Source: Actinokineospora bangkokensis (GTDB lineage Bacteria; Actinomycetota; Actinomycetes; Mycobacteriales; Pseudonocardiaceae). From it: DNA of 64,000 nt. Positions 1-64,000 of the stretch are shown in pieces (position 1 is the first letter of the stretch; every line of letters starts with the position of its first letter). Where the stretch lies: positions 471,074 to 535,073 of the forward strand of contig NZ_MKQR01000009.1 of the NCBI RefSeq assembly GCF_001940455.1, written 5' to 3'. The notes under the pieces were generated by a model. It was not told where the DNA came from, did no database searches, and worked only from the letters and a program-made list of their open reading frames with translations. A program made the translations under genes and the position numbers.

Positions 1-1554
1 CCCGCCGATCCGGGCCGCCGTCAGGCGCGGCGGCAGCCGGTCCGCCGCGCGCAGCTGCCGCCACTGGTCGAGGTTCAACGTCAACTCCCGCACCCCCAGG
101 TCGGCCACCGCGGCGATGTCGTCCACCCACGCCTCCGACAGGTCGAGCCTGCGCAGCCGGGGCAGGTGCGGCAGCGCGGCCACCGCGACCCGGGTCCCCG
201 CCAGCTCCAGGTCCCACAGGCACCGGTGCCCGGCGAACGCGCCGAGGTCGGCCACCGTCGCGTTGACCGACAAGCCCTCCAGCAGCGGCGGCGCCCCGAC
301 CCGCACCTGCCCCATCCGGTTCAGGTGCGCCGTCCGCACCATCGGCAGCAGCGCCAGCGCGCCCAAGTCGCTGTCACAACCGTCGAACAGGAACACCTCC
401 TGCACCGCGTCGAGGTCCTCCACCTCCGCCAGCACCTGCGGCAGCGCCCGGCCCGCCATCGACCGCGACAGCGAGTAGTCCGGCACGTGCCAGTGCTCTT
501 CCGCCAGCACCACCGCGTCGAACCCGGCGCTCTCCGGGTCCAACCGCCCACCCTCCACCGCCTCGACGACATCGCTCAGCAACCGCGCCACCGACTCCGC
601 GACGTACTCCACGCGATCGATCCCCCGGCCGGTCTCCACCACCTGCCCCACCCGCCCCAGCGGCCCGGGTGAGAAGTCGAGGAAGAACGTGCTCCCCGCG
701 AAGTCGCCTGCGAACGCCACCTGCCGCCCACCCGGTGCCCGCGCCACCATGCCCGGGGGATAGGCGTCCAGCAGCACCTCCACGTCGAACGGGTTCTCCA
801 CCGGTCGCACCGCGACGACCCCGGTGCGGTGGTAGTGCGCCACGGTCGCCAGGGGGAGGAGCGACATCCGCCCGAGCAACCCGATCTCGTGCCTGTCCGG
901 CCCCCACAACAAGTGCAGCGCCCGCACGTCCTCGGGCAACCGCACACCCAACTCCCGCTCGACCGCCTGCAACTCCTGTTCGGTCGAGGGCGCACCCCGA
1001 TTCGGCTGCTTGCCCTTCGTCGCCGAGTAGCCGCGCGTGAACCTCTCCAGCAGACCCTCGACGTGGGCCAGAACCGCTGGGTCGGTCGGCGCCGTCGACG
1101 GTGCGGGGAACTCCGGCAGGGCCCCGGACTCGATGGGCCGCAACCAGAACGTGTCCGGCCGGGCCAGCTCGTACGAGTACCGGAACTCCGCCCGCTCCCC
1201 GTCGAGGAACAACTCCAACGCGATCGGCCGATCCTCCCCATCAGGCCGCAACGCCGCCACGATCTCCGCCACCACCTCCCCGTGCGCCACCGGAACCCCC
1301 GCCACCGTCAACCCGTTCCGGTACGACGTGGTGCCAGGGGCCACCAGCCCCCCGCCGCTGTCCACCACCACCTGCCACGCCGTCGGCCCCACAGGCCCGT
1401 TCGGCCGCAACTCCCGCGTCACCCGCTCCGCCGCGCTCGCCCCGCTCGGCAGGTCCCGCACGGGCAGGAAGGGCGAAGCACCGCCCGAGGCCCGCAACGC
1501 ACGCGCCAACCGCTCCACGGCCACAGCCGCCGCCTCAGGCAAGTTCGGGAACAC
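1..1554 (-). CDS. SMI1/KNR4 (SUKH) domain protein with C-terminal leucine-rich segments, partial
   Basis: The frame is open from a GTG at 1554 to the window edge, giving 518 codons; the C-terminus lies outside. After about 175 residues of unrecognised sequence comes an SMI1/KNR4-like domain (STEQELQAVERELGVRLPED, then LHLLWGP), a fold used in SUKH immunity proteins and in many actinomycete proteins of unknown role. The visible end turns into leucine-rich segments (LPRLRRLDLSEAWV, GVRELTLNL). The only possible start is this GTG, because an in-frame stop, which is the TGA of the upstream ppk2 gene, lies 54 bases before it; a GGAGG sits about 17 bases upstream. It may be cotranscribed with ppk2. 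No toxin partner is visible here, so an immunity role is not supported. Confidence 0.72.
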   Translation of the reverse strand, partial: MFPNLPEAAAVAVERLARALRASGGASPFLPVRDLPSGASAAERVTRELRPNGPVGPTAWQVVVDSGGGLVAPGTTSYRNGLTVAGVPVAHGEVVAEIVAALRPDGEDRPIALELFLDGERAEFRYSYELARPDTFWLRPIESGALPEFPAPSTAPTDPAVLAHVEGLLERFTRGYSATKGKQPNRGAPSTEQELQAVERELGVRLPEDVRALHLLWGPDRHEIGLLGRMSLLPLATVAHYHRTGVVAVRPVENPFDVEVLLDAYPPGMVARAPGGRQVAFAGDFAGSTFFLDFSPGPLGRVGQVVETGRGIDRVEYVAESVARLLSDVVEAVEGGRLDPESAGFDAVVLAEEHWHVPDYSLSRSMAGRALPQVLAEVEDLDAVQEVFLFDGCDSDLGALALLPMVRTAHLNRMGQVRVGAPPLLEGLSVNATVADLGAFAGHRCLWDLELAGTRVAVAALPHLPRLRRLDLSEAWVDDIAAVADLGVRELTLNLDQWRQLRAADRLPPRLTAARIGG

Positions 1555-1608
1555 CCCGCGAGTCTGGCAGACCTCCGCGCCCGCGGGCGCGTGATCTTGC
1601 CCGGCGGG

Positions 1609-2610
1609 TCAGCGGGCGGGGACGAGCAGGTCGGGGTGGCTGCCCGGGCCCGCGTGGTCGTTGGGGGCGGCCAGCGGTGTCGGGCTCAGGTCGGTCTCGT
1701 CCTCGCCCGCCTCCAGGAGGGTGTCCGCCGGGCCGACGATGCGCGGATCGGGCGTGCCCACCACGTCGTCGTCGCGGTCGGTGTAGTCGAAGCGGGCCAG
1801 GACGCTGCGCATCGCTTCGATGCGGGCGCGCTTCTTGTCGTTGGACCGGACCACCGTCCACGGGGCCTGTTCGGTGTCGGTGGCGCGGAACATGGCCACC
1901 TTCGCCGCGGTGTAGTCGTCCCACCGGCCCAGCGACTGCACGTCGGTGGGGCTGAGCTTCCACTGCCGGATCGGGTCGAGCTGGCGGATGGCGAAGCGGG
2001 TGCGCTGCTCGTTGCGCGACACCGAGAACCACAGCTTGACCAGCAGCACCCCGTCGTCGGTGAGCATCTGCTCGAAGGCGGGTGCCTGGCGCAGGAACCG
2101 GCGGTACTGGTCGTCGTCGCAGTAGCCCATGACCCGCTCCACGCCCGCTCGGTTGTACCAGGACCGGTCGAACAGCACGATCTCCCCGGCCGTGGGGAGG
2201 TGCGTGACGTAGCGCTGGAAGTACCACTCACCGCGCTCGCGCTCGGTCGGCTTGTCCAGCGCGACCACCCGCGCCCCCCGCGGGTTCAGGTGCTCGGTGA
2301 ACCGCTTGATCGTCCCGCCCTTCCCCGCCGCGTCCCGCCCCTCGAACAGGACCACCATCCGCCGACCGGTGTCCTTGACCCAGTACTGCATCTTCAGCAG
2401 CTCGATCTGCAACCCCCGCTTGACCGCCTCGTACTCCCGGCGCCGCATCCGCTCGTCGAACGGGTGCCCTTCCCGCCACGTCTCCACCGGCGACCCGTCC
2501 GCCCGCAGCAACACCGGTTCGTCGTTGTCGGAGCAGTCGACCCGCACGCCCTCCCGCAGCTCCGGGAGGACACCCTCAACATCAATCTCCGCAGCCATGG
2601 ATCCAGACAT
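1609..2610 (-). CDS. ppk2: Polyphosphate kinase 2 (PPK2 family)
   Basis: PPK2 enzymes move phosphate between inorganic polyphosphate and nucleotides in the cytoplasm. The 333-residue product has the family signature: a Walker A loop GRDAAGKGG, the Walker B-type segment FDRSWYNRAGVERVMG, and the lid region with RNEQRTRF, all in the single-domain (class I) layout. Typical length is about 300 residues. The ATG at 2610 is chosen because GGGGAT lies eight bases upstream; ATG 2598 is an alternative, and ATG 2661 would add a poorly conserved tail. The C-terminal 40 residues are low complexity. Transcribed with the following SUKH-LRR gene, 54 bases downstream. Whether it makes ADP, ATP or GTP cannot be told from sequence. 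Confidence 0.93.
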   Translation of the reverse strand: MSGSMAAEIDVEGVLPELREGVRVDCSDNDEPVLLRADGSPVETWREGHPFDERMRRREYEAVKRGLQIELLKMQYWVKDTGRRMVVLFEGRDAAGKGGTIKRFTEHLNPRGARVVALDKPTERERGEWYFQRYVTHLPTAGEIVLFDRSWYNRAGVERVMGYCDDDQYRRFLRQAPAFEQMLTDDGVLLVKLWFSVSRNEQRTRFAIRQLDPIRQWKLSPTDVQSLGRWDDYTAAKVAMFRATDTEQAPWTVVRSNDKKRARIEAMRSVLARFDYTDRDDDVVGTPDPRIVGPADTLLEAGEDETDLSPTPLAAPNDHAGPGSHPDLLVPAR

Positions 2611-2677
2611 ACCCGACGATCCCCGGCCGCAACCCCCGATCTCGCCCGGCCCGGTGCCCACCCCGCGGGGAGGGCGG

Positions 2678-3901
2678 TCAGGGGGTGGACGAGGGGTGGC
2701 GGACGGAGGGGGACAGGAGGGGGAGGGTGACGATGAGGGCGAACAGGATGCCGCCGAGGAGCATGGCCTCGGTTTGGCCGGTGGCGGCTGCCAGGGGGGC
2801 GACGGCCAGTTGGCCGACCGGGACGGCGGCGAAGGAGACGAGGTCGTCGTAGGCGGAGATCCGGGACAGCAGGGTGTTGGGGACCTTCTGCTGGAGGAGG
2901 GTTTCCCAGGTGATGGCCATGGTGCCGTGGCCGATGCCCGCGATGAGGGAGGTGGCGACGAGCAGCCAGACGGGTGCGGAGAGGGCGAGGGCGATGAGGG
3001 GGAGGGCGCCGGTGGCGAAGCAGAGCAGGCCGGTGGGGAGGGAGCGGGCCCGGAGGCGGTAGAGGGCCGTGGTGGCGACGAGGGTGCCGATGGCGCGGGC
3101 GCTGAGGATGAGGCCCCAGGCCGCGGCGCCGATGGTGGTGTCGGCGATGGTGGGGCCGAGGACGTTCCAGACGCCGACGTAGATGGCGTTGGTGGCGGCG
3201 AAGGCGAGGACGGTGAGGCAGACCCAGGTGAGGGCGCGGAAGGCGGTCCAGCCCTCGCGGAGTTCGTGCAGGAAGCCCGCGCGGCCGACCTCGACGGCGC
3301 CCGGGAGGGTGAGGCGGGCGAGGCAGGCGGCGGCGAGCAGGTAGGTGAGGGCGTCGATGGCGATGGCCCAGCCGCTGCCCGCGGTGAGGACGAGGGTGCC
3401 CGCCAGCGACGGGCCGACGATGGAGCTGAGGTTCTTGGAGGAGCCGAGCAGGGAGTTGGCGCGCTGGCGCTGGTCGGGCTCGACGAGCTGGGGGACGATG
3501 CCGCGCAGGGCGGGGGTGGTGAACGCGGTGAGCACGCCGTTGGCGAACTCCAGGGCGGCGATGGCGGCGAGGTGGAAGCCGCCGGTGAGGAACAGGGCCG
3601 CGGCCGTGCCCTGGGTGGCCGCGGCGCCGAGGTTGGCCACCAGCAGGACGGTGCGGCGGGGGAAGCGGTCGCCGACGACGCCGCCGATGAGCAGGAACAG
3701 CAGCATGGGGACGCTGCGGGCGGCGAGGACGACGCCGAGGCTGCCCGCGCTGTGGGTGGCGTCGAGGACGGCGAAGGCGAGGGCGACCGGGGCCATGGCG
3801 CTGCCCGCCAGGGAGACGAGCCTGCCCGCGAAGAACCAGCGGAAGCCCGGGTTGCGCAGCGGTCCCGCCGACGTCGTGCCCGGTGCCTGCTCCTCGGTCA
3901 T
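2678..3901 (-). CDS. MFS exporter of the biosynthetic cluster
   Basis: A 407-residue integral membrane protein with about 12 hydrophobic helices and the MFS loop 2-3 motif GDRFPRRTV near residue 80. It resembles the drug/siderophore exporter branch (MFS_3, EntS-like). Its ATG overlaps the stop codon of the upstream NRPS gene (ATGA at 3898-3901), so the two are translationally coupled. That coupling is the best argument that it exports the product of the cluster or gives self-resistance. Substrate cannot be read from the sequence. Confidence 0.9.
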   Translation of the reverse strand: MTEEQAPGTTSAGPLRNPGFRWFFAGRLVSLAGSAMAPVALAFAVLDATHSAGSLGVVLAARSVPMLLFLLIGGVVGDRFPRRTVLLVANLGAAATQGTAAALFLTGGFHLAAIAALEFANGVLTAFTTPALRGIVPQLVEPDQRQRANSLLGSSKNLSSIVGPSLAGTLVLTAGSGWAIAIDALTYLLAAACLARLTLPGAVEVGRAGFLHELREGWTAFRALTWVCLTVLAFAATNAIYVGVWNVLGPTIADTTIGAAAWGLILSARAIGTLVATTALYRLRARSLPTGLLCFATGALPLIALALSAPVWLLVATSLIAGIGHGTMAITWETLLQQKVPNTLLSRISAYDDLVSFAAVPVGQLAVAPLAAATGQTEAMLLGGILFALIVTLPLLSPSVRHPSSTP

Positions 3902-6687
3902 GGTCCCCCGTCCCCCCGCACCACCTCCAGCAAGCGGGTCAGCAGCTCGCCGTTGCGCATCATGCCGTTGTGGTGGAACTCGCCGGTGCGCACCACGCGG
4001 GCGGCGCCGATCCTAGGGGTCGCGCGCAGCTGGAGCTCCACCGGCGTGTAGAGGTCGCCGTCGTAGACCAGGGCGGCGACGGGCACGTCGTTGGCGGCCA
4101 GCCGGTCGAGGTCGTAGAGGTCGGGCCAGTCGGACTCCTCGGCCAGCAGGTGCGCCGCGCCCGCGAAGGGGCGCAGCTCGGTGAACTCCTCGAACATCCA
4201 GGGGTAGATCATCTCCCCGATGAGCAGCGGCGGGTCGGCGTCGGTCAGCTCGGGGAACTCGGCCAGCACGCGGTGCGCGGCCCAGCGGGTCGGCCGGTCG
4301 GGGCCCGCGTAGAGGAACTCCTGCAGGGCGTAGAGCTGCGCGTCGGTGAACCCGGTCTCGGCGGCGACCGCGCGCAGGAACCCCTCGGACACCCGGTCGC
4401 CGTCCCAGGCCTGCCGCAGGACGGCGTGCACGCGGTCGGGGCCGTTGCTCATGCCCAGGTTGCGCCCGACCAGCCGCAGGCGCCTGCTGGTGAGCCGGGC
4501 CCCGTCGGGCAGCCGCACGTCGTGGGTGTCCAGGTGGGCGGCGAGGCGCTTGAGCAGGTCGGCGTCGTCGGGGTGCTCGGCGAAGTAGGCGGAGTTCTTG
4601 CGCAGCAGTTCGGCGTAGGTGTGCCGGTAGACCTCGTCGGCGGTGGCGCCCAGCGGGGGCACCCCGCCGGAGATCAGCACGGCCGACAGCGCCTCGGGTG
4701 CCAGCGACAGGTAGGTCAGGGCGAGGAAGCCGCCGTAGCTCTGGCCCAGCAGGGTCCACTTCGCGCCGCCCGCGACCCGGGCGCGCAGGACTTCGGCGTC
4801 GCGGACGATGCTGTCGGCGCGGAAGCGGGTCACGTGCGCGGCGATCTCCTGGTCGGTGCGCCCGGCCATGGTGCTCGCGGTGATGGGGGCGCTGCGCCCG
4901 CCGCCGCGCTGGTCGAACAGCAGGACGCGGTGGTCCTCCAGCGCGGTCGTCAGCCACCCACCGGCGAAGGCGGGTGGTGGGCTCGGCGCGCCGGGGCCGC
5001 CTTGCAGGAACAGCAGCCACGGCAGGTCGTCGTGCTCGCGACCGCGGGCGACGACCTCCTGGGCGAACACCTCGATGGTGGGGCCGTCCGGGTCGGAGTG
5101 GTCGAGGGGCACCGGCACGCGGTGCTCGCGGAGGGTGAACTCGTCGGTGGTCATCCGCGTGTTGGCCGAGCGCGACGGGAAGGTGCGCAGCAGCTCGCGA
5201 CCGGTGTCGTCGGTGTCCGTTTCAGGGGTGAGACGGTGTCCGTAGCCGAGCGCGGGGGAGAGGCCGTCGGCGAGGTAGGCCAGGTACGGGGTCAGCGCGT
5301 TGGGCTCCGCGGACAGCGCGCGCAACCAGTCGTCGTAGCCGACGACGGCCACCGCGCGCCCGATGTAGCGGATGTTCGAGACGATCTCGCGCCAGCCGAC
5401 CGACCCCGCGGGCACCACCACGTCACCGGTCGCGCCCACCACCACCTCCGCCACGCGGGCCGCCGACGTGACGGGGAACGACAGCTCCAGGTCGGGGGCC
5501 GCCCGCACGGTCATGCACGCCCGCACCATCGCCGCGAGGAACCCGTCCGCCAGGTCCACGACGTCCTCGTGCTCGGACACGACCTGCCCGACCCGGATCG
5601 TCCGCGTGGGCACCCCCCGCTCGGCGGCCTGCCGCACGAGCCGGTCGGCCACCCACTTGCTCTGCGCCAGGCTGCCGGACACCTCCGAGGACGCGCTCAG
5701 CGGCGACAGGTGCGCCACCGCCTTCCCTGCACCCGTCGAGGCGAACCGCAGCACCTCCAGCGTGCTGAGGACGTTCACCGGCACCAGGTCGTCGAACGCC
5801 GCGCGCCGGTCGAAGCACTCGCCCACGTGCACGACCCGCGCCACCACCGCGGCCAGCGCGCGATAGGTCTCGGGCTCCATGCCCAGGAACGGTTGGGTGA
5901 GGTCACCGGGCACGGCGACCAGCCGATCGGCGTCCCCCGCCCGCCACAGCCCGCACTCCACCAACCGGACCCGCAGCAGTTCCTGCGCGGTCCCGGCATC
6001 GGCGGCGGGCACGAGGACGTGGACGGCCGCGTCGGTGTTGTCGGCGTCGGCGGCGTTGTCGGTGTCGGCGAAGGCCCGGACGATGTGCGGGATCGCCAGT
6101 CCGGTGATCAGCACACCCCCGGACCGGGCCGGTTCCCCGCACGGCCGGACGTCGGCGGGCAACTGGGCCAACGCCGCCAACCGGTCAGCGGGGACGCCGC
6201 GCACCGCGGCATCGGGAACGGGCTGCCACCCGCCGTCCCCGCCGGTCAGGCGCACCAGGGTGCGGATCGTCGGGCTTGCCATGAACGCCGTCAGGTCGAG
6301 CGGTGCGCCCCCGTTCTCCGCCCACCGCGCCGCCATCCGCACCGCGATGAGGGAGGTGCCGCCCAGCTCGAAGAAGTCCGCGTCCGGGCCGACCTCCGAC
6401 CGGCCCAGCACCTCCGCCCACAGCGCGCGCGCCGCTGACTCGGCCGGGGTGGCGTGCTCGGCGGCGGCCGGGGTCACACCGGGCGCGGGGGCGGCGGCGA
6501 GCGCGCGCAGCGCTCCCCGGTCGACCTTGCCGTTGGGCAGCGCGGGCAGGTCGTCGAGCACCACCACCCGGGACGGGACCATGGCGGGCAGCAGGCGTTC
6601 ACGGGCGAACCGGTGGACGTCCTCGCGCAGCGCCGCCGCCCACCGGGTGCGCGCCGGGTCGTTGGCCAGGTCGCGGGGTTCGTCCAT
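3898..6687 (-). CDS. NRPS protein: A-domain C-terminal end, carrier protein, degenerate thioester reductase domain, fused S33-type hydrolase
   Basis: This 929-residue protein starts inside what should be one A domain. Residues 1-60 are the C-terminal subdomain with the A10 lysine motif NGKVDR; residues 80-150 are a carrier protein with the pantetheine serine in LGGTSL (Ser112). Residues 190-500 align with NRPS terminal reductase domains (VPGDL, AQSKW), but the nucleotide-binding glycine loop reads LITGLAIPHI and the catalytic tyrosine before QSK is leucine, so reduction is probably lost. From residue 512 it continues without a stop into a proline-iminopeptidase-like alpha/beta hydrolase: oxyanion GGPG (563-566), FDQRGGGRS, nucleophile Ser650 in GQSYGG, later YDGD and a histidine in EFHHN. 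The ATG has GAGG six bases upstream and overlaps the previous gene by 89 bases. An internal ATG at 5154 could yield the hydrolase alone, but it lacks a clear ribosome site. Confidence 0.85.
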   Translation of the reverse strand: MDEPRDLANDPARTRWAAALREDVHRFARERLLPAMVPSRVVVLDDLPALPNGKVDRGALRALAAAPAPGVTPAAAEHATPAESAARALWAEVLGRSEVGPDADFFELGGTSLIAVRMAARWAENGGAPLDLTAFMASPTIRTLVRLTGGDGGWQPVPDAAVRGVPADRLAALAQLPADVRPCGEPARSGGVLITGLAIPHIVRAFADTDNAADADNTDAAVHVLVPAADAGTAQELLRVRLVECGLWRAGDADRLVAVPGDLTQPFLGMEPETYRALAAVVARVVHVGECFDRRAAFDDLVPVNVLSTLEVLRFASTGAGKAVAHLSPLSASSEVSGSLAQSKWVADRLVRQAAERGVPTRTIRVGQVVSEHEDVVDLADGFLAAMVRACMTVRAAPDLELSFPVTSAARVAEVVVGATGDVVVPAGSVGWREIVSNIRYIGRAVAVVGYDDWLRALSAEPNALTPYLAYLADGLSPALGYGHRLTPETDTDDTGRELLRTFPSRSANTRMTTDEFTLREHRVPVPLDHSDPDGPTIEVFAQEVVARGREHDDLPWLLFLQGGPGAPSPPPAFAGGWLTTALEDHRVLLFDQRGGGRSAPITASTMAGRTDQEIAAHVTRFRADSIVRDAEVLRARVAGGAKWTLLGQSYGGFLALTYLSLAPEALSAVLISGGVPPLGATADEVYRHTYAELLRKNSAYFAEHPDDADLLKRLAAHLDTHDVRLPDGARLTSRRLRLVGRNLGMSNGPDRVHAVLRQAWDGDRVSEGFLRAVAAETGFTDAQLYALQEFLYAGPDRPTRWAAHRVLAEFPELTDADPPLLIGEMIYPWMFEEFTELRPFAGAAHLLAEESDWPDLYDLDRLAANDVPVAALVYDGDLYTPVELQLRATPRIGAARVVRTGEFHHNGMMRNGELLTRLLEVVRGDGGP

Positions 6688-9600
6688 CGTGGTCCTCGGG
6701 TCGGGTGGTGAAGGTGATGTCCAGCCGGGTCGGATCGCCGGAGCGGGCGGGCCGCACGTGGGCGCGCAGGCCGCGCTCGGCGGCGACGCGGTGCGCCTCG
6801 GCGGGGTCGACGGCGTGCGCGGTGTCGAGCGCCCACACCGAGCGGGCGACCTCCCACGCCGTCACGTCGTCGGCGGCGCTGTCCACGGCGGACAGGGCCG
6901 CGGTGGGGCGCACCAGCCGGGCGTTCGGCACGTCGAGCAGCACCCGTCCGGCTTCGGCGTGCTCGGCCAAGCCGCCGTCCTCCCCGGGCGCCCACGGCGC
7001 GCCGGTCGGCTCCGGCGCCGCGGCGTCGGGGTGTCCGGGGCCCAGCAGGGTCACGTCCCAGCGGAACCTCGACATCTCCGTCCACACCCGGTCGGCCCGG
7101 CACTCGACGCGGGCGGTGGTGCCGGGGTGGCGGGCCAGCACGGCGTCGAAGAACCCCGGGGTCAGGCACAGCTCGTGCTCGGCCGCCACGTGCCGCTCGA
7201 CCACGGCGCGCAGCTCGGCGGCGGGCAGCAGCCGCGGGCAGCGCCGCACCTGGACGTCGGCGTGGAAGTGGGCGAGCAGGCGGGCGTCGCGGACGTCCCC
7301 GACGAACACCGCGCCCGCGGGGCCCGCCACGCGCAGCGCCTCGTCGAGCACGCCCGCCAGGTGGTCGGCGTCGGGGAAGTACTGGACCACGGAGTTGAGC
7401 ACCACGACGTCGGCCGAGGCGGCCGGCAGCTCGGCCAGCACCCTGGCGTCGCCCTCGCGGAAGGACACCCCGTCGCGGCCGACGAGCGCCGCGGCCGCGG
7501 CGGCCAGCGCCTCGCCGGAGAAGTCGATCGCCAGGTACCGCTCCCAGCCGTCGAGCGAGCGCGCCAGCAGGCCGCCGCCCGCGCCGACGTCCACGACCCG
7601 CCGGGCGCCCAGCGACCGCACCCGGCGCACCGTGGCGCCGAGCCAGTCGGCCATGGTGGGCTCGGGGATGCGCTCGCCGGTGTAGCTGTCGACCCAGCCG
7701 GGGAACTGGCCCGCCGCCCGGTAGCTGGCGTCCCAGACGTGCAGCCAGTCGGTGATGACGGGTTCGCGCTCGCGGCCGCGGCGGGGGCGCACGAACGCGA
7801 CCAGCTCGTCGCCGCGGGCGTCGTCCCGGTCGACGACCACCGCGGCCGCCTCGACCAGCGGGTGCTCCGACAGCACCGACTCCACCTCGTCCAGCTCCAC
7901 CCGGTGCCCGCGCACCTTGACCTGCCGGTCGTCGCGGCCCAGGAACTCCAGCGCGCCGTCGCGGCGCCACCGCACGAGGTCGCCGGTGCGGTAGTGGCGG
8001 TCGGGCCCCGGGGTGAACCGCTCGGCGTCCAGCTCGGGGCGCCGGAAGTAGCCCCGCGCCACACCGTCCCCGCCGATCCACAGCTCCCCGGTGACCCCGA
8101 CGCACGCGTCGCCGCCCAGGCCGTCGACCACGCGCAGGGTGGTGCGGTTGATCGGGCGGCCGATCGGCACGAGCGGGACGCGCGTGTCCGGCTCAGCCAC
8201 GTCATGCGTAAGCGACCAGATGGTCGTCTCGGTGGGCCCGTACATGTTCACCACCCGCGCCCCCGGCACCCCGGTGACGAGTTGCTGCGCCAACCCCTGC
8301 GGCAGCAGCTCCCCGCCCACCAGCAGCGCCCGCACCCCGCCGAGCGCGGCCAGGACCTCGGGTTCGGCCGCCACGGCGGTGAGGAAGGACGGCGTCGCCT
8401 GCGCCACGGTCGGGCGGAACCGGCCCAGCAGCTCCAGCAGCGAGCCCGGCCCGTGGCGCAGCCTGCCCACCATGCCCTCCGGGCAGATCGCCGTGGTGGC
8501 GCCGCGCGCCAGCGGCCACAGCAGCTCCAGCACGGAGATGTCGAAGGATGCGCTGGTCTGGGCGAGCACCCGGTCGTCGGGGGACAGGCCGATGGCGTCA
8601 TCCATGCCGACGAAGAAGTTCGTGACGTTGCGGTGCTCCAAGACTGTGCCCTTGGGACGGCCCGTGGACCCGGAGGTGTACATGACGTAGGCCGCGTCGC
8701 CCGGACCCGCCACGTCCTCGGGCGGCTCGTCCGCGCCCGCCCGCTCGACGTGGACCACGGGCGCGGTGGTGGGGGGCGGGTCCACGCCTGCGCCGACCAC
8801 CAGGCACGCCAGGTCGGCGTCCTCGGTGATGAACCGCAGCCGCTCGGCCGGGAAGCCGGGGTCGAGCGGCAGGTACGCCGCACCCGCCGCCTGCGCGCCC
8901 AGCAGCCCGACCACGAGGTCGACGCCGCGCCGCACGCTCACCCCGACGCGGTCGCCCCGGCCCACGCCGAGCGCGCGCAGCCGGTGCGCGAGGTGGTTGA
9001 CCCGGCGCTCCAGCTGCCGGTAGGTCGTGCTGCCCGCCGGGTCGAGCACGGCGATCGCGCCCGGCCGCCCGGCGGCGGCAGCGCGGAACTGGGCGTGGAC
9101 GGTGCGGGCGTGGGCGTCGGGCAGCTCGGGTCCGGTGCTCCACGCGGCCACCGCCGCGCGCTCGTCCGCCGAGCGCAGGTCCACCCCGGTCGCCAGGGCG
9201 GACGGGTCGTCGGCGATCGCCGCCAGCGCCGTCCGGTAGTAGCCGGGCAGGTTGTCGACGACCGCCGGGTGCACCCGCGCCCGGTCGGCGCGGATGACCA
9301 GGTCGCGGCCGTCCAGCACGACGGTGAGCGGGAAGTCCTCCCCGGTCCCGCCCACCGCGCTGTCGACGACCAGCCCGGACCCGCGGACCTGCTCCCACTC
9401 GACGGGTTCGGCTTCCGCCCGCGCCACGTCCGCGGCGATCCCGGCCCAGCTCGACCCGGTCAGGTCGACGCGGACCACGACGGCCGGGCTCCCGGCGAGC
9501 ACGGTGACCACTTCGGCCCGCGACGTGAGGGAGCCGAGCACCCGCAGGTGCGCCACCGCCGCGAGCACGCGCGCGGGCCAGCCCGCGCCCGGCAGCGCCA

Positions 9601-9709
9601 CCCGGGCCGTCGCCACCCCCGTCCCCGGCGTGGTGGGGCGGGGGAGCGGCAGCGGGTCGGCGTCCGCCAGCGCGCGGGTCCGGTGCGCGGGGTCCGCCAC
9701 GTCGTGCAC
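6599..9709 (-). CDS. NRPS protein: C-domain remnant, glycine-type A domain interrupted by an N-methyltransferase
   Basis: The 1036-residue protein opens with about 200 residues resembling only the C-terminal half of a condensation domain; no HHxxxDG motif exists. The A domain follows: A3 YTSGSTGRPKG (344-354), A5 YGPTE (490-494), A7 YRTGDL, A8 near 591-610. My alignment to PheA gives pocket residues D390, I391, L394, Q437, L463, G465, M489, I497, W498, which with lysine is the pattern I know for glycine. Between A8 and the expected A9 is an NRPS N-methyltransferase (SAM loop VVDVGAGGG at 705; NSVVQYFP at 772), predicting N-methylglycine. The end of the A domain is encoded in the next, overlapping ORF in another frame. 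GTG 9709 is chosen because AGGAGG lies five bases upstream; GTG 9712 is next to it. Confidence 0.88.
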   Translation of the reverse strand: MHDVADPAHRTRALADADPLPLPRPTTPGTGVATARVALPGAGWPARVLAAVAHLRVLGSLTSRAEVVTVLAGSPAVVVRVDLTGSSWAGIAADVARAEAEPVEWEQVRGSGLVVDSAVGGTGEDFPLTVVLDGRDLVIRADRARVHPAVVDNLPGYYRTALAAIADDPSALATGVDLRSADERAAVAAWSTGPELPDAHARTVHAQFRAAAAGRPGAIAVLDPAGSTTYRQLERRVNHLAHRLRALGVGRGDRVGVSVRRGVDLVVGLLGAQAAGAAYLPLDPGFPAERLRFITEDADLACLVVGAGVDPPPTTAPVVHVERAGADEPPEDVAGPGDAAYVMYTSGSTGRPKGTVLEHRNVTNFFVGMDDAIGLSPDDRVLAQTSASFDISVLELLWPLARGATTAICPEGMVGRLRHGPGSLLELLGRFRPTVAQATPSFLTAVAAEPEVLAALGGVRALLVGGELLPQGLAQQLVTGVPGARVVNMYGPTETTIWSLTHDVAEPDTRVPLVPIGRPINRTTLRVVDGLGGDACVGVTGELWIGGDGVARGYFRRPELDAERFTPGPDRHYRTGDLVRWRRDGALEFLGRDDRQVKVRGHRVELDEVESVLSEHPLVEAAAVVVDRDDARGDELVAFVRPRRGREREPVITDWLHVWDASYRAAGQFPGWVDSYTGERIPEPTMADWLGATVRRVRSLGARRVVDVGAGGGLLARSLDGWERYLAIDFSGEALAAAAAALVGRDGVSFREGDARVLAELPAASADVVVLNSVVQYFPDADHLAGVLDEALRVAGPAGAVFVGDVRDARLLAHFHADVQVRRCPRLLPAAELRAVVERHVAAEHELCLTPGFFDAVLARHPGTTARVECRADRVWTEMSRFRWDVTLLGPGHPDAAAPEPTGAPWAPGEDGGLAEHAEAGRVLLDVPNARLVRPTAALSAVDSAADDVTAWEVARSVWALDTAHAVDPAEAHRVAAERGLRAHVRPARSGDPTRLDITFTTRPEDHDGRTPRPGQRPGAHPVGGGAARGRPPVRP

Positions 9710-9726
9710 CACGGCCTCCTCGCCCG

Positions 9727-10950
9727 TCAGGCGCTCTTGCGGTCGTGCAGCTCGTGGGTGAGCCGCACCGCCTCGTCGATGGCCCGCTCGCAGTCCTCGA
9801 TGCTGTCCGCGCGGATCAGCGCGAGCGCGACGCAGGTGGTGCTGGTGACCATGTCGCGCATCACCTGGCCCGGCTGCACCGCCATGAGCACCTCGACCAC
9901 CCCGGGCAGCGCCTCGACGTCGTCCTGGGTGACCCCGTTGGCGGCGCCGGGCTTCACCGGCAGGCAGGCGAAGCCGTAGACGGCGCCGTCCACCGGCTCC
10001 GGCTCGCGCAGCGGCTCACCGGCTAGCAGCCGGGCGTGGGCGACCCAGGGGTTGAGGCCGATGGTGTGCCGGGAGGTGTTGGGCGCGAACACCCCGGCGG
10101 GCCGCCACCCCAGCTCACCGGCGGTGAACGACCCGGGCTCGCCGAACACCTCCAGGTGGAACACGCCGCAGGTGCCGCCCAGCGCGGTCACGGCCCGCTG
10201 GGCGAAGTCGGTGGCCGTGGCGTACAGCTCCGGGTGGGCGGCCGGGGGGAAGGCCACCGAGCGCAGGGTGGAGCCGTTCTTGGTCTCCCGCAGCGGCGCC
10301 ATGTACCGCGACACGACGAAGTGCACGATGCGCCCGTCGACCACCACGCCGTCGAGGTGCCACTCGCGGCCCTGCTGCATCTCCTCGACCACCGCGTGCC
10401 GCAGCGCGGGCGTGGTCGTCAGCACCTCGAACAGGTCGGCGGCGGACTCGCACACGCGCACGTCCCGGCTGCCCCCGCCCGACGGCGGCTTCACCACGTA
10501 CGGCGCCGACAACCCCACCAGCGCCTTGTCCAGCTCCTCCGCCGACAGCGGTGTGGTCGTCAGGGTGGTGCAGCGGGCGGTGGGCACGCCGTGGGCCGTC
10601 CACAACGACTTCTGGAACGCCTTGTCCCGCCCGGCCATGGCCATGCGGACGTCGATCCGCTCGGTCGCCTCCAGCCCCAGCAGCCGGTTGAGGAACCCGG
10701 CGGTGACCATGGCGAGCTCGTGGCACGGGATGACCAGGTCGACCTCGTCGGCCACGCCCAGGTGCAGCAGCACCGACCAGGCCAGCTCGGGGACGTCGAA
10801 GTCGGGCACGAACCCGATGTGCGCCAACCGGTCCGCGTAGCGCTCGGCGGTGCCGCGGTTCCACTCGACGTAGAGCACGGTCAGGGTGTGGCCGAGGTCG
10901 AGCAGCTCGTCCATCACCTCCGCCCGCGCTCCCAGCAGGACGATGTGCAC
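9727..10950 (-). CDS. ATP-grasp ligase
   Basis: A 407-residue ATP-grasp protein. The central part shows the nucleotide-binding pattern YVVKPPSGGGSRDVRV, the segment HAVVEEMQQGREWHLDGVV, and the metal/ATP loop HLEVFGEPGSF. Enzymes of this superfamily activate a carboxylate as an acyl phosphate and join it to an amine or thiol. Within this cluster, which lacks a complete condensation domain, it is the best candidate for making the amide bond, perhaps between the cyclopropyl amino acid and the N-methylglycine unit (inference). Start is GTG 10950 with GGGA upstream. It lies between the flavoprotein gene (33 bases upstream) and the NRPS gene (17 bases downstream), clearly one operon. Confidence 0.9.
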   Translation of the reverse strand: MHIVLLGARAEVMDELLDLGHTLTVLYVEWNRGTAERYADRLAHIGFVPDFDVPELAWSVLLHLGVADEVDLVIPCHELAMVTAGFLNRLLGLEATERIDVRMAMAGRDKAFQKSLWTAHGVPTARCTTLTTTPLSAEELDKALVGLSAPYVVKPPSGGGSRDVRVCESAADLFEVLTTTPALRHAVVEEMQQGREWHLDGVVVDGRIVHFVVSRYMAPLRETKNGSTLRSVAFPPAAHPELYATATDFAQRAVTALGGTCGVFHLEVFGEPGSFTAGELGWRPAGVFAPNTSRHTIGLNPWVAHARLLAGEPLREPEPVDGAVYGFACLPVKPGAANGVTQDDVEALPGVVEVLMAVQPGQVMRDMVTSTTCVALALIRADSIEDCERAIDEAVRLTHELHDRKSA

Positions 10951-10983
10951 TGGTCGTTCCCTTCTCGTGGTGCCCGGGGCCGC

Positions 10984-12138
10984 TCAGCTGGGCGCCGCGG
11001 TGTCGAAGACGAGGTCGCGCAGCAGCTCGTTCGCCCCGGCCGTGATCGTGCCCGCCGCCGCGTCGCGGTGGACCCTCGCCACCGCCGAACCCTCCCGGTA
11101 GCCGCGGGCGCCGTGGTACTGCAAGCACGCGCGGGCGGCGTTCGCGGCGAGTTCGGTGGCGCGCAGCTTCAGCGTCGACGCGGTCCTGGTGTCCAGCCGC
11201 CCGCGCGCGTGCCGCAGGGCCGCCAGGTGCGCGTAGGAGCGCACCAGGTCCAGCTCGGCGGCGAGGTCGGCGGTGGTGTGCCGGACGACCTGGTTCGCCG
11301 ACAGCGGCGCGCCGCCGACGTGGTGCCCGCGCACGAACCCGTCGAGCAGGTCCAGGCAGTGCGCCGCCCCGCCCGCGGCCAGCAGCCCGGCGGCCAACCG
11401 CTCGAAGTCCAGCGACTCCACCAGGTAGGTCAGGGTGCGCGCCGGGTTGCCCAGCACCCGGTCGGCGGGCACCGGCACGGCGTCGAAGGTGACCTCGCAG
11501 ACGTCGGCCGAGTGCCAGCCGAGCATCGGCTCGGGGGTGGCGCGCACACCGGGGGCGTCGGCGTCGACCAGCAGGAACCCGCACCCGGCCAGCGAGCGCG
11601 GGCGCGCGGCGACCGTGCGCAGCCGGGCCAGGCAGACGTAGAAGCCCGCCTGCGAGCCGTTGGCGACGTGCGCCTTGTGGCCGGTGAGCCGGTAGCCGCC
11701 GGACCCGTCCGGCTCGGCCCGGGTGGTGATCGCGGCCAGGTCGGTGCCCGCGTCGGGCTCGCTGAGCGCCAGCGCCGCGACGCGCGTGCCCGCGCGCACG
11801 TCCGCCAGCAGCTCCGCCCGCTGCTCGGGGGTGCCGAAGCGGTCGAGGTAGTGGGCGGCCATGAACGCGTGCACCGCCACCCCCGCCCGGATGCCCGCGT
11901 ACCCGGTGCGGCCCAGTTCCTCCAGCAGGATGGCGCTGTCGGTGAAGCCGTCGCCGGACAGCGGCATCCCGAGCAGCCCGGCGTCCCCGAGCGCCCGCCA
12001 CCCCTGTTCCGGGATGCGCCGCGCCCGCTCCCACTCGTCGGCGTGCGGCAGCACCAGTTCCGCGAGCGCGGCGCGGACCCGGGCGCGCACCGGGTGGTGG
12101 GCGTCCAGGGCGTCGAGGACGGGGTCGAACGGCGTCAT
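10984..12138 (-). CDS. Acyl-CoA dehydrogenase-like flavoprotein, KtzA-like candidate cyclopropane-forming enzyme
   Basis: A 384-residue protein with the acyl-CoA dehydrogenase fold: N-terminal helical domain, the middle-domain motif ALSEPDAGTDLA with a following TGHKAHVANG, and a C-terminal helical domain ending in YHGARGYREG...HRDAAAG. At the position of the usual catalytic glutamate (IYEGT in medium-chain enzymes) the sequence reads ITAGANE, so glutamate seems replaced by alanine; some family members place the base elsewhere. In kutzneride biosynthesis KtzA, a homologue of this family, closes a cyclopropane from a carrier-bound gamma-chloro amino acid instead of dehydrogenating. The same neighbours (halogenase, carrier, A domain) make that role likely here. 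ATG 12138 overlaps the A-domain stop as ATGA. Confidence 0.88.
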   Translation of the reverse strand: MTPFDPVLDALDAHHPVRARVRAALAELVLPHADEWERARRIPEQGWRALGDAGLLGMPLSGDGFTDSAILLEELGRTGYAGIRAGVAVHAFMAAHYLDRFGTPEQRAELLADVRAGTRVAALALSEPDAGTDLAAITTRAEPDGSGGYRLTGHKAHVANGSQAGFYVCLARLRTVAARPRSLAGCGFLLVDADAPGVRATPEPMLGWHSADVCEVTFDAVPVPADRVLGNPARTLTYLVESLDFERLAAGLLAAGGAAHCLDLLDGFVRGHHVGGAPLSANQVVRHTTADLAAELDLVRSYAHLAALRHARGRLDTRTASTLKLRATELAANAARACLQYHGARGYREGSAVARVHRDAAAGTITAGANELLRDLVFDTAAPS

Positions 12139-13709
12139 CCGCGCGGCTGCCTCCCGGCCGCGCGCTGGGCCACCAGGGCGCGGCGGTCGACCTTGCCGGT
12201 CTCCGACAGCGGCAGCGACCCGAGCACGTGGACCTCGCCGGGGACGAGGTAGGCGGGCAGCACCCCGGCCAGGTGCGCGCGCAGCGCCTCGGCGGTGCAG
12301 CCGTCGTCGGCCACCACGAACGCCACCAGCACCCGCTGCCCCAGGGCGCCCTCGACCGCGCACACGACGCACTGCCGGACCGCGGGGTGCTGTTCGAGGT
12401 GGTGGGCGACCTCGCTCGGCTCCACCCGGAAGCCGTTGACCTTCACCTGGTCGTCCACCCGTCCGACGAACACGATGTCGCCGTCGTCGTCGAGGTGCAC
12501 GAGGTCGCCGGTGCGGTAGACCCGTTCGCGCGCCCCGCCCACCTCGACCTCGGTGAACCGGGCCGCGGTGGCCTCGGGCGCGCCGACGTAGCCCGCCGCG
12601 AGCCCCGGCCCGGCCAGGAGCAGTTCGCCCACCTCGCCCGGCCCGCACAACCGCCCGTCGGCGACGACGTGGGCGCGGGTGTTCTGGATCGGCCGCCCGA
12701 TGGGCACCGGGCGCCCGTCCGGGGGCAGCTCGCGCACCGGGTGGTGGGTGGCGAAGGTGGTGCACTCGGTGGGCCCGTAGACGTGGGTGACCCGGCCCGG
12801 CCCGTACCGGCGCAGCGCCAGGTCCATCGCGCGCAGGGAGTGCGCCTCGCCGCCGGTGAGCACGCTGCGCACGGTGTCGAGGGTGTCCGGGGCCTCGTCG
12901 ACGATGGAGTTGAACAGCGCCGTGGTGAGGAAGACGGTGGTCACCGAGTGCGCGACGAGCACCCTCCGCAGCTCGGACAGGCGGGGGAGCGCGGAGGGGT
13001 AGACGACGCAGGTGCCGCCGTTGAGCAGCGGGCCCCAGACCTCGAACGTCGCCGCGTCGAAGGTGATCGGGGCCATGTGCAGGACGCGGGTGCCCGCGTC
13101 CAACCGGGTGTAGGTGGCGCCGGACACCAGGCGCAGCACGGCCCGGTGCTGCACGAGCACGCCCTTCGGCACCCCACCCGAACCGGAGGTCAGGTTGACG
13201 TAGGCGGGCGCGTCGGCGGGCACGGCGGGCGGCGACCACGGCCCCGGGTCGTCGTCGGAGGTCACCGAGACCGCCGCCACGCCGGGGAAGCGGGCGGCCA
13301 CGGCGTCGGCGCGGTCGGTGAGCACGACCCCGCAGCCGGTGCGCTCGAACAGGTCGAGGACGCGCTGGTCCGGCCACGCCCCGTCGAAGGGCACGTAGGC
13401 GGCGCCGCAGGTGAGCACCGCCAGCAGCGCCACGACCAGCTCCGGGCCCTTGCCGACGAGCACGCCGGCGAACTGGCCCGGCCGCACCCCCGCGGCTGCG
13501 AGCCGGGCGGCGAGGCGGTCGGCGGCCTCGGCCAGTTCCCCGTAGGTGAGCCGCCGATCGCCGCAGACCACCGCGGTGGCGCCGGGGGCGTGGTCGGCCC
13601 AGCGGGCGAACGCGGCGGGCACGCTGTCGTCGGCCGGGTAGTCGACCGCGGTCGCGTTGAGGGCGTCGTGCACCCGCGCCGCGCCCGGGTCGACCACCGG
13701 TGAGTCCAT
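12135..13709 (-). CDS. Free-standing NRPS adenylation domain, predicted isoleucine-activating (KtzB-like)
   Basis: A 524-residue stand-alone A domain without carrier or condensation parts. Motifs: A3 NLTSGSGGVPKG (172-183), A4/A5 YGPTE (311-315), A7 YRTGDL (398-403), A8 near 415-432, A10 ETGKVDR with the lysine at 506. By alignment to PheA the pocket is D218, A219, F222, L261, L284, G286, V310, T318, F319, K506. This differs at one position from a code I recall for isoleucine (DAFFLGVTFK), and so predicts isoleucine or a similar branched side chain. It presumably loads the free carrier protein encoded just upstream, whose cargo the halogenase then modifies. It ends in ATGA with the flavoprotein gene. 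Confidence 0.92.
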   Translation of the reverse strand: MDSPVVDPGAARVHDALNATAVDYPADDSVPAAFARWADHAPGATAVVCGDRRLTYGELAEAADRLAARLAAAGVRPGQFAGVLVGKGPELVVALLAVLTCGAAYVPFDGAWPDQRVLDLFERTGCGVVLTDRADAVAARFPGVAAVSVTSDDDPGPWSPPAVPADAPAYVNLTSGSGGVPKGVLVQHRAVLRLVSGATYTRLDAGTRVLHMAPITFDAATFEVWGPLLNGGTCVVYPSALPRLSELRRVLVAHSVTTVFLTTALFNSIVDEAPDTLDTVRSVLTGGEAHSLRAMDLALRRYGPGRVTHVYGPTECTTFATHHPVRELPPDGRPVPIGRPIQNTRAHVVADGRLCGPGEVGELLLAGPGLAAGYVGAPEATAARFTEVEVGGARERVYRTGDLVHLDDDGDIVFVGRVDDQVKVNGFRVEPSEVAHHLEQHPAVRQCVVCAVEGALGQRVLVAFVVADDGCTAEALRAHLAGVLPAYLVPGEVHVLGSLPLSETGKVDRRALVAQRAAGRQPRG

Positions 13710-13777
13710 CGTCCACGTCCGATCAGGGGAGTGGGGGCCGCCCGGCCGGGCGACCCCCGCGCGTCCTGGCTGGCACC

Positions 13778-14038
13778 TCAGCCCGCCGCGGCGGCACCGC
13801 CCGCGTGCCGCACGATCAGCTCGGCGATGCCCCGCACGGTGCTGTTCTCGTACAGCTCATCGGCGGGCAGGCAGTCCTCGCCGTACTCCTTCTCGGCGCG
13901 GCTGACCAGCCGCACCACACCCATCGAGGTGCCGCCGATGGCGAAGAAGTCGTCCTCGGCGCCGCGGGCGGGCAGCCCCAGCGCGACCAGCTCGTCGAGC
14001 ACCCACCCCTGCACGGCCTGCTGCTCGGGGGCGGTCAC
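13778..14038 (-). CDS. Free-standing peptidyl carrier protein (KtzC-like)
   Basis: An 86-residue acidic carrier protein with the phosphopantetheine site [10 protein letters not shown] (serine at 38) and the expected four-helix length. It begins with a GTG that overlaps the halogenase stop (GTGA at 14035-14038), so translation is coupled. Halogenases of the SyrB2 type act only on amino acids tethered to such a carrier, and the order halogenase-carrier-adenylation-flavoprotein makes this the likely platform for chlorination and ring closure. A 68-base gap separates it from the A-domain gene; I see nothing notable in the gap. Confidence 0.93.
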
Positions 14039-14994
14039 GACACCCTCCCCGGCACGGGGAAGCGGAAGCCGTTGACGGTCTCGTCCACGAACTTGTTGTG
14101 CCCGAAGGTGTCCTGGCCGGAGACGAGCACGTTGCCGAAGCGCTCCAGGCTCGCGGTGCCGCCGAACTCCTCCAGGCCGTTGGAGTAGGGGTAGACGCGC
14201 ACCGAGGTGGGCAGGTAGCGGGCGGCGAAGCCCAGGCGCATCTGGTCGGTGAGGCCCGCGTGCGGGTGCGAGGCGTGCATGAGCGTGGACCAGAAGATGA
14301 TGAACTGGCCCTGGCGCATCACCTGCGAGACGGCCCGGGACTCGTCGGGCTCCCAGTCCGGGTCCTTCTGCAGCTGGCGGTAGTCGTAGCCGAAGAAGCC
14401 GCGGCGCACGCCCGCCTTCTCCCGGTTGTTGATGGCCTCGGGGTCGTAGTCCATCGTCTTGGTCTCGTCGTAGTTCATCACGTCGTGGGTGCCGGGGATG
14501 AACTGCAGGCAGCCCATCTCCACCGTGGCCGGGGTGAACGCGGTCCACACGGTGATCGTGCCGCCGAACTCCGCGTCGTTGGGCCACTCGATCTGCGGCT
14601 GCTTGGACCCGGCCACGTTGGCGAAGTTGTCCGCCTGGTGCCAGTCGGTGCCCTCGTCGCCGGGGTACTTGGGGAAGAACTCGGTGCGCCAGCACAGCAC
14701 GTCGGGCCCGAGGATGGAGGCGACCCGGTCGGTGATCTCCGGGCGCACGATGTGCCGGGCCAGGAACTCCACGTCGAGGTGGCGGTCGTAGTTGGCCAGG
14801 TTCGTCACCCCGGAGACCCCGTCGCCGCCGCCGTACACCGCTTTCTTGGTGTTGAGCAGCTTGGGCCGCAGGGCGCGCAGGTCCTGCTCCATCTGCTCTG
14901 GCTCGTAGAGGTCGAACGGTCCGATGAAGCCGTCGCGGTGGAATTGGGCCAACTGCGCGTCGGTCAACGAGAATTCGCGACCTGGATCACCCAT
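14035..14994 (-). CDS. SyrB2-type non-heme Fe(II)/2-oxoglutarate halogenase (KtzD-like)
   Basis: The 319-residue protein is a PhyH-superfamily enzyme with the hallmark of aliphatic halogenases. The facial triad of dioxygenases (His-x-Asp...His) is changed to His-x-Ala: H119-Q-A121 in [12 protein letters not shown], leaving an iron site open for chloride; the distal histidine is H240 in [12 protein letters not shown], and R253 is a candidate 2-oxoglutarate ligand. The segments [13 protein letters not shown] and [19 protein letters not shown] are nearly as in SyrB2. Known relatives chlorinate unactivated methyl or methylene groups of carrier-bound Thr, Leu, Ile or aminobutyrate. The ATG at 14994 has AAGGAG nine bases upstream. 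It is the first gene of the minus-strand cluster operon. Confidence 0.94.
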
Positions 14995-15321
14995 GGGCGA
15001 GAACTCCTTTTCTGGGCGGCGCGGGGATGCGGGCGCCGCGCGCTAAAAGGCCCGGCGGTGGCAGGGAGTGGCGGAGAAACCGGGCAATGCACCTCGCCCG
15101 CAGTGGTCACCCCCGCCGCCGCCCGGCGTCCCGGCCGGGTGGCGGTGTCCTGCCGAGAGTCCCACAACCGCCTGTGAGCAGCAAGAATCGTCATCCCCCA
15201 TGACCTCAAGTTAGCAGGCCACCGACACCCGGGCCACCACGTCGGACAACTGTGACCTGTATCACCATCGTAGCTGATCCATTCGGGGTGATGTGGTCGT
15301 GATCGGCCACCGATAGGGGTG

Positions 15322-15350
15322 TTGACAGCCCTTTGATCCATCACCACTAT
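15322..15350 (+). promoter_or_regulatory. Candidate promoter for the P450 transcript
   Basis: A perfect -35 box TTGACA (15322-15327), a 17-base spacer and the -10-like CACTAT (15345-15350). It points towards the P450 gene and would give a leader of about 220 bases holding the tiny ORF and the palindromes. Confidence 0.5.
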
Positions 15351-15428
15351 GAAGTCGCCCGGCAGCTCCGGGTGCTATCGCCCGGTTGTCGCGGCTATTC
15401 CATCCGATCGGGTCGAAGGGGGGCCGCA

Positions 15429-15452
15429 ATGAGCTACGACCACATCAGCTAA
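15429..15452 (+). CDS. Possible leader peptide MSYDHIS
   Basis: ATG, six sense codons and TAA, preceded by a G-run (AAGGGGGG) at ribosome-site distance. It ends 18 bases before a 15-bp perfect hairpin. The arrangement of a short translated ORF followed by a strong stem in the leader of the P450 gene resembles attenuation, but no run of one regulatory codon is present. Confidence 0.3.
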   Translation: MSYDHIS

Positions 15453-15470
15453 GCACCTCACCCGATTCCC

Positions 15471-15518
15471 GCGGGCCCGCCCCGGCACCGGGGCGGGCCC
15501 GCGGGGCGGCGGGCCCGC
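15471..15518 (+). repeat. Three copies of the palindrome GCGGGCCCGC; 15-bp perfect stem
   Basis: The self-complementary decamer GCGGGCCCGC occurs at 15471-15480, 15493-15502 and 15509-15518. The first two copies lie in a perfect inverted repeat (arms 15471-15485 and 15488-15502, two-base loop). The third copy can compete for pairing with either. It directly precedes the GTG at 15520 and lies 58 bases before the GTG at 15577. Confidence 0.6.
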
Positions 15519-15576
15519 CGTGCCGGTCGCGACCACGCCAGAGCCCACCCGCGCAGAGAGAACGGACCGCACCGCT

Positions 15577-16749
15577 GTGACGACGACGCTCGTGTGGAAC
15601 CCGCTTGACCCGGCCTCCATCCAGGACCCCTACCCCATCTACGCGGAACTGCGCGAGCGCTGCCCGGTGTACTGGCACGAGGGCATGAGCTCCTGGGTCC
15701 TGACCCGCTACGACGACTGCCAGTGGGTGCTGCGCGACCACGCCGCCTTCGCCCGCGACCGCCGCCGCGCGGGCGCGGAGATCCCCGACGACAAGCTGAA
15801 CATCCAGACCCAGGACCCGCCGGAGCAGGCGCTGCTGCGCGGGGTCACCGCGCGGTCGCTGAACTCCCAGCGGTTGCAGGAGATCTGCGCCGAGGCGCGG
15901 GAGCTGATGGAGCACCGGCTGCGCGGCCTGGCGGGCGCGGGCCCGTTCGACCTCATGCGCGACCTCGCGGGCCCCGGCGCCATCCACGTGATCAACAACG
16001 TCTTCGGCGTGCACGCCTACACCCAGGACAGCTACGCCCCGATCTACCGCGGCCTCACGCAGGCCATGGACAGCGGGCTCGACCCCGAGCGCCTGGCCCC
16101 CGGCCGCGCCGCGGGCCGGGCGCTGTCGGAGGAGGTCGGCGGCTGGTTCGCCGACGGGCTGGGCCAGGACGGCCTGCTGGGCATGGTGACCGGCCACGCC
16201 GACGTCCCCGGGCTGCCCACCCCCTACGTGGTCAACACCATCGCGGCCACCTACAACGCGGGCTTCAGCACCCTCTACGCCTCCACCGGCGCGATCACCC
16301 TGGAGGTCCTCAGGGCGGGCCCGGCCCTGCTGGCCGACCTCGACCCCGCCGACCCGCACGTGCTGACGCTGGCCGCCGACGAGCTGATGCGCTTCACCAG
16401 CCCGGCCCAGGCGACCGCGCGGGTGGCGCTGGAACCCGTGGAGCTGCACGGGGTGCGGATCGAGCCCAAGCAGACGATCGTGACCATGATGGCCGCGGCC
16501 AACCGCGACCCGCGCCAGTTCGCCGACCCGGACCGCATCGTGCTCGACCGCGCCCCCAACCGGCACCTCGCCTTCGCCTGGGGCCCGCACATCTGCCTCG
16601 GCGCGCGCCTGGCGATGACCTGGGCGGCCGAGGTGATCGCGTTCCTCGCCGAGCACGGCCCGCGGCTGCGCCTGGCGGGCCAGGAGGAGTACATGCGCGC
16701 CGCCACCCTGCGCAACCTGGTGCGGCTGCCGCTGGAGTACGCGGGCTGA
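15577..16749 (+). CDS. Cytochrome P450 of the biosynthetic cluster
   Basis: A 390-residue bacterial class I P450. The heme loop is FAWGPHICLG with Cys340; the K-helix ExxR is E269-R272 (DELMR). The I-helix reads AGFST, so the usual acid before the conserved threonine is a serine (S231), which may alter proton delivery. It is divergent from the halogenase operon and has no adjacent ferredoxin, though one is encoded at 21.9 kb. GTG 15577 is chosen because the alternative GTG 15520 would lie against the hairpin; GTG 15520 would add 19 residues. A role in oxidising the cluster product or a carrier-bound intermediate is likely from position only. Confidence 0.9.
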   Translation: MTTTLVWNPLDPASIQDPYPIYAELRERCPVYWHEGMSSWVLTRYDDCQWVLRDHAAFARDRRRAGAEIPDDKLNIQTQDPPEQALLRGVTARSLNSQRLQEICAEARELMEHRLRGLAGAGPFDLMRDLAGPGAIHVINNVFGVHAYTQDSYAPIYRGLTQAMDSGLDPERLAPGRAAGRALSEEVGGWFADGLGQDGLLGMVTGHADVPGLPTPYVVNTIAATYNAGFSTLYASTGAITLEVLRAGPALLADLDPADPHVLTLAADELMRFTSPAQATARVALEPVELHGVRIEPKQTIVTMMAAANRDPRQFADPDRIVLDRAPNRHLAFAWGPHICLGARLAMTWAAEVIAFLAEHGPRLRLAGQEEYMRAATLRNLVRLPLEYAG

Positions 16750-16785
16750 CCCGGGGCGCGGGTCGGCCGGTCAGGGGGATCTCCG

Positions 16786-16815
16786 CCCGCACCGCCATCG
16801 CCGTGGCGGTGCGGG
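16786..16815. terminator. Bidirectional hairpin terminator
   Basis: Perfect 12-bp arms (16786-16797 and 16804-16815) around a six-base loop, lying between the convergent P450 and rsbP-like genes. Strong GC hairpins without a U-run are usual terminators in actinomycetes. Confidence 0.7.
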
Positions 16816-16902
16816 GGCAGTGCGGGCTTTGGTCGCAGCGCCGGGCAGGTGCCCGCCAGAACCCGGGCGCTGCGGGGGACGACCGCCAGTGGGTGGTGCG
16901 CG

Positions 16903-18126
16903 TCAGCCCGGTTCGGCGGACGGGACGGTGAGCACGAGGATGGCGGTGTCGTCGGTGGCCTTCGGGGCGTAGGCGGTGAGCCGGGCGATGAGGTCGTCCG
17001 CGATGGCCGCGGCGGTGCGACCGGGGAACGCCGTCGCCAGCTCGGACAGGCACTGCTCGCCGAACATCCCGCCGTCCGCGCCCCGCGCCTCGATGAGGCC
17101 GTCGCTGTAGAGCAGCAGGGTGTCGCCGGGGCCGAGGCGGGTCGTGGTGGTCACGACCCGCACGTCCGGGAACACGCCGATGAGCTGCCCGCCCGGGGTG
17201 GTCAGCTCGTGCACGCCGCCGTCCGCCCTGGTCAGCAGCGGCGGCGGGTGCCCGCCGGAGGCCAGCACGGCGGTGAACCCGTCGCCGTCGCGGGTCAGCA
17301 CGCCGAAGACCGCGGTGCAGAACCGCATCCGGTCGGTGTGCACCTGCTGGAGCAGCACGTCGTTGAGGTTGGCCAGCACCGCGGCCGGGTCGCCGACGTG
17401 CGCCGCCGCCGAGCGCAGCGTGTAGCGGGCCGCGGAGGTCAGCACGGCCGCGTCGGGGCCCTTGCCGCAGACGTCACCGAGGAACACCCCCCAGCGGTCC
17501 GGCGTGATCGGGAACAGGTCGTAGAAGTCTCCGCCGACCCGGTCGGAGGAGGCGACGTGGTAGTGCGCGGCGGCGTCGAGCCCCGGCACCGGCGGCAGGC
17601 TCGGCGGCAGCAGGGTCCGCTGCAGGATCTCGGTGAGCCGCTGCAGCCGGGCCCGCTCCCGCTCCACCGCGTCGCGCTCGCGGTCGGCCTCCTGCCTGGC
17701 CCGCAGCAGCTCCTGCTCGTAGGCGCGCCGGTGCGTGGCGTCGAGCAGGGTGATGCGGACCAGCCGGGGTTCGCCGTCCGCGCCCGCGCGCACCGCGGCG
17801 TTGACCAGCACCGGCAGCCTGCGGCCGTCGGCGGCGCTGATCTCGAAGGCGATCTCGCGGACCTCCCCGCCCATCCGCAGCAGCGGCGCGAAGTGGGTCT
17901 CGTGGAAGACCTTGCCGCCGAAGGTGAGCAGGTCGGCGAAGCGCAGCCTGCCGACCAGCTCCTCCCTGCCGCGGCCGAGCCAGCCCAGCAGGGTCGCGTT
18001 GACCGTGGTGATGGTCCCGTCCGGCAGCGTCGAGAGGTAGCCGCAGGGGGCGTTGTCGAACAGGTCCCGCAGGTCGTGCGGGTCGCCGTGCTCGATCGGG
18101 GGCGGTGCCCCGCCCGGGTCCACCAC
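16903..18126 (-). CDS. rsbP: PAS-PP2C phosphatase, RsbP-like
   Basis: 407 residues: an N-terminal PAS domain (about 20-140; DNAPCGYLSTLPDG, then FHETHFAPLLRMGGEV), a charged coiled linker (about 145-185) and a SpoIIE/PP2C phosphatase (DRVGGDFYD, GDVCGKGPDAAV, GGHPPPLL, LLLYSDGL, TDDTAILVL) with the metal-binding aspartates. In Bacillus, RsbP dephosphorylates the anti-anti-sigma factor RsbV during energy stress and needs the hydrolase RsbQ. Here the rsbQ-like gene lies immediately upstream, nine bases away, in the same order as in Bacillus. The target here is unknown; an anti-sigma-type kinase is encoded at 19.5 kb, but no RsbV-like gene is in view. Confidence 0.9.
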   Translation of the reverse strand: MVDPGGAPPPIEHGDPHDLRDLFDNAPCGYLSTLPDGTITTVNATLLGWLGRGREELVGRLRFADLLTFGGKVFHETHFAPLLRMGGEVREIAFEISAADGRRLPVLVNAAVRAGADGEPRLVRITLLDATHRRAYEQELLRARQEADRERDAVERERARLQRLTEILQRTLLPPSLPPVPGLDAAAHYHVASSDRVGGDFYDLFPITPDRWGVFLGDVCGKGPDAAVLTSAARYTLRSAAAHVGDPAAVLANLNDVLLQQVHTDRMRFCTAVFGVLTRDGDGFTAVLASGGHPPPLLTRADGGVHELTTPGGQLIGVFPDVRVVTTTTRLGPGDTLLLYSDGLIEARGADGGMFGEQCLSELATAFPGRTAAAIADDLIARLTAYAPKATDDTAILVLTVPSAEPG

Positions 18127-18135
18127 GGGCGGGCC

Positions 18136-18972
18136 CTACCGGCCCCTGGCCGCGGCGAGCCGGTCGAGGAAGCCGCGCAGCGCGGCGGCGGTCTCCTCCG
18201 GCGCGCTCAGGTGCGGGCAGTGGCCGGTGGCGTCGAGCAGCTCCAGCTCGCTGCCGGGGATCGCGTCGCGCACGTACTCGCCGACGACGACCGGGGCGAT
18301 GATGTCCTGCCTGCACTGGAGGATGAGCGTCGGGTGCGCCACCGAGGGCAGGTCGGCGCGGTTGTCCGCGGTGAAGGTGACGCGGGCGAAGTGGCGGGCG
18401 ATCTGCGGGTCGGTGCGGCAGAAGCTCGCGGTGAGGTCGGCGCCGAGGTCCGGCCGGTCGGGCACGCCCATGATCGCCGGGGCCATGGTGGCCGACCAGC
18501 CCAGGTAGTTGCTCTCCACCGCCTCCAGCAGCTCCTCGACGTCGGCCTCGGTGAAGCCGCCGACGTAGTCGCCGTCGTTGAGGTAGCGGGGGGAGGGGCC
18601 GACCAGCACCAGCCCGGCGAAGCGGTCGGGGACCCGCGCCGCGGCCAGCACGCCGATCACCGCGCTCACCGAGTGCCCGACGAAGACGACGTCGCGCAGG
18701 TCCAGCGCCTCGCAGAGCTCCACCACGTCGCGGGCGTACCCGCCCAGGTCGGCGTAGCGCCGCGGCGACCACGCGCCGAGGTCCGACCCGCCCGCGCCCA
18801 CGTGGTCGAACAGCACGACCCGGTGGTCGTCGGTGAACCGCGGGGCCACCGACCGCCAGGTGTTGCTGTCGCAGCCGAAGCCGTGGGAGAACAGCAGCAC
18901 CGGCCCGTCACCGCCGCCCGCGCTGGTGACGTTGTTCCTGCGGATGACGTCAGTACCGGTGGTGTTGTGCAT
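18136..18972 (-). CDS. rsbQ: RsbQ-like alpha/beta hydrolase
   Basis: A 278-residue alpha/beta hydrolase very close to Bacillus RsbQ in sequence: GFGCDSNTW, DHVGAGGSDL, nucleophile Ser101 in VGHSVSAVIG, LVGPSPRYLND, ESNYLGWSATMAP, and the histidine in TGHCPHLS. The RsbQ/D14/KAI2 group binds a small hydrophobic ligand, and RsbQ is an obligate activator of RsbP through its PAS domain. The partner gene follows nine bases downstream. Start at ATG 18972 gives the usual length; longer readings upstream run into the VOC gene. Confidence 0.92.
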   Translation of the reverse strand: MHNTTGTDVIRRNNVTSAGGGDGPVLLFSHGFGCDSNTWRSVAPRFTDDHRVVLFDHVGAGGSDLGAWSPRRYADLGGYARDVVELCEALDLRDVVFVGHSVSAVIGVLAAARVPDRFAGLVLVGPSPRYLNDGDYVGGFTEADVEELLEAVESNYLGWSATMAPAIMGVPDRPDLGADLTASFCRTDPQIARHFARVTFTADNRADLPSVAHPTLILQCRQDIIAPVVVGEYVRDAIPGSELELLDATGHCPHLSAPEETAAALRGFLDRLAAARGR

Positions 18973-18995
18973 CGGGGTCAGTATCGCACCACCGC

Positions 18996-19376
18996 TCAGC
19001 CGCGGCTGCCCTGCCCGCGCAGCTGGGTGAGGGCCAGGGTGTTGCCGTCCGGGTCGCGCAGCACCACCCCGCGCACCCACGCCGAGCCGCTGAAGTGGTC
19101 CTCCACCCGCACCCCGTGGTCGTCGAGCCTGCGCACGGCCGAGGGCAGGTCGTCGACCCGCACGGTGCAGATGCCCCCGCCCGCCCGCGCCGGGTCGACC
19201 ACGAGCTGCACGGACTGCCCGGAGCTGAGGTACCAGTCGGCGGCCACGCCGTCGAAGTGCTCGTCGGCGGGTTGGCCCACCGCGCGGGTGAACCACTCCG
19301 CGCTCCGCCGCAGGTCGGTGACGGGCAGCAGGGCGAGCAGGGTCACGAAGTCCCCGGCCCGGTCGTGGCGGCCCAT
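18996..19376 (-). CDS. VOC (glyoxalase/bleomycin-resistance fold) family protein
   Basis: 126 residues with two beta-alpha-beta-beta-beta repeats typical of the vicinal oxygen chelate fold: LLPVTDLRRSAEWFTRAVG at the start of the first repeat and VVLRDPDGNTLAL at the end of the second. Many such proteins are dioxygenases, isomerases or drug-binding proteins; ligands here are not clear. ATG 19376 has GGAGG nine bases upstream. It ends 23 bases before the rsbQ-like gene and may be cotranscribed. Confidence 0.85.
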   Translation of the reverse strand: MGRHDRAGDFVTLLALLPVTDLRRSAEWFTRAVGQPADEHFDGVAADWYLSSGQSVQLVVDPARAGGGICTVRVDDLPSAVRRLDDHGVRVEDHFSGSAWVRGVVLRDPDGNTLALTQLRGQGSRG

Positions 19377-19515
19377 GCGCCCGTCCTCCCGTCCTCCCGC
19401 CTCCCGCTGGCTCTACCCGCGCCCGGGGCAGATCATGCGGCGGGCTGCCCGGGCTGCCAGACTCGGCGGGCACCCCGGGCCCGGCGCGGGCCCCGCGGCG
19501 AGTGGATGAGGAGCG

Positions 19516-19935
19516 ATGGGCGACAGCGCGGGCCCCCGGGTCGACACCCCGGCGCAGTTCAGCACCGAGATCGGCGGCCACAGCGCGCAGCTCGGGTCGG
19601 TGCGCGCACTGCTCGGCGGCTGGCTGGCCGACCACGGCTTCGCCCGCGGCCAGGCCACCGACCTGCTGCTCGCCGTCGACGAGGCCGCCGCCAACAGCAT
19701 CGAGCACGGCTACCGGGGCGCGGGCCCCGGCCCGGTGCGGATCACCGCCGTGGTCGAGGCCGGGCTGCTGGTCGTCACCGTCTCCGACGACGGGTGCTGG
19801 CGCACGCCGGACCCCACCCCGGTCGGCCTGCGCGGGCGCGGGCTGGCGATCATGCGCGCGGTGTCGGACTCGGTCGACGTCGAGACCGGCCAGGGCACCA
19901 CGGTGACCCTGCGCGTCGCCGTCGCCCCCGCGTAG
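19516..19935 (+). CDS. Anti-sigma-type ATP-binding protein (RsbW/SpoIIAB-like HATPase)
   Basis: 139 residues forming one GHKL ATPase domain: N-box DEAAANSIEHGY, G1-type SDDGCW, G2-type GLRGRGLAIMRAVSD, ending in GTTVTLRV. This subgroup in actinomycetes holds sigma factors or acts on anti-sigma antagonists by serine phosphorylation. It is divergent from the VOC-rsbQ-rsbP genes, so it is a plausible part of the same partner-switching pathway, but there is no anti-anti-sigma gene beside it. Start ATG 19516 follows GAGGAG at short distance. Confidence 0.85.
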   Translation: MGDSAGPRVDTPAQFSTEIGGHSAQLGSVRALLGGWLADHGFARGQATDLLLAVDEAAANSIEHGYRGAGPGPVRITAVVEAGLLVVTVSDDGCWRTPDPTPVGLRGRGLAIMRAVSDSVDVETGQGTTVTLRVAVAPA

Positions 19936-20050
19936 GGGCGTCCACCCCTCCCTGCCGGGCCCGCTGTCGTCCTCGCCCGCCCGTCGACCTGCCGCGTCAC
20001 CCCGTTGGCCGCTGGCCCCCGCACGCCGTCGCGGGCCAGGGTGTTCAGCG

Positions 20051-20085
20051 GGTGACTAGCCGGTCACCCGAACCTAGGTTACGGT
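20051..20085 (+). promoter_or_regulatory. PadR promoter with two palindromic operators
   Basis: GTGACT (20052-20057), 17 bases, TAGGTT (20075-20080) is a plausible promoter; an alternative -10 is TACGGT (20080-20085), seven bases before the GTG at 20093. The inverted repeat GGTGAC-N6-GTCACC (20051-20068) covers the -35 box and the palindrome AACCTAGGTT (20071-20080) covers the -10, so a regulator bound here would block transcription. Autoregulation by PadR is inferred. Confidence 0.5.
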
Positions 20086-20626
20086 GACACATGTGTGGAT
20101 CGAGGTGCTGCTGCTGTCCAAGCTCTCCCGGGGGCCGCTGCACGGCTACGAGCTGCGCAAGGAGGTCGAGGCCTCGACCGGGCGCACGCTGTCGAACAAC
20201 TCGCTCTACCCCACCCTGCGGCGCTTCGTCGACGCGGGCGCGGTGACGCGCAGCGCCGAGGAGCAGGAGGCCAAGCCGCCCCGGCACGTCTACACGATCA
20301 CCGACGTGGGCCGGGAACTGCTGCACGACGTGCTCACCGACTTCCCGGACGAGGTCGCGCGCAGCGAGGCCGAGTTCCTGGCCAGGGTGGGCAACTTCGG
20401 CAGGCTCCGACCGGACGAGCGGGTGCGCGTCGTCGACACCCGCGACCGGGCGGTCGCCGAGGAGCTGGACCGGCTCGGCGCGCTGGCGCTGACCCAGGAC
20501 GACCCGTGGAGCCGCGCGGTGCTGCAGGAGGTCTGCGCGCGCCTGGTGGCCGAGCGGGGGTGGTTGGCCCGCCTGCGCGAGCGGGCGGCCGCCGAGCCGG
20601 AGTCCGCGACCGAGCAGGACACTTGA
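20084..20626 (+). CDS. PadR family transcriptional regulator
   Basis: 180 residues with the N-terminal PadR winged helix ([48 protein letters not shown]) followed by a helical C-terminal dimerisation region. PadR proteins usually repress adjacent transport or detoxification genes and release on binding a small aromatic ligand. It is the first gene of an operon with a P450 (13 bases downstream) and a ferredoxin. GTG 20084 is the longest start; GTG 20093 fits the promoter better. Confidence 0.88.
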
Positions 20627-20639
20627 GGAGGGGACTGCC

Positions 20640-21857
20640 ATGACCACCACCGACACCGCGGCGCCTCGGCTGCCGTTCGACCGGCCCGACGCGCTGGCCG
20701 CCGCGCCGATCTTCGCCGCGCTGCGCCAGCAGGGCCCGGTCGTGCGCGTGATCACCCCGGCGGGCGACCCGGCCTGGCTGGTCACGTCCTACGACGCGGT
20801 CCGCGAGGTGTTCCGGGACAAGCGCTTCGGCCGCTCGCACCCGGCCCCGGAGCAGGCCGCGCGCATCTCGCACGCGGCGATCCAGGACGGCCCCAGCGGC
20901 GACTACGAGACCGAGGAGCGCGACCACAAGCGGATGCGCCGGATGCTGGCGCCCGCGTTCTCCGCGCCCCGCATGCGCGCGCTGACCGACCGGGTCACCG
21001 AGCTGGCCACCGAGCTGCTCGACGCGATGGAGGCCCGGCACGCCGCCGCGCCGGACGAGCCGGTCGACCTCTACGAGTCGCTGGCCTTCCCGCTGCCGGT
21101 GCTGGTGATCTGCGAGCTGCTGGGCGTGCCCTACGCCGACCGGGCCATGTTCCGCGACCTGTCCGAGCGCATCGCGGTCTTCGACGGCGGCGCCGACGCG
21201 CAGCGGGCGATGGCCGACTTCCGCGACTACATGCTGCGCCTGGCCGTGGCGAAGCGGTCGGACCCGCAGCCCGACGTCATCTCCGACCTGGTCGCCTTCC
21301 AGCGGGAGGACCCGACCTTCACCGACGACGACCTCGCCAGGCTCGCCGCGGGCCTGCTGTTCGCGGGCCACGAGACCACCGCGACCCGGATCAGCCTGGG
21401 CACCCTGCTGCTGCTGACCGACCTGTCCCGCCGCGACGAGTTCCTGGCCGACCCCGACGGCAAGGTCAACGACGTGGTCGAGGAGATCCTGCGGCTGACC
21501 GTCACCGGCGGCACCGGCCTGCTGCGCTACGCCCACGAGGACGTCGAGGTGGGCGGGGTGACGATCAACCGGGGCGACGCGGTGCTGGTGTCCATCGAGT
21601 CGGCCAACCGCGACGAGTCGGTGTTCGAGTCCCCGGACGACTACGACCCGGACCGCTCGCCGAACGTGCACGTCGCCTTCGGCCACGGCGCGCACGTGTG
21701 CATCGGGGCCAACCTGGCCCGCACCGAGCTGCGCGCGGTGTTCCCCATGATCTTCAAGCGGTTCCCGGGGCTCACCCTGGCCAAGCCGCTGGAGCAGATC
21801 GCCGTCCGGCACAACCGGGTCGCAGGCGGCGTCGACGAGGTCCCGGTGACCTGGTGA
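20640..21857 (+). CDS. Cytochrome P450 of the PadR operon (CYP105-like)
   Basis: A 405-residue soluble P450 with I-helix AGHETT (242-247), ExxR E282-R285 in EEILR, and heme loop [10 protein letters not shown] with Cys354. It resembles the CYP105-type group used for xenobiotics or late tailoring steps. ATG 20640 follows GGAGGGG. It lies 13 bases after the padR stop and 10 bases before the ferredoxin start, so all three are coexpressed. Substrate unknown; PadR control suggests an inducible response to a small molecule. Confidence 0.93.
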
Positions 21858-21867
21858 GGAGGCGGTC

Positions 21868-22065
21868 GTGAAGGTCGTGGCCGACAAGGAGCTGTGCGTC
21901 GGGGCCGGGCAGTGCGCCATGGTGGCCGAGCGCGTGTTCACCCAGGACGACTCCGACGGCACGGTGGTGGTGCTCAAGGAGGTCCCCGACGCGGGCGAGG
22001 AGGCCGACGCCCGCCAGGCGGTGCTGATCTGCCCGTCGGGCGCGCTGTCCCTCGACGAGTCCTGA
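21868..22065 (+). CDS. [3Fe-4S] ferredoxin, P450 redox partner
   Basis: 65 residues with the single-cluster pattern CVGAGQC...CPSGAL (three cysteines, alanine-type residue in place of the fourth), typical of actinomycete ferredoxins encoded beside P450s. It passes electrons from a ferredoxin reductase to the P450. GTG 21868 follows GAGGAGG. It could also serve the lone P450 of the biosynthetic cluster 5 kb away. Confidence 0.93.
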   Translation: MKVVADKELCVGAGQCAMVAERVFTQDDSDGTVVVLKEVPDAGEEADARQAVLICPSGALSLDES

Positions 22066-22070
22066 GCCGG

Positions 22071-22105
22071 GCGGCCCTCGGGTGGTTGCGCCACCCGGGG
22101 GCCGC
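22071..22105 (+). terminator. Hairpin terminator after the ferredoxin gene
   Basis: Fifteen-base arms (22071-22085 and 22091-22105, one G-T pair) around a five-base loop, six bases after the ferredoxin stop. Confidence 0.7.
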
Positions 22106-22182
22106 TGGGTCTTCCCGGCACCAGGGCGGTGAATCCCACGCTAGGGTGACCGGCGTTCGGTGAACTTGTCCCGGGAGGGTCG

Positions 22183-23373
22183 ATGTCCCTGCGCCGCAGT
22201 GCCCCGCTCGCCGCCTGCGCCGTCGCGGCGGCCGCGCTGGTGGCCCCTCCCGCGGCGGTGGCCGCGGCGGGCCCCAGCACCCTGCCCGCGTCGCAGTACA
22301 CGCTGTCGGCGGACTACCACCGGTTCGACGCGGTGAACTCCGCCCTGGTGTCGACGCTGGGCACGGCGCCGGTGCGCACCGTGATGGACAACGCCAACCA
22401 CGACCGCACCGCGCTGCCCTCGACGTTCGCGCCCACCGGGCTCGCGGGCGGGTTCCGGTTCGACTCGGCGGACAACTCCGACTGCAAGAGCTACCCGCAG
22501 GGCATCACCACCAGCCGCGACGCCGTGGGCACCGCCGACGGCGGCAACTACGACGGCCACCAGCTCGTCGTGGTGAGCTGGTACACCAAGGACGCGTGCG
22601 ACGGCGCCCAGGAGCGCAGCCGCCTCACGCTGGTGGACTGGGACGCGACCTACCCGAACAAGTACCGCAAGGTGCTGCTCGTCGAGCCCACCGGCAGCAC
22701 CGCGACGCCCAGCTTCAAGGACATCCCCGTCCACGCGGGCGGGGTGTCCTGGTACGGCGACTACCTCTATGTCGCGGAGACTGGCAAGGGGATGCGCGTG
22801 TTCGACATGCGCAAGATCCTCAAGGTCGACACCGGCGGCACCGCCGACCAGATCGGCCGCCAGCCCGACGGCAGCTACCACGCGCACAACTACGCCTACG
22901 CGCTGCCGCAGGTCGGCACCGTCACCGCCGCCACCACGTCCGGGACCCCGTTGGTGTGGTCGACGATCTCGCTGGACCGGGTCAGCCGCTCGATCGTGAT
23001 GACCGAGTACACCTGCCAGTCCGGCTGCACGTCCTACCCCAACCGCGGCCCCCGCGCCGTCCGGTTCCCCTTCGCCGCGGGCACCCCGACCTTCGCGGCC
23101 ACGACCACGGCGTCCCAGGCGCTGAGCCTGCCCTGGTACAAGCTCAACGGGGTGGCCTCCCACAACGGGCGCTGGTGGTTCGCCTCCTCCGGGGCCAAGC
23201 AGCTCTACTACTGGACCCCGTCGGCCGGTGCCACCACCCACGCCTGGGTGGGCTCGGCGGAGAGCATCAGCTACTGGGAGGACGGCACCGGCCCGGACCT
23301 GCTGTGGTCCTTGCAGGAGGGTGCTGGCTCCCGCAACGTCTTCGCCGTCGAGCAGGCCGCCTACGGCAGCTGA
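22183..23373 (+). CDS. Secreted protein of unknown function, beta-propeller-like
   Basis: 396 residues with a Sec signal peptide (MSLRRSAPLAACAVAAAALV, cleavage near AVAAA-GP). The mature part has repeated blocks of aromatic and glycine-rich beta sequence (QLVVVSWYTK, GGVSWYGDYLYVAETGKGMRVFDM, HNGRWWFASSGAKQLYYWTP), which suggests a propeller of four or more blades. Two cysteine pairs may form disulfides. I do not recognise an enzyme motif. ATG 22183 follows GGGAGG. It stands alone, with its own promoter region (a TAGGGT lies at 22141). Confidence 0.8.
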   Translation: MSLRRSAPLAACAVAAAALVAPPAAVAAAGPSTLPASQYTLSADYHRFDAVNSALVSTLGTAPVRTVMDNANHDRTALPSTFAPTGLAGGFRFDSADNSDCKSYPQGITTSRDAVGTADGGNYDGHQLVVVSWYTKDACDGAQERSRLTLVDWDATYPNKYRKVLLVEPTGSTATPSFKDIPVHAGGVSWYGDYLYVAETGKGMRVFDMRKILKVDTGGTADQIGRQPDGSYHAHNYAYALPQVGTVTAATTSGTPLVWSTISLDRVSRSIVMTEYTCQSGCTSYPNRGPRAVRFPFAAGTPTFAATTTASQALSLPWYKLNGVASHNGRWWFASSGAKQLYYWTPSAGATTHAWVGSAESISYWEDGTGPDLLWSLQEGAGSRNVFAVEQAAYGS

Positions 23374-23425
23374 GGCGCCCAGCCCGGGACGGCGACCGCG
23401 CCCGCCGGTGGGCGCCAGCGGGCGC

Positions 23426-24073
23426 TCACCCCGCCGGGCTGACCTCCGTCGGGGCGCGCTCGCCGCTCAGGTCGCCCAGGATCGCCTCGCCCTTGGTCAG
23501 CCAGGCCAACCCGAACGCCATCGTCGCCACCGTCTCCAGCCACAGCGCGGGCCGCAGCTCGCCCGGGATGCCCAGCGGGCCGGACGCCACGATGAGCGCG
23601 AGGCTGCCGATGATCGCCAGGCCGCACGCCACGTACACCCGGTTGCGCGCGGCCTTGCGCGGGGTCGGGGTCGGGTCGTCGGACTTGCGGAACAGCACCA
23701 GGCAGAAGTAGGCCAGCGACAGGAAGAAGATCCCCGCGAAGACCAGGTGCAGCACCCCGATCAGCTTCGCGTGCTCGCTCGGGTCCGGCGGTGTCGTCGG
23801 CAGCAGCGCCAGCCCGATCGCCGCCACCGCCGCCACGTCGCTGGCGAGGTCGTCCACCCGGTCGTAGCCGCGGTAGGAGAACAGGAAAACCCCGATGGCG
23901 CACATCGCCCCGACGAAGATGTCGCGCACCGGGCTGTAGTAGTAGCCGCTGATCGAGCTGAGGACCCGCCCGTCGGCGAGGTACCCGCCCGCGATCAGCA
24001 CGAGCGGCAGCAGCAGCCCGAGGGTGCCGATGGCCCGCCGGAGGAACAGGTAGGAGTGGACGAGGCCCCGCAT
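23426..24073 (-). CDS. Multi-span membrane protein, unknown function
   Basis: 215 residues with about six hydrophobic helices (AIGTLGLLLPLVLIAGGYL, DIFVGAMCAIGVFLFSYRG, VAAVAAIGLALL, LHLVFAGIFFLSLAYFCLVLF, YVACGLAIIGSLALIVA, LWLETVATMAFGLAW) and a conserved-looking loop SSISGYYYSPVRDIF. It resembles small DUF998-like or uncharacterised membrane proteins of actinomycetes. ATG 24073 gives a normal start, and longer readings run through the neighbouring genes in a shadow frame. Role unknown. Confidence 0.8.
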   Translation of the reverse strand: MRGLVHSYLFLRRAIGTLGLLLPLVLIAGGYLADGRVLSSISGYYYSPVRDIFVGAMCAIGVFLFSYRGYDRVDDLASDVAAVAAIGLALLPTTPPDPSEHAKLIGVLHLVFAGIFFLSLAYFCLVLFRKSDDPTPTPRKAARNRVYVACGLAIIGSLALIVASGPLGIPGELRPALWLETVATMAFGLAWLTKGEAILGDLSGERAPTEVSPAG

Positions 24074-24286
24074 GGCCGCTCCCGGAGGTCGTGCGGCCCC
24101 CTCACGCGGCCGCAGGGTGTCGATCTCAGCGAACCATAGCCGCCTGCCCGTGTGCACCGCCGGACGTGCACGTCCGGCGTTCGCCACCGCCGGGCGCGGC
24201 CACGCCGCGCGACCGGTGCCGCCCATCGGGGCGGTCGTGCTCACCCGGGTGCGAGACTGGGTGCGCGACGACGGGAGGAGACCGGC

Positions 24287-25036
24287 ATGGCCGAGGAGAT
24301 CGAGGCGCCCGGTGGCGCGCTCGACGGGCCGACCCCGGGGCCGGGCGGGCGACCCGCGCCCGCGCTCGTCCTGCTCGACAAGGCCATCGGCCTGCAAGCG
24401 CCCCTGGTGCAGCGCAACATCGCGCGCGCCCGCCAGCGCAACCCGGAGGCGACCCCGGCGGAGGTCATCCGCACCCTGGAGCGCATGTACATCAGCGCTT
24501 TGGCGAGCACCGGGGCCGCGGTCGGGGGAGCGGCCGCCGCGCCCGCGGTCGGCACCGGCATCGCCCTGGCGCTCTCGGCGGGGGAGGCCTTCTCCTCGCT
24601 GGAGCTGAGCACCCTGTTCGTGCTGTCGGTCGCGGAGGTGCACGGCATCCGGCTCGACGAGGTCGAGCGCCGCCGCACGCTCGTGATGGGGATCCTGCTC
24701 GGCCAGTCCGGGTCCGCGACGATCGGCCGGGTCGCCGAGCGCACCGGCAAGCACTGGGGCCACCAGCTCGTCAGCAAGGTCCCCGCGGCGACGCTGCTGC
24801 GGATCAACAGCGTGCTGGGCAAGGACTTCGTGACCAAGTACGGCACCAAGCAGGGCGTCATCGTGCTGGGCCGGGTGGCCCCGTTCGGCATCGGCGCGGT
24901 CATCGGCGGCGGCGCCAACGCCACCCTCGCCGCCTTGGCCGTGCGGGCGGCCCGGCGCGCGTTCGGCCCTCCTCCCGAGTCGTGGCCCGGTCCCACCGTG
25001 GTGTTCCCGCCGGACCCGGGGACGCGGCGGGACTGA
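24287..25036 (+). CDS. EcsC-like family protein
   Basis: 249 residues. After a proline-rich start comes a helical domain with glycine/alanine-rich hydrophobic stretches (ASTGAAVGGAAAAPAVGTGIALALSAG split by charges, then LSTLFVLSVAEVHGI) and a late segment VAPFGIGAVIGGGANATLAALAV that could insert in membrane. The pattern is that of EcsC-like proteins found near stress genes; their biochemical role is unknown. ATG 24287 has GGGAGGAG at ideal distance. It is divergent from the membrane-protein gene and convergent with the GNAT gene. Confidence 0.75.
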   Translation: MAEEIEAPGGALDGPTPGPGGRPAPALVLLDKAIGLQAPLVQRNIARARQRNPEATPAEVIRTLERMYISALASTGAAVGGAAAAPAVGTGIALALSAGEAFSSLELSTLFVLSVAEVHGIRLDEVERRRTLVMGILLGQSGSATIGRVAERTGKHWGHQLVSKVPAATLLRINSVLGKDFVTKYGTKQGVIVLGRVAPFGIGAVIGGGANATLAALAVRAARRAFGPPPESWPGPTVVFPPDPGTRRD

Positions 25037-25056
25037 GGCTCGACCGCCTGTGCAGG

Positions 25057-25887
25057 TCAGCCCAGGGCGAGCATGACGGGTGTGATGCTGCGGGTGGCGT
25101 CGAACGGGAAGTCCGGGCCAAGCAACATGATGTCGGTGTCGAACCGGTGCTCCAGCCCGTGCGAGCGCGCCCAGGCCATCACCTCCGGCTGCCGGTGGTC
25201 GACGTCCACGCGCACCACCCCGGGCGCCGCCGCGGCGAGGTCGGACAGCAGTGCCAGGCCGGTCGCGGTGTCCGGGGCGGTGACGGGTCCGAGCACGGTC
25301 TGATCGATGTTGGGCCACGCCCCGCCGAACGCCACGACGCCGCAGTCCTCCACCACCCGGAACTGGTCGCAGAAGCCGGGCAGGGCAGCCATCAGCTCCG
25401 CCCGTGGCGCGCCGAAGACCGTGTTGTCCAGGGCGATCACCGCCTCCACGTCGGCGGCGGTCGCAGGACGGGAGACCCCCGCGGGGACCACCCCGCGGGG
25501 GACACCGACGTAGGTGGACGTCCGCCCGACCACGCGGAACCCCATCGACAGGTACAGCGGCCTGCCCATCGGGGTCGCCGTCAGCAGGGCCGTGGGCGCG
25601 CCGACCCGCGCCAGGGTTTCGCCCAGCACCCGCGCCCCGAAGCCGCGCCGGGCGTGCTCGGTCGCCACCAGCATCATGCTGATGGCGTTGACCGAGCCCC
25701 CGTACGGCGTGCCCACCACGACCGCGATGAGCCCGCCGCGCGGGTCGTCGACGCCGTGGACCTGACCGACCCGGAACAGCAGCCGCCACTTGTGCTCCTC
25801 GCGCGGCCACCCGCGGTCCGCGCCCAGGTCCAGGCACGCCCCCAGGTCGGTGAGGTCCAGCCTGCGGACCTCGGCATCGTTGCCCAC
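25057..25887 (-). CDS. GNAT family N-acetyltransferase, two-domain
   Basis: 276 residues. The N-terminal half carries the GNAT acetyl-CoA loop (MMLVATEHARRGFGARVLGETL) and the following ALLTATPMGRPLYLSMGF; the C-terminal half is a second, less conserved GNAT-like domain. This layout is common in actinomycete acetyltransferases of unknown substrate. GTG 25887 follows GGGAGGG. It is a single gene between convergent neighbours. Confidence 0.88.
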   Translation of the reverse strand: MGNDAEVRRLDLTDLGACLDLGADRGWPREEHKWRLLFRVGQVHGVDDPRGGLIAVVVGTPYGGSVNAISMMLVATEHARRGFGARVLGETLARVGAPTALLTATPMGRPLYLSMGFRVVGRTSTYVGVPRGVVPAGVSRPATAADVEAVIALDNTVFGAPRAELMAALPGFCDQFRVVEDCGVVAFGGAWPNIDQTVLGPVTAPDTATGLALLSDLAAAAPGVVRVDVDHRQPEVMAWARSHGLEHRFDTDIMLLGPDFPFDATRSITPVMLALG

Positions 25888-25970
25888 GGCTGCCCTCCCG
25901 GTCGATTTCGCGGGTCGCCCACCCTAGGGCGTCCGGCACGCCGCGCGCCCGTCCTTTTCCCCGACCGCGG

Positions 25971-27341
25971 TCAGGGCAGGCGCCAGACCTGGTTGCTGCC
26001 GCCGAAGCAGTCCCAGATCTGCAACCGCGTGCCGTTGGCCGAGCTGGGGCCAGTGGCGTCGAGGCAGCGGCCGGACGCCGGGTTGCGCAGGGTGCCACCG
26101 GGCTGCGGCGACCAGTTCTGGGCGCCGGTGCCGTTGCAGTCCCACAGCTGGACGGCGGTGCCGTTGGCCGTGGCGGCTCCCGCGACGTCCAGGCACTTGC
26201 CGAAGGCGCGCACGGTGCTGCCCTGGACGGTCCACCGCTGGGCCGCGCCGCCGTTGCAGTCCCACAGCTGGATGGGGGTGCCGTTGGCGGTGGCCGAGTC
26301 GGTGACGTCCACGCACTTGCCGTCGATGCCGGTGAACGCGCCGCCCGTGGGCGGTGCGGTGGTGCCGGTGGCGGCGTCGTGGATGGCGCTGACGAGGGAC
26401 GTGGAGCCCGTGGTGTCCTGGGACAGCTCCCAGTTCATGATGCCGCCCGCGTTCGCCCGCGCCCACTGGGTCTTGCGCTTGATGGTGGGTATGCCGTTGT
26501 AGCACTGCTGGGCGCCGTTGGCGGTCGTGCAGTCCCGGTTGGCGTTGGCCGGGTCCAGGGCGACGAGCTGGGCGTAGGTGAGGTAGCCGGGGCGGCTGTA
26601 GAACGGGACGCCGAGCACCGCCTTGGCCGCGGGCAGGCCGCGGTCCTTCCAGAAGTTCACCGAGGCGATCGACCAGTCGTAGTTGGCGTGCGGGCTGCCG
26701 CCGTCGTAGGCCATGATGTTGAGCCAGTCCACGGCGGTGAACACGGCGGGCTGCACCCCGTTGGCCGTGCCGCCCTCGCTGACGACCGCGGCGGTGAGGA
26801 TCTTCCCCGCGCCGTGCAGCGCCGAGCTGAGCTGCTGCACCAGCGCGGTGAAGTGGTCGCCCGAGGCGCCGGGGTCCGGGTACTCCCAGTCGATGTCGAC
26901 GCCGTCGAGCCCGTAGGTCGTGACGGTGTTCATCACGGTGTTGACGAAGGTCGTCCGGGTGCTCGACCCCGCGGCGAGCGCCTCGAACGCCGAGTCGTCG
27001 CCGTCGTTCCACCCGCCGATCGCCAGCGAGACCTTGACCCCGTTCTGGTGCCCGAGGGAGACCAGGGAGCGCAGCTTGCCCGTGTCGGGGATCGGTTGGA
27101 GGGTGCCGTTGGCGTTGGGCAGGGCGAAGCTGTAGTTGATGTGGGTGAGCTTGCCGTACTGGATGGCGTTGACGTCGCCCGACCACGAGGGCAGGTAGCC
27201 GACCGAGCGGAAACCGCTGGGCAGCGCCGCGGCGCTGGTGGTGGCGGTGGTGGCGCCTGCGCTCGACGAGGTGGCCAGGACGACCCCCGCGCCCGCGGTG
27301 GCGAGCGCGAGCGCCAGGGCGCTCGACCTTCGGAACTTCAT
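25971..27341 (-). CDS. Secreted GH18 chitinase with C-terminal ricin-type lectin domain
   Basis: 456 residues: Sec signal peptide (1-30), a GH18 catalytic barrel (about 45-320) with the SLAIGGWN strand and the active-site motif DGVDIDWEYP whose last glutamate is the acid catalyst, and a ricin B-type beta-trefoil (about 330-456) with three repeats ending in Q-x-W (AQRWTV, AQNWSP, NQVWRL). It should cleave chitin or related N-acetylglucosamine polymers outside the cell while the trefoil binds carbohydrate. ATG 27341 follows GGAAGG. It lies 70 bases after the lectin-beta-helix gene and may be cotranscribed. Confidence 0.94.
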   Translation of the reverse strand: MKFRRSSALALALATAGAGVVLATSSSAGATTATTSAAALPSGFRSVGYLPSWSGDVNAIQYGKLTHINYSFALPNANGTLQPIPDTGKLRSLVSLGHQNGVKVSLAIGGWNDGDDSAFEALAAGSSTRTTFVNTVMNTVTTYGLDGVDIDWEYPDPGASGDHFTALVQQLSSALHGAGKILTAAVVSEGGTANGVQPAVFTAVDWLNIMAYDGGSPHANYDWSIASVNFWKDRGLPAAKAVLGVPFYSRPGYLTYAQLVALDPANANRDCTTANGAQQCYNGIPTIKRKTQWARANAGGIMNWELSQDTTGSTSLVSAIHDAATGTTAPPTGGAFTGIDGKCVDVTDSATANGTPIQLWDCNGGAAQRWTVQGSTVRAFGKCLDVAGAATANGTAVQLWDCNGTGAQNWSPQPGGTLRNPASGRCLDATGPSSANGTRLQIWDCFGGSNQVWRLP

Positions 27342-27411
27342 GGCGGTGCCTTCCGGTGCAGGGAGGGGGGACCAGACCGGGGCGGCGGGGACGCGCCGCC
27401 CCGGCCCGCGA

Positions 27412-29568
<2,157 letters not shown>

Positions 29569-29635
29569 GGGCGCCTCTTCTCGGCAGGGGTGCGTGCCGA
29601 CCCCGGCGGGACGACCGGGACCGGGTGCTGCTCGC

Positions 29636-29675
29636 TGAAACAAGATGAAACAAAGGAAGTAACCAGCCTGAAACA
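29636..29675 (-). repeat. Three TGAAACA repeats upstream of the beta-helix protein gene
   Basis: TGAAACA occurs at 29636, 29646 and 29669 (as TGTTTCA on the coding strand), in an A-rich island that stands out from its GC-rich surroundings, 70-105 bases before the start codon. A regulator binding region is likely. The same heptamer forms the arms of the inverted repeat at 58411. Confidence 0.45.
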
Positions 29676-29787
29676 GAAAAGCAGCAGTGGTTTAGACCTG
29701 TCAACCCTCCTGGCGGGCGATGCGCCGCTGGCTCATCCAGGCGATGTCGACGGTCGCGCTTGCGCGGGGATCTGTCGAGCGGACGGC

Positions 29788-30384
29788 TTAGGACAAGCCC
29801 TGGGCGGCGAAGCTGCGCACAACCGCGTCGGCCAGCCGTTCCAGGTCGTCGTCACCGAGGGGCTGGCGGGTGAGCAGCAGGCGGAAGTGCAGCGGCGCGA
29901 TGAGCAGTTCCAGCGCCTGCCGGGGGTCCGTGCCCGCGGCGAGTTCGCCCCGTGCGACCCCGCGGTCGACGATGGCGCTCGCGCTGTCGTACCGGGACCG
30001 CCAGAACTCGGCGCGGCCGGGCGCGGGGTCGTCCTCGGTGGCGGCCATGACGCGCGCCAGCGCCCCGCCGAGCGGGGTGGCCAGGTAGGACCTGATCAGC
30101 CGGGCGAACGCGATCAGGTCGCCCCGCGCGGTGCCGGTGTCGGGGATGGGCAGCTGCTCCTGGCTGTGGGTGAGCATCGCGTCGAGCACGAGCTTGTCGC
30201 GCGACCCCCAGCGCCGCTGGATCGACGTCGCGTGCACGTCGGCCCGCCGGGCGACCTCGCTGATGCTCACCGCGTCCGGGCCCAGCTCGGCCAGGGCGTC
30301 CAGGGTGGCGCGCAGGACCGCGGCGCGGACCTTGGCGGATCGACCGCCCGGCCGCCGCCGCACCTCGTCCTGCGCGGGGCTCAC
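29788..30384 (-). CDS. TetR family regulator
   Basis: 198 residues with an N-terminal TetR helix-turn-helix (LDALAELGPDAVSISEVARRADVHATSIQRRWGSRDKLV) and a C-terminal TetR_C-like ligand domain with LLIAPLHFRLLLT. It is divergent from a tiny ORF and an alpha/beta hydrolase gene. GTG 30384 lies six bases after a TAGCCT -10 box, with no ribosome site, so the mRNA is probably leaderless. It probably represses itself and the divergent hydrolase through the operator at 30395. Confidence 0.9.
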   Translation of the reverse strand: MSPAQDEVRRRPGGRSAKVRAAVLRATLDALAELGPDAVSISEVARRADVHATSIQRRWGSRDKLVLDAMLTHSQEQLPIPDTGTARGDLIAFARLIRSYLATPLGGALARVMAATEDDPAPGRAEFWRSRYDSASAIVDRGVARGELAAGTDPRQALELLIAPLHFRLLLTRQPLGDDDLERLADAVVRSFAAQGLS

Positions 30385-30390
30385 CCGTGC

Positions 30391-30415
30391 AGGCTAACGC
30401 AGGAACGTTGCGTTA
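30391..30415. promoter_or_regulatory. TetR promoter -10 and operator TAACGCA-N7-TGCGTTA
   Basis: A -10 box TAGCCT on the minus strand (30391-30396) is followed upstream by a perfect inverted repeat with seven-base arms (30395-30401 and 30409-30415). The repeat overlaps the box, as expected for autorepression. Confidence 0.65.
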
Positions 30416-30478
30416 AGTCGCAGGCGGCGGTAGCGTCGCCTAAACGCAGTGATTCTGCATTAGCTGAAGGAGTTGTCC

Positions 30479-30565
30479 ATGCCGCGCTGGCAGGCAGACC
30501 CGGGTCGCTGCTCCAGGGAGGCCGTGGCGTCCTCGGTCGCGCCGCTGTGCGCGGTGACCGGATGA
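30479..30565 (+). CDS. Tiny ORF (28 residues) coupled to the hydrolase gene
   Basis: ATG 30479 has a perfect AAGGAG six bases upstream. The frame runs MPRWQADPGRCSREAVASSV and ends in a TGA that overlaps the hydrolase ATG (ATGA). Either this is a translated leader that couples hydrolase translation, or the hydrolase N-terminus is shifted by an indel. Nothing in the peptide is recognised. Confidence 0.4.
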   Translation: MPRWQADPGRCSREAVASSVAPLCAVTG

Positions 30566-31884
30566 GCCCCAGCTTGGCCACCCGGCTCTTCATCAGCGCC
30601 TGCGCGTTCACCGGCACCACCGACCTCGCCGCGGCCCGCAAGGGCGCGGCGTACTTCCTGCCCGCGCTGTTCGCCCAGCGGTACGCCAACATGGGCGGGC
30701 TCGACCGGGCCGCGTTCGCCCGCCAGCTCGACGGCGTCCGCTCGTTCCGGGACGACCGCTGGTGCGGCCACTGGAACGCCATCGCCGCCCAGCACGTGGC
30801 CGTGGCGGAACGCGCGCTGGAGGACCTGATCGGCTCTCCCGCCCCCGGTCTGCTCGACGCCGCTTCCCGCGTCGGCGCACTGCCCCTAACAGACGCGCAG
30901 ACGGCCCGGCTCGCACCCGCGGCCCTGCACTTGGCCGATCACGGACCACAACCGCAGGGGACGGACCCCCAGCAGGCCGGTGGCCCCGCCGCCGTCGTGC
31001 TCGACGCTTGGCTCAAGGCGATCACGTACTACCAGATCAGCGCTTTCCCCGGCCACAGCCCGGCCCGCACCCGCGCCTACTGGCGGTCCCGGCGGCTGTT
31101 CGACGCGCTGCTCGCGCTGATGGCACCCGCCATCGGCCTGGGCGTCGAGGAGGTCGAGATCCCGGTCGAGGGCGACCTCGTCCACGGCTACCTCGTGCTG
31201 CCCCCCGGCCCCGGCCCGCACCCGACCGTGCTGGTGACCAACGGGCTGGAGGGCACCACCCAGGAACTGCTCATCCCGCTCATGCGGTACCGCGACGACG
31301 GGATCGGCGTCTTCGTCATGGAGATGCCCGGCACCTACGCCTCGCACCAGCCGATGTCGGCCGACTCCCAGCAGGCCTACCACCGGGTGATCGACCACCT
31401 GGTCGCCGACCCCCGGGTCGACGCCGACCGGCTCGGCGTGGTCGGCGTCAGCTTCGGCGGCTACTGGTCCACCCGCCTGGCGGCCACCGACCCCCGCCTG
31501 CGCTGTGCCGTCGCGTGCGGCGCCCTCACCTACCACTCGTTCCAGACCAGCGGCTCACTCGGCATGCCCCAGGCCATCATCCAAGCCCTGCGCGACACCA
31601 CCGGCGCGACCAGCCTGCTCGACCTCGGCCGGAAACTGCGCGCACTGTCCCTCAAGGACACCTACGCCGACATCGACATCCCCCTGCTGGTCATCAACGG
31701 CGCCGACGACACCCTCGCCAGCCCTCAGGACTCGATCGATCTCGCAGAGCGGGCCCGCGACGCCACCCTCCTGCTCTACCCCGACGACGACCACTGCGCC
31801 ATGGGCCACTACCGCGACTGGCTCGACGAATCCCGGCGCTGGCTCCACCACCACCTCACGACCGCAAGCCCAGCCCCGCGCTGA
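30562..31884 (+). CDS. Alpha/beta hydrolase, FrsA/prolyl-oligopeptidase-like
   Basis: 440 residues. The N-terminal 200 residues are helical, and the C-terminal domain is an alpha/beta hydrolase: oxyanion region VLVTNGLEGTTQE, nucleophile in GVSFGGYWS, an aspartate in VINGADDTLA, and a histidine in YPDDDHCAMGH. Esterases of this FrsA (DUF1100-like) group act on small esters or C-C bonds. ATG 30562 overlaps the stop of the preceding 28-residue ORF. The divergent TetR and its operator suggest induction by a small ligand, perhaps the substrate. Confidence 0.87.
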   Translation: MSPSLATRLFISACAFTGTTDLAAARKGAAYFLPALFAQRYANMGGLDRAAFARQLDGVRSFRDDRWCGHWNAIAAQHVAVAERALEDLIGSPAPGLLDAASRVGALPLTDAQTARLAPAALHLADHGPQPQGTDPQQAGGPAAVVLDAWLKAITYYQISAFPGHSPARTRAYWRSRRLFDALLALMAPAIGLGVEEVEIPVEGDLVHGYLVLPPGPGPHPTVLVTNGLEGTTQELLIPLMRYRDDGIGVFVMEMPGTYASHQPMSADSQQAYHRVIDHLVADPRVDADRLGVVGVSFGGYWSTRLAATDPRLRCAVACGALTYHSFQTSGSLGMPQAIIQALRDTTGATSLLDLGRKLRALSLKDTYADIDIPLLVINGADDTLASPQDSIDLAERARDATLLLYPDDDHCAMGHYRDWLDESRRWLHHHLTTASPAPR

Positions 31885-32202
31885 CCCGGATCAGGGCGGA
31901 TTTCCTGCCGCGCGCGGACGTGTTCGTCCACTGGGCGGGGCCAGGGGATAACGGTTGGGTCTCCCGGGCAACCTCGGTGGTCGTCGCGCGCCTTGGTGGT
32001 CAAGGGCGATGACCCGACTGGGGGGTCCGAGCGCTGACCATGGCCGTGAAAAGGGAACGGCTTATTCGGCGCGCGCATTTTCGGCGCGAGAAAATCATTG
32101 TGTCTCAGTCGAATAACGCGGGGAACCGCGACGCGGTTCGGACGCCTTTGCTGGTGGAGGACAGAGAACGGGCTGCGGCCCATAAAGACCTGGGGGAATG
32201 TC
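31885..32202. other. Non-coding gap with palindrome
   Basis: About 320 bases without a supported gene. It is A/T-richer around 32040-32120 and holds a direct repeat TCGGCGCG. The perfect palindrome GAACCGCG-A-CGCGGTTC (32123-32139) lies 63 bases before the next start and could be an operator or a leader hairpin of the surface-protein gene. Confidence 0.5.
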
Positions 32203-33270
32203 ATGAACAAGTCGACGCGCACCACCGCTGCCGCCGCGCTGCTGGCGCTGTTCACCCTGCCCGCGTTGGCGGGCACGGCGAGCGCCGCCGCGGCGGAGGG
32301 GGCGATCTGCGGGACGGTCTGGCGCGACAGCGACGGTGACGGGCTGCGCGAGGCGGGGGAGCCGTTGATCGCCAACCACACCGTCGGGCTGGTCGGGCTC
32401 GGTGGCAGCTACGTCAACACCGCGGCCGACGGCACCTACTGCCTGAACGGGCTCGAAGCGGGCACCTACACCGTGCAGTCCAACGACCGGGCGCTGTTCG
32501 TCCCCTCGGAAGGGCTGACGGTCGCGGGCAAGGACTCGAAGTTCGAGCGCTCCGAGTCGACCGCCGCGGTCACCGTGGGGGAGGGGCAGACCGTGTCGGG
32601 GATCGACGCGGGGTACGTCGTGTCGGACGAGGACGTGCGCGCGGTCCAGTTGATCCTGGACTTCGGGGACCGCACCTACGCCCTCGACCAGCAGTGGCTG
32701 GACGAGCCGGTGCAGGTGGGGCAGGAGTTCGACATCTACGGCAGCGTCACCATCGAGGGCAACACCTCCGACCAGATGTGGGCCGAGCTGCACCTGCCCG
32801 CTGGGCTTTCCGCCCAGGAGACCCTGGGTGGCATGCCGTCCGTCTTCGACGGCTTGCCCGAGGAGGGGCAGCGCGTGCACGGGCAGTTCGCCGGCCGCAA
32901 GGAGCCCGGGCTGGTCGAGTTCATCGGGGTCCGCGTCCGCGTGGTCGCCCCGTTCGACGCCTCGGACATCACGGTGAAGGCGCTGGCGGGGGTGCACCCG
33001 GACGAGGACCCGGGGAACAACACCCTGGTCGGCTCGATCTCGGCGGTGGCGGCCCCGGTGACCCCGACGCCCAGCGGCGGCGCCACCACCCCGCCCCCCG
33101 CGCCCGCCGGGGGTGTGCGGCCCGCCGGGAACGTGGTGCCCGCCGCGTCCGGCCCGCAGCTCGCGAACACCGGCGTCGACCCCGTGCTGGGCATCGGCAT
33201 CGGCTCGGGTCTGGTCCTCGCGGGGGCGGGCGCGCTCTGGTTCGCCCGCACCCGCCGCTCCCAGGCCTGA
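32203..33270 (+). CDS. Sortase-anchored surface protein with SdrD B-like domain
   Basis: 355 residues: Sec signal peptide (about 1-28), an SdrD B-like/Cna B-type domain (ICGTVWRDSDGDGLREAGEP, about 33-125, a calcium-binding-like loop), a second beta domain (about 135-285), a proline/threonine-rich linker, and a cell-wall sorting signal: LANTG, a hydrophobic helix (LGIGIGSGLVLAGAGALWF) and the basic tail ARTRRSQA. The motif LANTG fits class E-type sortase sites (LAxTG) of high-GC Gram-positives. It would be covalently fixed to peptidoglycan. No sortase gene is in the window. ATG 32203 follows GGGGGA. Confidence 0.88.
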   Translation: MNKSTRTTAAAALLALFTLPALAGTASAAAAEGAICGTVWRDSDGDGLREAGEPLIANHTVGLVGLGGSYVNTAADGTYCLNGLEAGTYTVQSNDRALFVPSEGLTVAGKDSKFERSESTAAVTVGEGQTVSGIDAGYVVSDEDVRAVQLILDFGDRTYALDQQWLDEPVQVGQEFDIYGSVTIEGNTSDQMWAELHLPAGLSAQETLGGMPSVFDGLPEEGQRVHGQFAGRKEPGLVEFIGVRVRVVAPFDASDITVKALAGVHPDEDPGNNTLVGSISAVAAPVTPTPSGGATTPPPAPAGGVRPAGNVVPAASGPQLANTGVDPVLGIGIGSGLVLAGAGALWFARTRRSQA

Positions 33271-33289
33271 CGCCCCTGCGCCGGGCGGC

Positions 33290-34090
33290 CTACGCGAACA
33301 CCCTCGCGAAGGCCGCCCGGGTCGGGGAGTCGGGTCGGCTGTCGTAGACGGCGAAGGCGACGTGCTCGAAGTAGGGGTTGTCGCGCAGTGCTGCCGCGAA
33401 CACGTCCGCCACCAGCGCAGGGTCGTTGCCGAACACCCCGCAGCCCCACGCGCCGAGCACCAGCCGGGTGTGGCCGTGGGTGGCGGCGACGTGCAGCACG
33501 CGGGTGGCGCGGGCGCGCAGCGCGCCCTCGATCGCCGCCGCGCGCTCCGGCTGGTTGGTCAGGATCGCGGAGCGGTTCGGGGCCGCGGCGGTCAGGAACG
33601 ACAGCGGGTACGGCTGGGCGAGCAGGGCGCCGTCGTCGTCGCGGTACACCGGGACGTCCGGGGAGTAGATGACGCGGTCGGTGTAGACGAGGTCGTGGTT
33701 CGCGCGGTGGTGGGCGTAGAAGTCCTCGGCGGCGAGCAGCGTCGGGTAGAGGGCGCTGGCCCGGGCGAGGCTCTCCTCCTGCGCCTGCGCGCCGTTGAGG
33801 AACCCGCCGCCGGGCTTGCGGGCGGACGCGAAGTTGAGGCAGGCGGTGCGGCCACCGAGCCGCTTGCCCGCCGCGAGGGTCGTCTCAGCGGTGACCTCGG
33901 TCGTCGGCGGCCCGGTGCGCGGCTCCGGCAGGGGAAGGTGCTCGTCGGGCAGGTGCAAGCGGGTGCCGGACACGGCCGCCGCGACCGCCCCGGCGAGGGA
34001 GACGGTGCCCGCCGCCGTGTCGTAGTGCCCCCGGTCGGCGATGGCGACGGTCTCCTGGGCGATGGCCCGCAATCGATCTTTCACGACCAC
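33290..34090 (-). CDS. Microbial-type poly(ADP-ribose) glycohydrolase-like protein (TIGR02452 family)
   Basis: 266 residues with the macrodomain-related PARG signature LNFASARKPGGGFLNGAQAQEESLARAS, which includes the GGG loop and the adjacent catalytic glutamates, and the later strands VIYSPDVPVYRDD and LVLGAWGCGVFGNDP. Members remove ADP-ribose from proteins or hydrolyse ADP-ribose polymers. No ADP-ribosyltransferase gene is near. GTG 34090 is the longest start; a GTG two codons later is equally possible. It is convergent with the surface-protein gene, with the stops 20 bases apart. Confidence 0.88.
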   Translation of the reverse strand: MVVKDRLRAIAQETVAIADRGHYDTAAGTVSLAGAVAAAVSGTRLHLPDEHLPLPEPRTGPPTTEVTAETTLAAGKRLGGRTACLNFASARKPGGGFLNGAQAQEESLARASALYPTLLAAEDFYAHHRANHDLVYTDRVIYSPDVPVYRDDDGALLAQPYPLSFLTAAAPNRSAILTNQPERAAAIEGALRARATRVLHVAATHGHTRLVLGAWGCGVFGNDPALVADVFAAALRDNPYFEHVAFAVYDSRPDSPTRAAFARVFA

Positions 34091-34133
34091 CGATCATGGC
34101 GGCCCACCCCGCGTGGGGGAAGCGGATTTGCGG

Positions 34134-35342
34134 TCAGGCGGGGACGGCCGCGCGGGCCCGGCCTCGCTCGACGACCACCGACAGCGCCGCGACCAGCAGG
34201 CCCGCGACGCTGAGCGCGACGCCGACCCACGCGGTCGAGGTGTAGCCCCAGCCCGCGGCGATCGCGAGACCGCCGAGCCAGGCGCCCGCGCCGTTGGCGA
34301 CGTTGAGGGCCGAGTGGTTCGACGACGAGGCCAGCGACGGCGCGTCCGGCGAGGCGTCGAGCAGCCGCACCTGCAGCGCCGAGGCGAGCACCTGCGACAC
34401 GAAGCCCAGCGCGAAGATCATCGCGAACTCCAGCACCGGCACGTGCGCGGTGAGCCCGAGCAGCGCGAGCACGGCCGTCATGGCGATCAGCGCGCCGAAC
34501 ACCGAGCCCATCACCGAGCGGTCGACGAACCGGCCGCCGACGGTGGCGCCGGTGGTCATGCCCAGGCCGAAGGTGGCCAGCACCCACGGCACCGCGCCCT
34601 CGGCGAGCCCGGTGACACCGGTGGTGAGCGGGGAGACGTAGGAGTACACCGCGAAGCACCCGCCGAAGCCGATCATGCCGGTGACCACGGCGAACCACAC
34701 CTGCGGGCGGCGGAACGCGCGCAGCTCGCCCACCATCGACGCCTGCTGGTCGGCGGGCACGTGCGGCACCCAGCGCGCCACCGCCAGCGCGGTCACCGCC
34801 GCGATCGCGGCCACCGCCAGGTACACCGCGCGCCAGCCGATCTGCTGCCCGGCCGCGGTGGCGGCGGGCACGCCGACCAGGTTCGCCACCGTCAGCCCGA
34901 TCATGACCCGGGCCACCGCGGTGCCCCGGCGCTCCGGGGCCACCAGCGAGCTCGCGACCACGGCGGCGATGCCGAAGTAGGCCCCGTGCGGCAGCCCGGC
35001 GAGGAACCGCGCGGCGAGCAGCGACGGGGTGTCCCAGGCGATCGCGGACAGCAGGTTGCCCACGGCCAGCCCGGCGGCCAGCGCGATGAGCAGCCCCTTG
35101 CGCGGCACCCGGGCCGCCAGGACGGCGATCAGCGGCGCCCCGACGACCACGCCGAGGGCGTAGGCGCTGATGGCGTGCCCCGCGGCCGGGATCGAGATGC
35201 CGAACGTGCCCGCCACCTGCGGCAGCAGCCCCATGGTGGCGAACTCGGTCGTCCCGATGCCGAACCCGCCGAGCCCCAGGGCCAGCATTGCCGCCCCGAC
35301 CCCCGTCCGTGCCGCGCCCGTGCGCTCGGCGACCGCCGACAT
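34134..35342 (-). CDS. MFS transporter, DHA1 (AraJ/NepI-like)
   Basis: 402 residues with 12 predicted helices; helix 1 carries GGFGIGTTEFATMGLLP, typical of the AraJ/YdhP-type drug:proton antiporters, and loop 2-3 reads AARVPRKGLL. ATG 35342 lies after GGGGGTGG. Likely exports small molecules such as sugars or drugs. It stands 43 bases after the PARG-like gene end on the same strand and could share a transcript with it. Confidence 0.9.
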   Translation of the reverse strand: MSAVAERTGAARTGVGAAMLALGLGGFGIGTTEFATMGLLPQVAGTFGISIPAAGHAISAYALGVVVGAPLIAVLAARVPRKGLLIALAAGLAVGNLLSAIAWDTPSLLAARFLAGLPHGAYFGIAAVVASSLVAPERRGTAVARVMIGLTVANLVGVPAATAAGQQIGWRAVYLAVAAIAAVTALAVARWVPHVPADQQASMVGELRAFRRPQVWFAVVTGMIGFGGCFAVYSYVSPLTTGVTGLAEGAVPWVLATFGLGMTTGATVGGRFVDRSVMGSVFGALIAMTAVLALLGLTAHVPVLEFAMIFALGFVSQVLASALQVRLLDASPDAPSLASSSNHSALNVANGAGAWLGGLAIAAGWGYTSTAWVGVALSVAGLLVAALSVVVERGRARAAVPA

Positions 35343-35463
35343 GCCACCCCCATCATCGACCTGATCCGTTGCTGAACCGATCCTACGTGCGGTTTCCCGG
35401 GTCCTGGCGGTGCGGCTGGTCACACATGGGATGTCTGCCCCGCGCCTGGGGCTGGGATGTCTG

Positions 35464-35478
35464 CCCCCGCGCCGGGGG
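35464..35478. terminator. Small GC hairpin, possible terminator
   Basis: Six-base arms CCCCCG/CGGGGG with a three-base loop, just after the stop of the DAPG-hydrolase-like gene. Nearby is an imperfect direct repeat of GGGATGTCTGCCCC (35423 and 35456 regions). Weak evidence. Confidence 0.35.
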
Positions 35479-35488
35479 AGACCGGGGG

Positions 35489-36400
35489 TCAGGGCGTGCC
35501 GCGGAACTCCTCGTGCAGGCGGGGCAGGAAGCCCGCCAGGTGGTTCATCTCCGCCGCGCAGTGGTGCAGCAGGTCGCGGCCGAGCGAGGCCGGGATGAGC
35601 AGCTTGCCCAGGTGCGGGATCACGAGGTTGGCGGCGGTGCGCACCGGCGGCGTGCGCAGGAGTTTGCCCTGCGGCGTCGACACCGCGTGGGCGGGAACAT
35701 CGATCACCTCCGGGTGGCCGAGGAAGAAGCGGCTGCGCATCTCCGCGCCGTCGTCGGTGGGGCGCACCTGGTGCACCAGCCACCCCGCGAGCACGGGCAG
35801 GTGGCTGTATCCGACCCGCGCGCAGATGTGCGTCGTGCCGGGGGAGTCGGTGAACCCGAAGCGGGTCGGGTCGACGAAGCGGATCGCCAACCGCTGGGGG
35901 AGGCCGCCGAGGTACTCGTCGACGTAGGACACGTTGTCCTGGTAGCGCTGGCGGTCGGTCAGCCCCGGCAGGCCGCTGCGGTCCTCGCCCCACGCGGCGA
36001 GCCGGTGCGCCTCGGGGTGCCAGAGCTTGTAGCGGGCCGGATCGCTGCCGTGCCAGCCGAACCACCAGTCCCACATCCCGGCGGTGACCCCCGGCATCGG
36101 GGTCAGGCAGGCGATGAAGGTCGTCCCCGACGGCATCCGCGTCCAGCCCGTCTCCACCGGGTCGTACCCGGGCCGCGACATCCTGGCGGGGGCGTCCTGG
36201 GCCTCGTAGCCGTGCTCGGTGGGCGCCATGCCGCCGAGCAGCACCTCCGCCACGTGGTCCTGGACCGGCGCCACCTCGGGCCGGAAGTACCCGGCGAAGG
36301 GCCGGGTCAGCTCGTCGTCGCGGTAGCCGAGGTGGGGCGCCGCGCGCGCGTCCCTGGGCAGCGGCGCGCGGTCGGCGGGGGTGGGGGAGTAGTCCGGCAC
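35489..36400 (-). CDS. DAPG-hydrolase (PhlG)-like protein
   Basis: 303 residues matching the 2,4-diacetylphloroglucinol hydrolase family: the strongly conserved block MWDWWFGWHGSDPARYKLWHPEAH with metal-binding histidines, TRFGFTDSPGTTHICARVG, and a C-terminal HHCAAEMNHLAGFLPRLHEEF helix. PhlG cleaves a C-C bond next to an acyl group using zinc. Actinomycete homologues have untested substrates. GTG 36400 lies six bases after TAGGGT, with no ribosome site, suggesting leaderless mRNA. It follows the marR gene stop by 19 bases on the same strand but has its own promoter. Confidence 0.85.
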   Translation of the reverse strand: MPDYSPTPADRAPLPRDARAAPHLGYRDDELTRPFAGYFRPEVAPVQDHVAEVLLGGMAPTEHGYEAQDAPARMSRPGYDPVETGWTRMPSGTTFIACLTPMPGVTAGMWDWWFGWHGSDPARYKLWHPEAHRLAAWGEDRSGLPGLTDRQRYQDNVSYVDEYLGGLPQRLAIRFVDPTRFGFTDSPGTTHICARVGYSHLPVLAGWLVHQVRPTDDGAEMRSRFFLGHPEVIDVPAHAVSTPQGKLLRTPPVRTAANLVIPHLGKLLIPASLGRDLLHHCAAEMNHLAGFLPRLHEEFRGTP

Positions 36401-36406
36401 GGGCTC

Positions 36407-36412
36407 ACCCTA
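36407..36412 (-). promoter_or_regulatory. -10 box TAGGGT of a leaderless transcript
   Basis: TAGGGT ends six bases before the GTG start of the DAPG-hydrolase-like gene; no Shine-Dalgarno sequence lies between them. Confidence 0.5.
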
Positions 36413-36419
36413 GGGCCGG

Positions 36420-36839
36420 TCAGCCCGTGCGCTCGGGACCCAGCAGCTTCGTGAGCAAGTGGTCGAGCTGCGCCACCTCGTCCTCGTCCAGGGGTGCGAA
36501 GGACTCCGCGACGACCCCGTCGACCACCGCGGCGGCGCGGTCGAGCACCTGCTTCCCCGCGGCGGTGATCCGGTGCCGCACCGCCCGCCCCGGGCCCGGC
36601 AGCCGCTCGACCAGACCGAGGTCGGCCAGCCGGATCGCCAGGGCGCCGAAGGACTGGTCGGTCATGAAGGTGCGCACCGCGAGGTCGTGGGTGGAGGAGT
36701 CGGGGTGCTCGGCGACGTGGCGCAGCGCGTCCCACTGCGACAGCGTCGTGCCCAGGGCGCCCAGCCTGGTGTCGATCTCCCGGTGGTGGCGGTGCTGGAG
36801 CCGCTTGATCTTGCGGGCGACGCGCTGGAGCGGGGGCAT
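36420..36839 (-). CDS. MarR family regulator
   Basis: 139 residues with the MarR winged helix (LSQWDALRHVAEHPDSSTHDLAVRTFMTDQSFGALAIRLADLGLVER, wing PGPGRAVRHRITAAGKQVL) and terminal helices for dimerisation. It is divergent from an alpha/beta hydrolase gene, and two perfect inverted repeats lie between them, so it most likely represses both. ATG 36839 lies six bases after TAAGCT without a ribosome site (leaderless). MarR ligands are commonly phenolic; the neighbouring PhlG-like enzyme may fit that, but this is speculation. Confidence 0.92.
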   Translation of the reverse strand: MPPLQRVARKIKRLQHRHHREIDTRLGALGTTLSQWDALRHVAEHPDSSTHDLAVRTFMTDQSFGALAIRLADLGLVERLPGPGRAVRHRITAAGKQVLDRAAAVVDGVVAESFAPLDEDEVAQLDHLLTKLLGPERTG

Positions 36840-36845
36840 GGGCGC

Positions 36846-36895
36846 AGCTTAGCAAGGAAGCTTGTACAAGCTTGCTTATACAAGGATGCTTGTAT
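36846..36895. promoter_or_regulatory. MarR -10 box and two operators
   Basis: TAAGCT (36846-36851, minus strand) is the -10 box of the marR gene. Upstream lie the perfect 16-bp palindrome AAGCTTGTACAAGCTT (36858-36873) and ATACAAG-N4-CTTGTAT (36878-36895), centres 21 bases apart. Both share the half-site CTTGTA/TACAAG, so they are probably bound by the same MarR dimer type. Confidence 0.75.
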
Positions 36896-36927
36896 AGCGT
36901 GGTGGCATCCCACCGGAAGGACGCCGC

Positions 36928-37698
36928 ATGAACCCGCTGCTCACCCCCACCCAGCACCAGACCGCGCTCGACGACCGCGGCACCGGCCACCCGTTCCTGC
37001 TCCTGCACGGCGGTGGCGGCCCGCAGTCGGTCGCCCCGCTGGCCCACGCCCTCGCCGCCACCGGGCGCGCTCGGGTGCTCACCCCCACCCACCCCGGCTT
37101 CGACGGCACGCCCCGCCCGGCGGACTGCGCCACCGCCGCCGACCTGGCCGTGCGCTACCACGCCCTGCTGGCCGAGTCCGGCCTGAGCGGGGTGACCGTC
37201 GTCGGCAGCTCCTTCGGCGGGTGGATCGCCGCCGAGATGGCCCTGCGCGCCGCCGACCTGGTGCGGTCCGCCGTGCTGGTCAACGCCGTCGGCATCGCCG
37301 TCGACGACCACCCGATCACCGACGTCGCGGGAATGCCGCTCGACCGGCTCGCGGACCTGAGCTACCACGACCCGGAGCGGTTCAGGGTGGACCCGAGCAC
37401 CCTGCCGCCCGAGCGCCGAGCGGCCATCGCCGCCAACCAGGCCGCCCTCGCCGCCTACGCGGGCGAGCCCTACATGCACGACCCGGGGCTGCGAGCGCGG
37501 CTGTCCGCCGTGGCGATCCCGGTGCACGTCCTGTGGGGCGAGAGCGACGGCATCGTCGACCTCGACTACGGGCGCGCGTACGCGCGGGCCATCCCCACCG
37601 CCGACTTCCGGGTCATCCCGGGCGCGGGGCACCTGCCGCACGTCGAGCAGCCCGAGCTGGTGCGCGACCTCGTCCTCGCCGCGGCACCCGCGCGCTGA
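36928..37698 (+). CDS. Alpha/beta hydrolase under MarR control
   Basis: 256 residues with LLHGGGGPQSVAPLA (oxyanion), nucleophile in VVGSSFGGWIAAEM, an aspartate in LWGESDGIVD, and a histidine in GAGHLPHVE. It resembles a paralogue at 58777-59481 in the motifs HGGGGPxSVAP and HPGxDGTPRP. ATG 36928 follows GGAAGGA. Likely an esterase or C-C hydrolase induced when MarR lets go. The stop codon abuts the stop of the convergent SGNH gene with no base between. Confidence 0.92.
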   Translation: MNPLLTPTQHQTALDDRGTGHPFLLLHGGGGPQSVAPLAHALAATGRARVLTPTHPGFDGTPRPADCATAADLAVRYHALLAESGLSGVTVVGSSFGGWIAAEMALRAADLVRSAVLVNAVGIAVDDHPITDVAGMPLDRLADLSYHDPERFRVDPSTLPPERRAAIAANQAALAAYAGEPYMHDPGLRARLSAVAIPVHVLWGESDGIVDLDYGRAYARAIPTADFRVIPGAGHLPHVEQPELVRDLVLAAAPAR

Positions 37699-38757
37699 TC
37701 AGGTGCGCGCGCTGGGCGCCGGGTGCAGGTCGCCGTCCGCGCCCGGCAGGCAGGCCGCGGAGCGGTCGTCGGTGCGCAGGAACTCCCCGAAGCAGCGGCC
37801 GACCTGGGCGTGGCCCGCGGCGTTGGGGTGGAACGACTCCTGCAGCGCGTGGCTGGCCCGGTCGTCGGCCTGCAGGTCCGTCCACCGCACGGCCAGCCGG
37901 GCGAACCACTCCTGGGCCGGGTCCTCGTGCGAGCAGGCCTCGCGGCCCACGCCCGCGCGCGACAGGTCGAGGAACCGGGCGTCGACCTCCGCCGCGACCC
38001 GCCGCACGCCCTCGGTCATGATCGGCACCGCGGTCCCGCGCACCCAGTCCAGGTCCTCCGCGCGCAGCGGGCAGCCGTTGAGGTTGAGCAGCTCCGCCCG
38101 CGCCCCCGGGCCCACCGGTGCCGCGTAGGACTGCACGACCAGCTGGTAGTCGGTGTTCTGGTAACCGGCGTCGCGCATCACCGAGCGGATGTCCTGGAGC
38201 GCCTTGACGGCCTTGGGCACCATCCTGTCCACCTTGGACTGCCAGTCGCCGTTGCCCGCCGCGCAGCCGGGCGCCCCACGGTTGAACCAGGCCTGCACGC
38301 ACCCGTCCATCACGTGCGAGAACCCGGGGTCGTCGTTGGCGCCCACCGCCACCTGGATCGCCACCACCCGCTTGTCCAGGGCGATCCGCCGCAGCCGCTC
38401 CGCTTGGGACCCCTCGGTGTACTGGTCCTGACCGCCCAGCCCCACCTGACCGGACGGGGCACCGGAGCACGCCAGGTTCACCGTCTCCGCGATGTCCGCC
38501 AGGCCCGTGCGGTGGATGGAGGCGTTGGCCGAGCGGTGGCACCAGTCGCCGCCCTCGCCGTCGGTGCCCTTCTCGTAGTCGCCCGCGCCCTCGCCGGAGA
38601 TGGTGCTGTCGCCCATCGCCACGAGCACGCGGGGGGCGCCCTCGGGCGGGCTCGGGGCGGGCGGGTCGTCGGGGCCGCCGACGAACAGCAGCGAGCCGAT
38701 CAGCAGGACAACAAGGACGAGCACGGAGAGGTGCCAGCGGTACCGTCGCATCGGCAC
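37699..38757 (-). CDS. SGNH/GDSL hydrolase, membrane-anchored or secreted
   Basis: 352 residues with an N-terminal hydrophobic helix (LSVLVLVVLLIGSLLFVGG, 10-28), a short proline linker and an SGNH domain: block I VAMGDSTISGEGAG with the catalytic serine, block III VAVGANDD, and block V with the catalytic dyad SFHPNAAGH near 325. Six or more cysteines suggest extracellular folding with disulfides. It is probably a lipase/esterase acting outside the cell. ATG 38757 is the natural start before the helix. Confidence 0.9.
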   Translation of the reverse strand: MPMRRYRWHLSVLVLVVLLIGSLLFVGGPDDPPAPSPPEGAPRVLVAMGDSTISGEGAGDYEKGTDGEGGDWCHRSANASIHRTGLADIAETVNLACSGAPSGQVGLGGQDQYTEGSQAERLRRIALDKRVVAIQVAVGANDDPGFSHVMDGCVQAWFNRGAPGCAAGNGDWQSKVDRMVPKAVKALQDIRSVMRDAGYQNTDYQLVVQSYAAPVGPGARAELLNLNGCPLRAEDLDWVRGTAVPIMTEGVRRVAAEVDARFLDLSRAGVGREACSHEDPAQEWFARLAVRWTDLQADDRASHALQESFHPNAAGHAQVGRCFGEFLRTDDRSAACLPGADGDLHPAPSART

Positions 38758-38776
38758 CGATCCTACGGGGCCGCGC

Positions 38777-39427
38777 TCAGGCCGTCGCCGGTGCCAACCT
38801 GCCGCCGGTGAGCACCAGCCTGCGGTCGGCGATCTCGTGCACGAGGTCGTGGTGGGTGGCCACGAGCACGGCCGCGCCCTCCTCGGCGGTGCGCCGCAGC
38901 AGCCCCAGCACGGCCGCCACGCTGCCGTGGTCGAGGTGCGCGGTGGGCTCGTCGGCCAGCAGCACCCTGGGCCGGGCCGCCACCGCCCTGGCCAGCGCCG
39001 CCCGCTGCTGCTGGCCGTAGGAGACCTCGGGCGGGTACCGGTCGGCCAGCTGCTCGATGCCGAGGCCGCCCAGCAGCTCGGCCACCCGCTCAGCTACCCC
39101 GGAGCGGCGGGCCAGCCGCAGCGGCAGCGCCACGTTCTCGGCCAGGGTCAGCTCACCGGCCAGCCCCATCGCCTGCGGCAGCACCGCGCAGTCGGCCCAG
39201 GCGGGCACCGCGGGCAGCGGCTCCCCGCCGATGCGCACCTGCCCGGCGTCGGGGGTGTCGAACCCGCACAGCACCGCGAACAGCGCGCTCTTGCCCGACC
39301 CGGAGCGCCCCGACACCGTCACCAGCTCCCCGGCGGCGACGTCCAGGTCGACCCCACGCAGCACCTGCACCGCCCCGTCCGGGTGGTCGAACGCCCTGGT
39401 CACCCCGCGCGCGGACAGCACGCTCAT
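38777..39427 (-). CDS. ABC transporter ATP-binding protein (second of pair)
   Basis: 216 residues with Walker A SGRSGSGKSAL, signature VSYGQQQRAALARAV, Walker B VLLADEPTAHLD and H-loop VATHHD. It belongs to the LolD/MacB type that works with FtsX-like permeases. The glutamine before the signature is in normal place, so it should hydrolyse ATP. ATG 39427 overlaps the stop of the first ATPase gene (ATGA). Part of a three-gene operon with that ATPase and the large permease. Confidence 0.93.
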   Translation of the reverse strand: MSVLSARGVTRAFDHPDGAVQVLRGVDLDVAAGELVTVSGRSGSGKSALFAVLCGFDTPDAGQVRIGGEPLPAVPAWADCAVLPQAMGLAGELTLAENVALPLRLARRSGVAERVAELLGGLGIEQLADRYPPEVSYGQQQRAALARAVAARPRVLLADEPTAHLDHGSVAAVLGLLRRTAEEGAAVLVATHHDLVHEIADRRLVLTGGRLAPATA

Positions 39428-40089
39428 CCCACGACCTCCCCTTCGCGCAGCCGGACGACCCGGTCCGCGCGCTCGACCAGCTCCGGGTCGTGCGAGGCGG
39501 CGACCACGGGCACGCCCCGCGCGGCCAACCGGCCCAGCACGTCGAGCACCAACCCCGCCGAGGCGGCGTCGAGCTGCGAGGTGGGCTCGTCGGCGAGGAC
39601 GACGGCGGGGTTGCGGGCCAGCGCGCACCCGAACGCCAACCGCTGCTGCTGGCCGCCGGAGAGCGCGCCGACGCGCCAGCCCGCCGTGCCGGGGATGCCC
39701 AGCCAGTCCAGGATCCCCTCGTCCGGTTCGGTGCCCGCCGACTGGGCCGCCGCGCGGAGGTTGCCGCCCACGGTCAGGTGCCCGATCAGGTTGTCGGGCG
39801 GCGCCTGGAACACCATCGCCACCCGCTCGCGGCGCAGCGCCCGCCTGCCCCGGTGGGTCAGCCCGCCCACGTCGCGACCGTCCATCAGCACGGTCCCGGC
39901 CGTGGCCCGGTCGATGAGCCCCAGCACCCGCAGCAGCGTCGACTTGCCCGACCCGGACGGTCCGGACAGCACCGTCATGCCCGCCCCGGCGACGTCGAAG
40001 TCGACCCCGCGCACCGCCTGCACCACCCCCGCCGGGGTGCGGTAGTCCACCCCGACACCGCGCAGCTCGTACAGCGCCGTCTCAGCCAC
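39424..40089 (-). CDS. ABC transporter ATP-binding protein (first of pair)
   Basis: 221 residues with Walker A SGPSGSGKSTL, signature LSGGQQQRLAFGCAL, Walker B VVLADEPTSQLD and H-loop ASHD. It is also of the MacB/LolD type. Two different ATPases next to one permease suggest a heterodimeric motor, each pairing with one FtsX-like half of the 834-residue permease. It overlaps the permease stop by eight bases and the second ATPase start by four. Confidence 0.93.
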   Translation of the reverse strand: MAETALYELRGVGVDYRTPAGVVQAVRGVDFDVAGAGMTVLSGPSGSGKSTLLRVLGLIDRATAGTVLMDGRDVGGLTHRGRRALRRERVAMVFQAPPDNLIGHLTVGGNLRAAAQSAGTEPDEGILDWLGIPGTAGWRVGALSGGQQQRLAFGCALARNPAVVLADEPTSQLDAASAGLVLDVLGRLAARGVPVVAASHDPELVERADRVVRLREGEVVG

Positions 40090-42586
40090 GGATCAGCTCC
40101 CCGACTCGGGCGGTGGTCACCGACCGCACCGCCGACAGGCAGATCAACCCCACCACCGCGGCCGCGGCCAGGACGGTCGCGGCCACCAGGCCCACCAGGT
40201 CGGGCGCGGAGGCGAGGGGCCGCAGCCACGGCGAGGGGTCCAGCAGCGGGGCGGCGACCGCCGTGCAGATCCACCCCGCGGTGCTGCCCGCCAGCACCGA
40301 CACCCCGGCAAGGGACCCCAGCTCGACCAGGTGGCTCACCGCCAGCGCGCGGCGACCCAGACCCATCCGGGCGGCCAGCGCCCCGGCGAGCGCGTTCTGC
40401 CGCCGCCGCACCTCCACCGCCAGCACCAACGCCGCCGCGGCGACGACCGCGAGCACGAACCCCAGGGCGGTCACGAAGTCGAAGGTCCACGTGACGGTGT
40501 AGAAGGGCAGCCCGTCCAGCGCCGCACCGCGCGAGCGCGGCGCGAAGTAGTCCACGCCCGCGCCGCTGAGACCCCGGGTCAGCTCCGCCACCGGCAGCGG
40601 CGACCACACCTGCCAGGTCGGCACGGCGGACCGGTCGGGCACGCGGGTCACCACGTACCCGGCGTTGCTGCCAATGAGCGGGAACGAGTCCACCTCGCCC
40701 GCGGTCCGGTACCGGCCGAAGGCCCCCAGGGAGACCGACCCGCTCGCGGCGGGCCCCACGCGCAGCGCCTCGCCCGCATCCAGTCCGGCCAGGGTGGACG
40801 CCACCTGCTCGGGATCGCGGTCGCCCAGCCAGGCGCCGCGGGTGAACGTGGCCGGGTCGACGACCAGCACGGTCGTCTTGCCCGTCTTGAGCACCCCGAC
40901 GACGGTGCCCGCCACCGGCAGCTGCCCGCCGGTGGCGACCCCGCCGGGGATCTGGGCGCTCGACTCGGCCCCGACGAACAGCCCCGACTTGGTCTGCAAC
41001 GCGTCGTCCTGGGCGTCGGCCACCCCGATGCCCACGGTGAGCGTGCCCACCGCGAGCACGCCCACCAGCAGGATCCCCACCGCCGAGCCCGCGGCCGCGG
41101 CCAACCGGCGCACCGCCAGCTGCACCGGGGGCACCCGCCACCACTGGACCCGGTGCGCCGCGGACAGCGCCCACCGGGCCAGCCGCACCGCCACCAGCGC
41201 GACGGTGAGCACCACCAGCAGCGGGAAGGCCAACCCCGCCGCCTCGGCCGTCTTGGGCAGCGGTTGCGCGAACGCCAGCTGCACCGGCTGCGACCGCACC
41301 CGGTCCCACGTCAGGAACGCCGCGACCGCCGCGACCACCTCCCACGGCACCCAGCGCACCCACCGCAGCCGGTCGTGCCCGCCCGGCGCCTGCAACGCCC
41401 GGTGCACCCGCACGCCCGCCACGGCGGCCACGACGCCCAGGGACACCAGGAACACCGCCACGACCAGCGCCGCCGCCACCCAGGTCGTGCCCGGGGCCAC
41501 GTTCGGCGACGGCCCGTAGACCCCCAGGCCCGCCCGGGCCAGGGCGAACCCGGCCACGGACCCGGCCAGCAGCGGCGCGGCCAGCTCCAGCACCGCCCGA
41601 CCGCCCAGGGCGGCCGGGCCCGCGCCGCGCGACCACAGCAGCCGCAGCTCGGCCTGCCTGCGCTGGCACCACTGGGCGGTCACCGCCGCCACCCCGACCA
41701 GGCCCACCAGCAGCGAGATCACCGTGAGCGGCAGCACCGCGCGCAGCACCGTCGTCGCGGACGTGCGCGCCACCTCGACCGGCTTGGCGAAGTAGTTGGC
41801 CGCCGTCACCGAGGCGCCGCGCTGCGTGGTCCGCAGCTCGGCCAGCACGGCCTCGTCGAACCGCTCGCCGCGGGCGGCGACGTCGGCGGCCTCGTCCACC
41901 GTGCGCGGCGCGGGGTCGGCGAACCGGACGGTCACCACCAGCTGCGGTCGCGGGGTGTGCGCCAGCAGCGACTCCCGGGACGGGAACCACACCGCCGGGC
42001 CCGCCGCGCCCTCGGCGGCCAGCGGGTTGACCACCACCCGCTCGCGCTCGGAGCACCAGTAGTCCGCCACCGGCTCCGCCAGGTCGGCGTAGATGGCGGT
42101 GACCGGGGGGAGCGTGCCGCCCATGCCCCGGTCACCCAGCTCGATCCCGGCCACGCGCGCCAGGCTCTCCGGGACCCACACGCCGTCGCGCGCCCCGCCC
42201 TGGAGCACCCGCAGGTTGTCCATGGCCCCGTCGCGGTAGGCGAACTGCGACCACGGGTTCGCGCCGTTGAACTCGTTCTGCAGCACCGGGGTGTACACCG
42301 CGACCACCGGGGAGCGGAAGCCGAAGTCCGCGCCGCGCGCGGCGGCGGTGTCCGCGATCCGCTCGGCCTCCGGGGCCAGGACCCGGTTGCCCTGCACCAC
42401 CGGCGGCACGAGCTGCGAGCACAGCCTGCCCGCCTGGTAGTCCACGGCCGCGCTGCCCGCCGACTCCGCGTGCAGCACCGCCGCGGCGCCCACGAAGCTC
42501 AGCAGCAGGCCCGCCACCACCGCGACCAGCACGGTCAGCGGGCTCGACCCGGCGGCCCTCGGCGCGGCCCTCCACGGCAACTGCAT
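40082..42586 (-). CDS. FtsX-like ABC permease
   Basis: 834 residues. An N-terminal helix (LTVLVAVVAGLLLSFVGAAAVL) is followed by a large extracellular domain (about 45-265), a set of helices (ISLLVGLVGVAAVTA, LAGSVAGFALA, VVAVFLVSLGVVAAVA), further helices and a second periplasmic-type domain, and a final set (VTALGFVLAVVAAAALVLAV, LVGLVAATVLAAAAVVGLI). This is a fused, duplicated FtsX layout. Such exporters act in mechanotransmission, lipoprotein or antibiotic-peptide handling rather than bulk transport. First gene of the operon; the ATG follows an intergenic gap of 31 bases on the 3' side of the dehalogenase-like gene. Confidence 0.9.
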   Translation of the reverse strand: MQLPWRAAPRAAGSSPLTVLVAVVAGLLLSFVGAAAVLHAESAGSAAVDYQAGRLCSQLVPPVVQGNRVLAPEAERIADTAAARGADFGFRSPVVAVYTPVLQNEFNGANPWSQFAYRDGAMDNLRVLQGGARDGVWVPESLARVAGIELGDRGMGGTLPPVTAIYADLAEPVADYWCSERERVVVNPLAAEGAAGPAVWFPSRESLLAHTPRPQLVVTVRFADPAPRTVDEAADVAARGERFDEAVLAELRTTQRGASVTAANYFAKPVEVARTSATTVLRAVLPLTVISLLVGLVGVAAVTAQWCQRRQAELRLLWSRGAGPAALGGRAVLELAAPLLAGSVAGFALARAGLGVYGPSPNVAPGTTWVAAALVVAVFLVSLGVVAAVAGVRVHRALQAPGGHDRLRWVRWVPWEVVAAVAAFLTWDRVRSQPVQLAFAQPLPKTAEAAGLAFPLLVVLTVALVAVRLARWALSAAHRVQWWRVPPVQLAVRRLAAAAGSAVGILLVGVLAVGTLTVGIGVADAQDDALQTKSGLFVGAESSAQIPGGVATGGQLPVAGTVVGVLKTGKTTVLVVDPATFTRGAWLGDRDPEQVASTLAGLDAGEALRVGPAASGSVSLGAFGRYRTAGEVDSFPLIGSNAGYVVTRVPDRSAVPTWQVWSPLPVAELTRGLSGAGVDYFAPRSRGAALDGLPFYTVTWTFDFVTALGFVLAVVAAAALVLAVEVRRRQNALAGALAARMGLGRRALAVSHLVELGSLAGVSVLAGSTAGWICTAVAAPLLDPSPWLRPLASAPDLVGLVAATVLAAAAVVGLICLSAVRSVTTARVGELIRG

Positions 42587-42617
42587 GCCGGCACGCTAGC
42601 GGGCGCCCCGGGCGGGC

Positions 42618-43472
42618 TCAGCGGGCCAGCAGCGCCCGCAACGCCTTCGTGACCTCCTCGGGCGCCTCCTCGGCCATGAAGTGGCCGCAGGTGACGGTGC
42701 GGTGGTCGAGGTCGGCCGCCCACGGCTCCCACAGCGCCCGCGCGTCGAACCCCAGCGCCGAGCCCCAGTCCTGCTGCACCACGCACACCGGCATGCGCAG
42801 CCGGGTGCCCGCGGCCCGGTCCCGCTCGTCGTCCTCGACGTCCACGGTCGCCGACGCCCGGTAGTCGGCCACGATGGACGGCACGGCCGCCGCCGAGGCC
42901 CGCAGGTACTCGGCGCGGACGTCGTCCGGCAGCCCGCCGTGGGACCAGGTGTCGAGGAAGTGGCCGAAGAACGCCTCCGGCGCGCCGCCGATCACGGCCT
43001 CGGCCAGGGCGGGCGGTTGCGCCATCAGGTACAGGTGGAAGGCCACCGCCGCCGACCGGCCGTGCAGGACGTCCCACATGTCCAGGGTGGGCAGCACGTC
43101 CAGGATGCCGAGGTGGGTGATCGCGGCGGGGTGGTCGAGGCCCGCGCGGAACGCCACCAGGGCGCCCCGGTCGTGCCCGACGAGGGCGAAGCGGTCGTGG
43201 CCGAGCGCGGCGGCGGCGGTGACGACGTCCTGGGCCATGGTCCGCTTCGAGTAGCCGTCGGCGGGTTTGCCGCTGGCGCCGTAGCCGCGCAGGTCGGGGC
43301 ACAGGACGGTGTGGTCGGCGGCGAGGTCGGCGGCCACGTGCCGCCACATCAGGTGCGTCTGCGGGAAGCCGTGCAGCAGCACGACGGGTGAGCCCGTGCC
43401 CGCCGAGGCGACGGTGAGGGAGACGCCGTCGGCGACCGGGACCTGCTGGTAGTCGAATCCGGGGATGTTCAC
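42618..43472 (-). CDS. Alpha/beta hydrolase, haloacetate-dehalogenase/epoxide-hydrolase type
   Basis: 284 residues with HGFPQTHLMWR (oxyanion), the nucleophile motif GHDRGA in which aspartate takes the place of serine, typical of dehalogenases and epoxide hydrolases, DLRGYGASGKP, and the histidine in CGHFMAEEAPEE. The aspartate nucleophile argues for an ester-aspartate mechanism on alkyl halides, haloacids or epoxides. A link with the chlorinating cluster 28 kb away is only a thought. ATG 43472 is the normal start. Confidence 0.92.
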   Translation of the reverse strand: MNIPGFDYQQVPVADGVSLTVASAGTGSPVVLLHGFPQTHLMWRHVAADLAADHTVLCPDLRGYGASGKPADGYSKRTMAQDVVTAAAALGHDRFALVGHDRGALVAFRAGLDHPAAITHLGILDVLPTLDMWDVLHGRSAAVAFHLYLMAQPPALAEAVIGGAPEAFFGHFLDTWSHGGLPDDVRAEYLRASAAAVPSIVADYRASATVDVEDDERDRAAGTRLRMPVCVVQQDWGSALGFDARALWEPWAADLDHRTVTCGHFMAEEAPEEVTKALRALLAR

Positions 43473-43608
43473 GCCGTCGAGCCTGCGCGCCCCCGATCAG
43501 CACCGGATCAGTGCCGACGCCGCCGCGGACCTCCCGCGGGGGTCGTCGCAGGTCGGGGCGGGTGCCTGCGGGGGCGAGGCGCTGGGTGGCGGGTCGCGGC
43601 ACATGACC

Positions 43609-43614
43609 TAGGGT
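43609..43614 (+). promoter_or_regulatory. -10 box TAGGGT of the AfsR-like gene, leaderless
   Basis: TAGGGT ends seven bases before the GTG start at 43622 and there is no ribosome-binding sequence between. Confidence 0.5.
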
Positions 43615-43621
43615 TCCGGTC

Positions 43622-46600
43622 GTGGGCACGGCCGTGCGGTTCCTGGTGCTCGGCCCGGTGGCAGCGGAGGCGGGCGGGCCGGTCGACCTGCGCGGGCCGC
43701 GCCAACGCGCCGTGCTCGCCCGTCTGCTGGTGGCCCGGGGGCGCGTCGTCCCCACCTCGACCCTGGTGGACGACCTGTGGACGCACCCGCCCGCGGGGGC
43801 TGTCGGTGCGGTGCGGACGTTCGTGGGTGACCTGCGCCGCGCCCTGGAACCCGAGCGCCTACCGCGCACACCGCCGCGACTGCTCGTCACCGAGGGACCG
43901 GGGTACGCGCTGCGGCCCGGTGCCGTGGACGCCTGGGAGTTCGAGGACCTGCTCGCCCGGCCGGACCCGTCGCGTTCGGACCTGTCCCGGGTGGACGCGG
44001 CGCTGGCGCTGTGGCGCGGCCCGGCGTACGCGGACGTGGCGGACGAGCCGTGGGCGGTCGCGGAAGCCCGCAGGCTCGACGAGTTGCGCCTGCACGCCGT
44101 CGAGCAGCGGGCTGCCGCGCTGCTCGACCTCGGCCGCGCCGCCGAGGCCGTGGCGGACCTGCGGGCGCACACGGCGGCCCACCCGTTGCGCGAGGGCGCG
44201 TGGAACCTGCTTGCCCGAGCCCTCTACCGCGCGGACCGCCAAGGCGAGGCGTTGTCCGCCTTGCGCGACGCCCGCCGCGTCCTGGCGGAGGAACTGGGCG
44301 TCGACCCCGGGCCCGACCTGCGCGCGCTCGAAGCGGACATCCTGGCGCACGCGCCGAGCCTCGGGCCCGGACGCGCGGCGGTGGCGCGGCCGGTGCTCCT
44401 CGGTCGCGAGGCTGAGCAGGAGGCGCTGCTGGCGGCCGCCGACAGTGCCGTGGGCACGCGGTTCGTCCTGCTCAGCGGAGACGCGGGCATCGGCAAGACA
44501 GCACTGGCGCAGTGGCTCGACGCCGAACTGCGGGCGCGCGGGTGGACGACGGCGTGGGGGAGCAGCACCACCGACGACGACCAACCGCCCGCGTGGCCGT
44601 GGACGCGCGTCCTCGACACCCTCGGCGCACCAGCCCCCGCCGAGCCCACCGCTTTCGCCCAGCGTCGCGCTGTCGTCGCGCTGCTCGCCCGGTACGCGCC
44701 CCTGCTGCTCGTCCTCGACGACCTGCACTGGGCGACGCCGGAGACCCTCGCCCAGCTCACCGCCCTGATCACCGACCCGCCACCGGCTCGCCTGCTGGTC
44801 CTCGCCACGCACCGCGACACCCCGGGGCTGGTGGACCTGCGTGCCGCGCTCGCCCGCACCGACCCCCTCCGCCTCCGGCTCACCGGGCTGCCCGCGCGCG
44901 CCGCCGGTGACCTCGTGCGCGCCGCCACCGGCCGCGACCTCGACCGGTCCACGGCCGACGCGCTGCACCGGCGGGCGGGCGGCAACCCGTTCTACCTGCG
45001 CGAGTTGGCGCGGTGGCACGACGAGGGCGCCGGTGCGGACGACGTGCCGCCCGGCATCCGCGACGTGGTGCGGCAGCGGTTGGCCGGGGTTCCCGAGCAG
45101 GTGCGCGAGGTGCTGCGGCTGGCCGCCGTCACCGGGGACGACCTCGACCTGCTCGACGAGCCCGGCCTGCTCGACGCGCTCGAACACGCCGCGGCGGCGG
45201 GCTTCCTGGTGGAGACGCCGCCGCGCGGCTTCGCCTTCGCCCACGACCTCGTGCGCTCGGCCATCGCCGCGACCCTGTCCGCCACCCGCCGGGCCGTGCT
45301 GCACGCCGATGTCGCCGCCCGCCTGGAACGGCTGCGCCCGCGGGACGCGGCCGCCCTCGCCCACCACCACCTGCGCGCGGCCACGCCGGCCTCTGCTGCC
45401 CGCGCCGTCGGCCACGCCCGCACCGCCGCGCAGCGCGCCGAACGCGCTTTCGCCCCGCACCAGGCGGTCCGGCTCTGGCAGACGGCCCTGGACGCCCACG
45501 CCGCGTCCGGCACCGACGACGAACACCTGCGCCTGGAACTGCTGATGGGCCACGTCCGCGCCCTGGCCTACACCGGTGACCTGGCCGCGGCCCGCCGCGG
45601 TCGCGCGTCCGCGGTGGACGCCGCCGCGCGGCTGGGCGACGCCCAGCTCACCACCAGGGTGCTCGGCGCCTTCGACGTCCCCGCGCTGTGGACGGACCCG
45701 GACGACCCCGAGCTGTCCGCGACCATCGCTGCCACGGCCCGGGCGACGCTCGACGCCCTGCCCGAGCCCACCCCGGACCGCGCCCGCGTCCTGGCGACCC
45801 TGGCCCTGGAGCTGCGCAACACCGACATGACCGGCGCGGCGGCCGCGGCCCGCGAGGCCGCGGCCATCCCGCACGACGACCCGGCCCTGCGCGCGCTGGT
45901 GCTCAACGCCCACGCCCTCACCCTGTTCGACCACGCCGGGATGGCGCCCCAGCGCGCCCGCGCCGCCGACGCCCTCATCGCCGCCGAGCCGATCGGCCAC
46001 CGCGTGCTGGGGCACCTCGTGGCCCTGCAAGCCCACTGCGCCCTGGCCGACCTCGGCGCCGCCGACGCGCACGCGCTCTCGGCCGACCGCCTCGCCGCCG
46101 AGCACGGGCTGCCGCTCGTCGGGGTGTTCACCGCCTGGTACCGGGCGCTGCGGCTGTCGATCACCGGACACCCCGCCGAGGGCGCCTACCGCGCTGCCGC
46201 GGCCGCCCTTCCGGGTTCGGGCATGACGGGCCTGGAACCCGGAATCCTCGCCCTGGCACTGCACTGCGACCGCCTCCAGCGCGGCGGACCACCGCTGGTG
46301 GCGGACTTCGGCCCGCACGAACCGTGGTGCCGCCCCGGACCCGCGCCACCCCCGCCGCCGCGCGACCTGCTCTTCGAGGTGCGGTCGTGCTTGCGCGCAC
46401 GGGCGGCCGTCGCGCGCGCGGACCAGGCGTTGGCCGACGAGGTCCACGACGCGCTGCTGCCCGCCGCGGGCGAACTCGCGGCGGGCAGCGGACTGGTCAC
46501 CCTGGGCCCGGTCGCCCAGCACCTCGGGGACCTGGCGGTGGTGCTGGGGCGCCCCGGGCAGGCCCGCGAGCACTACGCGCGGGCGTTGGCCGTGGCCGAG

Positions 46601-46693
46601 CGGGCCGGGTCACCGCACGCGGTGGCCGCTGCCCGCGCCGGGCTCAGAGCGGACGGCGCTCCAGGCGCGGCTCCGCCCGGTCGAGGTCGGTGA
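43622..46693 (+). CDS. AfsR/SARP-type regulator with ATPase (BTAD-AAA)
   Basis: 1023 residues: an OmpR-type winged helix (1-95; RGPRQRAVLARLLVARG, then VRTFVGDLRRALEP), a bacterial transcriptional activation domain (about 100-245), and an AAA/NB-ATPase with Walker A SGDAGIGKTALAQ (286-298) and Walker B LLLVLDDLHWA, then a helical TPR-like C-terminal part. Large SARPs of this type activate antibiotic clusters or global secondary metabolism; its target here is unknown, and no cluster is directly adjacent. It ends in a 50-base overlap with the convergent peptidase gene. Confidence 0.92.
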   Translation: MGTAVRFLVLGPVAAEAGGPVDLRGPRQRAVLARLLVARGRVVPTSTLVDDLWTHPPAGAVGAVRTFVGDLRRALEPERLPRTPPRLLVTEGPGYALRPGAVDAWEFEDLLARPDPSRSDLSRVDAALALWRGPAYADVADEPWAVAEARRLDELRLHAVEQRAAALLDLGRAAEAVADLRAHTAAHPLREGAWNLLARALYRADRQGEALSALRDARRVLAEELGVDPGPDLRALEADILAHAPSLGPGRAAVARPVLLGREAEQEALLAAADSAVGTRFVLLSGDAGIGKTALAQWLDAELRARGWTTAWGSSTTDDDQPPAWPWTRVLDTLGAPAPAEPTAFAQRRAVVALLARYAPLLLVLDDLHWATPETLAQLTALITDPPPARLLVLATHRDTPGLVDLRAALARTDPLRLRLTGLPARAAGDLVRAATGRDLDRSTADALHRRAGGNPFYLRELARWHDEGAGADDVPPGIRDVVRQRLAGVPEQVREVLRLAAVTGDDLDLLDEPGLLDALEHAAAAGFLVETPPRGFAFAHDLVRSAIAATLSATRRAVLHADVAARLERLRPRDAAALAHHHLRAATPASAARAVGHARTAAQRAERAFAPHQAVRLWQTALDAHAASGTDDEHLRLELLMGHVRALAYTGDLAAARRGRASAVDAAARLGDAQLTTRVLGAFDVPALWTDPDDPELSATIAATARATLDALPEPTPDRARVLATLALELRNTDMTGAAAAAREAAAIPHDDPALRALVLNAHALTLFDHAGMAPQRARAADALIAAEPIGHRVLGHLVALQAHCALADLGAADAHALSADRLAAEHGLPLVGVFTAWYRALRLSITGHPAEGAYRAAAAALPGSGMTGLEPGILALALHCDRLQRGGPPLVADFGPHEPWCRPGPAPPPPPRDLLFEVRSCLRARAAVARADQALADEVHDALLPAAGELAAGSGLVTLGPVAQHLGDLAVVLGRPGQAREHYARALAVAERAGSPHAVAAARAGLRADGAPGAAPPGRGR

Positions 46694-48038
46694 CCGGCAG
46701 CTGCGCCACCCGGGCCTGCGCGGTGGTGCCGAGCCCGGCCCAGCGCAGCAGGGTCGCCTTCGCCGCGTCCCGCTCCGCGGGCACCAGCGCCTCGATGTTC
46801 GCGCCGTGGTTGGCCCCCGGCGCGGTGTAGGAGTAGGAGTCGCGGCGGCTGGGGGTGAACGGCTCCGCGCCCCACGGGTCGTTGCCGCCGTAGACGAACA
46901 GCATCTGCGACGCGCTCGTGCGCACCCACTGGTCCACGTCCAGCATCGGCAGCGCCTGGTGCCGCGAGCGCAGCGCCGGGGGCAGGTTGGAGTTGGCCTG
47001 GTAGAGCCCGGGGTAGCGGGTCAGGCCGCGCAGGTGCGCGAAGCGCAGCGACGGCCAACCGAGCTGAGTGGCGGCCTGGTAGTAGTACGGCGCGTACGGC
47101 AGTACGCCCTGGTCGCTGTAGAAGGAGAACCCGGCCACCTGGTCGATGAACGCGTACAGCTCGTCGGTGGAGGCGGTGGCCGCGGGCACGGACGCGCAGT
47201 CGGCCTCGGTGGAGTACTGCCAGAACGCCCACACCGTGTCCAGCACGGTCATCTCGTAGGCCTTGTCCAGCGACCCGAGAACCTGGGTGAACGTCCACCC
47301 CTCGGCGTCGGCGGCGGCCTGGTACCTGGCCTCCATCTCCGCGCGCCGGAGCAGCGCCTGCTCCTGCACATCATCGAGCTTGGCCCGGCACTCGGGGGTG
47401 CCCACCCGTGCGAAGAACCGGTCGTAGGCGCCGTCCTCGGGGTTGACCCGGTCGTTGGGCGCCACGTAGGCGACCACGGCGTCCAAATCGGACGGGTAGA
47501 ACCGGCGGTGGTAGACCGAGGTCATGCCGCCCTTGCTTGCGCCGGTGGCGACCCACTTGGCCGGGTAGATGGCCTTGAGCGCCTCGACGATCCGGTGGTG
47601 GTCGGTCGCCGCCTGCCAGATGTCCAGGTCGCTCCAGTCGGCCGGGTCGGGCCGCGACGGGGTGAAGAAGCGCTGCTCCACCGAGATCTGGTTGCCGTCG
47701 AGCAGCCGGGTGGGCTCGGAGCGGAAGGCGTAGCCGGGCATCCCGTAGCCGGTGGTGTGCAGCACCACCGGGCGCGAGACGTCGCGGTGCAGCAGCTGGA
47801 ACCGCTGCTCGAAGGTGGCCCCGCGCGGCTTGCGGTGGTCGACCGGCTGGGTGATGGTGAGGAAGAAGAACCGGTACCCCTGGGGCGCCTGCGCCTCGGT
47901 GACCGTCAAGCCGGGCACCGCCTGCAGCCGGTCGAGGATGTCCGCTGACGGCGCCGCGGGCGACGCCAGCGCGGGCGTCGCCACCACCCCCAGCACGGCC
48001 AGCACCGCCACCACCAAAGACACCCACCGAGCCCGCAC
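46644..48038 (-). CDS. Secreted S37-family (PS-10) aminopeptidase
   Basis: 464 residues with a Sec signal peptide (VRARWVSLVVAVLAVLGVVA, cleavage near ALA-SP). It matches the Streptomyces prolyl tri/tetrapeptidyl aminopeptidase family: FFLTITQPVDHRKP, HTTGYGMPGYAFRSEPTRLLDGNQ split by cut positions, the nucleophile in ATGASKGGMTS, YVAPNDRVNPEDGAYD, and FVYGGNDPWGAEPF with ANHGAN for aspartate and histidine. These enzymes trim peptides outside the cell. GTG 48038 has AGGAGG eight bases upstream. It is divergent from a TetR gene (231-base gap). Confidence 0.92.
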   Translation of the reverse strand: MRARWVSLVVAVLAVLGVVATPALASPAAPSADILDRLQAVPGLTVTEAQAPQGYRFFFLTITQPVDHRKPRGATFEQRFQLLHRDVSRPVVLHTTGYGMPGYAFRSEPTRLLDGNQISVEQRFFTPSRPDPADWSDLDIWQAATDHHRIVEALKAIYPAKWVATGASKGGMTSVYHRRFYPSDLDAVVAYVAPNDRVNPEDGAYDRFFARVGTPECRAKLDDVQEQALLRRAEMEARYQAAADAEGWTFTQVLGSLDKAYEMTVLDTVWAFWQYSTEADCASVPAATASTDELYAFIDQVAGFSFYSDQGVLPYAPYYYQAATQLGWPSLRFAHLRGLTRYPGLYQANSNLPPALRSRHQALPMLDVDQWVRTSASQMLFVYGGNDPWGAEPFTPSRRDSYSYTAPGANHGANIEALVPAERDAAKATLLRWAGLGTTAQARVAQLPVTDLDRAEPRLERRPL

Positions 48039-48257
48039 GCGCGCCCCTCCTCGTCCGGTCGCCGACGGCGACCCTGCCGGCATCCTCACTCCCGCCGGAC
48101 CACCGGCGCAGCCCCCGAACCGCCCAATCCGTTCCCACCCGATCGGCGCACGCCCTGTGAACGGATCACCGCGGCGCGCGTCCGGATCGGACTCGGCCCG
48201 GCGCCCGACGGCCCTGGTCGGAACGGTCGCGTACCGGTTTTCCCCGCAGGTGCGCGG

Positions 48258-48263
48258 TACAGT
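48258..48263 (+). promoter_or_regulatory. -10 box TACAGT of a TetR gene, leaderless
   Basis: TACAGT lies six bases before the GTG at 48270. A spaced inverted repeat GTACCG...CGGTAC surrounds the promoter and may be an operator. Confidence 0.5.
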
Positions 48264-48269
48264 CGCGCG

Positions 48270-48983
48270 GTGGCCGCCGTCGACCTCGCCCAGCTGCTCG
48301 CCGCACCGGTGTCGAAGCTGCCGCCCGGACCCCGGCGCCCGGCGTCGCGGGAGAACCACCGGATGCGGCTGCTCGCCGCCGTCCTCGGCGTCGCGGCCGA
48401 CCTGGGGTACCAGGAGGTGCGGGTGGCCGACATCGTCGAGCGCGCGCAGGTGTCCCGGCGGACCTTCTACGAGCACTTCACCGACAAGGAGCAGTGCTTC
48501 CTCGCCGCGTACGAGGAGTGGGCCGGGCTGTTGATGGAGCGCACCGCCAAGCCCCGGCCGCGCACCGACAACCCCGTCGACCAGTTCCTGCGCGGCCTCG
48601 ACGGCTACATCGCCGCCGTCAGCGCGAGCCCCGCGCTGACCAGGGTGTTCCAGATCGACATCGTGCAGGTCGGCTACGCGGGGGTGCGCAGGCGCCGCAC
48701 CGCCTACCGGCAGTGGGCGGAGATGCTGGCCGCGTTCGCCCGCACGTTCGTCGACGAGGCGGGCAGGCCGCTGCTGCGCGCGGTGTCGCCGTCGCTGTGG
48801 CAGGTGCTCGTCGCCGCGGTCAACGAGCGCGTCCTGCAGGCGGTGGAGGAGGTCGCGGAGGTCACCGACGTCGACGGGCTGCGGCACGACCTGCTGGTGA
48901 TCATCCTCGACGTGGTGGCGCCGCGGCGCCCGGCGGGCACGGTCGCCTCACTGCTGGAGCGCGCGGCCGCCCTGCGCGCGTAG
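48270..48983 (+). CDS. TetR family regulator
   Basis: 237 residues. A 35-residue tail precedes the helix-turn-helix (LAAVLGVAADLGYQEVRVADIVERAQVSRRTFYEHFTDKEQCF), followed by an all-helical ligand domain. GTG 48270 immediately follows a promoter (leaderless). It is divergent from the S37 peptidase gene, and the 36 last bases overlap the convergent TetR gene. Target unknown; the divergent peptidase is a candidate. Confidence 0.9.
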   Translation: MAAVDLAQLLAAPVSKLPPGPRRPASRENHRMRLLAAVLGVAADLGYQEVRVADIVERAQVSRRTFYEHFTDKEQCFLAAYEEWAGLLMERTAKPRPRTDNPVDQFLRGLDGYIAAVSASPALTRVFQIDIVQVGYAGVRRRRTAYRQWAEMLAAFARTFVDEAGRPLLRAVSPSLWQVLVAAVNERVLQAVEEVAEVTDVDGLRHDLLVIILDVVAPRRPAGTVASLLERAAALRA

Positions 48984-49493
48984 GCCGTCGAGCACGATCT
49001 CCAGCGGGTGCGCGGTGTCGACGGTGTGCGCGCGCCACAGGAACCCGACCAGCAGCAGCACCTCGTCGGCCGTGACGTCCCGGCGCAGCTCGCCGGACTC
49101 CTTGCCCGCGTCGAGCAGCAGGGTGATCGCGGCCGTCGTGCGGTCGTAGTACTCGTGCGACAGGTCCGCGCGGGTCGCCGCCTCCACCGCCATCGACACC
49201 CCGTGCTTGACCCGACCGTAGGCGGCGAGGCGGGCGAACCACCGGCGCAGCGCCTCCACCGGCGGGTGCTCGGCCAGGAGTGGTCCCGCCGCCCCGATCA
49301 GCGCCTCGACGTCCTGCCGGTACACCGCCAGCAGCAACGACTCCCGGGTCGGGAAGTGCCGGTAGAGCGTGCCCTGGCCCACCCCCGCCCGCTTGGCGAT
49401 GGCGCTGAGCGTGACCTCCGGTGACTCGCCCAGCGCGGCGCTGGCGACGCTGAGGAGGTGCGCGCGGTTGTGCTCGGCGTCCGACCTCGGCAC
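48948..49493 (-). CDS. TetR family regulator of the SDR gene
   Basis: 181 residues with helix-turn-helix LLSVASAALGESPEVTLSAIAKRAGVGQGTLYRHFPTRESLLLAVY and a TetR_C-type domain. GTG 49493 follows GGGAGG. It is divergent from a short-chain dehydrogenase gene; two identical 12-bp palindromes between them are the likely operators. The longer reading from 49559 would run through both palindromes and is less likely. Confidence 0.9.
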   Translation of the reverse strand: MPRSDAEHNRAHLLSVASAALGESPEVTLSAIAKRAGVGQGTLYRHFPTRESLLLAVYRQDVEALIGAAGPLLAEHPPVEALRRWFARLAAYGRVKHGVSMAVEAATRADLSHEYYDRTTAAITLLLDAGKESGELRRDVTADEVLLLVGFLWRAHTVDTAHPLEIVLDGLRAQGGRALQQ

Positions 49494-49512
49494 AAGCCCT
49501 CCCTTGCTAAGC

Positions 49513-49557
49513 GGACACGTGTCCGTATAGCGTGACCGGTGTTCCGGACACGTGTCC
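49513..49557. promoter_or_regulatory. Two identical operators GGACACGTGTCC
   Basis: The perfect 12-bp palindrome occurs at 49513-49524 and 49546-49557, centres 33 bases (about three helix turns) apart, between divergent TetR and SDR genes. Confidence 0.75.
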
Positions 49558-49584
49558 ACTTATTCTAGGGGAAGGAGGCCCGCG

Positions 49585-50364
49585 GTGGAGGACGCCCAGG
49601 GCAGGACCGAGCAGGCCAAGACCGTGCAGGGCGAGGTTGGGCAGGGCGAGGCGGTGCGGGGCAAGGTGGTGGTGGTCACCGGTGCCAGCAGCGGGATCGG
49701 CGCGGCGACGGCGCGGGAGCTGGCCGCCCGCGGCGCCCGCCTCGTGCTCGGCGCCCGCCGGGCCGACCGGGTGCGCGACCTCGCGCGCGAGCTCGGCGGC
49801 GTGGCCGTCCCGGTCGACGTGCGCGACCGGGACGCCGTGCGCGCGCTGGTGGAGACCGCCGAGGCGGAGTTCGGCGGGCTGGACGTGTTCGTCGCCAACG
49901 CCGGGGTCGGCCCGATCTCGCTGCTCGACGACCTGCGGGTCGACGACTGGGAGGCGATGGTCGACGTGAACCTCAAGGGCGTGCTGTGGGGGATCGCCGC
50001 GGCCCTGCCGGTGTTCCGCCGCCAGGGCCGGGGCCACTTCATCGCCACCGCCTCGACCGCCGCGCTGCGCGTGGTGCCGTACCAGTCGGTGTACGCGGGC
50101 ACGAAGATGGCGGTGCGCGCGGTGTGCGAGGGCCTGCGCCAGGAGGCCGGGCCGGACCTGCGGGTCACGGTCGTCTCGCCCGGCTACGTCGAGACGGAGT
50201 TCGTCGACGGCGTCACCGCGCCGGGCGTGCGCGAGGCCCTGCTGCCGATGCTCGGCAAGGGCATCACGCCGGAGGCGATCGCGCGCGGCATCGCCTGGGC
50301 GGTCGAGCAGCCCGCGGAGGTGGACATCAGCGAGCTGGTGATCCGCCCCACGGCGCAGGGCTGA
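49585..50364 (+). CDS. Short-chain dehydrogenase/reductase
   Basis: 259 residues of the classical SDR fold: dinucleotide loop VTGASSGIGAA, NAG motif VANAGVGP, catalytic serine in ATASTAAL, and YxxxK in YAGTK, then the SPGYVETEF loop. The arginine pair GARRADR after the second strand suggests NADP(H). Start at GTG 49585 is set by AAGGAGG six bases upstream; the earlier GTG 49552 lies within an operator. Controlled by the divergent TetR. Substrate unknown, probably an alcohol or ketone. Confidence 0.93.
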   Translation: MEDAQGRTEQAKTVQGEVGQGEAVRGKVVVVTGASSGIGAATARELAARGARLVLGARRADRVRDLARELGGVAVPVDVRDRDAVRALVETAEAEFGGLDVFVANAGVGPISLLDDLRVDDWEAMVDVNLKGVLWGIAAALPVFRRQGRGHFIATASTAALRVVPYQSVYAGTKMAVRAVCEGLRQEAGPDLRVTVVSPGYVETEFVDGVTAPGVREALLPMLGKGITPEAIARGIAWAVEQPAEVDISELVIRPTAQG

Positions 50365-50376
50365 GGCGGCGGCCGG

Positions 50377-50685
50377 TCAGTGCGGCGCGTTGAGGATGCC
50401 GTCGAGCAGGCCGGGGTAGAGCGCGTCGAGGTCGTCGCGGCGCAGGGTGGTGATGCGGGCGGTGCCCGACGGGCGGACCCGCACCACGCCCGCCTCGCGC
50501 AGCGTGCGGATGTGGTGGGTGCGGGTGGACTTGCTGACGGGCAGGTCGATGGTGCCGCAGGGGGTGCCCTCGGCGAGCTTGGCCAGCTCGCGCACGATCG
50601 TCAGCCGCACCGGGTCGGCCAGGGCGTGCAGCACCTGGTCGATGCGGATGGCGGCGCGGTCGGGGTGGGTCAGCTCGTCGGGCAC
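50377..50685 (-). CDS. ArsR-type (HTH_20) regulator of the MFS gene
   Basis: 102 residues forming one winged helix: LHALADPVRLTIVRELAKL, LPVSKSTRTHHIRTLREAGVVRVR, wing SGTARITTLRRDDL. No metal-binding cysteine pattern of ArsR/SmtB is present (one cysteine only), so it senses something else. GTG 50685 lies six bases after TATCAT (leaderless). It is divergent from an MFS pump and probably represses both through the long inverted repeat at 50708. Confidence 0.9.
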   Translation of the reverse strand: MPDELTHPDRAAIRIDQVLHALADPVRLTIVRELAKLAEGTPCGTIDLPVSKSTRTHHIRTLREAGVVRVRPSGTARITTLRRDDLDALYPGLLDGILNAPH

Positions 50686-50691
50686 GGTCCC

Positions 50692-50733
50692 ATGATACGA
50701 CCCGGCTCGTAGTACGACGAAATTCGTACTACG
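50692..50733. promoter_or_regulatory. ArsR -10 box and operator with 10-bp arms
   Basis: TATCAT (50692-50697, minus strand) is a strong -10 box six bases from the regulator start. Next to it is a perfect inverted repeat, arms CGTAGTACGA (50708-50717) and TCGTACTACG (50724-50733) with a six-base AT-rich centre, between the divergent regulator and MFS genes. Confidence 0.75.
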
Positions 50734-50772
50734 ATCCTCGTCGTACCTGATCCCCGAAACGCGCGGAGAGCC

Positions 50773-51939
50773 ATGTCCACCCGCACACACCTGCTGGCCG
50801 CAGGCGCCTTCACCGTCGGCTCCAGCGGGTACATCGTGTCCGGCGTCCTGCCCGCGGTCAGCGACGAGCTCGCGGTGTCCACCGCGACCGCGGGCCAGCT
50901 CGTCACCGTCTTCGCCATCGCCTACGCCATCGCCTCCCCGCTGCTGGCCACGGCCACCGGCCGGTGGGAGCGGCGCACCCTGCTCGTCACCGCCCTCGGC
51001 GTCAGCGCGCTGGGCAACCTGCTCGCCGCCCTCGCGCCGAACTTCGCGCTGCTGCTGGTCGCCAGGGTGGTCAGCGCGCTCGGCGCCGCGGTGTTCACCC
51101 CGGTCGCCACCGGCGTCGCCACCACCCTCTCGCCCCCCGACCACCGCGGCCGCGCCGTGGCCACCGTCTTCGGCGGGCTCACCTTCGCCCTGATCATCGG
51201 CGTCCCGGCGGGCAGCCTGCTCGGCGGCCCGATCGGCTACCGCGGCGTGTTCGCCCTCGTGGCGGCGGTGTCGGTGCTCGCGGCGGTCGCCGTGCGCCTC
51301 GGGCTGCCCGCCGTCGCCGCCCCGCCGCACATCCCCGTCCGCGCCCGACTGGCCGCGGCCGCCGACCGGCGCGCCCAACTGGTGCTGGGCATGACCGTGC
51401 TGGCCTGCCTCGCGGCCTTCGGCGTGTTCACCTTCATCTCGCCGGTGCTCGCCGCCACCGCCGGGGTCCACGGCGCCACGATCAGCGTGCTGCTGCTCGT
51501 CTACGGCCTCGGCGGCGCGCTGGGCAACTCCCTCAGCGGCAGGCTCACCGACCGCTTCGGCAGCAGGCGGCTGCTGCTGGTGGTGTTCTCCGCCTTCACC
51601 CTGGTGCTGGCCACCCTGCCGGTGACGGCCACGACCACGGTCGGCGCGGGCGCGGCGCTGTTCACCTGGGGGCTGGTGACCTGGTCGGTCAACCCGCCCA
51701 TCCAGAACTGGCTCATCGAACTGTCCCCTTCGGACAGCGGGATGCTGCTGTCGGTCAACGCCTCGGCCATCTACCTCGGCGTCGGGCTCTCCGGGGTGTT
51801 CGGCGGGCTGGTGATCGGCACCGCCGGGATCCTCGCGCTGGCCCCGATCGCGGCCTGCGTCGGCGCGCTGGCGCTGGTGCTGCTCGTGCTCGCCCACCGC
51901 AGCAGCGCCGCCGCCGAGCGCGAACCCGTGGCCGCCTGA
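50773..51939 (+). CDS. MFS transporter, DHA1 family
   Basis: 388 residues with 12 predicted helices, helix 1 FTVGSSGYIVSGVLPAVSDEL and motif A-like TGRWERRTLL in loop 2-3; helix 5 has the antiporter-type VPAGSLLGGPIGYRG. It is of the AraJ/NepI drug-efflux group, like the pump at 34134-35342. ATG 50773 follows CGGAGAG. Expression should rise when the divergent ArsR-type regulator leaves its operator. Confidence 0.92.
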   Translation: MSTRTHLLAAGAFTVGSSGYIVSGVLPAVSDELAVSTATAGQLVTVFAIAYAIASPLLATATGRWERRTLLVTALGVSALGNLLAALAPNFALLLVARVVSALGAAVFTPVATGVATTLSPPDHRGRAVATVFGGLTFALIIGVPAGSLLGGPIGYRGVFALVAAVSVLAAVAVRLGLPAVAAPPHIPVRARLAAAADRRAQLVLGMTVLACLAAFGVFTFISPVLAATAGVHGATISVLLLVYGLGGALGNSLSGRLTDRFGSRRLLLVVFSAFTLVLATLPVTATTTVGAGAALFTWGLVTWSVNPPIQNWLIELSPSDSGMLLSVNASAIYLGVGLSGVFGGLVIGTAGILALAPIAACVGALALVLLVLAHRSSAAAEREPVAA

Positions 51940-51982
51940 GCGGCGCGCGGTCGCACCTGGCGCGCCAGGGGGTCCGTCGGCG

Positions 51983-51988
51983 TAGGCT
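51983..51988 (+). promoter_or_regulatory. -10 box TAGGCT of a TetR gene, leaderless
   Basis: TAGGCT ends seven bases before the GTG at 51996, with no ribosome site. Confidence 0.45.
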
Positions 51989-51995
51989 CCACCCC

Positions 51996-52562
51996 GTGGT
52001 CGACCGAGCCGACGGCCCCCTGCGGCCGCTGCGCGCCGACGCCCGGCGCAACCGGGAACGCGTGCTGGACACCGCCCGCGCCCTGTTCGCCGCCCGGGGG
52101 TCCGCGGCGTCCTTCGACGAGATCGCCCGGCACGCCGGGGTCGGCGTCGGCACCGTCTACCGCCACTTCCCGACCCGCCAGGCGCTCGTCGAGGCCGTGG
52201 TGGGCGGGCACGTCGCCGCCCTGGTCGACCGCGGCGCCGGTCTGCGCGCCGCGGCGGACCCGGTCGCGGCGTTCCTCGACTTCTTCGCCTTCGTCGTCGA
52301 CCGCGCCGCCGCCGACCAGGCGCTGCTGGAGGCGGTGGAGGCCAGCATCCGCGCCCCGCAACCACTGCGCGCCGCCCTGCACGACGTGCTGGCCGCGCTG
52401 CTGGCCCGCGCCCAGACCGCGGGCCACATCCGCGCCGACCTGTCCGCGGGCGACGTGCACGACCTGATCGTCGGCTGCGCGGCCACCCAGCGCCGCGCCC
52501 GCCCGCGCGGCACGCACGCCAACCTGCTCGCCGTCGTCTGCGACGGGATGCGCCACCGCTGA
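51996..52562 (+). CDS. TetR family regulator
   Basis: 188 residues with helix-turn-helix VLDTARALFAARGSAASFDEIARHAGVGVGTVYRHFPTRQALVEAV and a C-terminal domain of the TetR_C type found in SbtR-like proteins. GTG 51996 comes directly after the promoter. It lies between an MFS gene (57 bases upstream) and a phosphotransferase gene (59 bases downstream), all on the plus strand. Target unknown. Confidence 0.9.
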   Translation: MVDRADGPLRPLRADARRNRERVLDTARALFAARGSAASFDEIARHAGVGVGTVYRHFPTRQALVEAVVGGHVAALVDRGAGLRAAADPVAAFLDFFAFVVDRAAADQALLEAVEASIRAPQPLRAALHDVLAALLARAQTAGHIRADLSAGDVHDLIVGCAATQRRARPRGTHANLLAVVCDGMRHR

Positions 52563-52608
52563 GCGGCGCACCGCGGAAATCCAGCGGACGGGCCCGCCCC
52601 GCCCGTCC

Positions 52609-52614
52609 TAGGGT
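52609..52614 (+). promoter_or_regulatory. -10 box TAGGGT of the phosphotransferase gene, leaderless
   Basis: TAGGGT ends six bases before the GTG start at 52621. Confidence 0.5.
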
Positions 52615-52620
52615 GGGGGA

Positions 52621-53559
52621 GTGCTGACCGCCACCGACCTCGCCAACCGCACCGACCGGGCCAGGGACGCCGCCACCGCCGCCGCGCGCTCGCTCGGCGT
52701 CGACGTCCACGACGCGCGGGTGGTCTACGACGTGTTCTCGGTGGTGGTCGACCTCGCCCCCGCCCCGGTGATCGCGCGCGTGCCCACCGTCCTACCCGGA
52801 TCGAGCACCCCGGAGTCCCAGCGCCGGTTGCAGGTCGCGGAGCTCGACGTCACCCGCTGGCTCGCCGCGCGCGGCGAACCGACCGTGGTGCCCAGCCCGC
52901 TCGTGCCCGCCGAACCGGTCCGCGCCGACGGGTTCGCCATGACCTTCTGGCAGAAGGTCGACGGCGTCGTCGAGCCCGCCCTGGAGATGCCCGAGCGGGT
53001 CCGCCGCACCGCCCACCTGCACGCCGTGCTGCGCGACTACCCCGGGCCGGTGCGCTACTTCACCCCGTTCGCCGACGGCTTCATGGCCGACGCGCTGGCC
53101 TTCCTCGCCGAGCGCCCCGACCTGCTGCCCGCCGACGACCTCGACCGCGCCCGCCGCGAGTGGGCCGTGCTCGAACCGCTCGCCACCTCCGAGGACGCCC
53201 TGCTGGAGCGCTTCCCGCACGCCGCGCCGCAGGTGGTGCACGGCGACGCCCCCTACTACAACCTCATCGAGACCGCCGACGCGGTGTACTACAGCGACTT
53301 CGAGCACGTGATGCGTGGCCCGGTGGAGGCCGACCTGGCCCACGTCGGCGCCGAGGCCGTCGCCACCTACGACGCCGCCGCGGCCGACCTCGGGCTCCGC
53401 CCGGTGGACCCCGCGCTGCTCGCGGTCGTGGAGCGGCTGCGCGACCTGCAGGTCGTGGGCTGCCTGGCCATGGTGGACCAGTTGCCCATGCTCGCGGAGG
53501 GCGTCAAGCCCAGCATCGACGCGTGGCGCGCCTCGGAGTTCGCGGGCGGTGCGGTGTGA
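52621..53559 (+). CDS. Aminoglycoside-phosphotransferase-like kinase (APH family)
   Basis: 312 residues of the APH/choline-kinase fold: the catalytic loop VVHGDAPYYNLIE (usual HGDxxxxN) and the metal aspartate region VYYSDFEHVMRGPVEADLA. The glycine loop and lysine of the N-lobe are weak. Substrates of such orphan kinases include aminoglycosides, macrolides, sugars and amino acids, and none can be inferred. It overlaps the homocysteine methyltransferase start by four bases (GTGTGA), so the two are cotranslated. Confidence 0.87.
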   Translation: MLTATDLANRTDRARDAATAAARSLGVDVHDARVVYDVFSVVVDLAPAPVIARVPTVLPGSSTPESQRRLQVAELDVTRWLAARGEPTVVPSPLVPAEPVRADGFAMTFWQKVDGVVEPALEMPERVRRTAHLHAVLRDYPGPVRYFTPFADGFMADALAFLAERPDLLPADDLDRARREWAVLEPLATSEDALLERFPHAAPQVVHGDAPYYNLIETADAVYYSDFEHVMRGPVEADLAHVGAEAVATYDAAAADLGLRPVDPALLAVVERLRDLQVVGCLAMVDQLPMLAEGVKPSIDAWRASEFAGGAV

Positions 53560-54422
53560 GCGGCCTCGACCTGTCCCGCCCGCTGGTCACCGACGGGGGC
53601 CTGGCGACCGAGCTGGAGCGGCGCGGCAACGACCTGTCCGACGCGCTGTGGTCGGCCCGGGTGCTGCGCGACGACCCGGCGGAGGTCGTCGCCGCCCACG
53701 AGAGCTTCTACCGGGCGGGCGCGGTGATCGCGACGTCCGCGAGCTACCAGGCCAGCTACGAGGGCTTCGGGCTGCCGAAGGGGAAGACCGACGCGCTGCT
53801 GCGGCGCAGCGTCGCGCTGGCCGCCGAGGCCAGGGACCTCGTCGACGACGGCACCCAGCGCTGGATCGCGGCGTCCGTGGGCCCCTACGGCGCCGCGCTC
53901 GCGGACGGGTCCGAGTACCGGGGGCGCTACGGGCTCACCGTGCGCGAACTCGCGGACTGGCACGCGCCCCGGCTGGCCGTGCTCGCGGACGCGGGCGCGG
54001 ACGTGCTGGCGGTGGAGAGCATCCCCGACATCGACGAGGCCGAGGCCCTGGTGTCCCTGCTGGCCGGGACCGGGCACCAGGCGTGGCTGACGTACACGGT
54101 GGACGGCGAGCGGACCTGCGCCGGGCAGCCGCTGGCGGAGGCGTTCCGGGTGGCGGCGAGCATCCCCGAGGTCATCGCGGTGGGGGTCAACTGCTGCAAG
54201 CCCGTCGACGTGCTCCCCGCCGTGCGCATCGCCCGCGAGGTCACCGACCTGCCCGTGGTGGTGTACCCGAACAGCGGTGAGGCGTGGACGGGGGAGTGGG
54301 CGGGGGACAGCGCGTTCCCGCCGGAGGCCGCCCGGGAGTGGGTCGCCGCGGGGGCCCGCGTCGTCGGCGGGTGCTGCCGGGTGACGCCCGAGCAGATCGC
54401 CGCTGTCGCCGCCGCGGTGTGA
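53556..54422 (+). CDS. mmuM: Homocysteine S-methyltransferase
   Basis: 288 residues matching MmuM: VTDGGLATELERRGNDLSDALWSARVL, YQASYEGF, and the zinc thiolates in GVNCCKP and GGCCR. The enzyme methylates homocysteine from S-methylmethionine or S-adenosylmethionine to form methionine, cobalamin-free. GTG 53556 overlaps the preceding kinase stop. The kinase partner is unexpected for a methionine gene; perhaps both act on one amino-acid derivative, but no evidence allows more. Confidence 0.93.
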   Translation: MSGLDLSRPLVTDGGLATELERRGNDLSDALWSARVLRDDPAEVVAAHESFYRAGAVIATSASYQASYEGFGLPKGKTDALLRRSVALAAEARDLVDDGTQRWIAASVGPYGAALADGSEYRGRYGLTVRELADWHAPRLAVLADAGADVLAVESIPDIDEAEALVSLLAGTGHQAWLTYTVDGERTCAGQPLAEAFRVAASIPEVIAVGVNCCKPVDVLPAVRIAREVTDLPVVVYPNSGEAWTGEWAGDSAFPPEAAREWVAAGARVVGGCCRVTPEQIAAVAAAV

Positions 54423-54455
54423 GCGGGCCGCGCGGGAACTGTCGGTGGGGGGCGC

Positions 54456-54461
54456 CATGAT
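54456..54461 (+). promoter_or_regulatory. -10-like CATGAT of the LysR gene, leaderless
   Basis: CATGAT ends six bases before GTG 54468, fitting the spacing seen at other starts here; sequence match to TANNNT is weaker. Confidence 0.35.
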
Positions 54462-54467
54462 GGGCGC

Positions 54468-55373
54468 GTGGACGCGCGGGACATGGAGTACCTGGTAGCC
54501 GTGGGGGAGACCCAGCACTTCGGCCGGGCCGCCGAGCGGGTGGGGGCCTCGCTGGAGGAGCTGACCCGGTGGTCCCGGGAGTTCGAGCGGGTCACCGGGT
54601 TGTCGGTGTTCGAGCGGACGGTCCGGCGGGTGCGGCTCACCGAGACCGGGTCGCGCATCGAGGCCGAGGCGCTGAAGGCGCTCGCCGCCGTCCGCGCCGT
54701 CGACGCCGTGGTGGGGTACTTGCAGCAGGGGTGGTCCGGGCAGGTCGCGCTGGCCTGCGCGCCCGGCGCCGCGCACCTGGTGTGGCCGCTGGTGCGCGCG
54801 GTCGAGCAGGACCGGCCGGGGTTGCAGGTCGACGTCCGGCCCATGTGGGCGATCGCCGCGCTGGGGGCGCTGGGGCGCGGCGAGGTGTCGCTGGCCGTGG
54901 TGCGCGACCCGATCCCGGAGGACGCGGTCGGGTCGCTCGTGCTCGGCGCCTACCGCGACCGGCACGTCGCCGTGGCGGCGCCGGGCCCGCTGGCGGGCCG
55001 GGAGCAGGTGTCGCTCTCGGAGTTCGAGGGGCAGGGGTTCCTACTCGCGGAACGCGAAGTGGCCCGCGCCGTGCACGACGCCACCGTGCGGTTCCTCGCT
55101 GAGCACTGCGTGGCACCGGTGTGGAAGCACCACCGCCTGCTGGAGCAGGAGCAGCAGTTGTCCTTGGTGGCCGCGGGTGTCGGCGCGGCGCTCGTCCCGC
55201 CCACAGACAACCCGCTGCCCGCGGGGGTGGCCCTCGTCCCGTTGCGGGAGGAGGGCCCCGAACACCGCTACCACCTGGTGTGGCGCCGCGACGACCCCTC
55301 GGCCCTGGTCACCGCGGTGATCACCGCGGCCGAGGCGCTGACCGCCGGCCGCAAGCGCGGCGCCGACAGCTGA
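54468..55373 (+). CDS. LysR family transcriptional regulator
   Basis: 301 residues: N-terminal winged helix (MEYLVAVGETQHFGRAAERVGASLEELTRWSREFERVTGLSVFER in pieces, shorter wing RLTETG) and a periplasmic-binding-type effector domain from about residue 90. The helix-turn-helix has LEELTRWSREFE in place of the usual PSALSRQIRRLE, so DNA recognition may be unusual. It is convergent with the carboxylesterase gene three bases away. Target unknown. Confidence 0.88.
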   Translation: MDARDMEYLVAVGETQHFGRAAERVGASLEELTRWSREFERVTGLSVFERTVRRVRLTETGSRIEAEALKALAAVRAVDAVVGYLQQGWSGQVALACAPGAAHLVWPLVRAVEQDRPGLQVDVRPMWAIAALGALGRGEVSLAVVRDPIPEDAVGSLVLGAYRDRHVAVAAPGPLAGREQVSLSEFEGQGFLLAEREVARAVHDATVRFLAEHCVAPVWKHHRLLEQEQQLSLVAAGVGAALVPPTDNPLPAGVALVPLREEGPEHRYHLVWRRDDPSALVTAVITAAEALTAGRKRGADS

Positions 55374-55376
55374 CGG

Positions 55377-56801
55377 TCAGGCGCGGCCCGCCCAGATCTC
55401 GGCGGACTCCGGGATGGGGTAGGGACCGTCGACGATCTGGTTGTCCCACACCCGGGTGGTGCGCTCGTCCGGGGTGAACTGCGGCCAGCCGGGGTCGCCG
55501 GTGGCGGCGAAGGACGCCCAGGACTTGCGGAAGGCCTCCGACAGCGCCTCGAACTCCGGGGGCGGGGGAGTGCCCAGCAGCAGGGCGGAGATCGGCGTGT
55601 CGGTGACCCCGAAGGTGAAGGGGATGTCGACGCTGTGGCAGGCGCCCAGCAGCGGGCCCGCCCAGGCGAAGTCGTAGAGCCACGCCCGGCCGCCCGCGCG
55701 GGCGTGCGCCTCGGCCAGCCACGTCGACGGCATGCGGAACAGGGCGTCGGACATGATGACCTCGACCAGGGTCTGCTCCGCCGCGCCCGGGTAGGTGTCG
55801 CGGTAGCGCTGGACCTGCTCGGGGGACAGGCGCTGCGCCCGCGCCACGCCGTCCACGGTCACCCCGGTCATGTCGGTGAGCATGGAGAAGAGCCGGAACT
55901 CCTCGTGGCAGAACCCGGACACCAGGTCGACGTGCGCGGCCCGGCCGTCACCGATCACCGCCCACGGGTCGCCCAGCACCACCTCGCCGTCGACCACCGG
56001 GCCGAACGCGGTGATCCCGAGCTGCTGGCCGCGCAGCGGGGAGTCGAGGACGGGCAGGATCGCCTCCGGCGCCACGGCGGCGAACCCCTCCACCGTGGGC
56101 CGCACCCCCAGCTCCGCCGCCAGCGCGGCGGTGATCGCCTCGGCGGACTCCAGGGTCCGGTAGCCCGACGGGATGCTCTGCGCGATGCCCCGGCGGATCA
56201 GGCCCTCGGTGCGCGGCGTCGTGAGCAGCACGCCCACCGCCGCCGCGCCCGCCGACTCCCCGAACACGGTGATGAGCCCGGGGTCACCGCCGAACGCCGC
56301 GATCTCGGAGTGCACCCACTCCAGCGCCGCGAGCTGGTCCAGGTGGCCCCGGTTGGCGGGTGCGCCGGGCAGCACGCCGAAGCCCTCGAAGCCCAGCCGG
56401 TAGTTCAGCGTCACCACGACCACGCCGTGCGCGGCCAGCCGCGACGCCTCGTAGGACGGCAGCGACGACGAGCCCGTCTTGTACGCGCCGCCGTAGACCC
56501 ACACCATCACCGGCAGGCCGGACCCGCCGTCGTCGGGCGTCCACACGTTCACCGACAGCGAGTCGAACCCGTCGTCGGGCTGCCACGGCGACGGCACCCC
56601 CGGGGCGGGCGGGCCCTGCACCGGCGCGGCGGAGAAGGCCACCGCGTCCCGGGTGCCCGCCCAAGGTTCGACGGGGGAGGGGCCCGCGAACCGCAGCGGG
56701 CCCACCGGGGCCGCCGCGTACGGGATGCCCAGGAAGCGCGTGACACCCCCGCTCCCCGTGCCCCGGACCAACCCCGCCGACGTGCGCACCACCCGGTCCA
56801 C
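55377..56801 (-). CDS. Type B carboxylesterase
   Basis: 474 residues of the cholinesterase/carboxylesterase family: FLGIPYAAAPVGPLRFAGP, oxyanion GGAYKTGSS, nucleophile in VFGESAGAAAVG, a catalytic histidine region ACHSVDIPFTFG. No signal peptide, so it is cytoplasmic. It lies 17 bases after the end of nothing on its own strand upstream and 17 bases before the metal-dependent hydrolase gene end; the gene order suggests cotranscription with that gene and the TetR further up. Confidence 0.93.
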   Translation of the reverse strand: MDRVVRTSAGLVRGTGSGGVTRFLGIPYAAAPVGPLRFAGPSPVEPWAGTRDAVAFSAAPVQGPPAPGVPSPWQPDDGFDSLSVNVWTPDDGGSGLPVMVWVYGGAYKTGSSSLPSYEASRLAAHGVVVVTLNYRLGFEGFGVLPGAPANRGHLDQLAALEWVHSEIAAFGGDPGLITVFGESAGAAAVGVLLTTPRTEGLIRRGIAQSIPSGYRTLESAEAITAALAAELGVRPTVEGFAAVAPEAILPVLDSPLRGQQLGITAFGPVVDGEVVLGDPWAVIGDGRAAHVDLVSGFCHEEFRLFSMLTDMTGVTVDGVARAQRLSPEQVQRYRDTYPGAAEQTLVEVIMSDALFRMPSTWLAEAHARAGGRAWLYDFAWAGPLLGACHSVDIPFTFGVTDTPISALLLGTPPPPEFEALSEAFRKSWASFAATGDPGWPQFTPDERTTRVWDNQIVDGPYPIPESAEIWAGRA

Positions 56802-56818
56802 GATGACCCCTCCCGCCG

Positions 56819-57670
56819 CTACTTCATGTTCGACGCGAGCTGCCCCTGCTCACCGAACAGCTCCGCGGTCCATCGTCGCAGCAGCTCGGTGTTGTCGTTG
56901 TCGTTGGGGTGGAAACCGGGCCGGTTGTACTCGCGGATCCGCTGCCGCACCTGCTTGGTGAGGAACGGCGACTTGCGCAGCGCCCAGACGCTCTTGCCCA
57001 GGCGCGCGGGGTTCCACGCCGCCCGGTCGCCCGCCATCGAGGCCAGGGTGTGCATGGTGACGCCGAAGATGAAGCTGAACGTCATCCACCGCATCGTCCA
57101 GATCCGCCGCCGCTCGGTGCCGCCCGCGGCCCGGTAGACGTCGAAGGCGACCGCCTTGTGCTCGGCCTCCTCGATGGCGTGCCACAGCAGCACCGAGCGC
57201 ACCTCGCTGGTGCCCAGCAGCTCCTGCGCGCGCGGGTCGGTCAGCAGCGTCTCCGCGAGCGCGGCGGTGTAGTGCTCCAGCGCCGCGGTGACCGCCAGCG
57301 AGGACATCTTGGGCAGCCGCTTCCAGTACACCGACAGCCCGCGCTTGACCATGCGGTCGACCCGGTGGGTGGGGTAGCCCATCTCCTGCAGGCGGTCGTT
57401 GAGCGCGCGGTGCTCGCGGCCGTGGGTGACCTCCTGGCCGATGAAGCCCGCCACGTCCTTCTTCAGCTCCGGGTCGGTGACCCGGTCGGCGTAGTGGCGC
57501 ACCGAGCGGACGAAGAAGTCCTCGCCCTCGGGGAACATCCCCGACAGCACGGCGACGACGTGGCTCATCACCAGGTCGCCCTGCACGTAGTGGCGCCGCG
57601 CCCCGGTCTCCAGGCCGGTGGCGGGCCCGTAGTCGAACCGGATCCGACGCGGTTTGATCGTGATGGCCAT
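56819..57670 (-). CDS. Metal-dependent hydrolase family protein (PF10118-like)
   Basis: 283 residues, mostly helical, with histidine/glutamate pairs typical of this di-metal family: FIGQEVTHGREHRALN, ALEHYTAALAE, LLWHAIEEAEHKAVAFDVY. The arrangement recalls ferritin-like di-iron proteins, and despite the family name no hydrolase activity is secured. ATG 57670 is preceded by GGAGAG. It follows the TetR gene by 14 bases and precedes the carboxylesterase gene by 17, forming a three-gene unit. Confidence 0.88.
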   Translation of the reverse strand: MAITIKPRRIRFDYGPATGLETGARRHYVQGDLVMSHVVAVLSGMFPEGEDFFVRSVRHYADRVTDPELKKDVAGFIGQEVTHGREHRALNDRLQEMGYPTHRVDRMVKRGLSVYWKRLPKMSSLAVTAALEHYTAALAETLLTDPRAQELLGTSEVRSVLLWHAIEEAEHKAVAFDVYRAAGGTERRRIWTMRWMTFSFIFGVTMHTLASMAGDRAAWNPARLGKSVWALRKSPFLTKQVRQRIREYNRPGFHPNDNDNTELLRRWTAELFGEQGQLASNMK

Positions 57671-57684
57671 GGGCTCTCTCCGGG

Positions 57685-58311
57685 CTAGGCGGGGTTCGGG
57701 ACGGTCGTCCCCAGCGCGGGCAGCGCGGTGACGAGGATCTTGAGGAAGGCGCGGACCTCGGCGCCGCGGCCCGCCGGGTCGCCGTCGGGCAGCGCGTTGA
57801 GCGCCAACCCGCTGAACAGCGCGTGCACCGCCCGCAGCGCCTCCCCGAGGAACGGCCGCCCGGCGCGCTCGGGGAAGAACTCCGCGAACACCTCGGAGGT
57901 GACCTCGGCGATGCGGTCCGGCAGCGGCGCCATGACCACCGCCAGCTCCGGGTTGTGCCGGGCGGCGACCATCAGCTCCAGCAGCACCACGCCACCGGTG
58001 TCGGCGTAGAACGACCACAGCACCGCCAGGCCCTCGGCGGGGGTCCGCCGGTCCGGGGCGATCGCGCCGAAGCGGCTGCGGAAGTCCTCGACCCGCCGCT
58101 CCAGCAACCGCTGCGCCGCGGCGCTGACCAGGTCGGCCTTGGTGGGGAAGTGGTGGGCCAGCGCGCCCCGCGAGACCCGGGCGCGGCGGACGATGTCGTT
58201 GGTCGACGTGCCGCCGTAGCCGAGTTCGGCGACGCAGTCGATGGTCGCGTCGAGCAGCCGCTCCCGCATGGCCAGCGCGCGCTGCGCCTGGGAGAGGTGT
58301 GCCCGGTCCAT
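57685..58311 (-). CDS. TetR family regulator of the hydrolase/esterase unit
   Basis: 208 residues with helix-turn-helix LLDATIDCVAELGYGGTSTNDIVRRARVSRGALAHHFPTKADLV and a helical ligand domain. ATG 58311 follows AGGT; a longer reading to 58374 would add a poor tail. First gene of the unit with the di-metal protein and carboxylesterase. A perfect inverted repeat at 58411-58433, about 100 bases upstream, is its most likely operator. Confidence 0.9.
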   Translation of the reverse strand: MDRAHLSQAQRALAMRERLLDATIDCVAELGYGGTSTNDIVRRARVSRGALAHHFPTKADLVSAAAQRLLERRVEDFRSRFGAIAPDRRTPAEGLAVLWSFYADTGGVVLLELMVAARHNPELAVVMAPLPDRIAEVTSEVFAEFFPERAGRPFLGEALRAVHALFSGLALNALPDGDPAGRGAEVRAFLKILVTALPALGTTVPNPA

Positions 58312-58410
58312 GGTGACCTGTCGACGGTGACGTACCACACGCCGACGGTAGCCCGGCGCGCCACAAACAGGCAAGCCTGCCGGTCATCCCGCGGCGTCAG
58401 CTTCTCGCAC

Positions 58411-58433
58411 GCTGTTTCAGCCTGTGAAACAGC
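58411..58433. promoter_or_regulatory. Operator copy 1, GCTGTTTCA-N5-TGAAACAGC
   Basis: Perfect nine-base arms around five bases, upstream of the TetR gene at 58311. The TGAAACA core is shared with the repeats at 29636. Confidence 0.6.
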
Positions 58434-58682
58434 CATTAACTATCGACTATCCAGATAATGTGCTCTTCTCGCTTGGCGTGCCACCGGACCTGGCAGTGGG
58501 GGAGAAGCAGCCGAAGGCGGGGCGAACGATCGTGGGGAAGTGGGGTGAGTCGGCCGCCCGAGCGAGGGCGCGCACGTCCTTGCGGAGGTTGCGCGACGCC
58601 ACCGTGGCCTCGGCGGAACGTGCTCGGCCGCGGCGGGTGTCCTTCCGGGACTGGCCCGCCGCGACTGAGCCTGGCACCACTC

Positions 58683-58699
58683 GTTTCAGCGTATGAAAC
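58683..58699. promoter_or_regulatory. Operator copy 2, GTTTCA-N5-TGAAAC
   Basis: Perfect six-base arms with the same five-base spacing as copy 1, 270 bases away, followed by the same ACTATC...AGATAAT block. It lies 3' of the hydrolase gene, where no start codon is near on the minus strand. Confidence 0.5.
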
Positions 58700-58776
58700 A
58701 CTATCAGCTATTCACTATCAAGATAATTGACTGTTTTCAGGAACGTCGAACCCAAACCCCTGCACAGACCAGGGGG

Positions 58777-59481
58777 TCACCGCGCCAGGAACGCGTCGAG
58801 GGCGGCGAAGGTGGCGGTGGGGGCTTCGCGGGTGGGCAGGTGCCCGCCACCGGGGATGAGGTGGAACTCGGCCCGGGGGAACGCCGCGGCGTACGCGCGG
58901 CCGAACTCGGCGCTCACCACCTGGTCGTGCTCGCCCCACAGCACGAGGGTCGGGATGTCCACGCCCGCCAGCCGGTCGAGCAACGCCGGGTCGCCCAGGG
59001 TGGGGCCGGTGTAGGCGCGCAGGGTCGCCAGGGCGGCGGGTGGGGGACCGGCCGGGGCGCCGCCGGGGCGCGGGCCGGACGGGGTGCGCACCTCGTGCCC
59101 GGGGACCACCGGGCCGATGGCGTCGATGAGCACGAGCCGGGAGACGCGGTGGCCGTGGTCGCGCGTGGTGAGGTCGGCGGCGACCCAGCCGCCGAAGGAG
59201 CTGCCGACGACGAGGACGTCGGTGAGGTCGAGGTCGTCGAGCAGGGTGAGGTAGGTGGTGCTGAGGGTGTCGACGCCGGTGAACCAGTCCGGGCGCGGGG
59301 TGCCGTCCCAGCCGGGGTGCGTGGGGACGTGCGTGGTGCGCGTGGCGGCGAGGTGGTCCGCGATCGGGGCGACGCTGTCGGGCCCGCCGCCGCCGTGCAG
59401 CACGAGGGCGGGGGCGCCGTCGCCGGTGGTGGTGATGGTGAGGGGCAGGTCGGGGTGCGGGTGGCGGGTGGTGGTGCTCAT
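58777..59481 (-). CDS. Alpha/beta hydrolase of the TetX-like operon
   Basis: 234 residues with LHGGGGPDSVAPIA (oxyanion), nucleophile in VVGSSFGGWVAADL, an aspartate in LWGEHDQVV, and a histidine in GGGHLPTREA. It is a clear paralogue of the MarR-controlled hydrolase at 36928. ATG 59481 lies 16 bases after the monooxygenase stop, with GGAGAT upstream, so it is the third gene of a TetR-monooxygenase-hydrolase operon. An oxygenase followed by a hydrolase suggests successive breakdown of one compound. Confidence 0.92.
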   Translation of the reverse strand: MSTTTRHPHPDLPLTITTTGDGAPALVLHGGGGPDSVAPIADHLAATRTTHVPTHPGWDGTPRPDWFTGVDTLSTTYLTLLDDLDLTDVLVVGSSFGGWVAADLTTRDHGHRVSRLVLIDAIGPVVPGHEVRTPSGPRPGGAPAGPPPAALATLRAYTGPTLGDPALLDRLAGVDIPTLVLWGEHDQVVSAEFGRAYAAAFPRAEFHLIPGGGHLPTREAPTATFAALDAFLAR

Positions 59482-59497
59482 GGGATCTCCGGTGTGG

Positions 59498-60595
59498 TCA
59501 GTCGGTGCCGTGCGCGGCGAAGGCTTCCAGGAGTTCCCGGGGTGCGCGCGGGCCGAAGGTGCTGATCAGGTTGGCGGCGGACTCGGCGGCGCTGACCTCG
59601 GCGCGGGCGAACATGGTGTGCTCGTACACGGCGAGGGCGGTCTCGACGTCGGGTGCGTTGACGAGGGCGTCCGCGAGGTCGGCGGCGTCGCGCAGCGCGA
59701 GGTTGGCGCCCTCGCCCGCGAAGGGGGACATGAGGTGGGCGGCGTCGCCGAGGAGGGTGATTCCGGGGACGCGGTCCCAGCGGTGGCCGACGGGCAGGGC
59801 GTGGATGGGGCGGGGGATGAGCGGGGTGTCGCTGGCGCTGATCAGGGCGCGCAGCGCGGGGTCCCAGCCGTCGAACAGGTCGAGCACGGCGCTGAGCAGG
59901 GTGCTCGGGTCGAGGCCCGCGGCCCAGGGTTCGGGTGTGCGGACGGCGGCGTAGACGCGGATGCCCCCGCCCGCGCCGCGCTGGGCGATGATGCCGCGCC
60001 CGTCGGCCAGGGCGAACATCGTGCCTGCGCCGACGAGTTCGGCGGCGCCCGGGTGGGCGGTGTCCACATCGGTCAGCTGCGCTTCGACGAACGACAGCCC
60101 GGAGTAGGCGGGGCGGGCGTCCGACAGCGCGGGCCGCACGCGCGACCAGGCCCCATCGGCGCCGACGAGGACGTCGCCGCCGATGGTGGTGCCGTCAGTG
60201 AGGGTGGCGCTGGTCCCAGTCGTGGCGACGACCTTGCTGCCCCAGTGGACGGTGCGCGGACCTGCGGCGTCGAGCAGCAGCGCGCGCAGGGTGCCGCGGT
60301 CGATCTCGGGGCGGGTGCCGTCCCCGCCGTCCTCGTCGAGGTGGGTGGTGGCGGTGCGGTCGAGGACGCGGGTGGCCTCGCCCTCGGGGCGGGCGTGCTC
60401 GGCGAAGGCGCCCGCGAGGCCTGCGGCGGCGAGGGCGTGCTGGCCGGTGCCGGGGTGCAGGTCGAGGGTGCCGCCCTGGGGGCGGGCGGTGGGGGAGGGG
60501 TCTGCTTCGAGGACGGTGGTCGTGGTGCCGTGGCGACGCAGGACGGCGGCGAGGGTCAGCCCGCCGAGCCCGGCTCCGACGATGGTGACGTGCAC
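59498..60595 (-). CDS. FAD monooxygenase, TetX-like
   Basis: 365 residues of the class A flavoprotein monooxygenase fold: Rossmann loop VGAGLGGLTLA, the TetX-characteristic GGTLDLHPGTGQHALAAAGL, a DG-type motif VLVGADGAWSRVRP, and FAD contact LLGDAAHLMSPFAGEGANLAL. TetX enzymes hydroxylate and so inactivate tetracyclines; relatives act on other phenolic or polyketide substrates, so tetracycline is a candidate and not a conclusion. GTG 60595 overlaps the TetR gene end by 40 bases. No transmembrane tail. Confidence 0.9.
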   Translation of the reverse strand: MHVTIVGAGLGGLTLAAVLRRHGTTTTVLEADPSPTARPQGGTLDLHPGTGQHALAAAGLAGAFAEHARPEGEATRVLDRTATTHLDEDGGDGTRPEIDRGTLRALLLDAAGPRTVHWGSKVVATTGTSATLTDGTTIGGDVLVGADGAWSRVRPALSDARPAYSGLSFVEAQLTDVDTAHPGAAELVGAGTMFALADGRGIIAQRGAGGGIRVYAAVRTPEPWAAGLDPSTLLSAVLDLFDGWDPALRALISASDTPLIPRPIHALPVGHRWDRVPGITLLGDAAHLMSPFAGEGANLALRDAADLADALVNAPDVETALAVYEHTMFARAEVSAAESAANLISTFGPRAPRELLEAFAAHGTD

Positions 60596-61284
60596 GGTGG
60601 CTCCTGGTGCTGGTCCGGCCGCGGTGTGGCGGCGACCCCGGTGAGCAGCACGCGCAGTCCCCAGTCGAGGCGCTGGGGTCCGGTGCCGGAGACGAGGTCG
60701 TCGGCGAGGGCGGTCAGGTGCGGGTGGGTGGTCGGGTCGAGGGTGGCGGCGGTGCGGCGCAGGCGGTCGAGGTCGGCGGCCTGCTCGGCGCGGTCGCGGT
60801 CGGCGTGCTCGGCGGCGGTCGCGGTGGCGTGGGCGAGCAGCAGGTCGACGGCCCAGGCGGCGCGGCCGGGGTCGACGCCGCCCCCGGTGAGCAGGGCGAG
60901 CAGTCGTTCGAGCAGGTCGGTGTAGTGCGGGCCGTCTGGCCGGGTGACCAGTGCGGTCTTGGCCAGGCCGGGGTGGGTGAACAGGACGCGGGTGTAGTCG
61001 GTGAGCAGGGCGACGACGCGGTCCTGCCAGGTCCCGGTGGTGGGGGTGGTGAGGGTGCCGAGGACGGCGTCGAGGACGGCGGCGTGCAGGTCGGCGGTGT
61101 TGCGGACGTAGACGTAGAGCGAGGCGGGGCCGGTGTCGAGCGCGGTGGCCAGCCTGCGCATGGTGACGCGGTCGAGGCCTTCGGCGTGCAGCAGGTCGAG
61201 CGCGGTGGAGATGACGGCGGCGCGGGAGAGCGCGGGTTTGGCGGGGCGCTCGCGCCTGCTGGTCGGGTGGGCTCGTCCGGTCAT
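60556..61284 (-). CDS. TetR family regulator of the monooxygenase operon
   Basis: 242 residues with helix-turn-helix AVISTALDLLHAEGLDRVTMRRLATALDTGPASLYVYVRNTADLH, the recognition region typical of true TetR (class with TetR_C, LYVYVRN), and a C-terminal drug-binding-type domain. The last 13 codons overlap the monooxygenase gene. ATG 61284 lies six bases after TACAGT, leaderless. Two operators cover the promoter, so the operon is autorepressed and presumably induced by the compound that the monooxygenase attacks. Confidence 0.92.
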   Translation of the reverse strand: MTGRAHPTSRRERPAKPALSRAAVISTALDLLHAEGLDRVTMRRLATALDTGPASLYVYVRNTADLHAAVLDAVLGTLTTPTTGTWQDRVVALLTDYTRVLFTHPGLAKTALVTRPDGPHYTDLLERLLALLTGGGVDPGRAAWAVDLLLAHATATAAEHADRDRAEQAADLDRLRRTAATLDPTTHPHLTALADDLVSGTGPQRLDWGLRVLLTGVAATPRPDQHQEPPCTSPSSEPGSAG

Positions 61285-61290
61285 GCCGCC

Positions 61291-61325
61291 ACTGTAACGA
61301 ACATGTTCGTGACGAACAAGTTCGT
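61291..61325 (-). promoter_or_regulatory. TetR promoter with two tandem operators
   Basis: TACAGT (61291-61296) is the -10 box, and TTGTTC about 17 bases further is a fair -35 box. The perfect palindrome ACGAACATGTTCGT (61297-61310) fills the spacer and ACGAACAAGTTCGT (61312-61325) covers the -35, 15 bases apart. Confidence 0.78.
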
Positions 61326-61339
61326 TGTCGCGGGACAGC

Positions 61340-61377
61340 GAGAAGGGGGACCGGGCGGGTGCCCGATCCCCCTTCTC
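61340..61377 (-). terminator. Hairpin terminator of the DHA2 transporter gene
   Basis: Perfect outer arms of 11 bases (61340-61350, 61367-61377) and inner CGGGC/GCCCG arms, just past the MFS stop. Confidence 0.8.
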
Positions 61378-61389
61378 CGGAGGGGTGGT

Positions 61390-62994
61390 CTAGTGGCCCG
61401 CGGCCATCTCCTGCGCGCGCCGCTCGTCACCGCTGAGGGTCTTGAGCGGCTGCTCGCGGATGAACAGCACCACGACCAGGGCCAGCAGGGCGATCGGGGC
61501 GCCGACGAGGAACAGGAACGCGGTGGCGTCGCCGTAGGCCTGCTGGACGATGGTGCGGAACGGCTCGGGCAGGGTGGCCAGGTCCGGGACGGTGGTCTCG
61601 CCGGAGCCCGCGCCCGCCACGGGGGTGCCCGCGGGGAGCCGGGAGACGATCTCGCTGGTGACCCGGTTGGCCAGCACCGCGCCGAGCGCGCTGACGCCGA
61701 CCGCGCCGCCGAGGCTGCGGAAGAAGGTCAGCGTGGAGGTGGTGGCGCCGAGGTCCTTGGCGGGCACGTCGTTCTGCGCGGCGAGGACGAGGTTCTGCAT
61801 GAGCATGCCGACCCCGGCGCCGAGGACGAACATGTAGACGCCCACGAGCGGGATCGGGGTGTCGGAGCCGATCGTCGACAGCGCGGTCATGCCCCCGACC
61901 ATCGTGACGCCGCCCGCGACGAGGTAGGCCTTCCACTTGCCGTGGCGGCTGATGAGCTGCCCGGCGATGGTGGAGGACAGGAACAGGCCGAAGATCATCG
62001 GCAGCCCGTACATGCCCGCGGCGGTGGGGGAGGCGCCGTGGCCGATCTGGAAGTACTGCGACAGGAACACGGTGCCGCCGAACATCGCCAGGCCGACCAG
62101 CGCGGAGGCGATGGTGGTGAGCGCGACGGTGCGGTTGCGGAAGATCGACAGCGGCACGACCGGGTCGCTGGCCCTGGACTCCACCCACACGGCCAGGGCG
62201 AGCAGCACCACGCCCGCGCCGACGAGGGCGATGGTCCAGGTGGAGGCCCACTCGAACTTGTTGCCCGCCAGGGTGGCCCAGATGAGCAGGGTGGACACGC
62301 CGGAGACGATGAGCGCGGCGCCGAGCCAGTCGATGCGGACCGACTCCTTGCGCACGGTCGGCAGGTTCAGCGTCTTCTGGAGCAGGACGATCGCGGCGAG
62401 GGTGAACGGGACGCCGATGAAGAAGCACCAGCGCCAGCCCAGCCAGGGGGTGTCGACCAGGACGCCGCCGATGAGCGGGCCCGCGACGGTGGCCACGCCG
62501 AACACGGCGCCGAAGAGCCCGGAGTAGCGGCCGAGTTCGCGCGGCGGGATCATCGCGGCGAGCACGATGGTGGCCAGCGCGGAGACGCCGCCCGCGCCGA
62601 GGCCCTGGGCGACCCGGCTGATGATGAGCACCTCGATGTTCTGCGCCGACCCCGCGACCAGCGAGCCGACCACGAACAGGCCGAGGGAGACCTGGATGAG
62701 CAGCTTGCGGTTGTACAGGTCGGCGAGCTTGCCCCAGAGCGGGACGGTGGCGGTCATGGCCAGCAGTTCGGTGGTGACGACCCAGGTGTAGACCGACTGC
62801 GACCCGCGGAGGTCGGAGATGATCCTGGGCAGCGCGTTGGCCACGATGGTGGAGGCCAGGATGGCGCAGAACATGCCGAGCATGAGGCCGGAGACGGCCT
62901 GCCGGACGTCGCGGCGGGAGCGCGTGCCGGGCGCGGGGGCGCCCTCGGTGGTGGCGCCGGGACCCGGGGTCCCGGTCGCGGTGGTGTCGGACAT
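61390..62994 (-). CDS. MFS multidrug efflux pump, DHA2 (EmrB/QacA) family
   Basis: 534 residues with 14 predicted helices. Loop 2-3 carries GKLADLYNRKLL (motif A) and helix 5 the antiporter motif GPLIGGVLVDTPWLGWRW. N-terminal 30 residues are hydrophilic. Members pump out antibiotics and dyes with proton exchange. ATG 62994 follows GAGGAG. It is 57 bases downstream of a TetR gene on the same strand and ends at a strong terminator, so the two form an operon of regulator and pump. Confidence 0.94.
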   Translation of the reverse strand: MSDTTATGTPGPGATTEGAPAPGTRSRRDVRQAVSGLMLGMFCAILASTIVANALPRIISDLRGSQSVYTWVVTTELLAMTATVPLWGKLADLYNRKLLIQVSLGLFVVGSLVAGSAQNIEVLIISRVAQGLGAGGVSALATIVLAAMIPPRELGRYSGLFGAVFGVATVAGPLIGGVLVDTPWLGWRWCFFIGVPFTLAAIVLLQKTLNLPTVRKESVRIDWLGAALIVSGVSTLLIWATLAGNKFEWASTWTIALVGAGVVLLALAVWVESRASDPVVPLSIFRNRTVALTTIASALVGLAMFGGTVFLSQYFQIGHGASPTAAGMYGLPMIFGLFLSSTIAGQLISRHGKWKAYLVAGGVTMVGGMTALSTIGSDTPIPLVGVYMFVLGAGVGMLMQNLVLAAQNDVPAKDLGATTSTLTFFRSLGGAVGVSALGAVLANRVTSEIVSRLPAGTPVAGAGSGETTVPDLATLPEPFRTIVQQAYGDATAFLFLVGAPIALLALVVVLFIREQPLKTLSGDERRAQEMAAGH

Positions 62995-63051
62995 CGCTCC
63001 TCGTCAGGGTGGTGAGTTGTCGGCGTGGTGGGTCGTCGGCGTGCTCGGTCG

Positions 63052-63663
63052 TCAGGGTGCGGTGGGCGCGGGCAGGCCGCGGGCGATCAGGTCGAACGCC
63101 TCGTCGACGAGGTCGACGAGGGCGGGTGGGGTGCCGGGGGTGGACCACCGGGTGATGGCGACCCGGAAGGCGGCGCTGGCGGTGGCGGCGACCAGCAGCG
63201 GGTAGCCGTGGTCGACGGGCAGCCCGGTGTGCGCGGCGACGCCTGCGGCCAGGGCGCGCTCGGTGCTGGCGCCCGCGAGGAAGACCCGGTTGAGCAGCTG
63301 CGGGTTGTCCTGGATGACCTGGATGCGGGTGAGCCACCGCTGCCGGTCCTGGCGGTCGCCCGCGAGTTCGGCGTGCAGGAAGGCCCGCACCGCCGCGAGC
63401 GGGTGCTCGTCGGCGGGGCGGGCGGCGAAGTGCGCGTCGATGCGGCCGGTGACGTCGGGGTCGGGTCCGACGACGGCGTCTTCCTTGGTGGGGAAGTAGT
63501 TGAAGAACGTGCGCGGGGAGACCCCGGCCGCGTGGGCGATGTCGTCCACGGTGACCTGGTCGATCCCGCGTTCGGCGACCAGGTCGAGCGCGGCGTCGGA
63601 CAGGGCTGTCCTGGTCTCGCGCTTCTTGCGGTCGCGCAGTCCCCCGGTGCTGGGTGCGGCCAT
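63052..63663 (-). CDS. TetR family regulator of the DHA2 pump
   Basis: 203 residues with helix-turn-helix ALSDAALDLVAERGIDQVTVDDIAHAAGVSPRTFFNYFPTKEDAVV (the FFNYF form common among pump regulators) and a helical ligand domain. ATG 63663 lies seven bases after TACACT, leaderless; the longer start at 63708 would run through promoter-like sequence. It probably represses its own operon with the pump. Confidence 0.92.
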   Translation of the reverse strand: MAAPSTGGLRDRKKRETRTALSDAALDLVAERGIDQVTVDDIAHAAGVSPRTFFNYFPTKEDAVVGPDPDVTGRIDAHFAARPADEHPLAAVRAFLHAELAGDRQDRQRWLTRIQVIQDNPQLLNRVFLAGASTERALAAGVAAHTGLPVDHGYPLLVAATASAAFRVAITRWSTPGTPPALVDLVDEAFDLIARGLPAPTAP

Positions 63664-63670
63664 GGCGGCG

Positions 63671-63699
63671 AGTGTAGGCACCGATGTGCAGTCGCTGCA
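63671..63699 (-). promoter_or_regulatory. TetR -10 box and TGCAG-N3-CTGCA repeat
   Basis: TACACT (63671-63676) is the -10 box. The inverted repeat TGCAGTCGCTGCA (63687-63699) lies in the spacer region, and further TGCA tetranucleotides follow at 63703 and 63712. Candidate operator. Confidence 0.5.
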
Positions 63700-63752
63700 A
63701 CTTTGCACCTACTGCACGTTGTGTGCTGGCCCCCACCCGGGCGCGCACAGCG

Positions 63753-63790
63753 GCGCGCGGTGGCCCCGGTCAGCACCGGGACCACCGCGC
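63753..63790. terminator. Hairpin terminator
   Basis: Ten-base arms CGCGCGGTGG (63753) and CCACCGCGCG (63781-63790) with further inner pairing, 17 bases after the stop of the edge gene. Confidence 0.75.
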
Positions 63791-63806
63791 GCGGGGTTCT
63801 AGGGGG

Positions 63807-64000
63807 TCACTTGTCCGCGATGGCCGCCCAGTGCCGCTTGCCCGCCTCCGGCAGGGTGGAGATCGGGTCGTAGTAGGGGTAGCGGCGGTCGAGGACGTCC
63901 TCCGCGGTGTCGAGGCGCTCGGTGCCCGCGCGGTAGTTCTTCGTCCAGTAGGAGATGCCCAGCTCGCGGTCGTACTCCGCGAGCTGGTGCACCCAGCGCT
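63807..64000 (-). CDS. C-terminal end of an unrecognised protein, cut by the window edge
   Basis: The last 63 codons of a gene that enters from the right; the frame is open to the edge, so the GTG at 63992 is probably internal. The visible end is polar and aromatic-rich (ISYWTKNYRAGTERL, RRYPYYDPISTLPEAG). I do not recognise the family. Codon use is like the neighbours, and the terminator at 63753 fits the end of a real gene. Confidence 0.6.
   Translation of the reverse strand, partial: RWVHQLAEYDRELGISYWTKNYRAGTERLDTAEDVLDRRYPYYDPISTLPEAGKRHWAAIADK

Follow-up and report, generated by a model that had tools for sequence, protein, structure and literature searches.

A compact 14-kb gene cluster of the GC-rich actinomycete Actinokineospora bangkokensis carries a known kind of cassette, that of KtzABCD in kutzneride biosynthesis, in unusual surroundings that differ from those of the kutzneride genes. 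Within the window, by which we mean the whole stretch of 64,000 nucleotides that was analysed, this cassette lies beside an ATP-grasp ligase and a split module that would supply N-methylglycine. We give a probability of roughly 65% to the explanation as a whole, namely, that the KtzABCD-type cassette and the sarcosyl split module together lead to a small peptide that is not a kutzneride.

The halogenase cassette

The first of the four cassette genes (14035..14994, minus strand) encodes a non-heme iron aliphatic halogenase of the KtzD/SyrB2 type, with scores of 434 bits against the NCBIfam family TIGR01762 ("chlorinating enzyme"; cut-off, 226), 444 bits against syringomycin biosynthesis enzyme 2 (PDB 2fct), and 398 bits against CytC3. 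In SyrB2-type aliphatic halogenases, the facial triad motif His-x-Asp is replaced by His-x-Ala/Gly. The protein in the window reads HQA at this place, and the active-site His, Ala, His, and Arg (His-x-Ala, a second His, and Arg) are found in all 51 aligned rows. Next come a free-standing peptidyl carrier protein in the position of KtzC (13778..14038, minus strand; PF00550, 41 bits) and a free-standing A domain in that of KtzB (12135..13709, minus strand; PF00501, 253 bits, and TIGR01733). The pocket of this A domain, DAFLLGVTFK, matches the DAFLLGMTFK of KtzB at nine of ten positions and is common to 31 of 42 locus rows. The last gene, in the position of KtzA (10984..12138, minus strand), encodes an acyl-CoA-dehydrogenase-like flavoprotein (PF00441/02771/02770), the proposed cyclopropane former.

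A protein search against KtzA, KtzB, KtzC, and KtzD of Kutzneria sp. 744 gave identities of 59, 57, 38, and 75%, respectively, and in the Kutzneria locus (L035) halogenase, carrier, A domain, and flavoprotein are likewise adjacent and in the same order. The KtzABCD reading of the preliminary description thus holds at the level of sequence, in gene order, identities, pocket, halogenase residues, and flavoprotein base position, with the chemistry predicted from these. The same description had all four genes in one overlapping operon. Their place and identity stand; the strict overlap does not, as there are overlaps of 4 bases between the halogenase gene and the carrier gene and between the A-domain gene and the flavoprotein gene, while 68 bases separate the carrier gene from the A-domain gene. 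Among 54 loci fetched by the halogenase, 28 contain the same four genes, counted where A domain and flavoprotein both reach at least 45% identity, and this recurrence argues that the grouping exceeds chance. A second halogenase in the genome (63% identical) was considered as part of a second cassette of this type and set aside, given that no flavoprotein match was found in the 19 kb examined around it.

In the flavoprotein, a Glu aligns with the E of LCAD in PDB 8w0t, which we take to be the catalytic base and which is Q in 8w0z. This Glu is kept in 36 of 36 rows, KtzA included, and the slot of the medium-chain base holds Ala or Gly in 35 of them, with one gap. Distant dehydrogenases (38 to 39% identity) keep the same Glu too, and for this reason the residue is consistent with a cyclopropane former and not diagnostic of one.

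The surrounding cluster and its split module

The preliminary description had bounded the feature at 10984..14994. These limits fit the cassette genes and are too narrow for the cluster, since the unit shared with Streptomyces sp. RKAG290 extends from a cytochrome P450 gene (15520..16749, plus strand; PF00067), divergent from the cassette, to a gene for an MFS exporter (2678..3901, minus strand; PF05977/PF07690). The P450 is 70% identical over 388 residues to its counterpart in RKAG290, which sits in the same divergent place, and the exporter of RKAG290, at 66 to 69% in two pieces, lies behind the same genes.

Directly downstream of the cassette lies the gene for an ATP-grasp L-amino-acid ligase (9727..10950, minus strand), with PF02222 and LAL_C2 (PF18603) over cut-off. 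Its relation to the "L-amino acid ligase" of PDB 4wd3, which has an ATP-grasp fold, is distant (61 bits over query residues 39 to 376 of 407), and the two have a GE-x-x-x-R stretch in common. In the host's order and family, relatives of this ligase reach about 40% identity only; among the other genomes covered, they occur in 1 out of 396 and in 2 out of 389. The ligase is proposed as the amide-bond former because the cluster has no recognisable condensation domain.

The next product (6599..9712, minus strand; PF00501 and Methyltransf families) consists of an unclassified N-terminal part, an A domain, and an embedded methyltransferase, and it matches at 125 bits the interrupted A domain of PDB 5wmm, an entry labelled just "NRPS" that is presumably TioS. 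Its pocket, DILSLGMIW as read by motif, is glycine-like and departs at one position from what we take to be the glycine code, DILQLG. Methyltransferases at the A8-A9 insertion site can also be O-methylating, as KtzH is according to the accessible part of reference PMC11355689. The idea that this product begins with a truncated condensation domain was considered and is unsupported, as the first 195 to 196 residues gave no Pfam or PDB match.

The tail of the glycine-like A domain opens the following gene (3898..6687, minus strand), whose 929-residue product joins the A9-A10 segment to a carrier (PF00550), a reductase-like domain (PF07993), and an S33 hydrolase of the proline-iminopeptidase type (PF00561; 332 bits to AT3g61540, PDB 8jgn). 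The layout is thus that of a split module: the methyltransferase follows A8, the gene ends, and A9-A10 begins the next one. We think that a frameshift artefact is unlikely, since the two genes of the window overlap by 89 bases and use different frames, whereas those of RKAG290 share one frame and are separated by a stop, although the RKAG290 assembly breaks both A domains into several frames and is a weak witness alone. Moreover, six further proteins (P0164 to P0169) have the same fusion and also start with the A-domain tail. In the reductase-like domain, the Tyr of Y-x3-K is missing in all eight rows (the window protein and P0164 to P0170) and TGxxGxxG in seven, P0169 retaining the glycine motif; the Tyr is present in 30 of 33 comparison rows. 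On this loss of motifs, we reject release by an active reductase. As an observation in its own right, N-methylglycine resembles proline, and the carrier that would hold it is fused to a hydrolase domain of the proline-iminopeptidase type.

Ligase and glycine-like methyltransferase module confirm the earlier view that the downstream genes differ from those of kutzneride, and the window holds none of the genome's 38 matches to the condensation domain PF00668. The expectation that the product is new, or at least not a kutzneride, is likewise in line with this and with the literature searched (mostly without subscription papers), whose listings showed no account of such a cluster.

Proposed route and its alternatives

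According to the accessible text of a 2025 review, KtzD chlorinates thioesterified L-Ile, which sets up the cyclopropyl ring (PMC12615548). By homology to this characterised system, the free A domain of the window would activate an aliphatic amino acid (L-isoleucine is the likeliest) and load the free carrier with it; the iron/2-oxoglutarate halogenase would then chlorinate the gamma carbon. With its Glu as base, the flavoprotein would deprotonate the alpha carbon, and the resulting carbanion would expel chloride and close the ring, with no net oxidation, to an allocoronamic-type cyclopropyl thioester. This passage from isoleucine via gamma-chloro-isoleucine is the best-supported route, although sequence cannot separate cyclisation from oxidation or elimination by the flavoprotein. 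In parallel, the split A/methyltransferase module would load glycine and methylate it to sarcosyl-S-carrier, a step based on homology and on an in vitro precedent for a split domain. The last steps are drawn from gene content only: the ATP-grasp ligase, possibly with the carrier-fused S33 hydrolase, would make the amide bond and release the product, which the P450 would oxidise and the MFS pump export. It counts against this route that the Pfam matches of the cluster include no thioesterase that would free the amino acid. The expected product should be a small peptide with a cyclopropyl amino acid and N-methylglycine, possibly undescribed. As to how a peptide bond could form without a condensation domain, it is quite doubtful, if conceivable, that the sarcosyl group is taken over by the S33 domain, as an acyl-enzyme, and transferred from there to an amine, either that of the cyclopropyl amino acid or that of its dipeptide made by the ATP-grasp enzyme, with the dead reductase domain just docking the chain.

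The cassette might instead yield a branched-chain amino acid that is gamma-chlorinated or unsaturated and keeps its alpha hydrogen, the flavoprotein acting by elimination or oxidation, and this toxic mimic would end up in a small peptide. We regard this as unlikely but as an explanation to be weighed, in view of what related cassettes contain. An aminoacyl-tRNA editing gene, matched over 78 to 100% of its length, lies between A domain and flavoprotein in 10 of the 28 cassettes, and RKAG290, the only other full cluster examined as DNA, adds an eleventh case in the form of a 52-residue fragment; three more of the 28 have such a gene elsewhere in the flanks. An editing guard suggests an amino acid that can be charged to tRNA and thus carries an alpha hydrogen, and would be odd for an alpha-quaternary product, so that its recurrence agrees better with a chlorinated or other alpha-hydrogen amino acid than with an alpha-quaternary one. 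Likewise, 19 of the 28 cassettes have a thioesterase between carrier and A domain, which suggests that the amino acid is set free, and the Pseudomonas aeruginosa PA7 cassette (L028) has genes for a LysE-type exporter and for 2-isopropylmalate synthase as neighbours. However, the editing gene could instead guard against leaked gamma-chloro-isoleucine, and the characterised kutzneride cassette, which shares base position and pocket code with the window, sets up a cyclopropyl ring (PMC12615548, in the portion accessible). In the window itself, the one tRNA-editing match covers 24 residues at chance level (E, 0.24), although protection in trans is possible in this host, whose genome has four PF04073 genes outside the window, one of which matches the cassette type over 102 residues at 42% identity. 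Nor do the 68 bases between carrier and A domain leave room for a thioesterase gene.

It is very unlikely that the flavoprotein acts as an ordinary acyl-carrier dehydrogenase and leaves the chlorine in place. Its fold and base position match ordinary long-chain and isovaleryl dehydrogenases, so that plain dehydrogenation is conceivable by sequence, but the identity of 59% to KtzA speaks against it, as does the grouping with flavoproteins encoded beside halogenase, carrier, and A domain. In an unrooted tree without an ordinary-dehydrogenase outgroup, KtzA falls in the same large group as the window flavoprotein and is not its sister; the 38 to 39% identical dehydrogenases of fused A-carrier cassettes form a long separate branch. 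Flavoproteins linked to the ATP-grasp ligase make up one group in this tree (11 of 12 rows; support, 100/100), and the larger set also includes members from thioesterase-bearing cassettes.

It is barely credible that the cassette serves a large NRPS encoded elsewhere and that the product is an ordinary long peptide, for example, a kutzneride relative. The 38 condensation-domain matches of the genome are spread over five contigs, and the closest of them lies on the contig of the window and ends about 37 kb ahead of it. However, a carotenoid-type gene set (phytoene synthase and polyprenyl synthase) intervenes between that NRPS and the cluster, the RKAG290 unit has no such match in the flanks examined, and only 2 of the 28 cassettes have one within flanks of at most 10 kb. 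The lack of a match in the window and the intervening gene set also led us to reject a whole-cluster relationship to kutzneride.

Relation to characterised systems

In coronamic acid formation, too, CmaA-E cryptically chlorinate an isoleucine-type amino acid on a carrier before the ring is closed, but CmaC is a zinc enzyme and not a flavoprotein. The closest likeness of the window is to KtzABCD, with four homologues in the same order and a pocket that differs at one position in ten. In contrast, the Kutzneria locus has condensation-domain matches within 10 kb, whereas the window has none and instead holds the ATP-grasp ligase and the fused S33 hydrolase.

The split module is reminiscent of Crz1/Crz2 in corallorazine biosynthesis of Corallococcus coralloides, whose split A domain is reported to act on glycine in vitro once the two proteins are brought together, and, as far as the accessible text goes, of crz-like clusters, which share with the window a glycine A domain with embedded N-methyltransferase at a gene end, followed in the next gene by A9-A10, a carrier, and a reductase-type domain, often with a P450 nearby (PMC11342130). 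By the same text, Crz1 includes condensation domains and Crz2 ends in a reductase said to depend on NAD(P)H; in the window, by contrast, condensation domains are absent, the reductase-like domain lacks the catalytic Tyr, and an S33 domain is added. A proposed non-redox reductase-like domain and a predicted proline iminopeptidase occur in one pathway in the R0/R* systems of chalkophomycin (ChmP/ChmF) and althiomycin (AlmF), in the accessible parts of the reports (PMC11085572 and PMC3445576), where the hydrolase is a separate protein, unlike that of the window, which is fused to carrier and reductase-like domain.

The window thus offers another natural case of the corallorazine-like split A domain, a hydrolase fusion that recurs and can be tested for its role, and a compact cluster for studying how N-methylglycine would be joined to a cyclopropyl amino acid on its carrier without a condensation domain. 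More generally, the finding that 26 of 28 cassettes show no condensation-domain match in the flanks examined suggests that the chlorinate-then-cyclise cassette of kutzneride is a seemingly portable unit that is mostly used away from NRPS assembly lines.

Gene layout and the counterpart of KtzABCD

Genes were called by GC content per codon position and domains assigned by Pfam/NCBIfam scans. A G+C content of 69-78%, together with the named relatives, points to an actinomycete. The window (G000:C9:471074-535073; genome, 7.45 Mb) carries on its minus strand the genes for a halogenase (14035-14994), a carrier protein (13778-14038), an A domain (12135-13709), and a flavoprotein (10984-12138), followed by those for an ATP-grasp ligase (9727-10950), an A/methyltransferase protein (6599-9712), a carrier/reductase-like/hydrolase protein (3898-6687), and an MFS pump (2678-3901). 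A P450 gene (15520-16749) is divergent and points away from the halogenase. Directly after the pump, on the same strand, lies a polyphosphate kinase 2 gene (1609-2661) that is probably outside the cluster; at 20084-22065, a further small group of genes, set apart from it, encodes a PadR regulator, a second P450, and a ferredoxin.

The preliminary description had likened the first four genes to KtzABCD, and this is borne out: in Kutzneria sp. 744, one of 54 loci retrieved when genome contigs were scanned for the halogenase, the counterparts are kept in the same order and are 75, 38, 57, and 59% identical (halogenase, carrier, A domain, and flavoprotein, respectively). At four sites of interest, each of the 51 aligned halogenases (the window's and those of 50 of the 54 loci) carries His, Ala, His, and Arg. 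Read from an alignment at pocket positions set by GrsA numbering, the window's A domain has DAFLLGVTFK, as do 31 of 42 locus rows, whereas KtzB has DAFLLGMTFK; these rows passed a filter of >40% identity and 400 to 900 residues, which 12 of the 54 loci, including L009 (Streptomyces sp. RKAG290) and L024, failed. The FERL stretch of the flavoprotein contains a Glu whose aligned residue is Glu in 8w0t, an LCAD structure, and Gln in 8w0z; this Glu is present in all 36 rows, including distant (38-39%) dehydrogenases. The slot of the base in medium-chain enzymes holds Ala or Gly in 35 of these rows, with a gap in the remaining one. According to one account, KtzD chlorinates carrier-bound Ile before the cyclopropane is formed (PMC12615548).

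A second SyrB2-type halogenase is encoded in the same genome (G000:C6:83651-84532; 63% identical), with A-domain and condensation-domain matches, and no flavoprotein match, nearby.

The split module, release, and amide bond formation

The A domain of the 6599-9712 product has the pocket DILSLGMIW by motif reading, which is near the glycine code. Its inserted methyltransferase is related (125 bits) to the interrupted A domain 5wmm (TioS), an enzyme of backbone N-methylation. O-methylation is also possible for such insertions (PMC11355689). The gene ends after the methyltransferase, and motifs A9-A10 open the next gene (3898-6687), before the carrier. A split of this kind is also reported from corallorazine biosynthesis: Crz1 and Crz2 together formed an A domain that activated glycine in vitro (PMC11342130). 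P0171, a protein of 573 residues, also starts with an A-domain tail but has kept the reductase Tyr. For the N-terminal 195-196 residues of the protein encoded at 6599-9712, no Pfam or PDB match was found.

None of the eight proteins compared (the window's and its relatives P0164-P0170, all but P0170 with a hydrolase part) has the catalytic Tyr in its reductase-like domain, and seven also lack the TGxxGxxG motif, which P0169 retains. The Tyr is kept in 30 of 33 comparison domains, chosen by eye among matches listing a reductase-type Pfam domain. In the S33 hydrolase part, GQSYGG, an Asp (D878), and EFHHNG, which correspond to the triad positions, are conserved in all seven fusion proteins; this part matches AT3g61540 with 332 bits, against 31 bits for the genome's next-best match. 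For chalkophomycin and althiomycin, a role in release or ring closure has been suggested for iminopeptidase-type enzymes and for an R domain of non-redox type (PMC11085572, PMC3445576). The ATP-grasp ligase is similar to the L-amino-acid ligase 4wd3. The cluster has no recognisable condensation domain, so the amide bond is most likely made by either this ligase or the S33 domain, with the data favouring neither.

The window's branch and the wider cassette family

The whole unit recurs in Streptomyces sp. RKAG290 with its layout kept, from the P450 (70%) through the MFS pump (66-69%), and the carrier/reductase-like/hydrolase fusion was also seen in P0164-P0169 (6 of the 84 proteins found). In an unrooted tree of 46 flavoproteins, built without an ordinary dehydrogenase outgroup, 11 of the 12 rows labeled as linked to an ATP-grasp ligase fall in one group (support, 100/100), with P0050 outside it; KtzA belongs to the larger set and is not sister to this group. 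Two of the 12 labels are those of the window and L009, and nine, that of P0050 included, are by proxy, the longest contigs of flavoprotein and ligase matches having the same length; P0002 is labeled because its contig is as long as that of the fusion protein P0165 and because of its closeness to P0003. No description of such a cluster was found in the literature searched, outside of which most subscription papers fall. The chemistry of the cassette is already known; what is new is its setting in this cluster.

Halogenase, carrier, A domain, and flavoprotein occur together in 28 of the 54 loci, with A domain and flavoprotein each at least 45% identical. A thioesterase lies between carrier and A domain in 19 of these cassettes; nine, the KtzABCD locus among them, are without it, and so is the window. 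Between A domain and flavoprotein, 11 of the 28 have an aminoacyl-tRNA editing match of the PF04073 type, 10 of them covering 78-100% of the query (L014, L016, L019, L023, L024, L028, L029, L030, L060, and L061) and one, in L009 (13070-13225), being a 52-residue fragment; three further cassettes have such a match elsewhere in their flanks. This looks as though tRNA could be charged with the product or with its chlorinated intermediate. PF04073-type genes do not fit readily with an alpha-quaternary product.

Five loci (L025, L031, L032, L033, and L049) represent a different type, with a halogenase, a thioesterase, an A domain apparently fused to the carrier, and the distant (38-39%) dehydrogenases, which form their own branch. 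A related cluster in Streptomyces guryensis (L029:1503-18056) has an ATP-grasp ligase (37%), a P450 (41%), and an MFS pump (51%), besides a pyroglutamyl peptidase, a luciferase-like oxygenase, a cupin, and a flavin monooxygenase; its cassette contains thioesterase and tRNA-editing genes.

Condensation-domain matches were found in the flanks of only two of the 28 cassettes (L018 and L035), using four queries from the window's own genome and flanks of at most 10 kb, a span that distant NRPS genes escape. The compact cassette of Pseudomonas aeruginosa PA7 (L028:9210-18416) also includes a GntR regulator, a thioesterase, and a tRNA-editing gene. There, genes for a LysE-type exporter and a 2-isopropylmalate synthase come after the cassette, a gene content that suggests an antimetabolite of branched-chain amino acids. 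We read these cassettes as a broad family, many members of which release a free amino acid.
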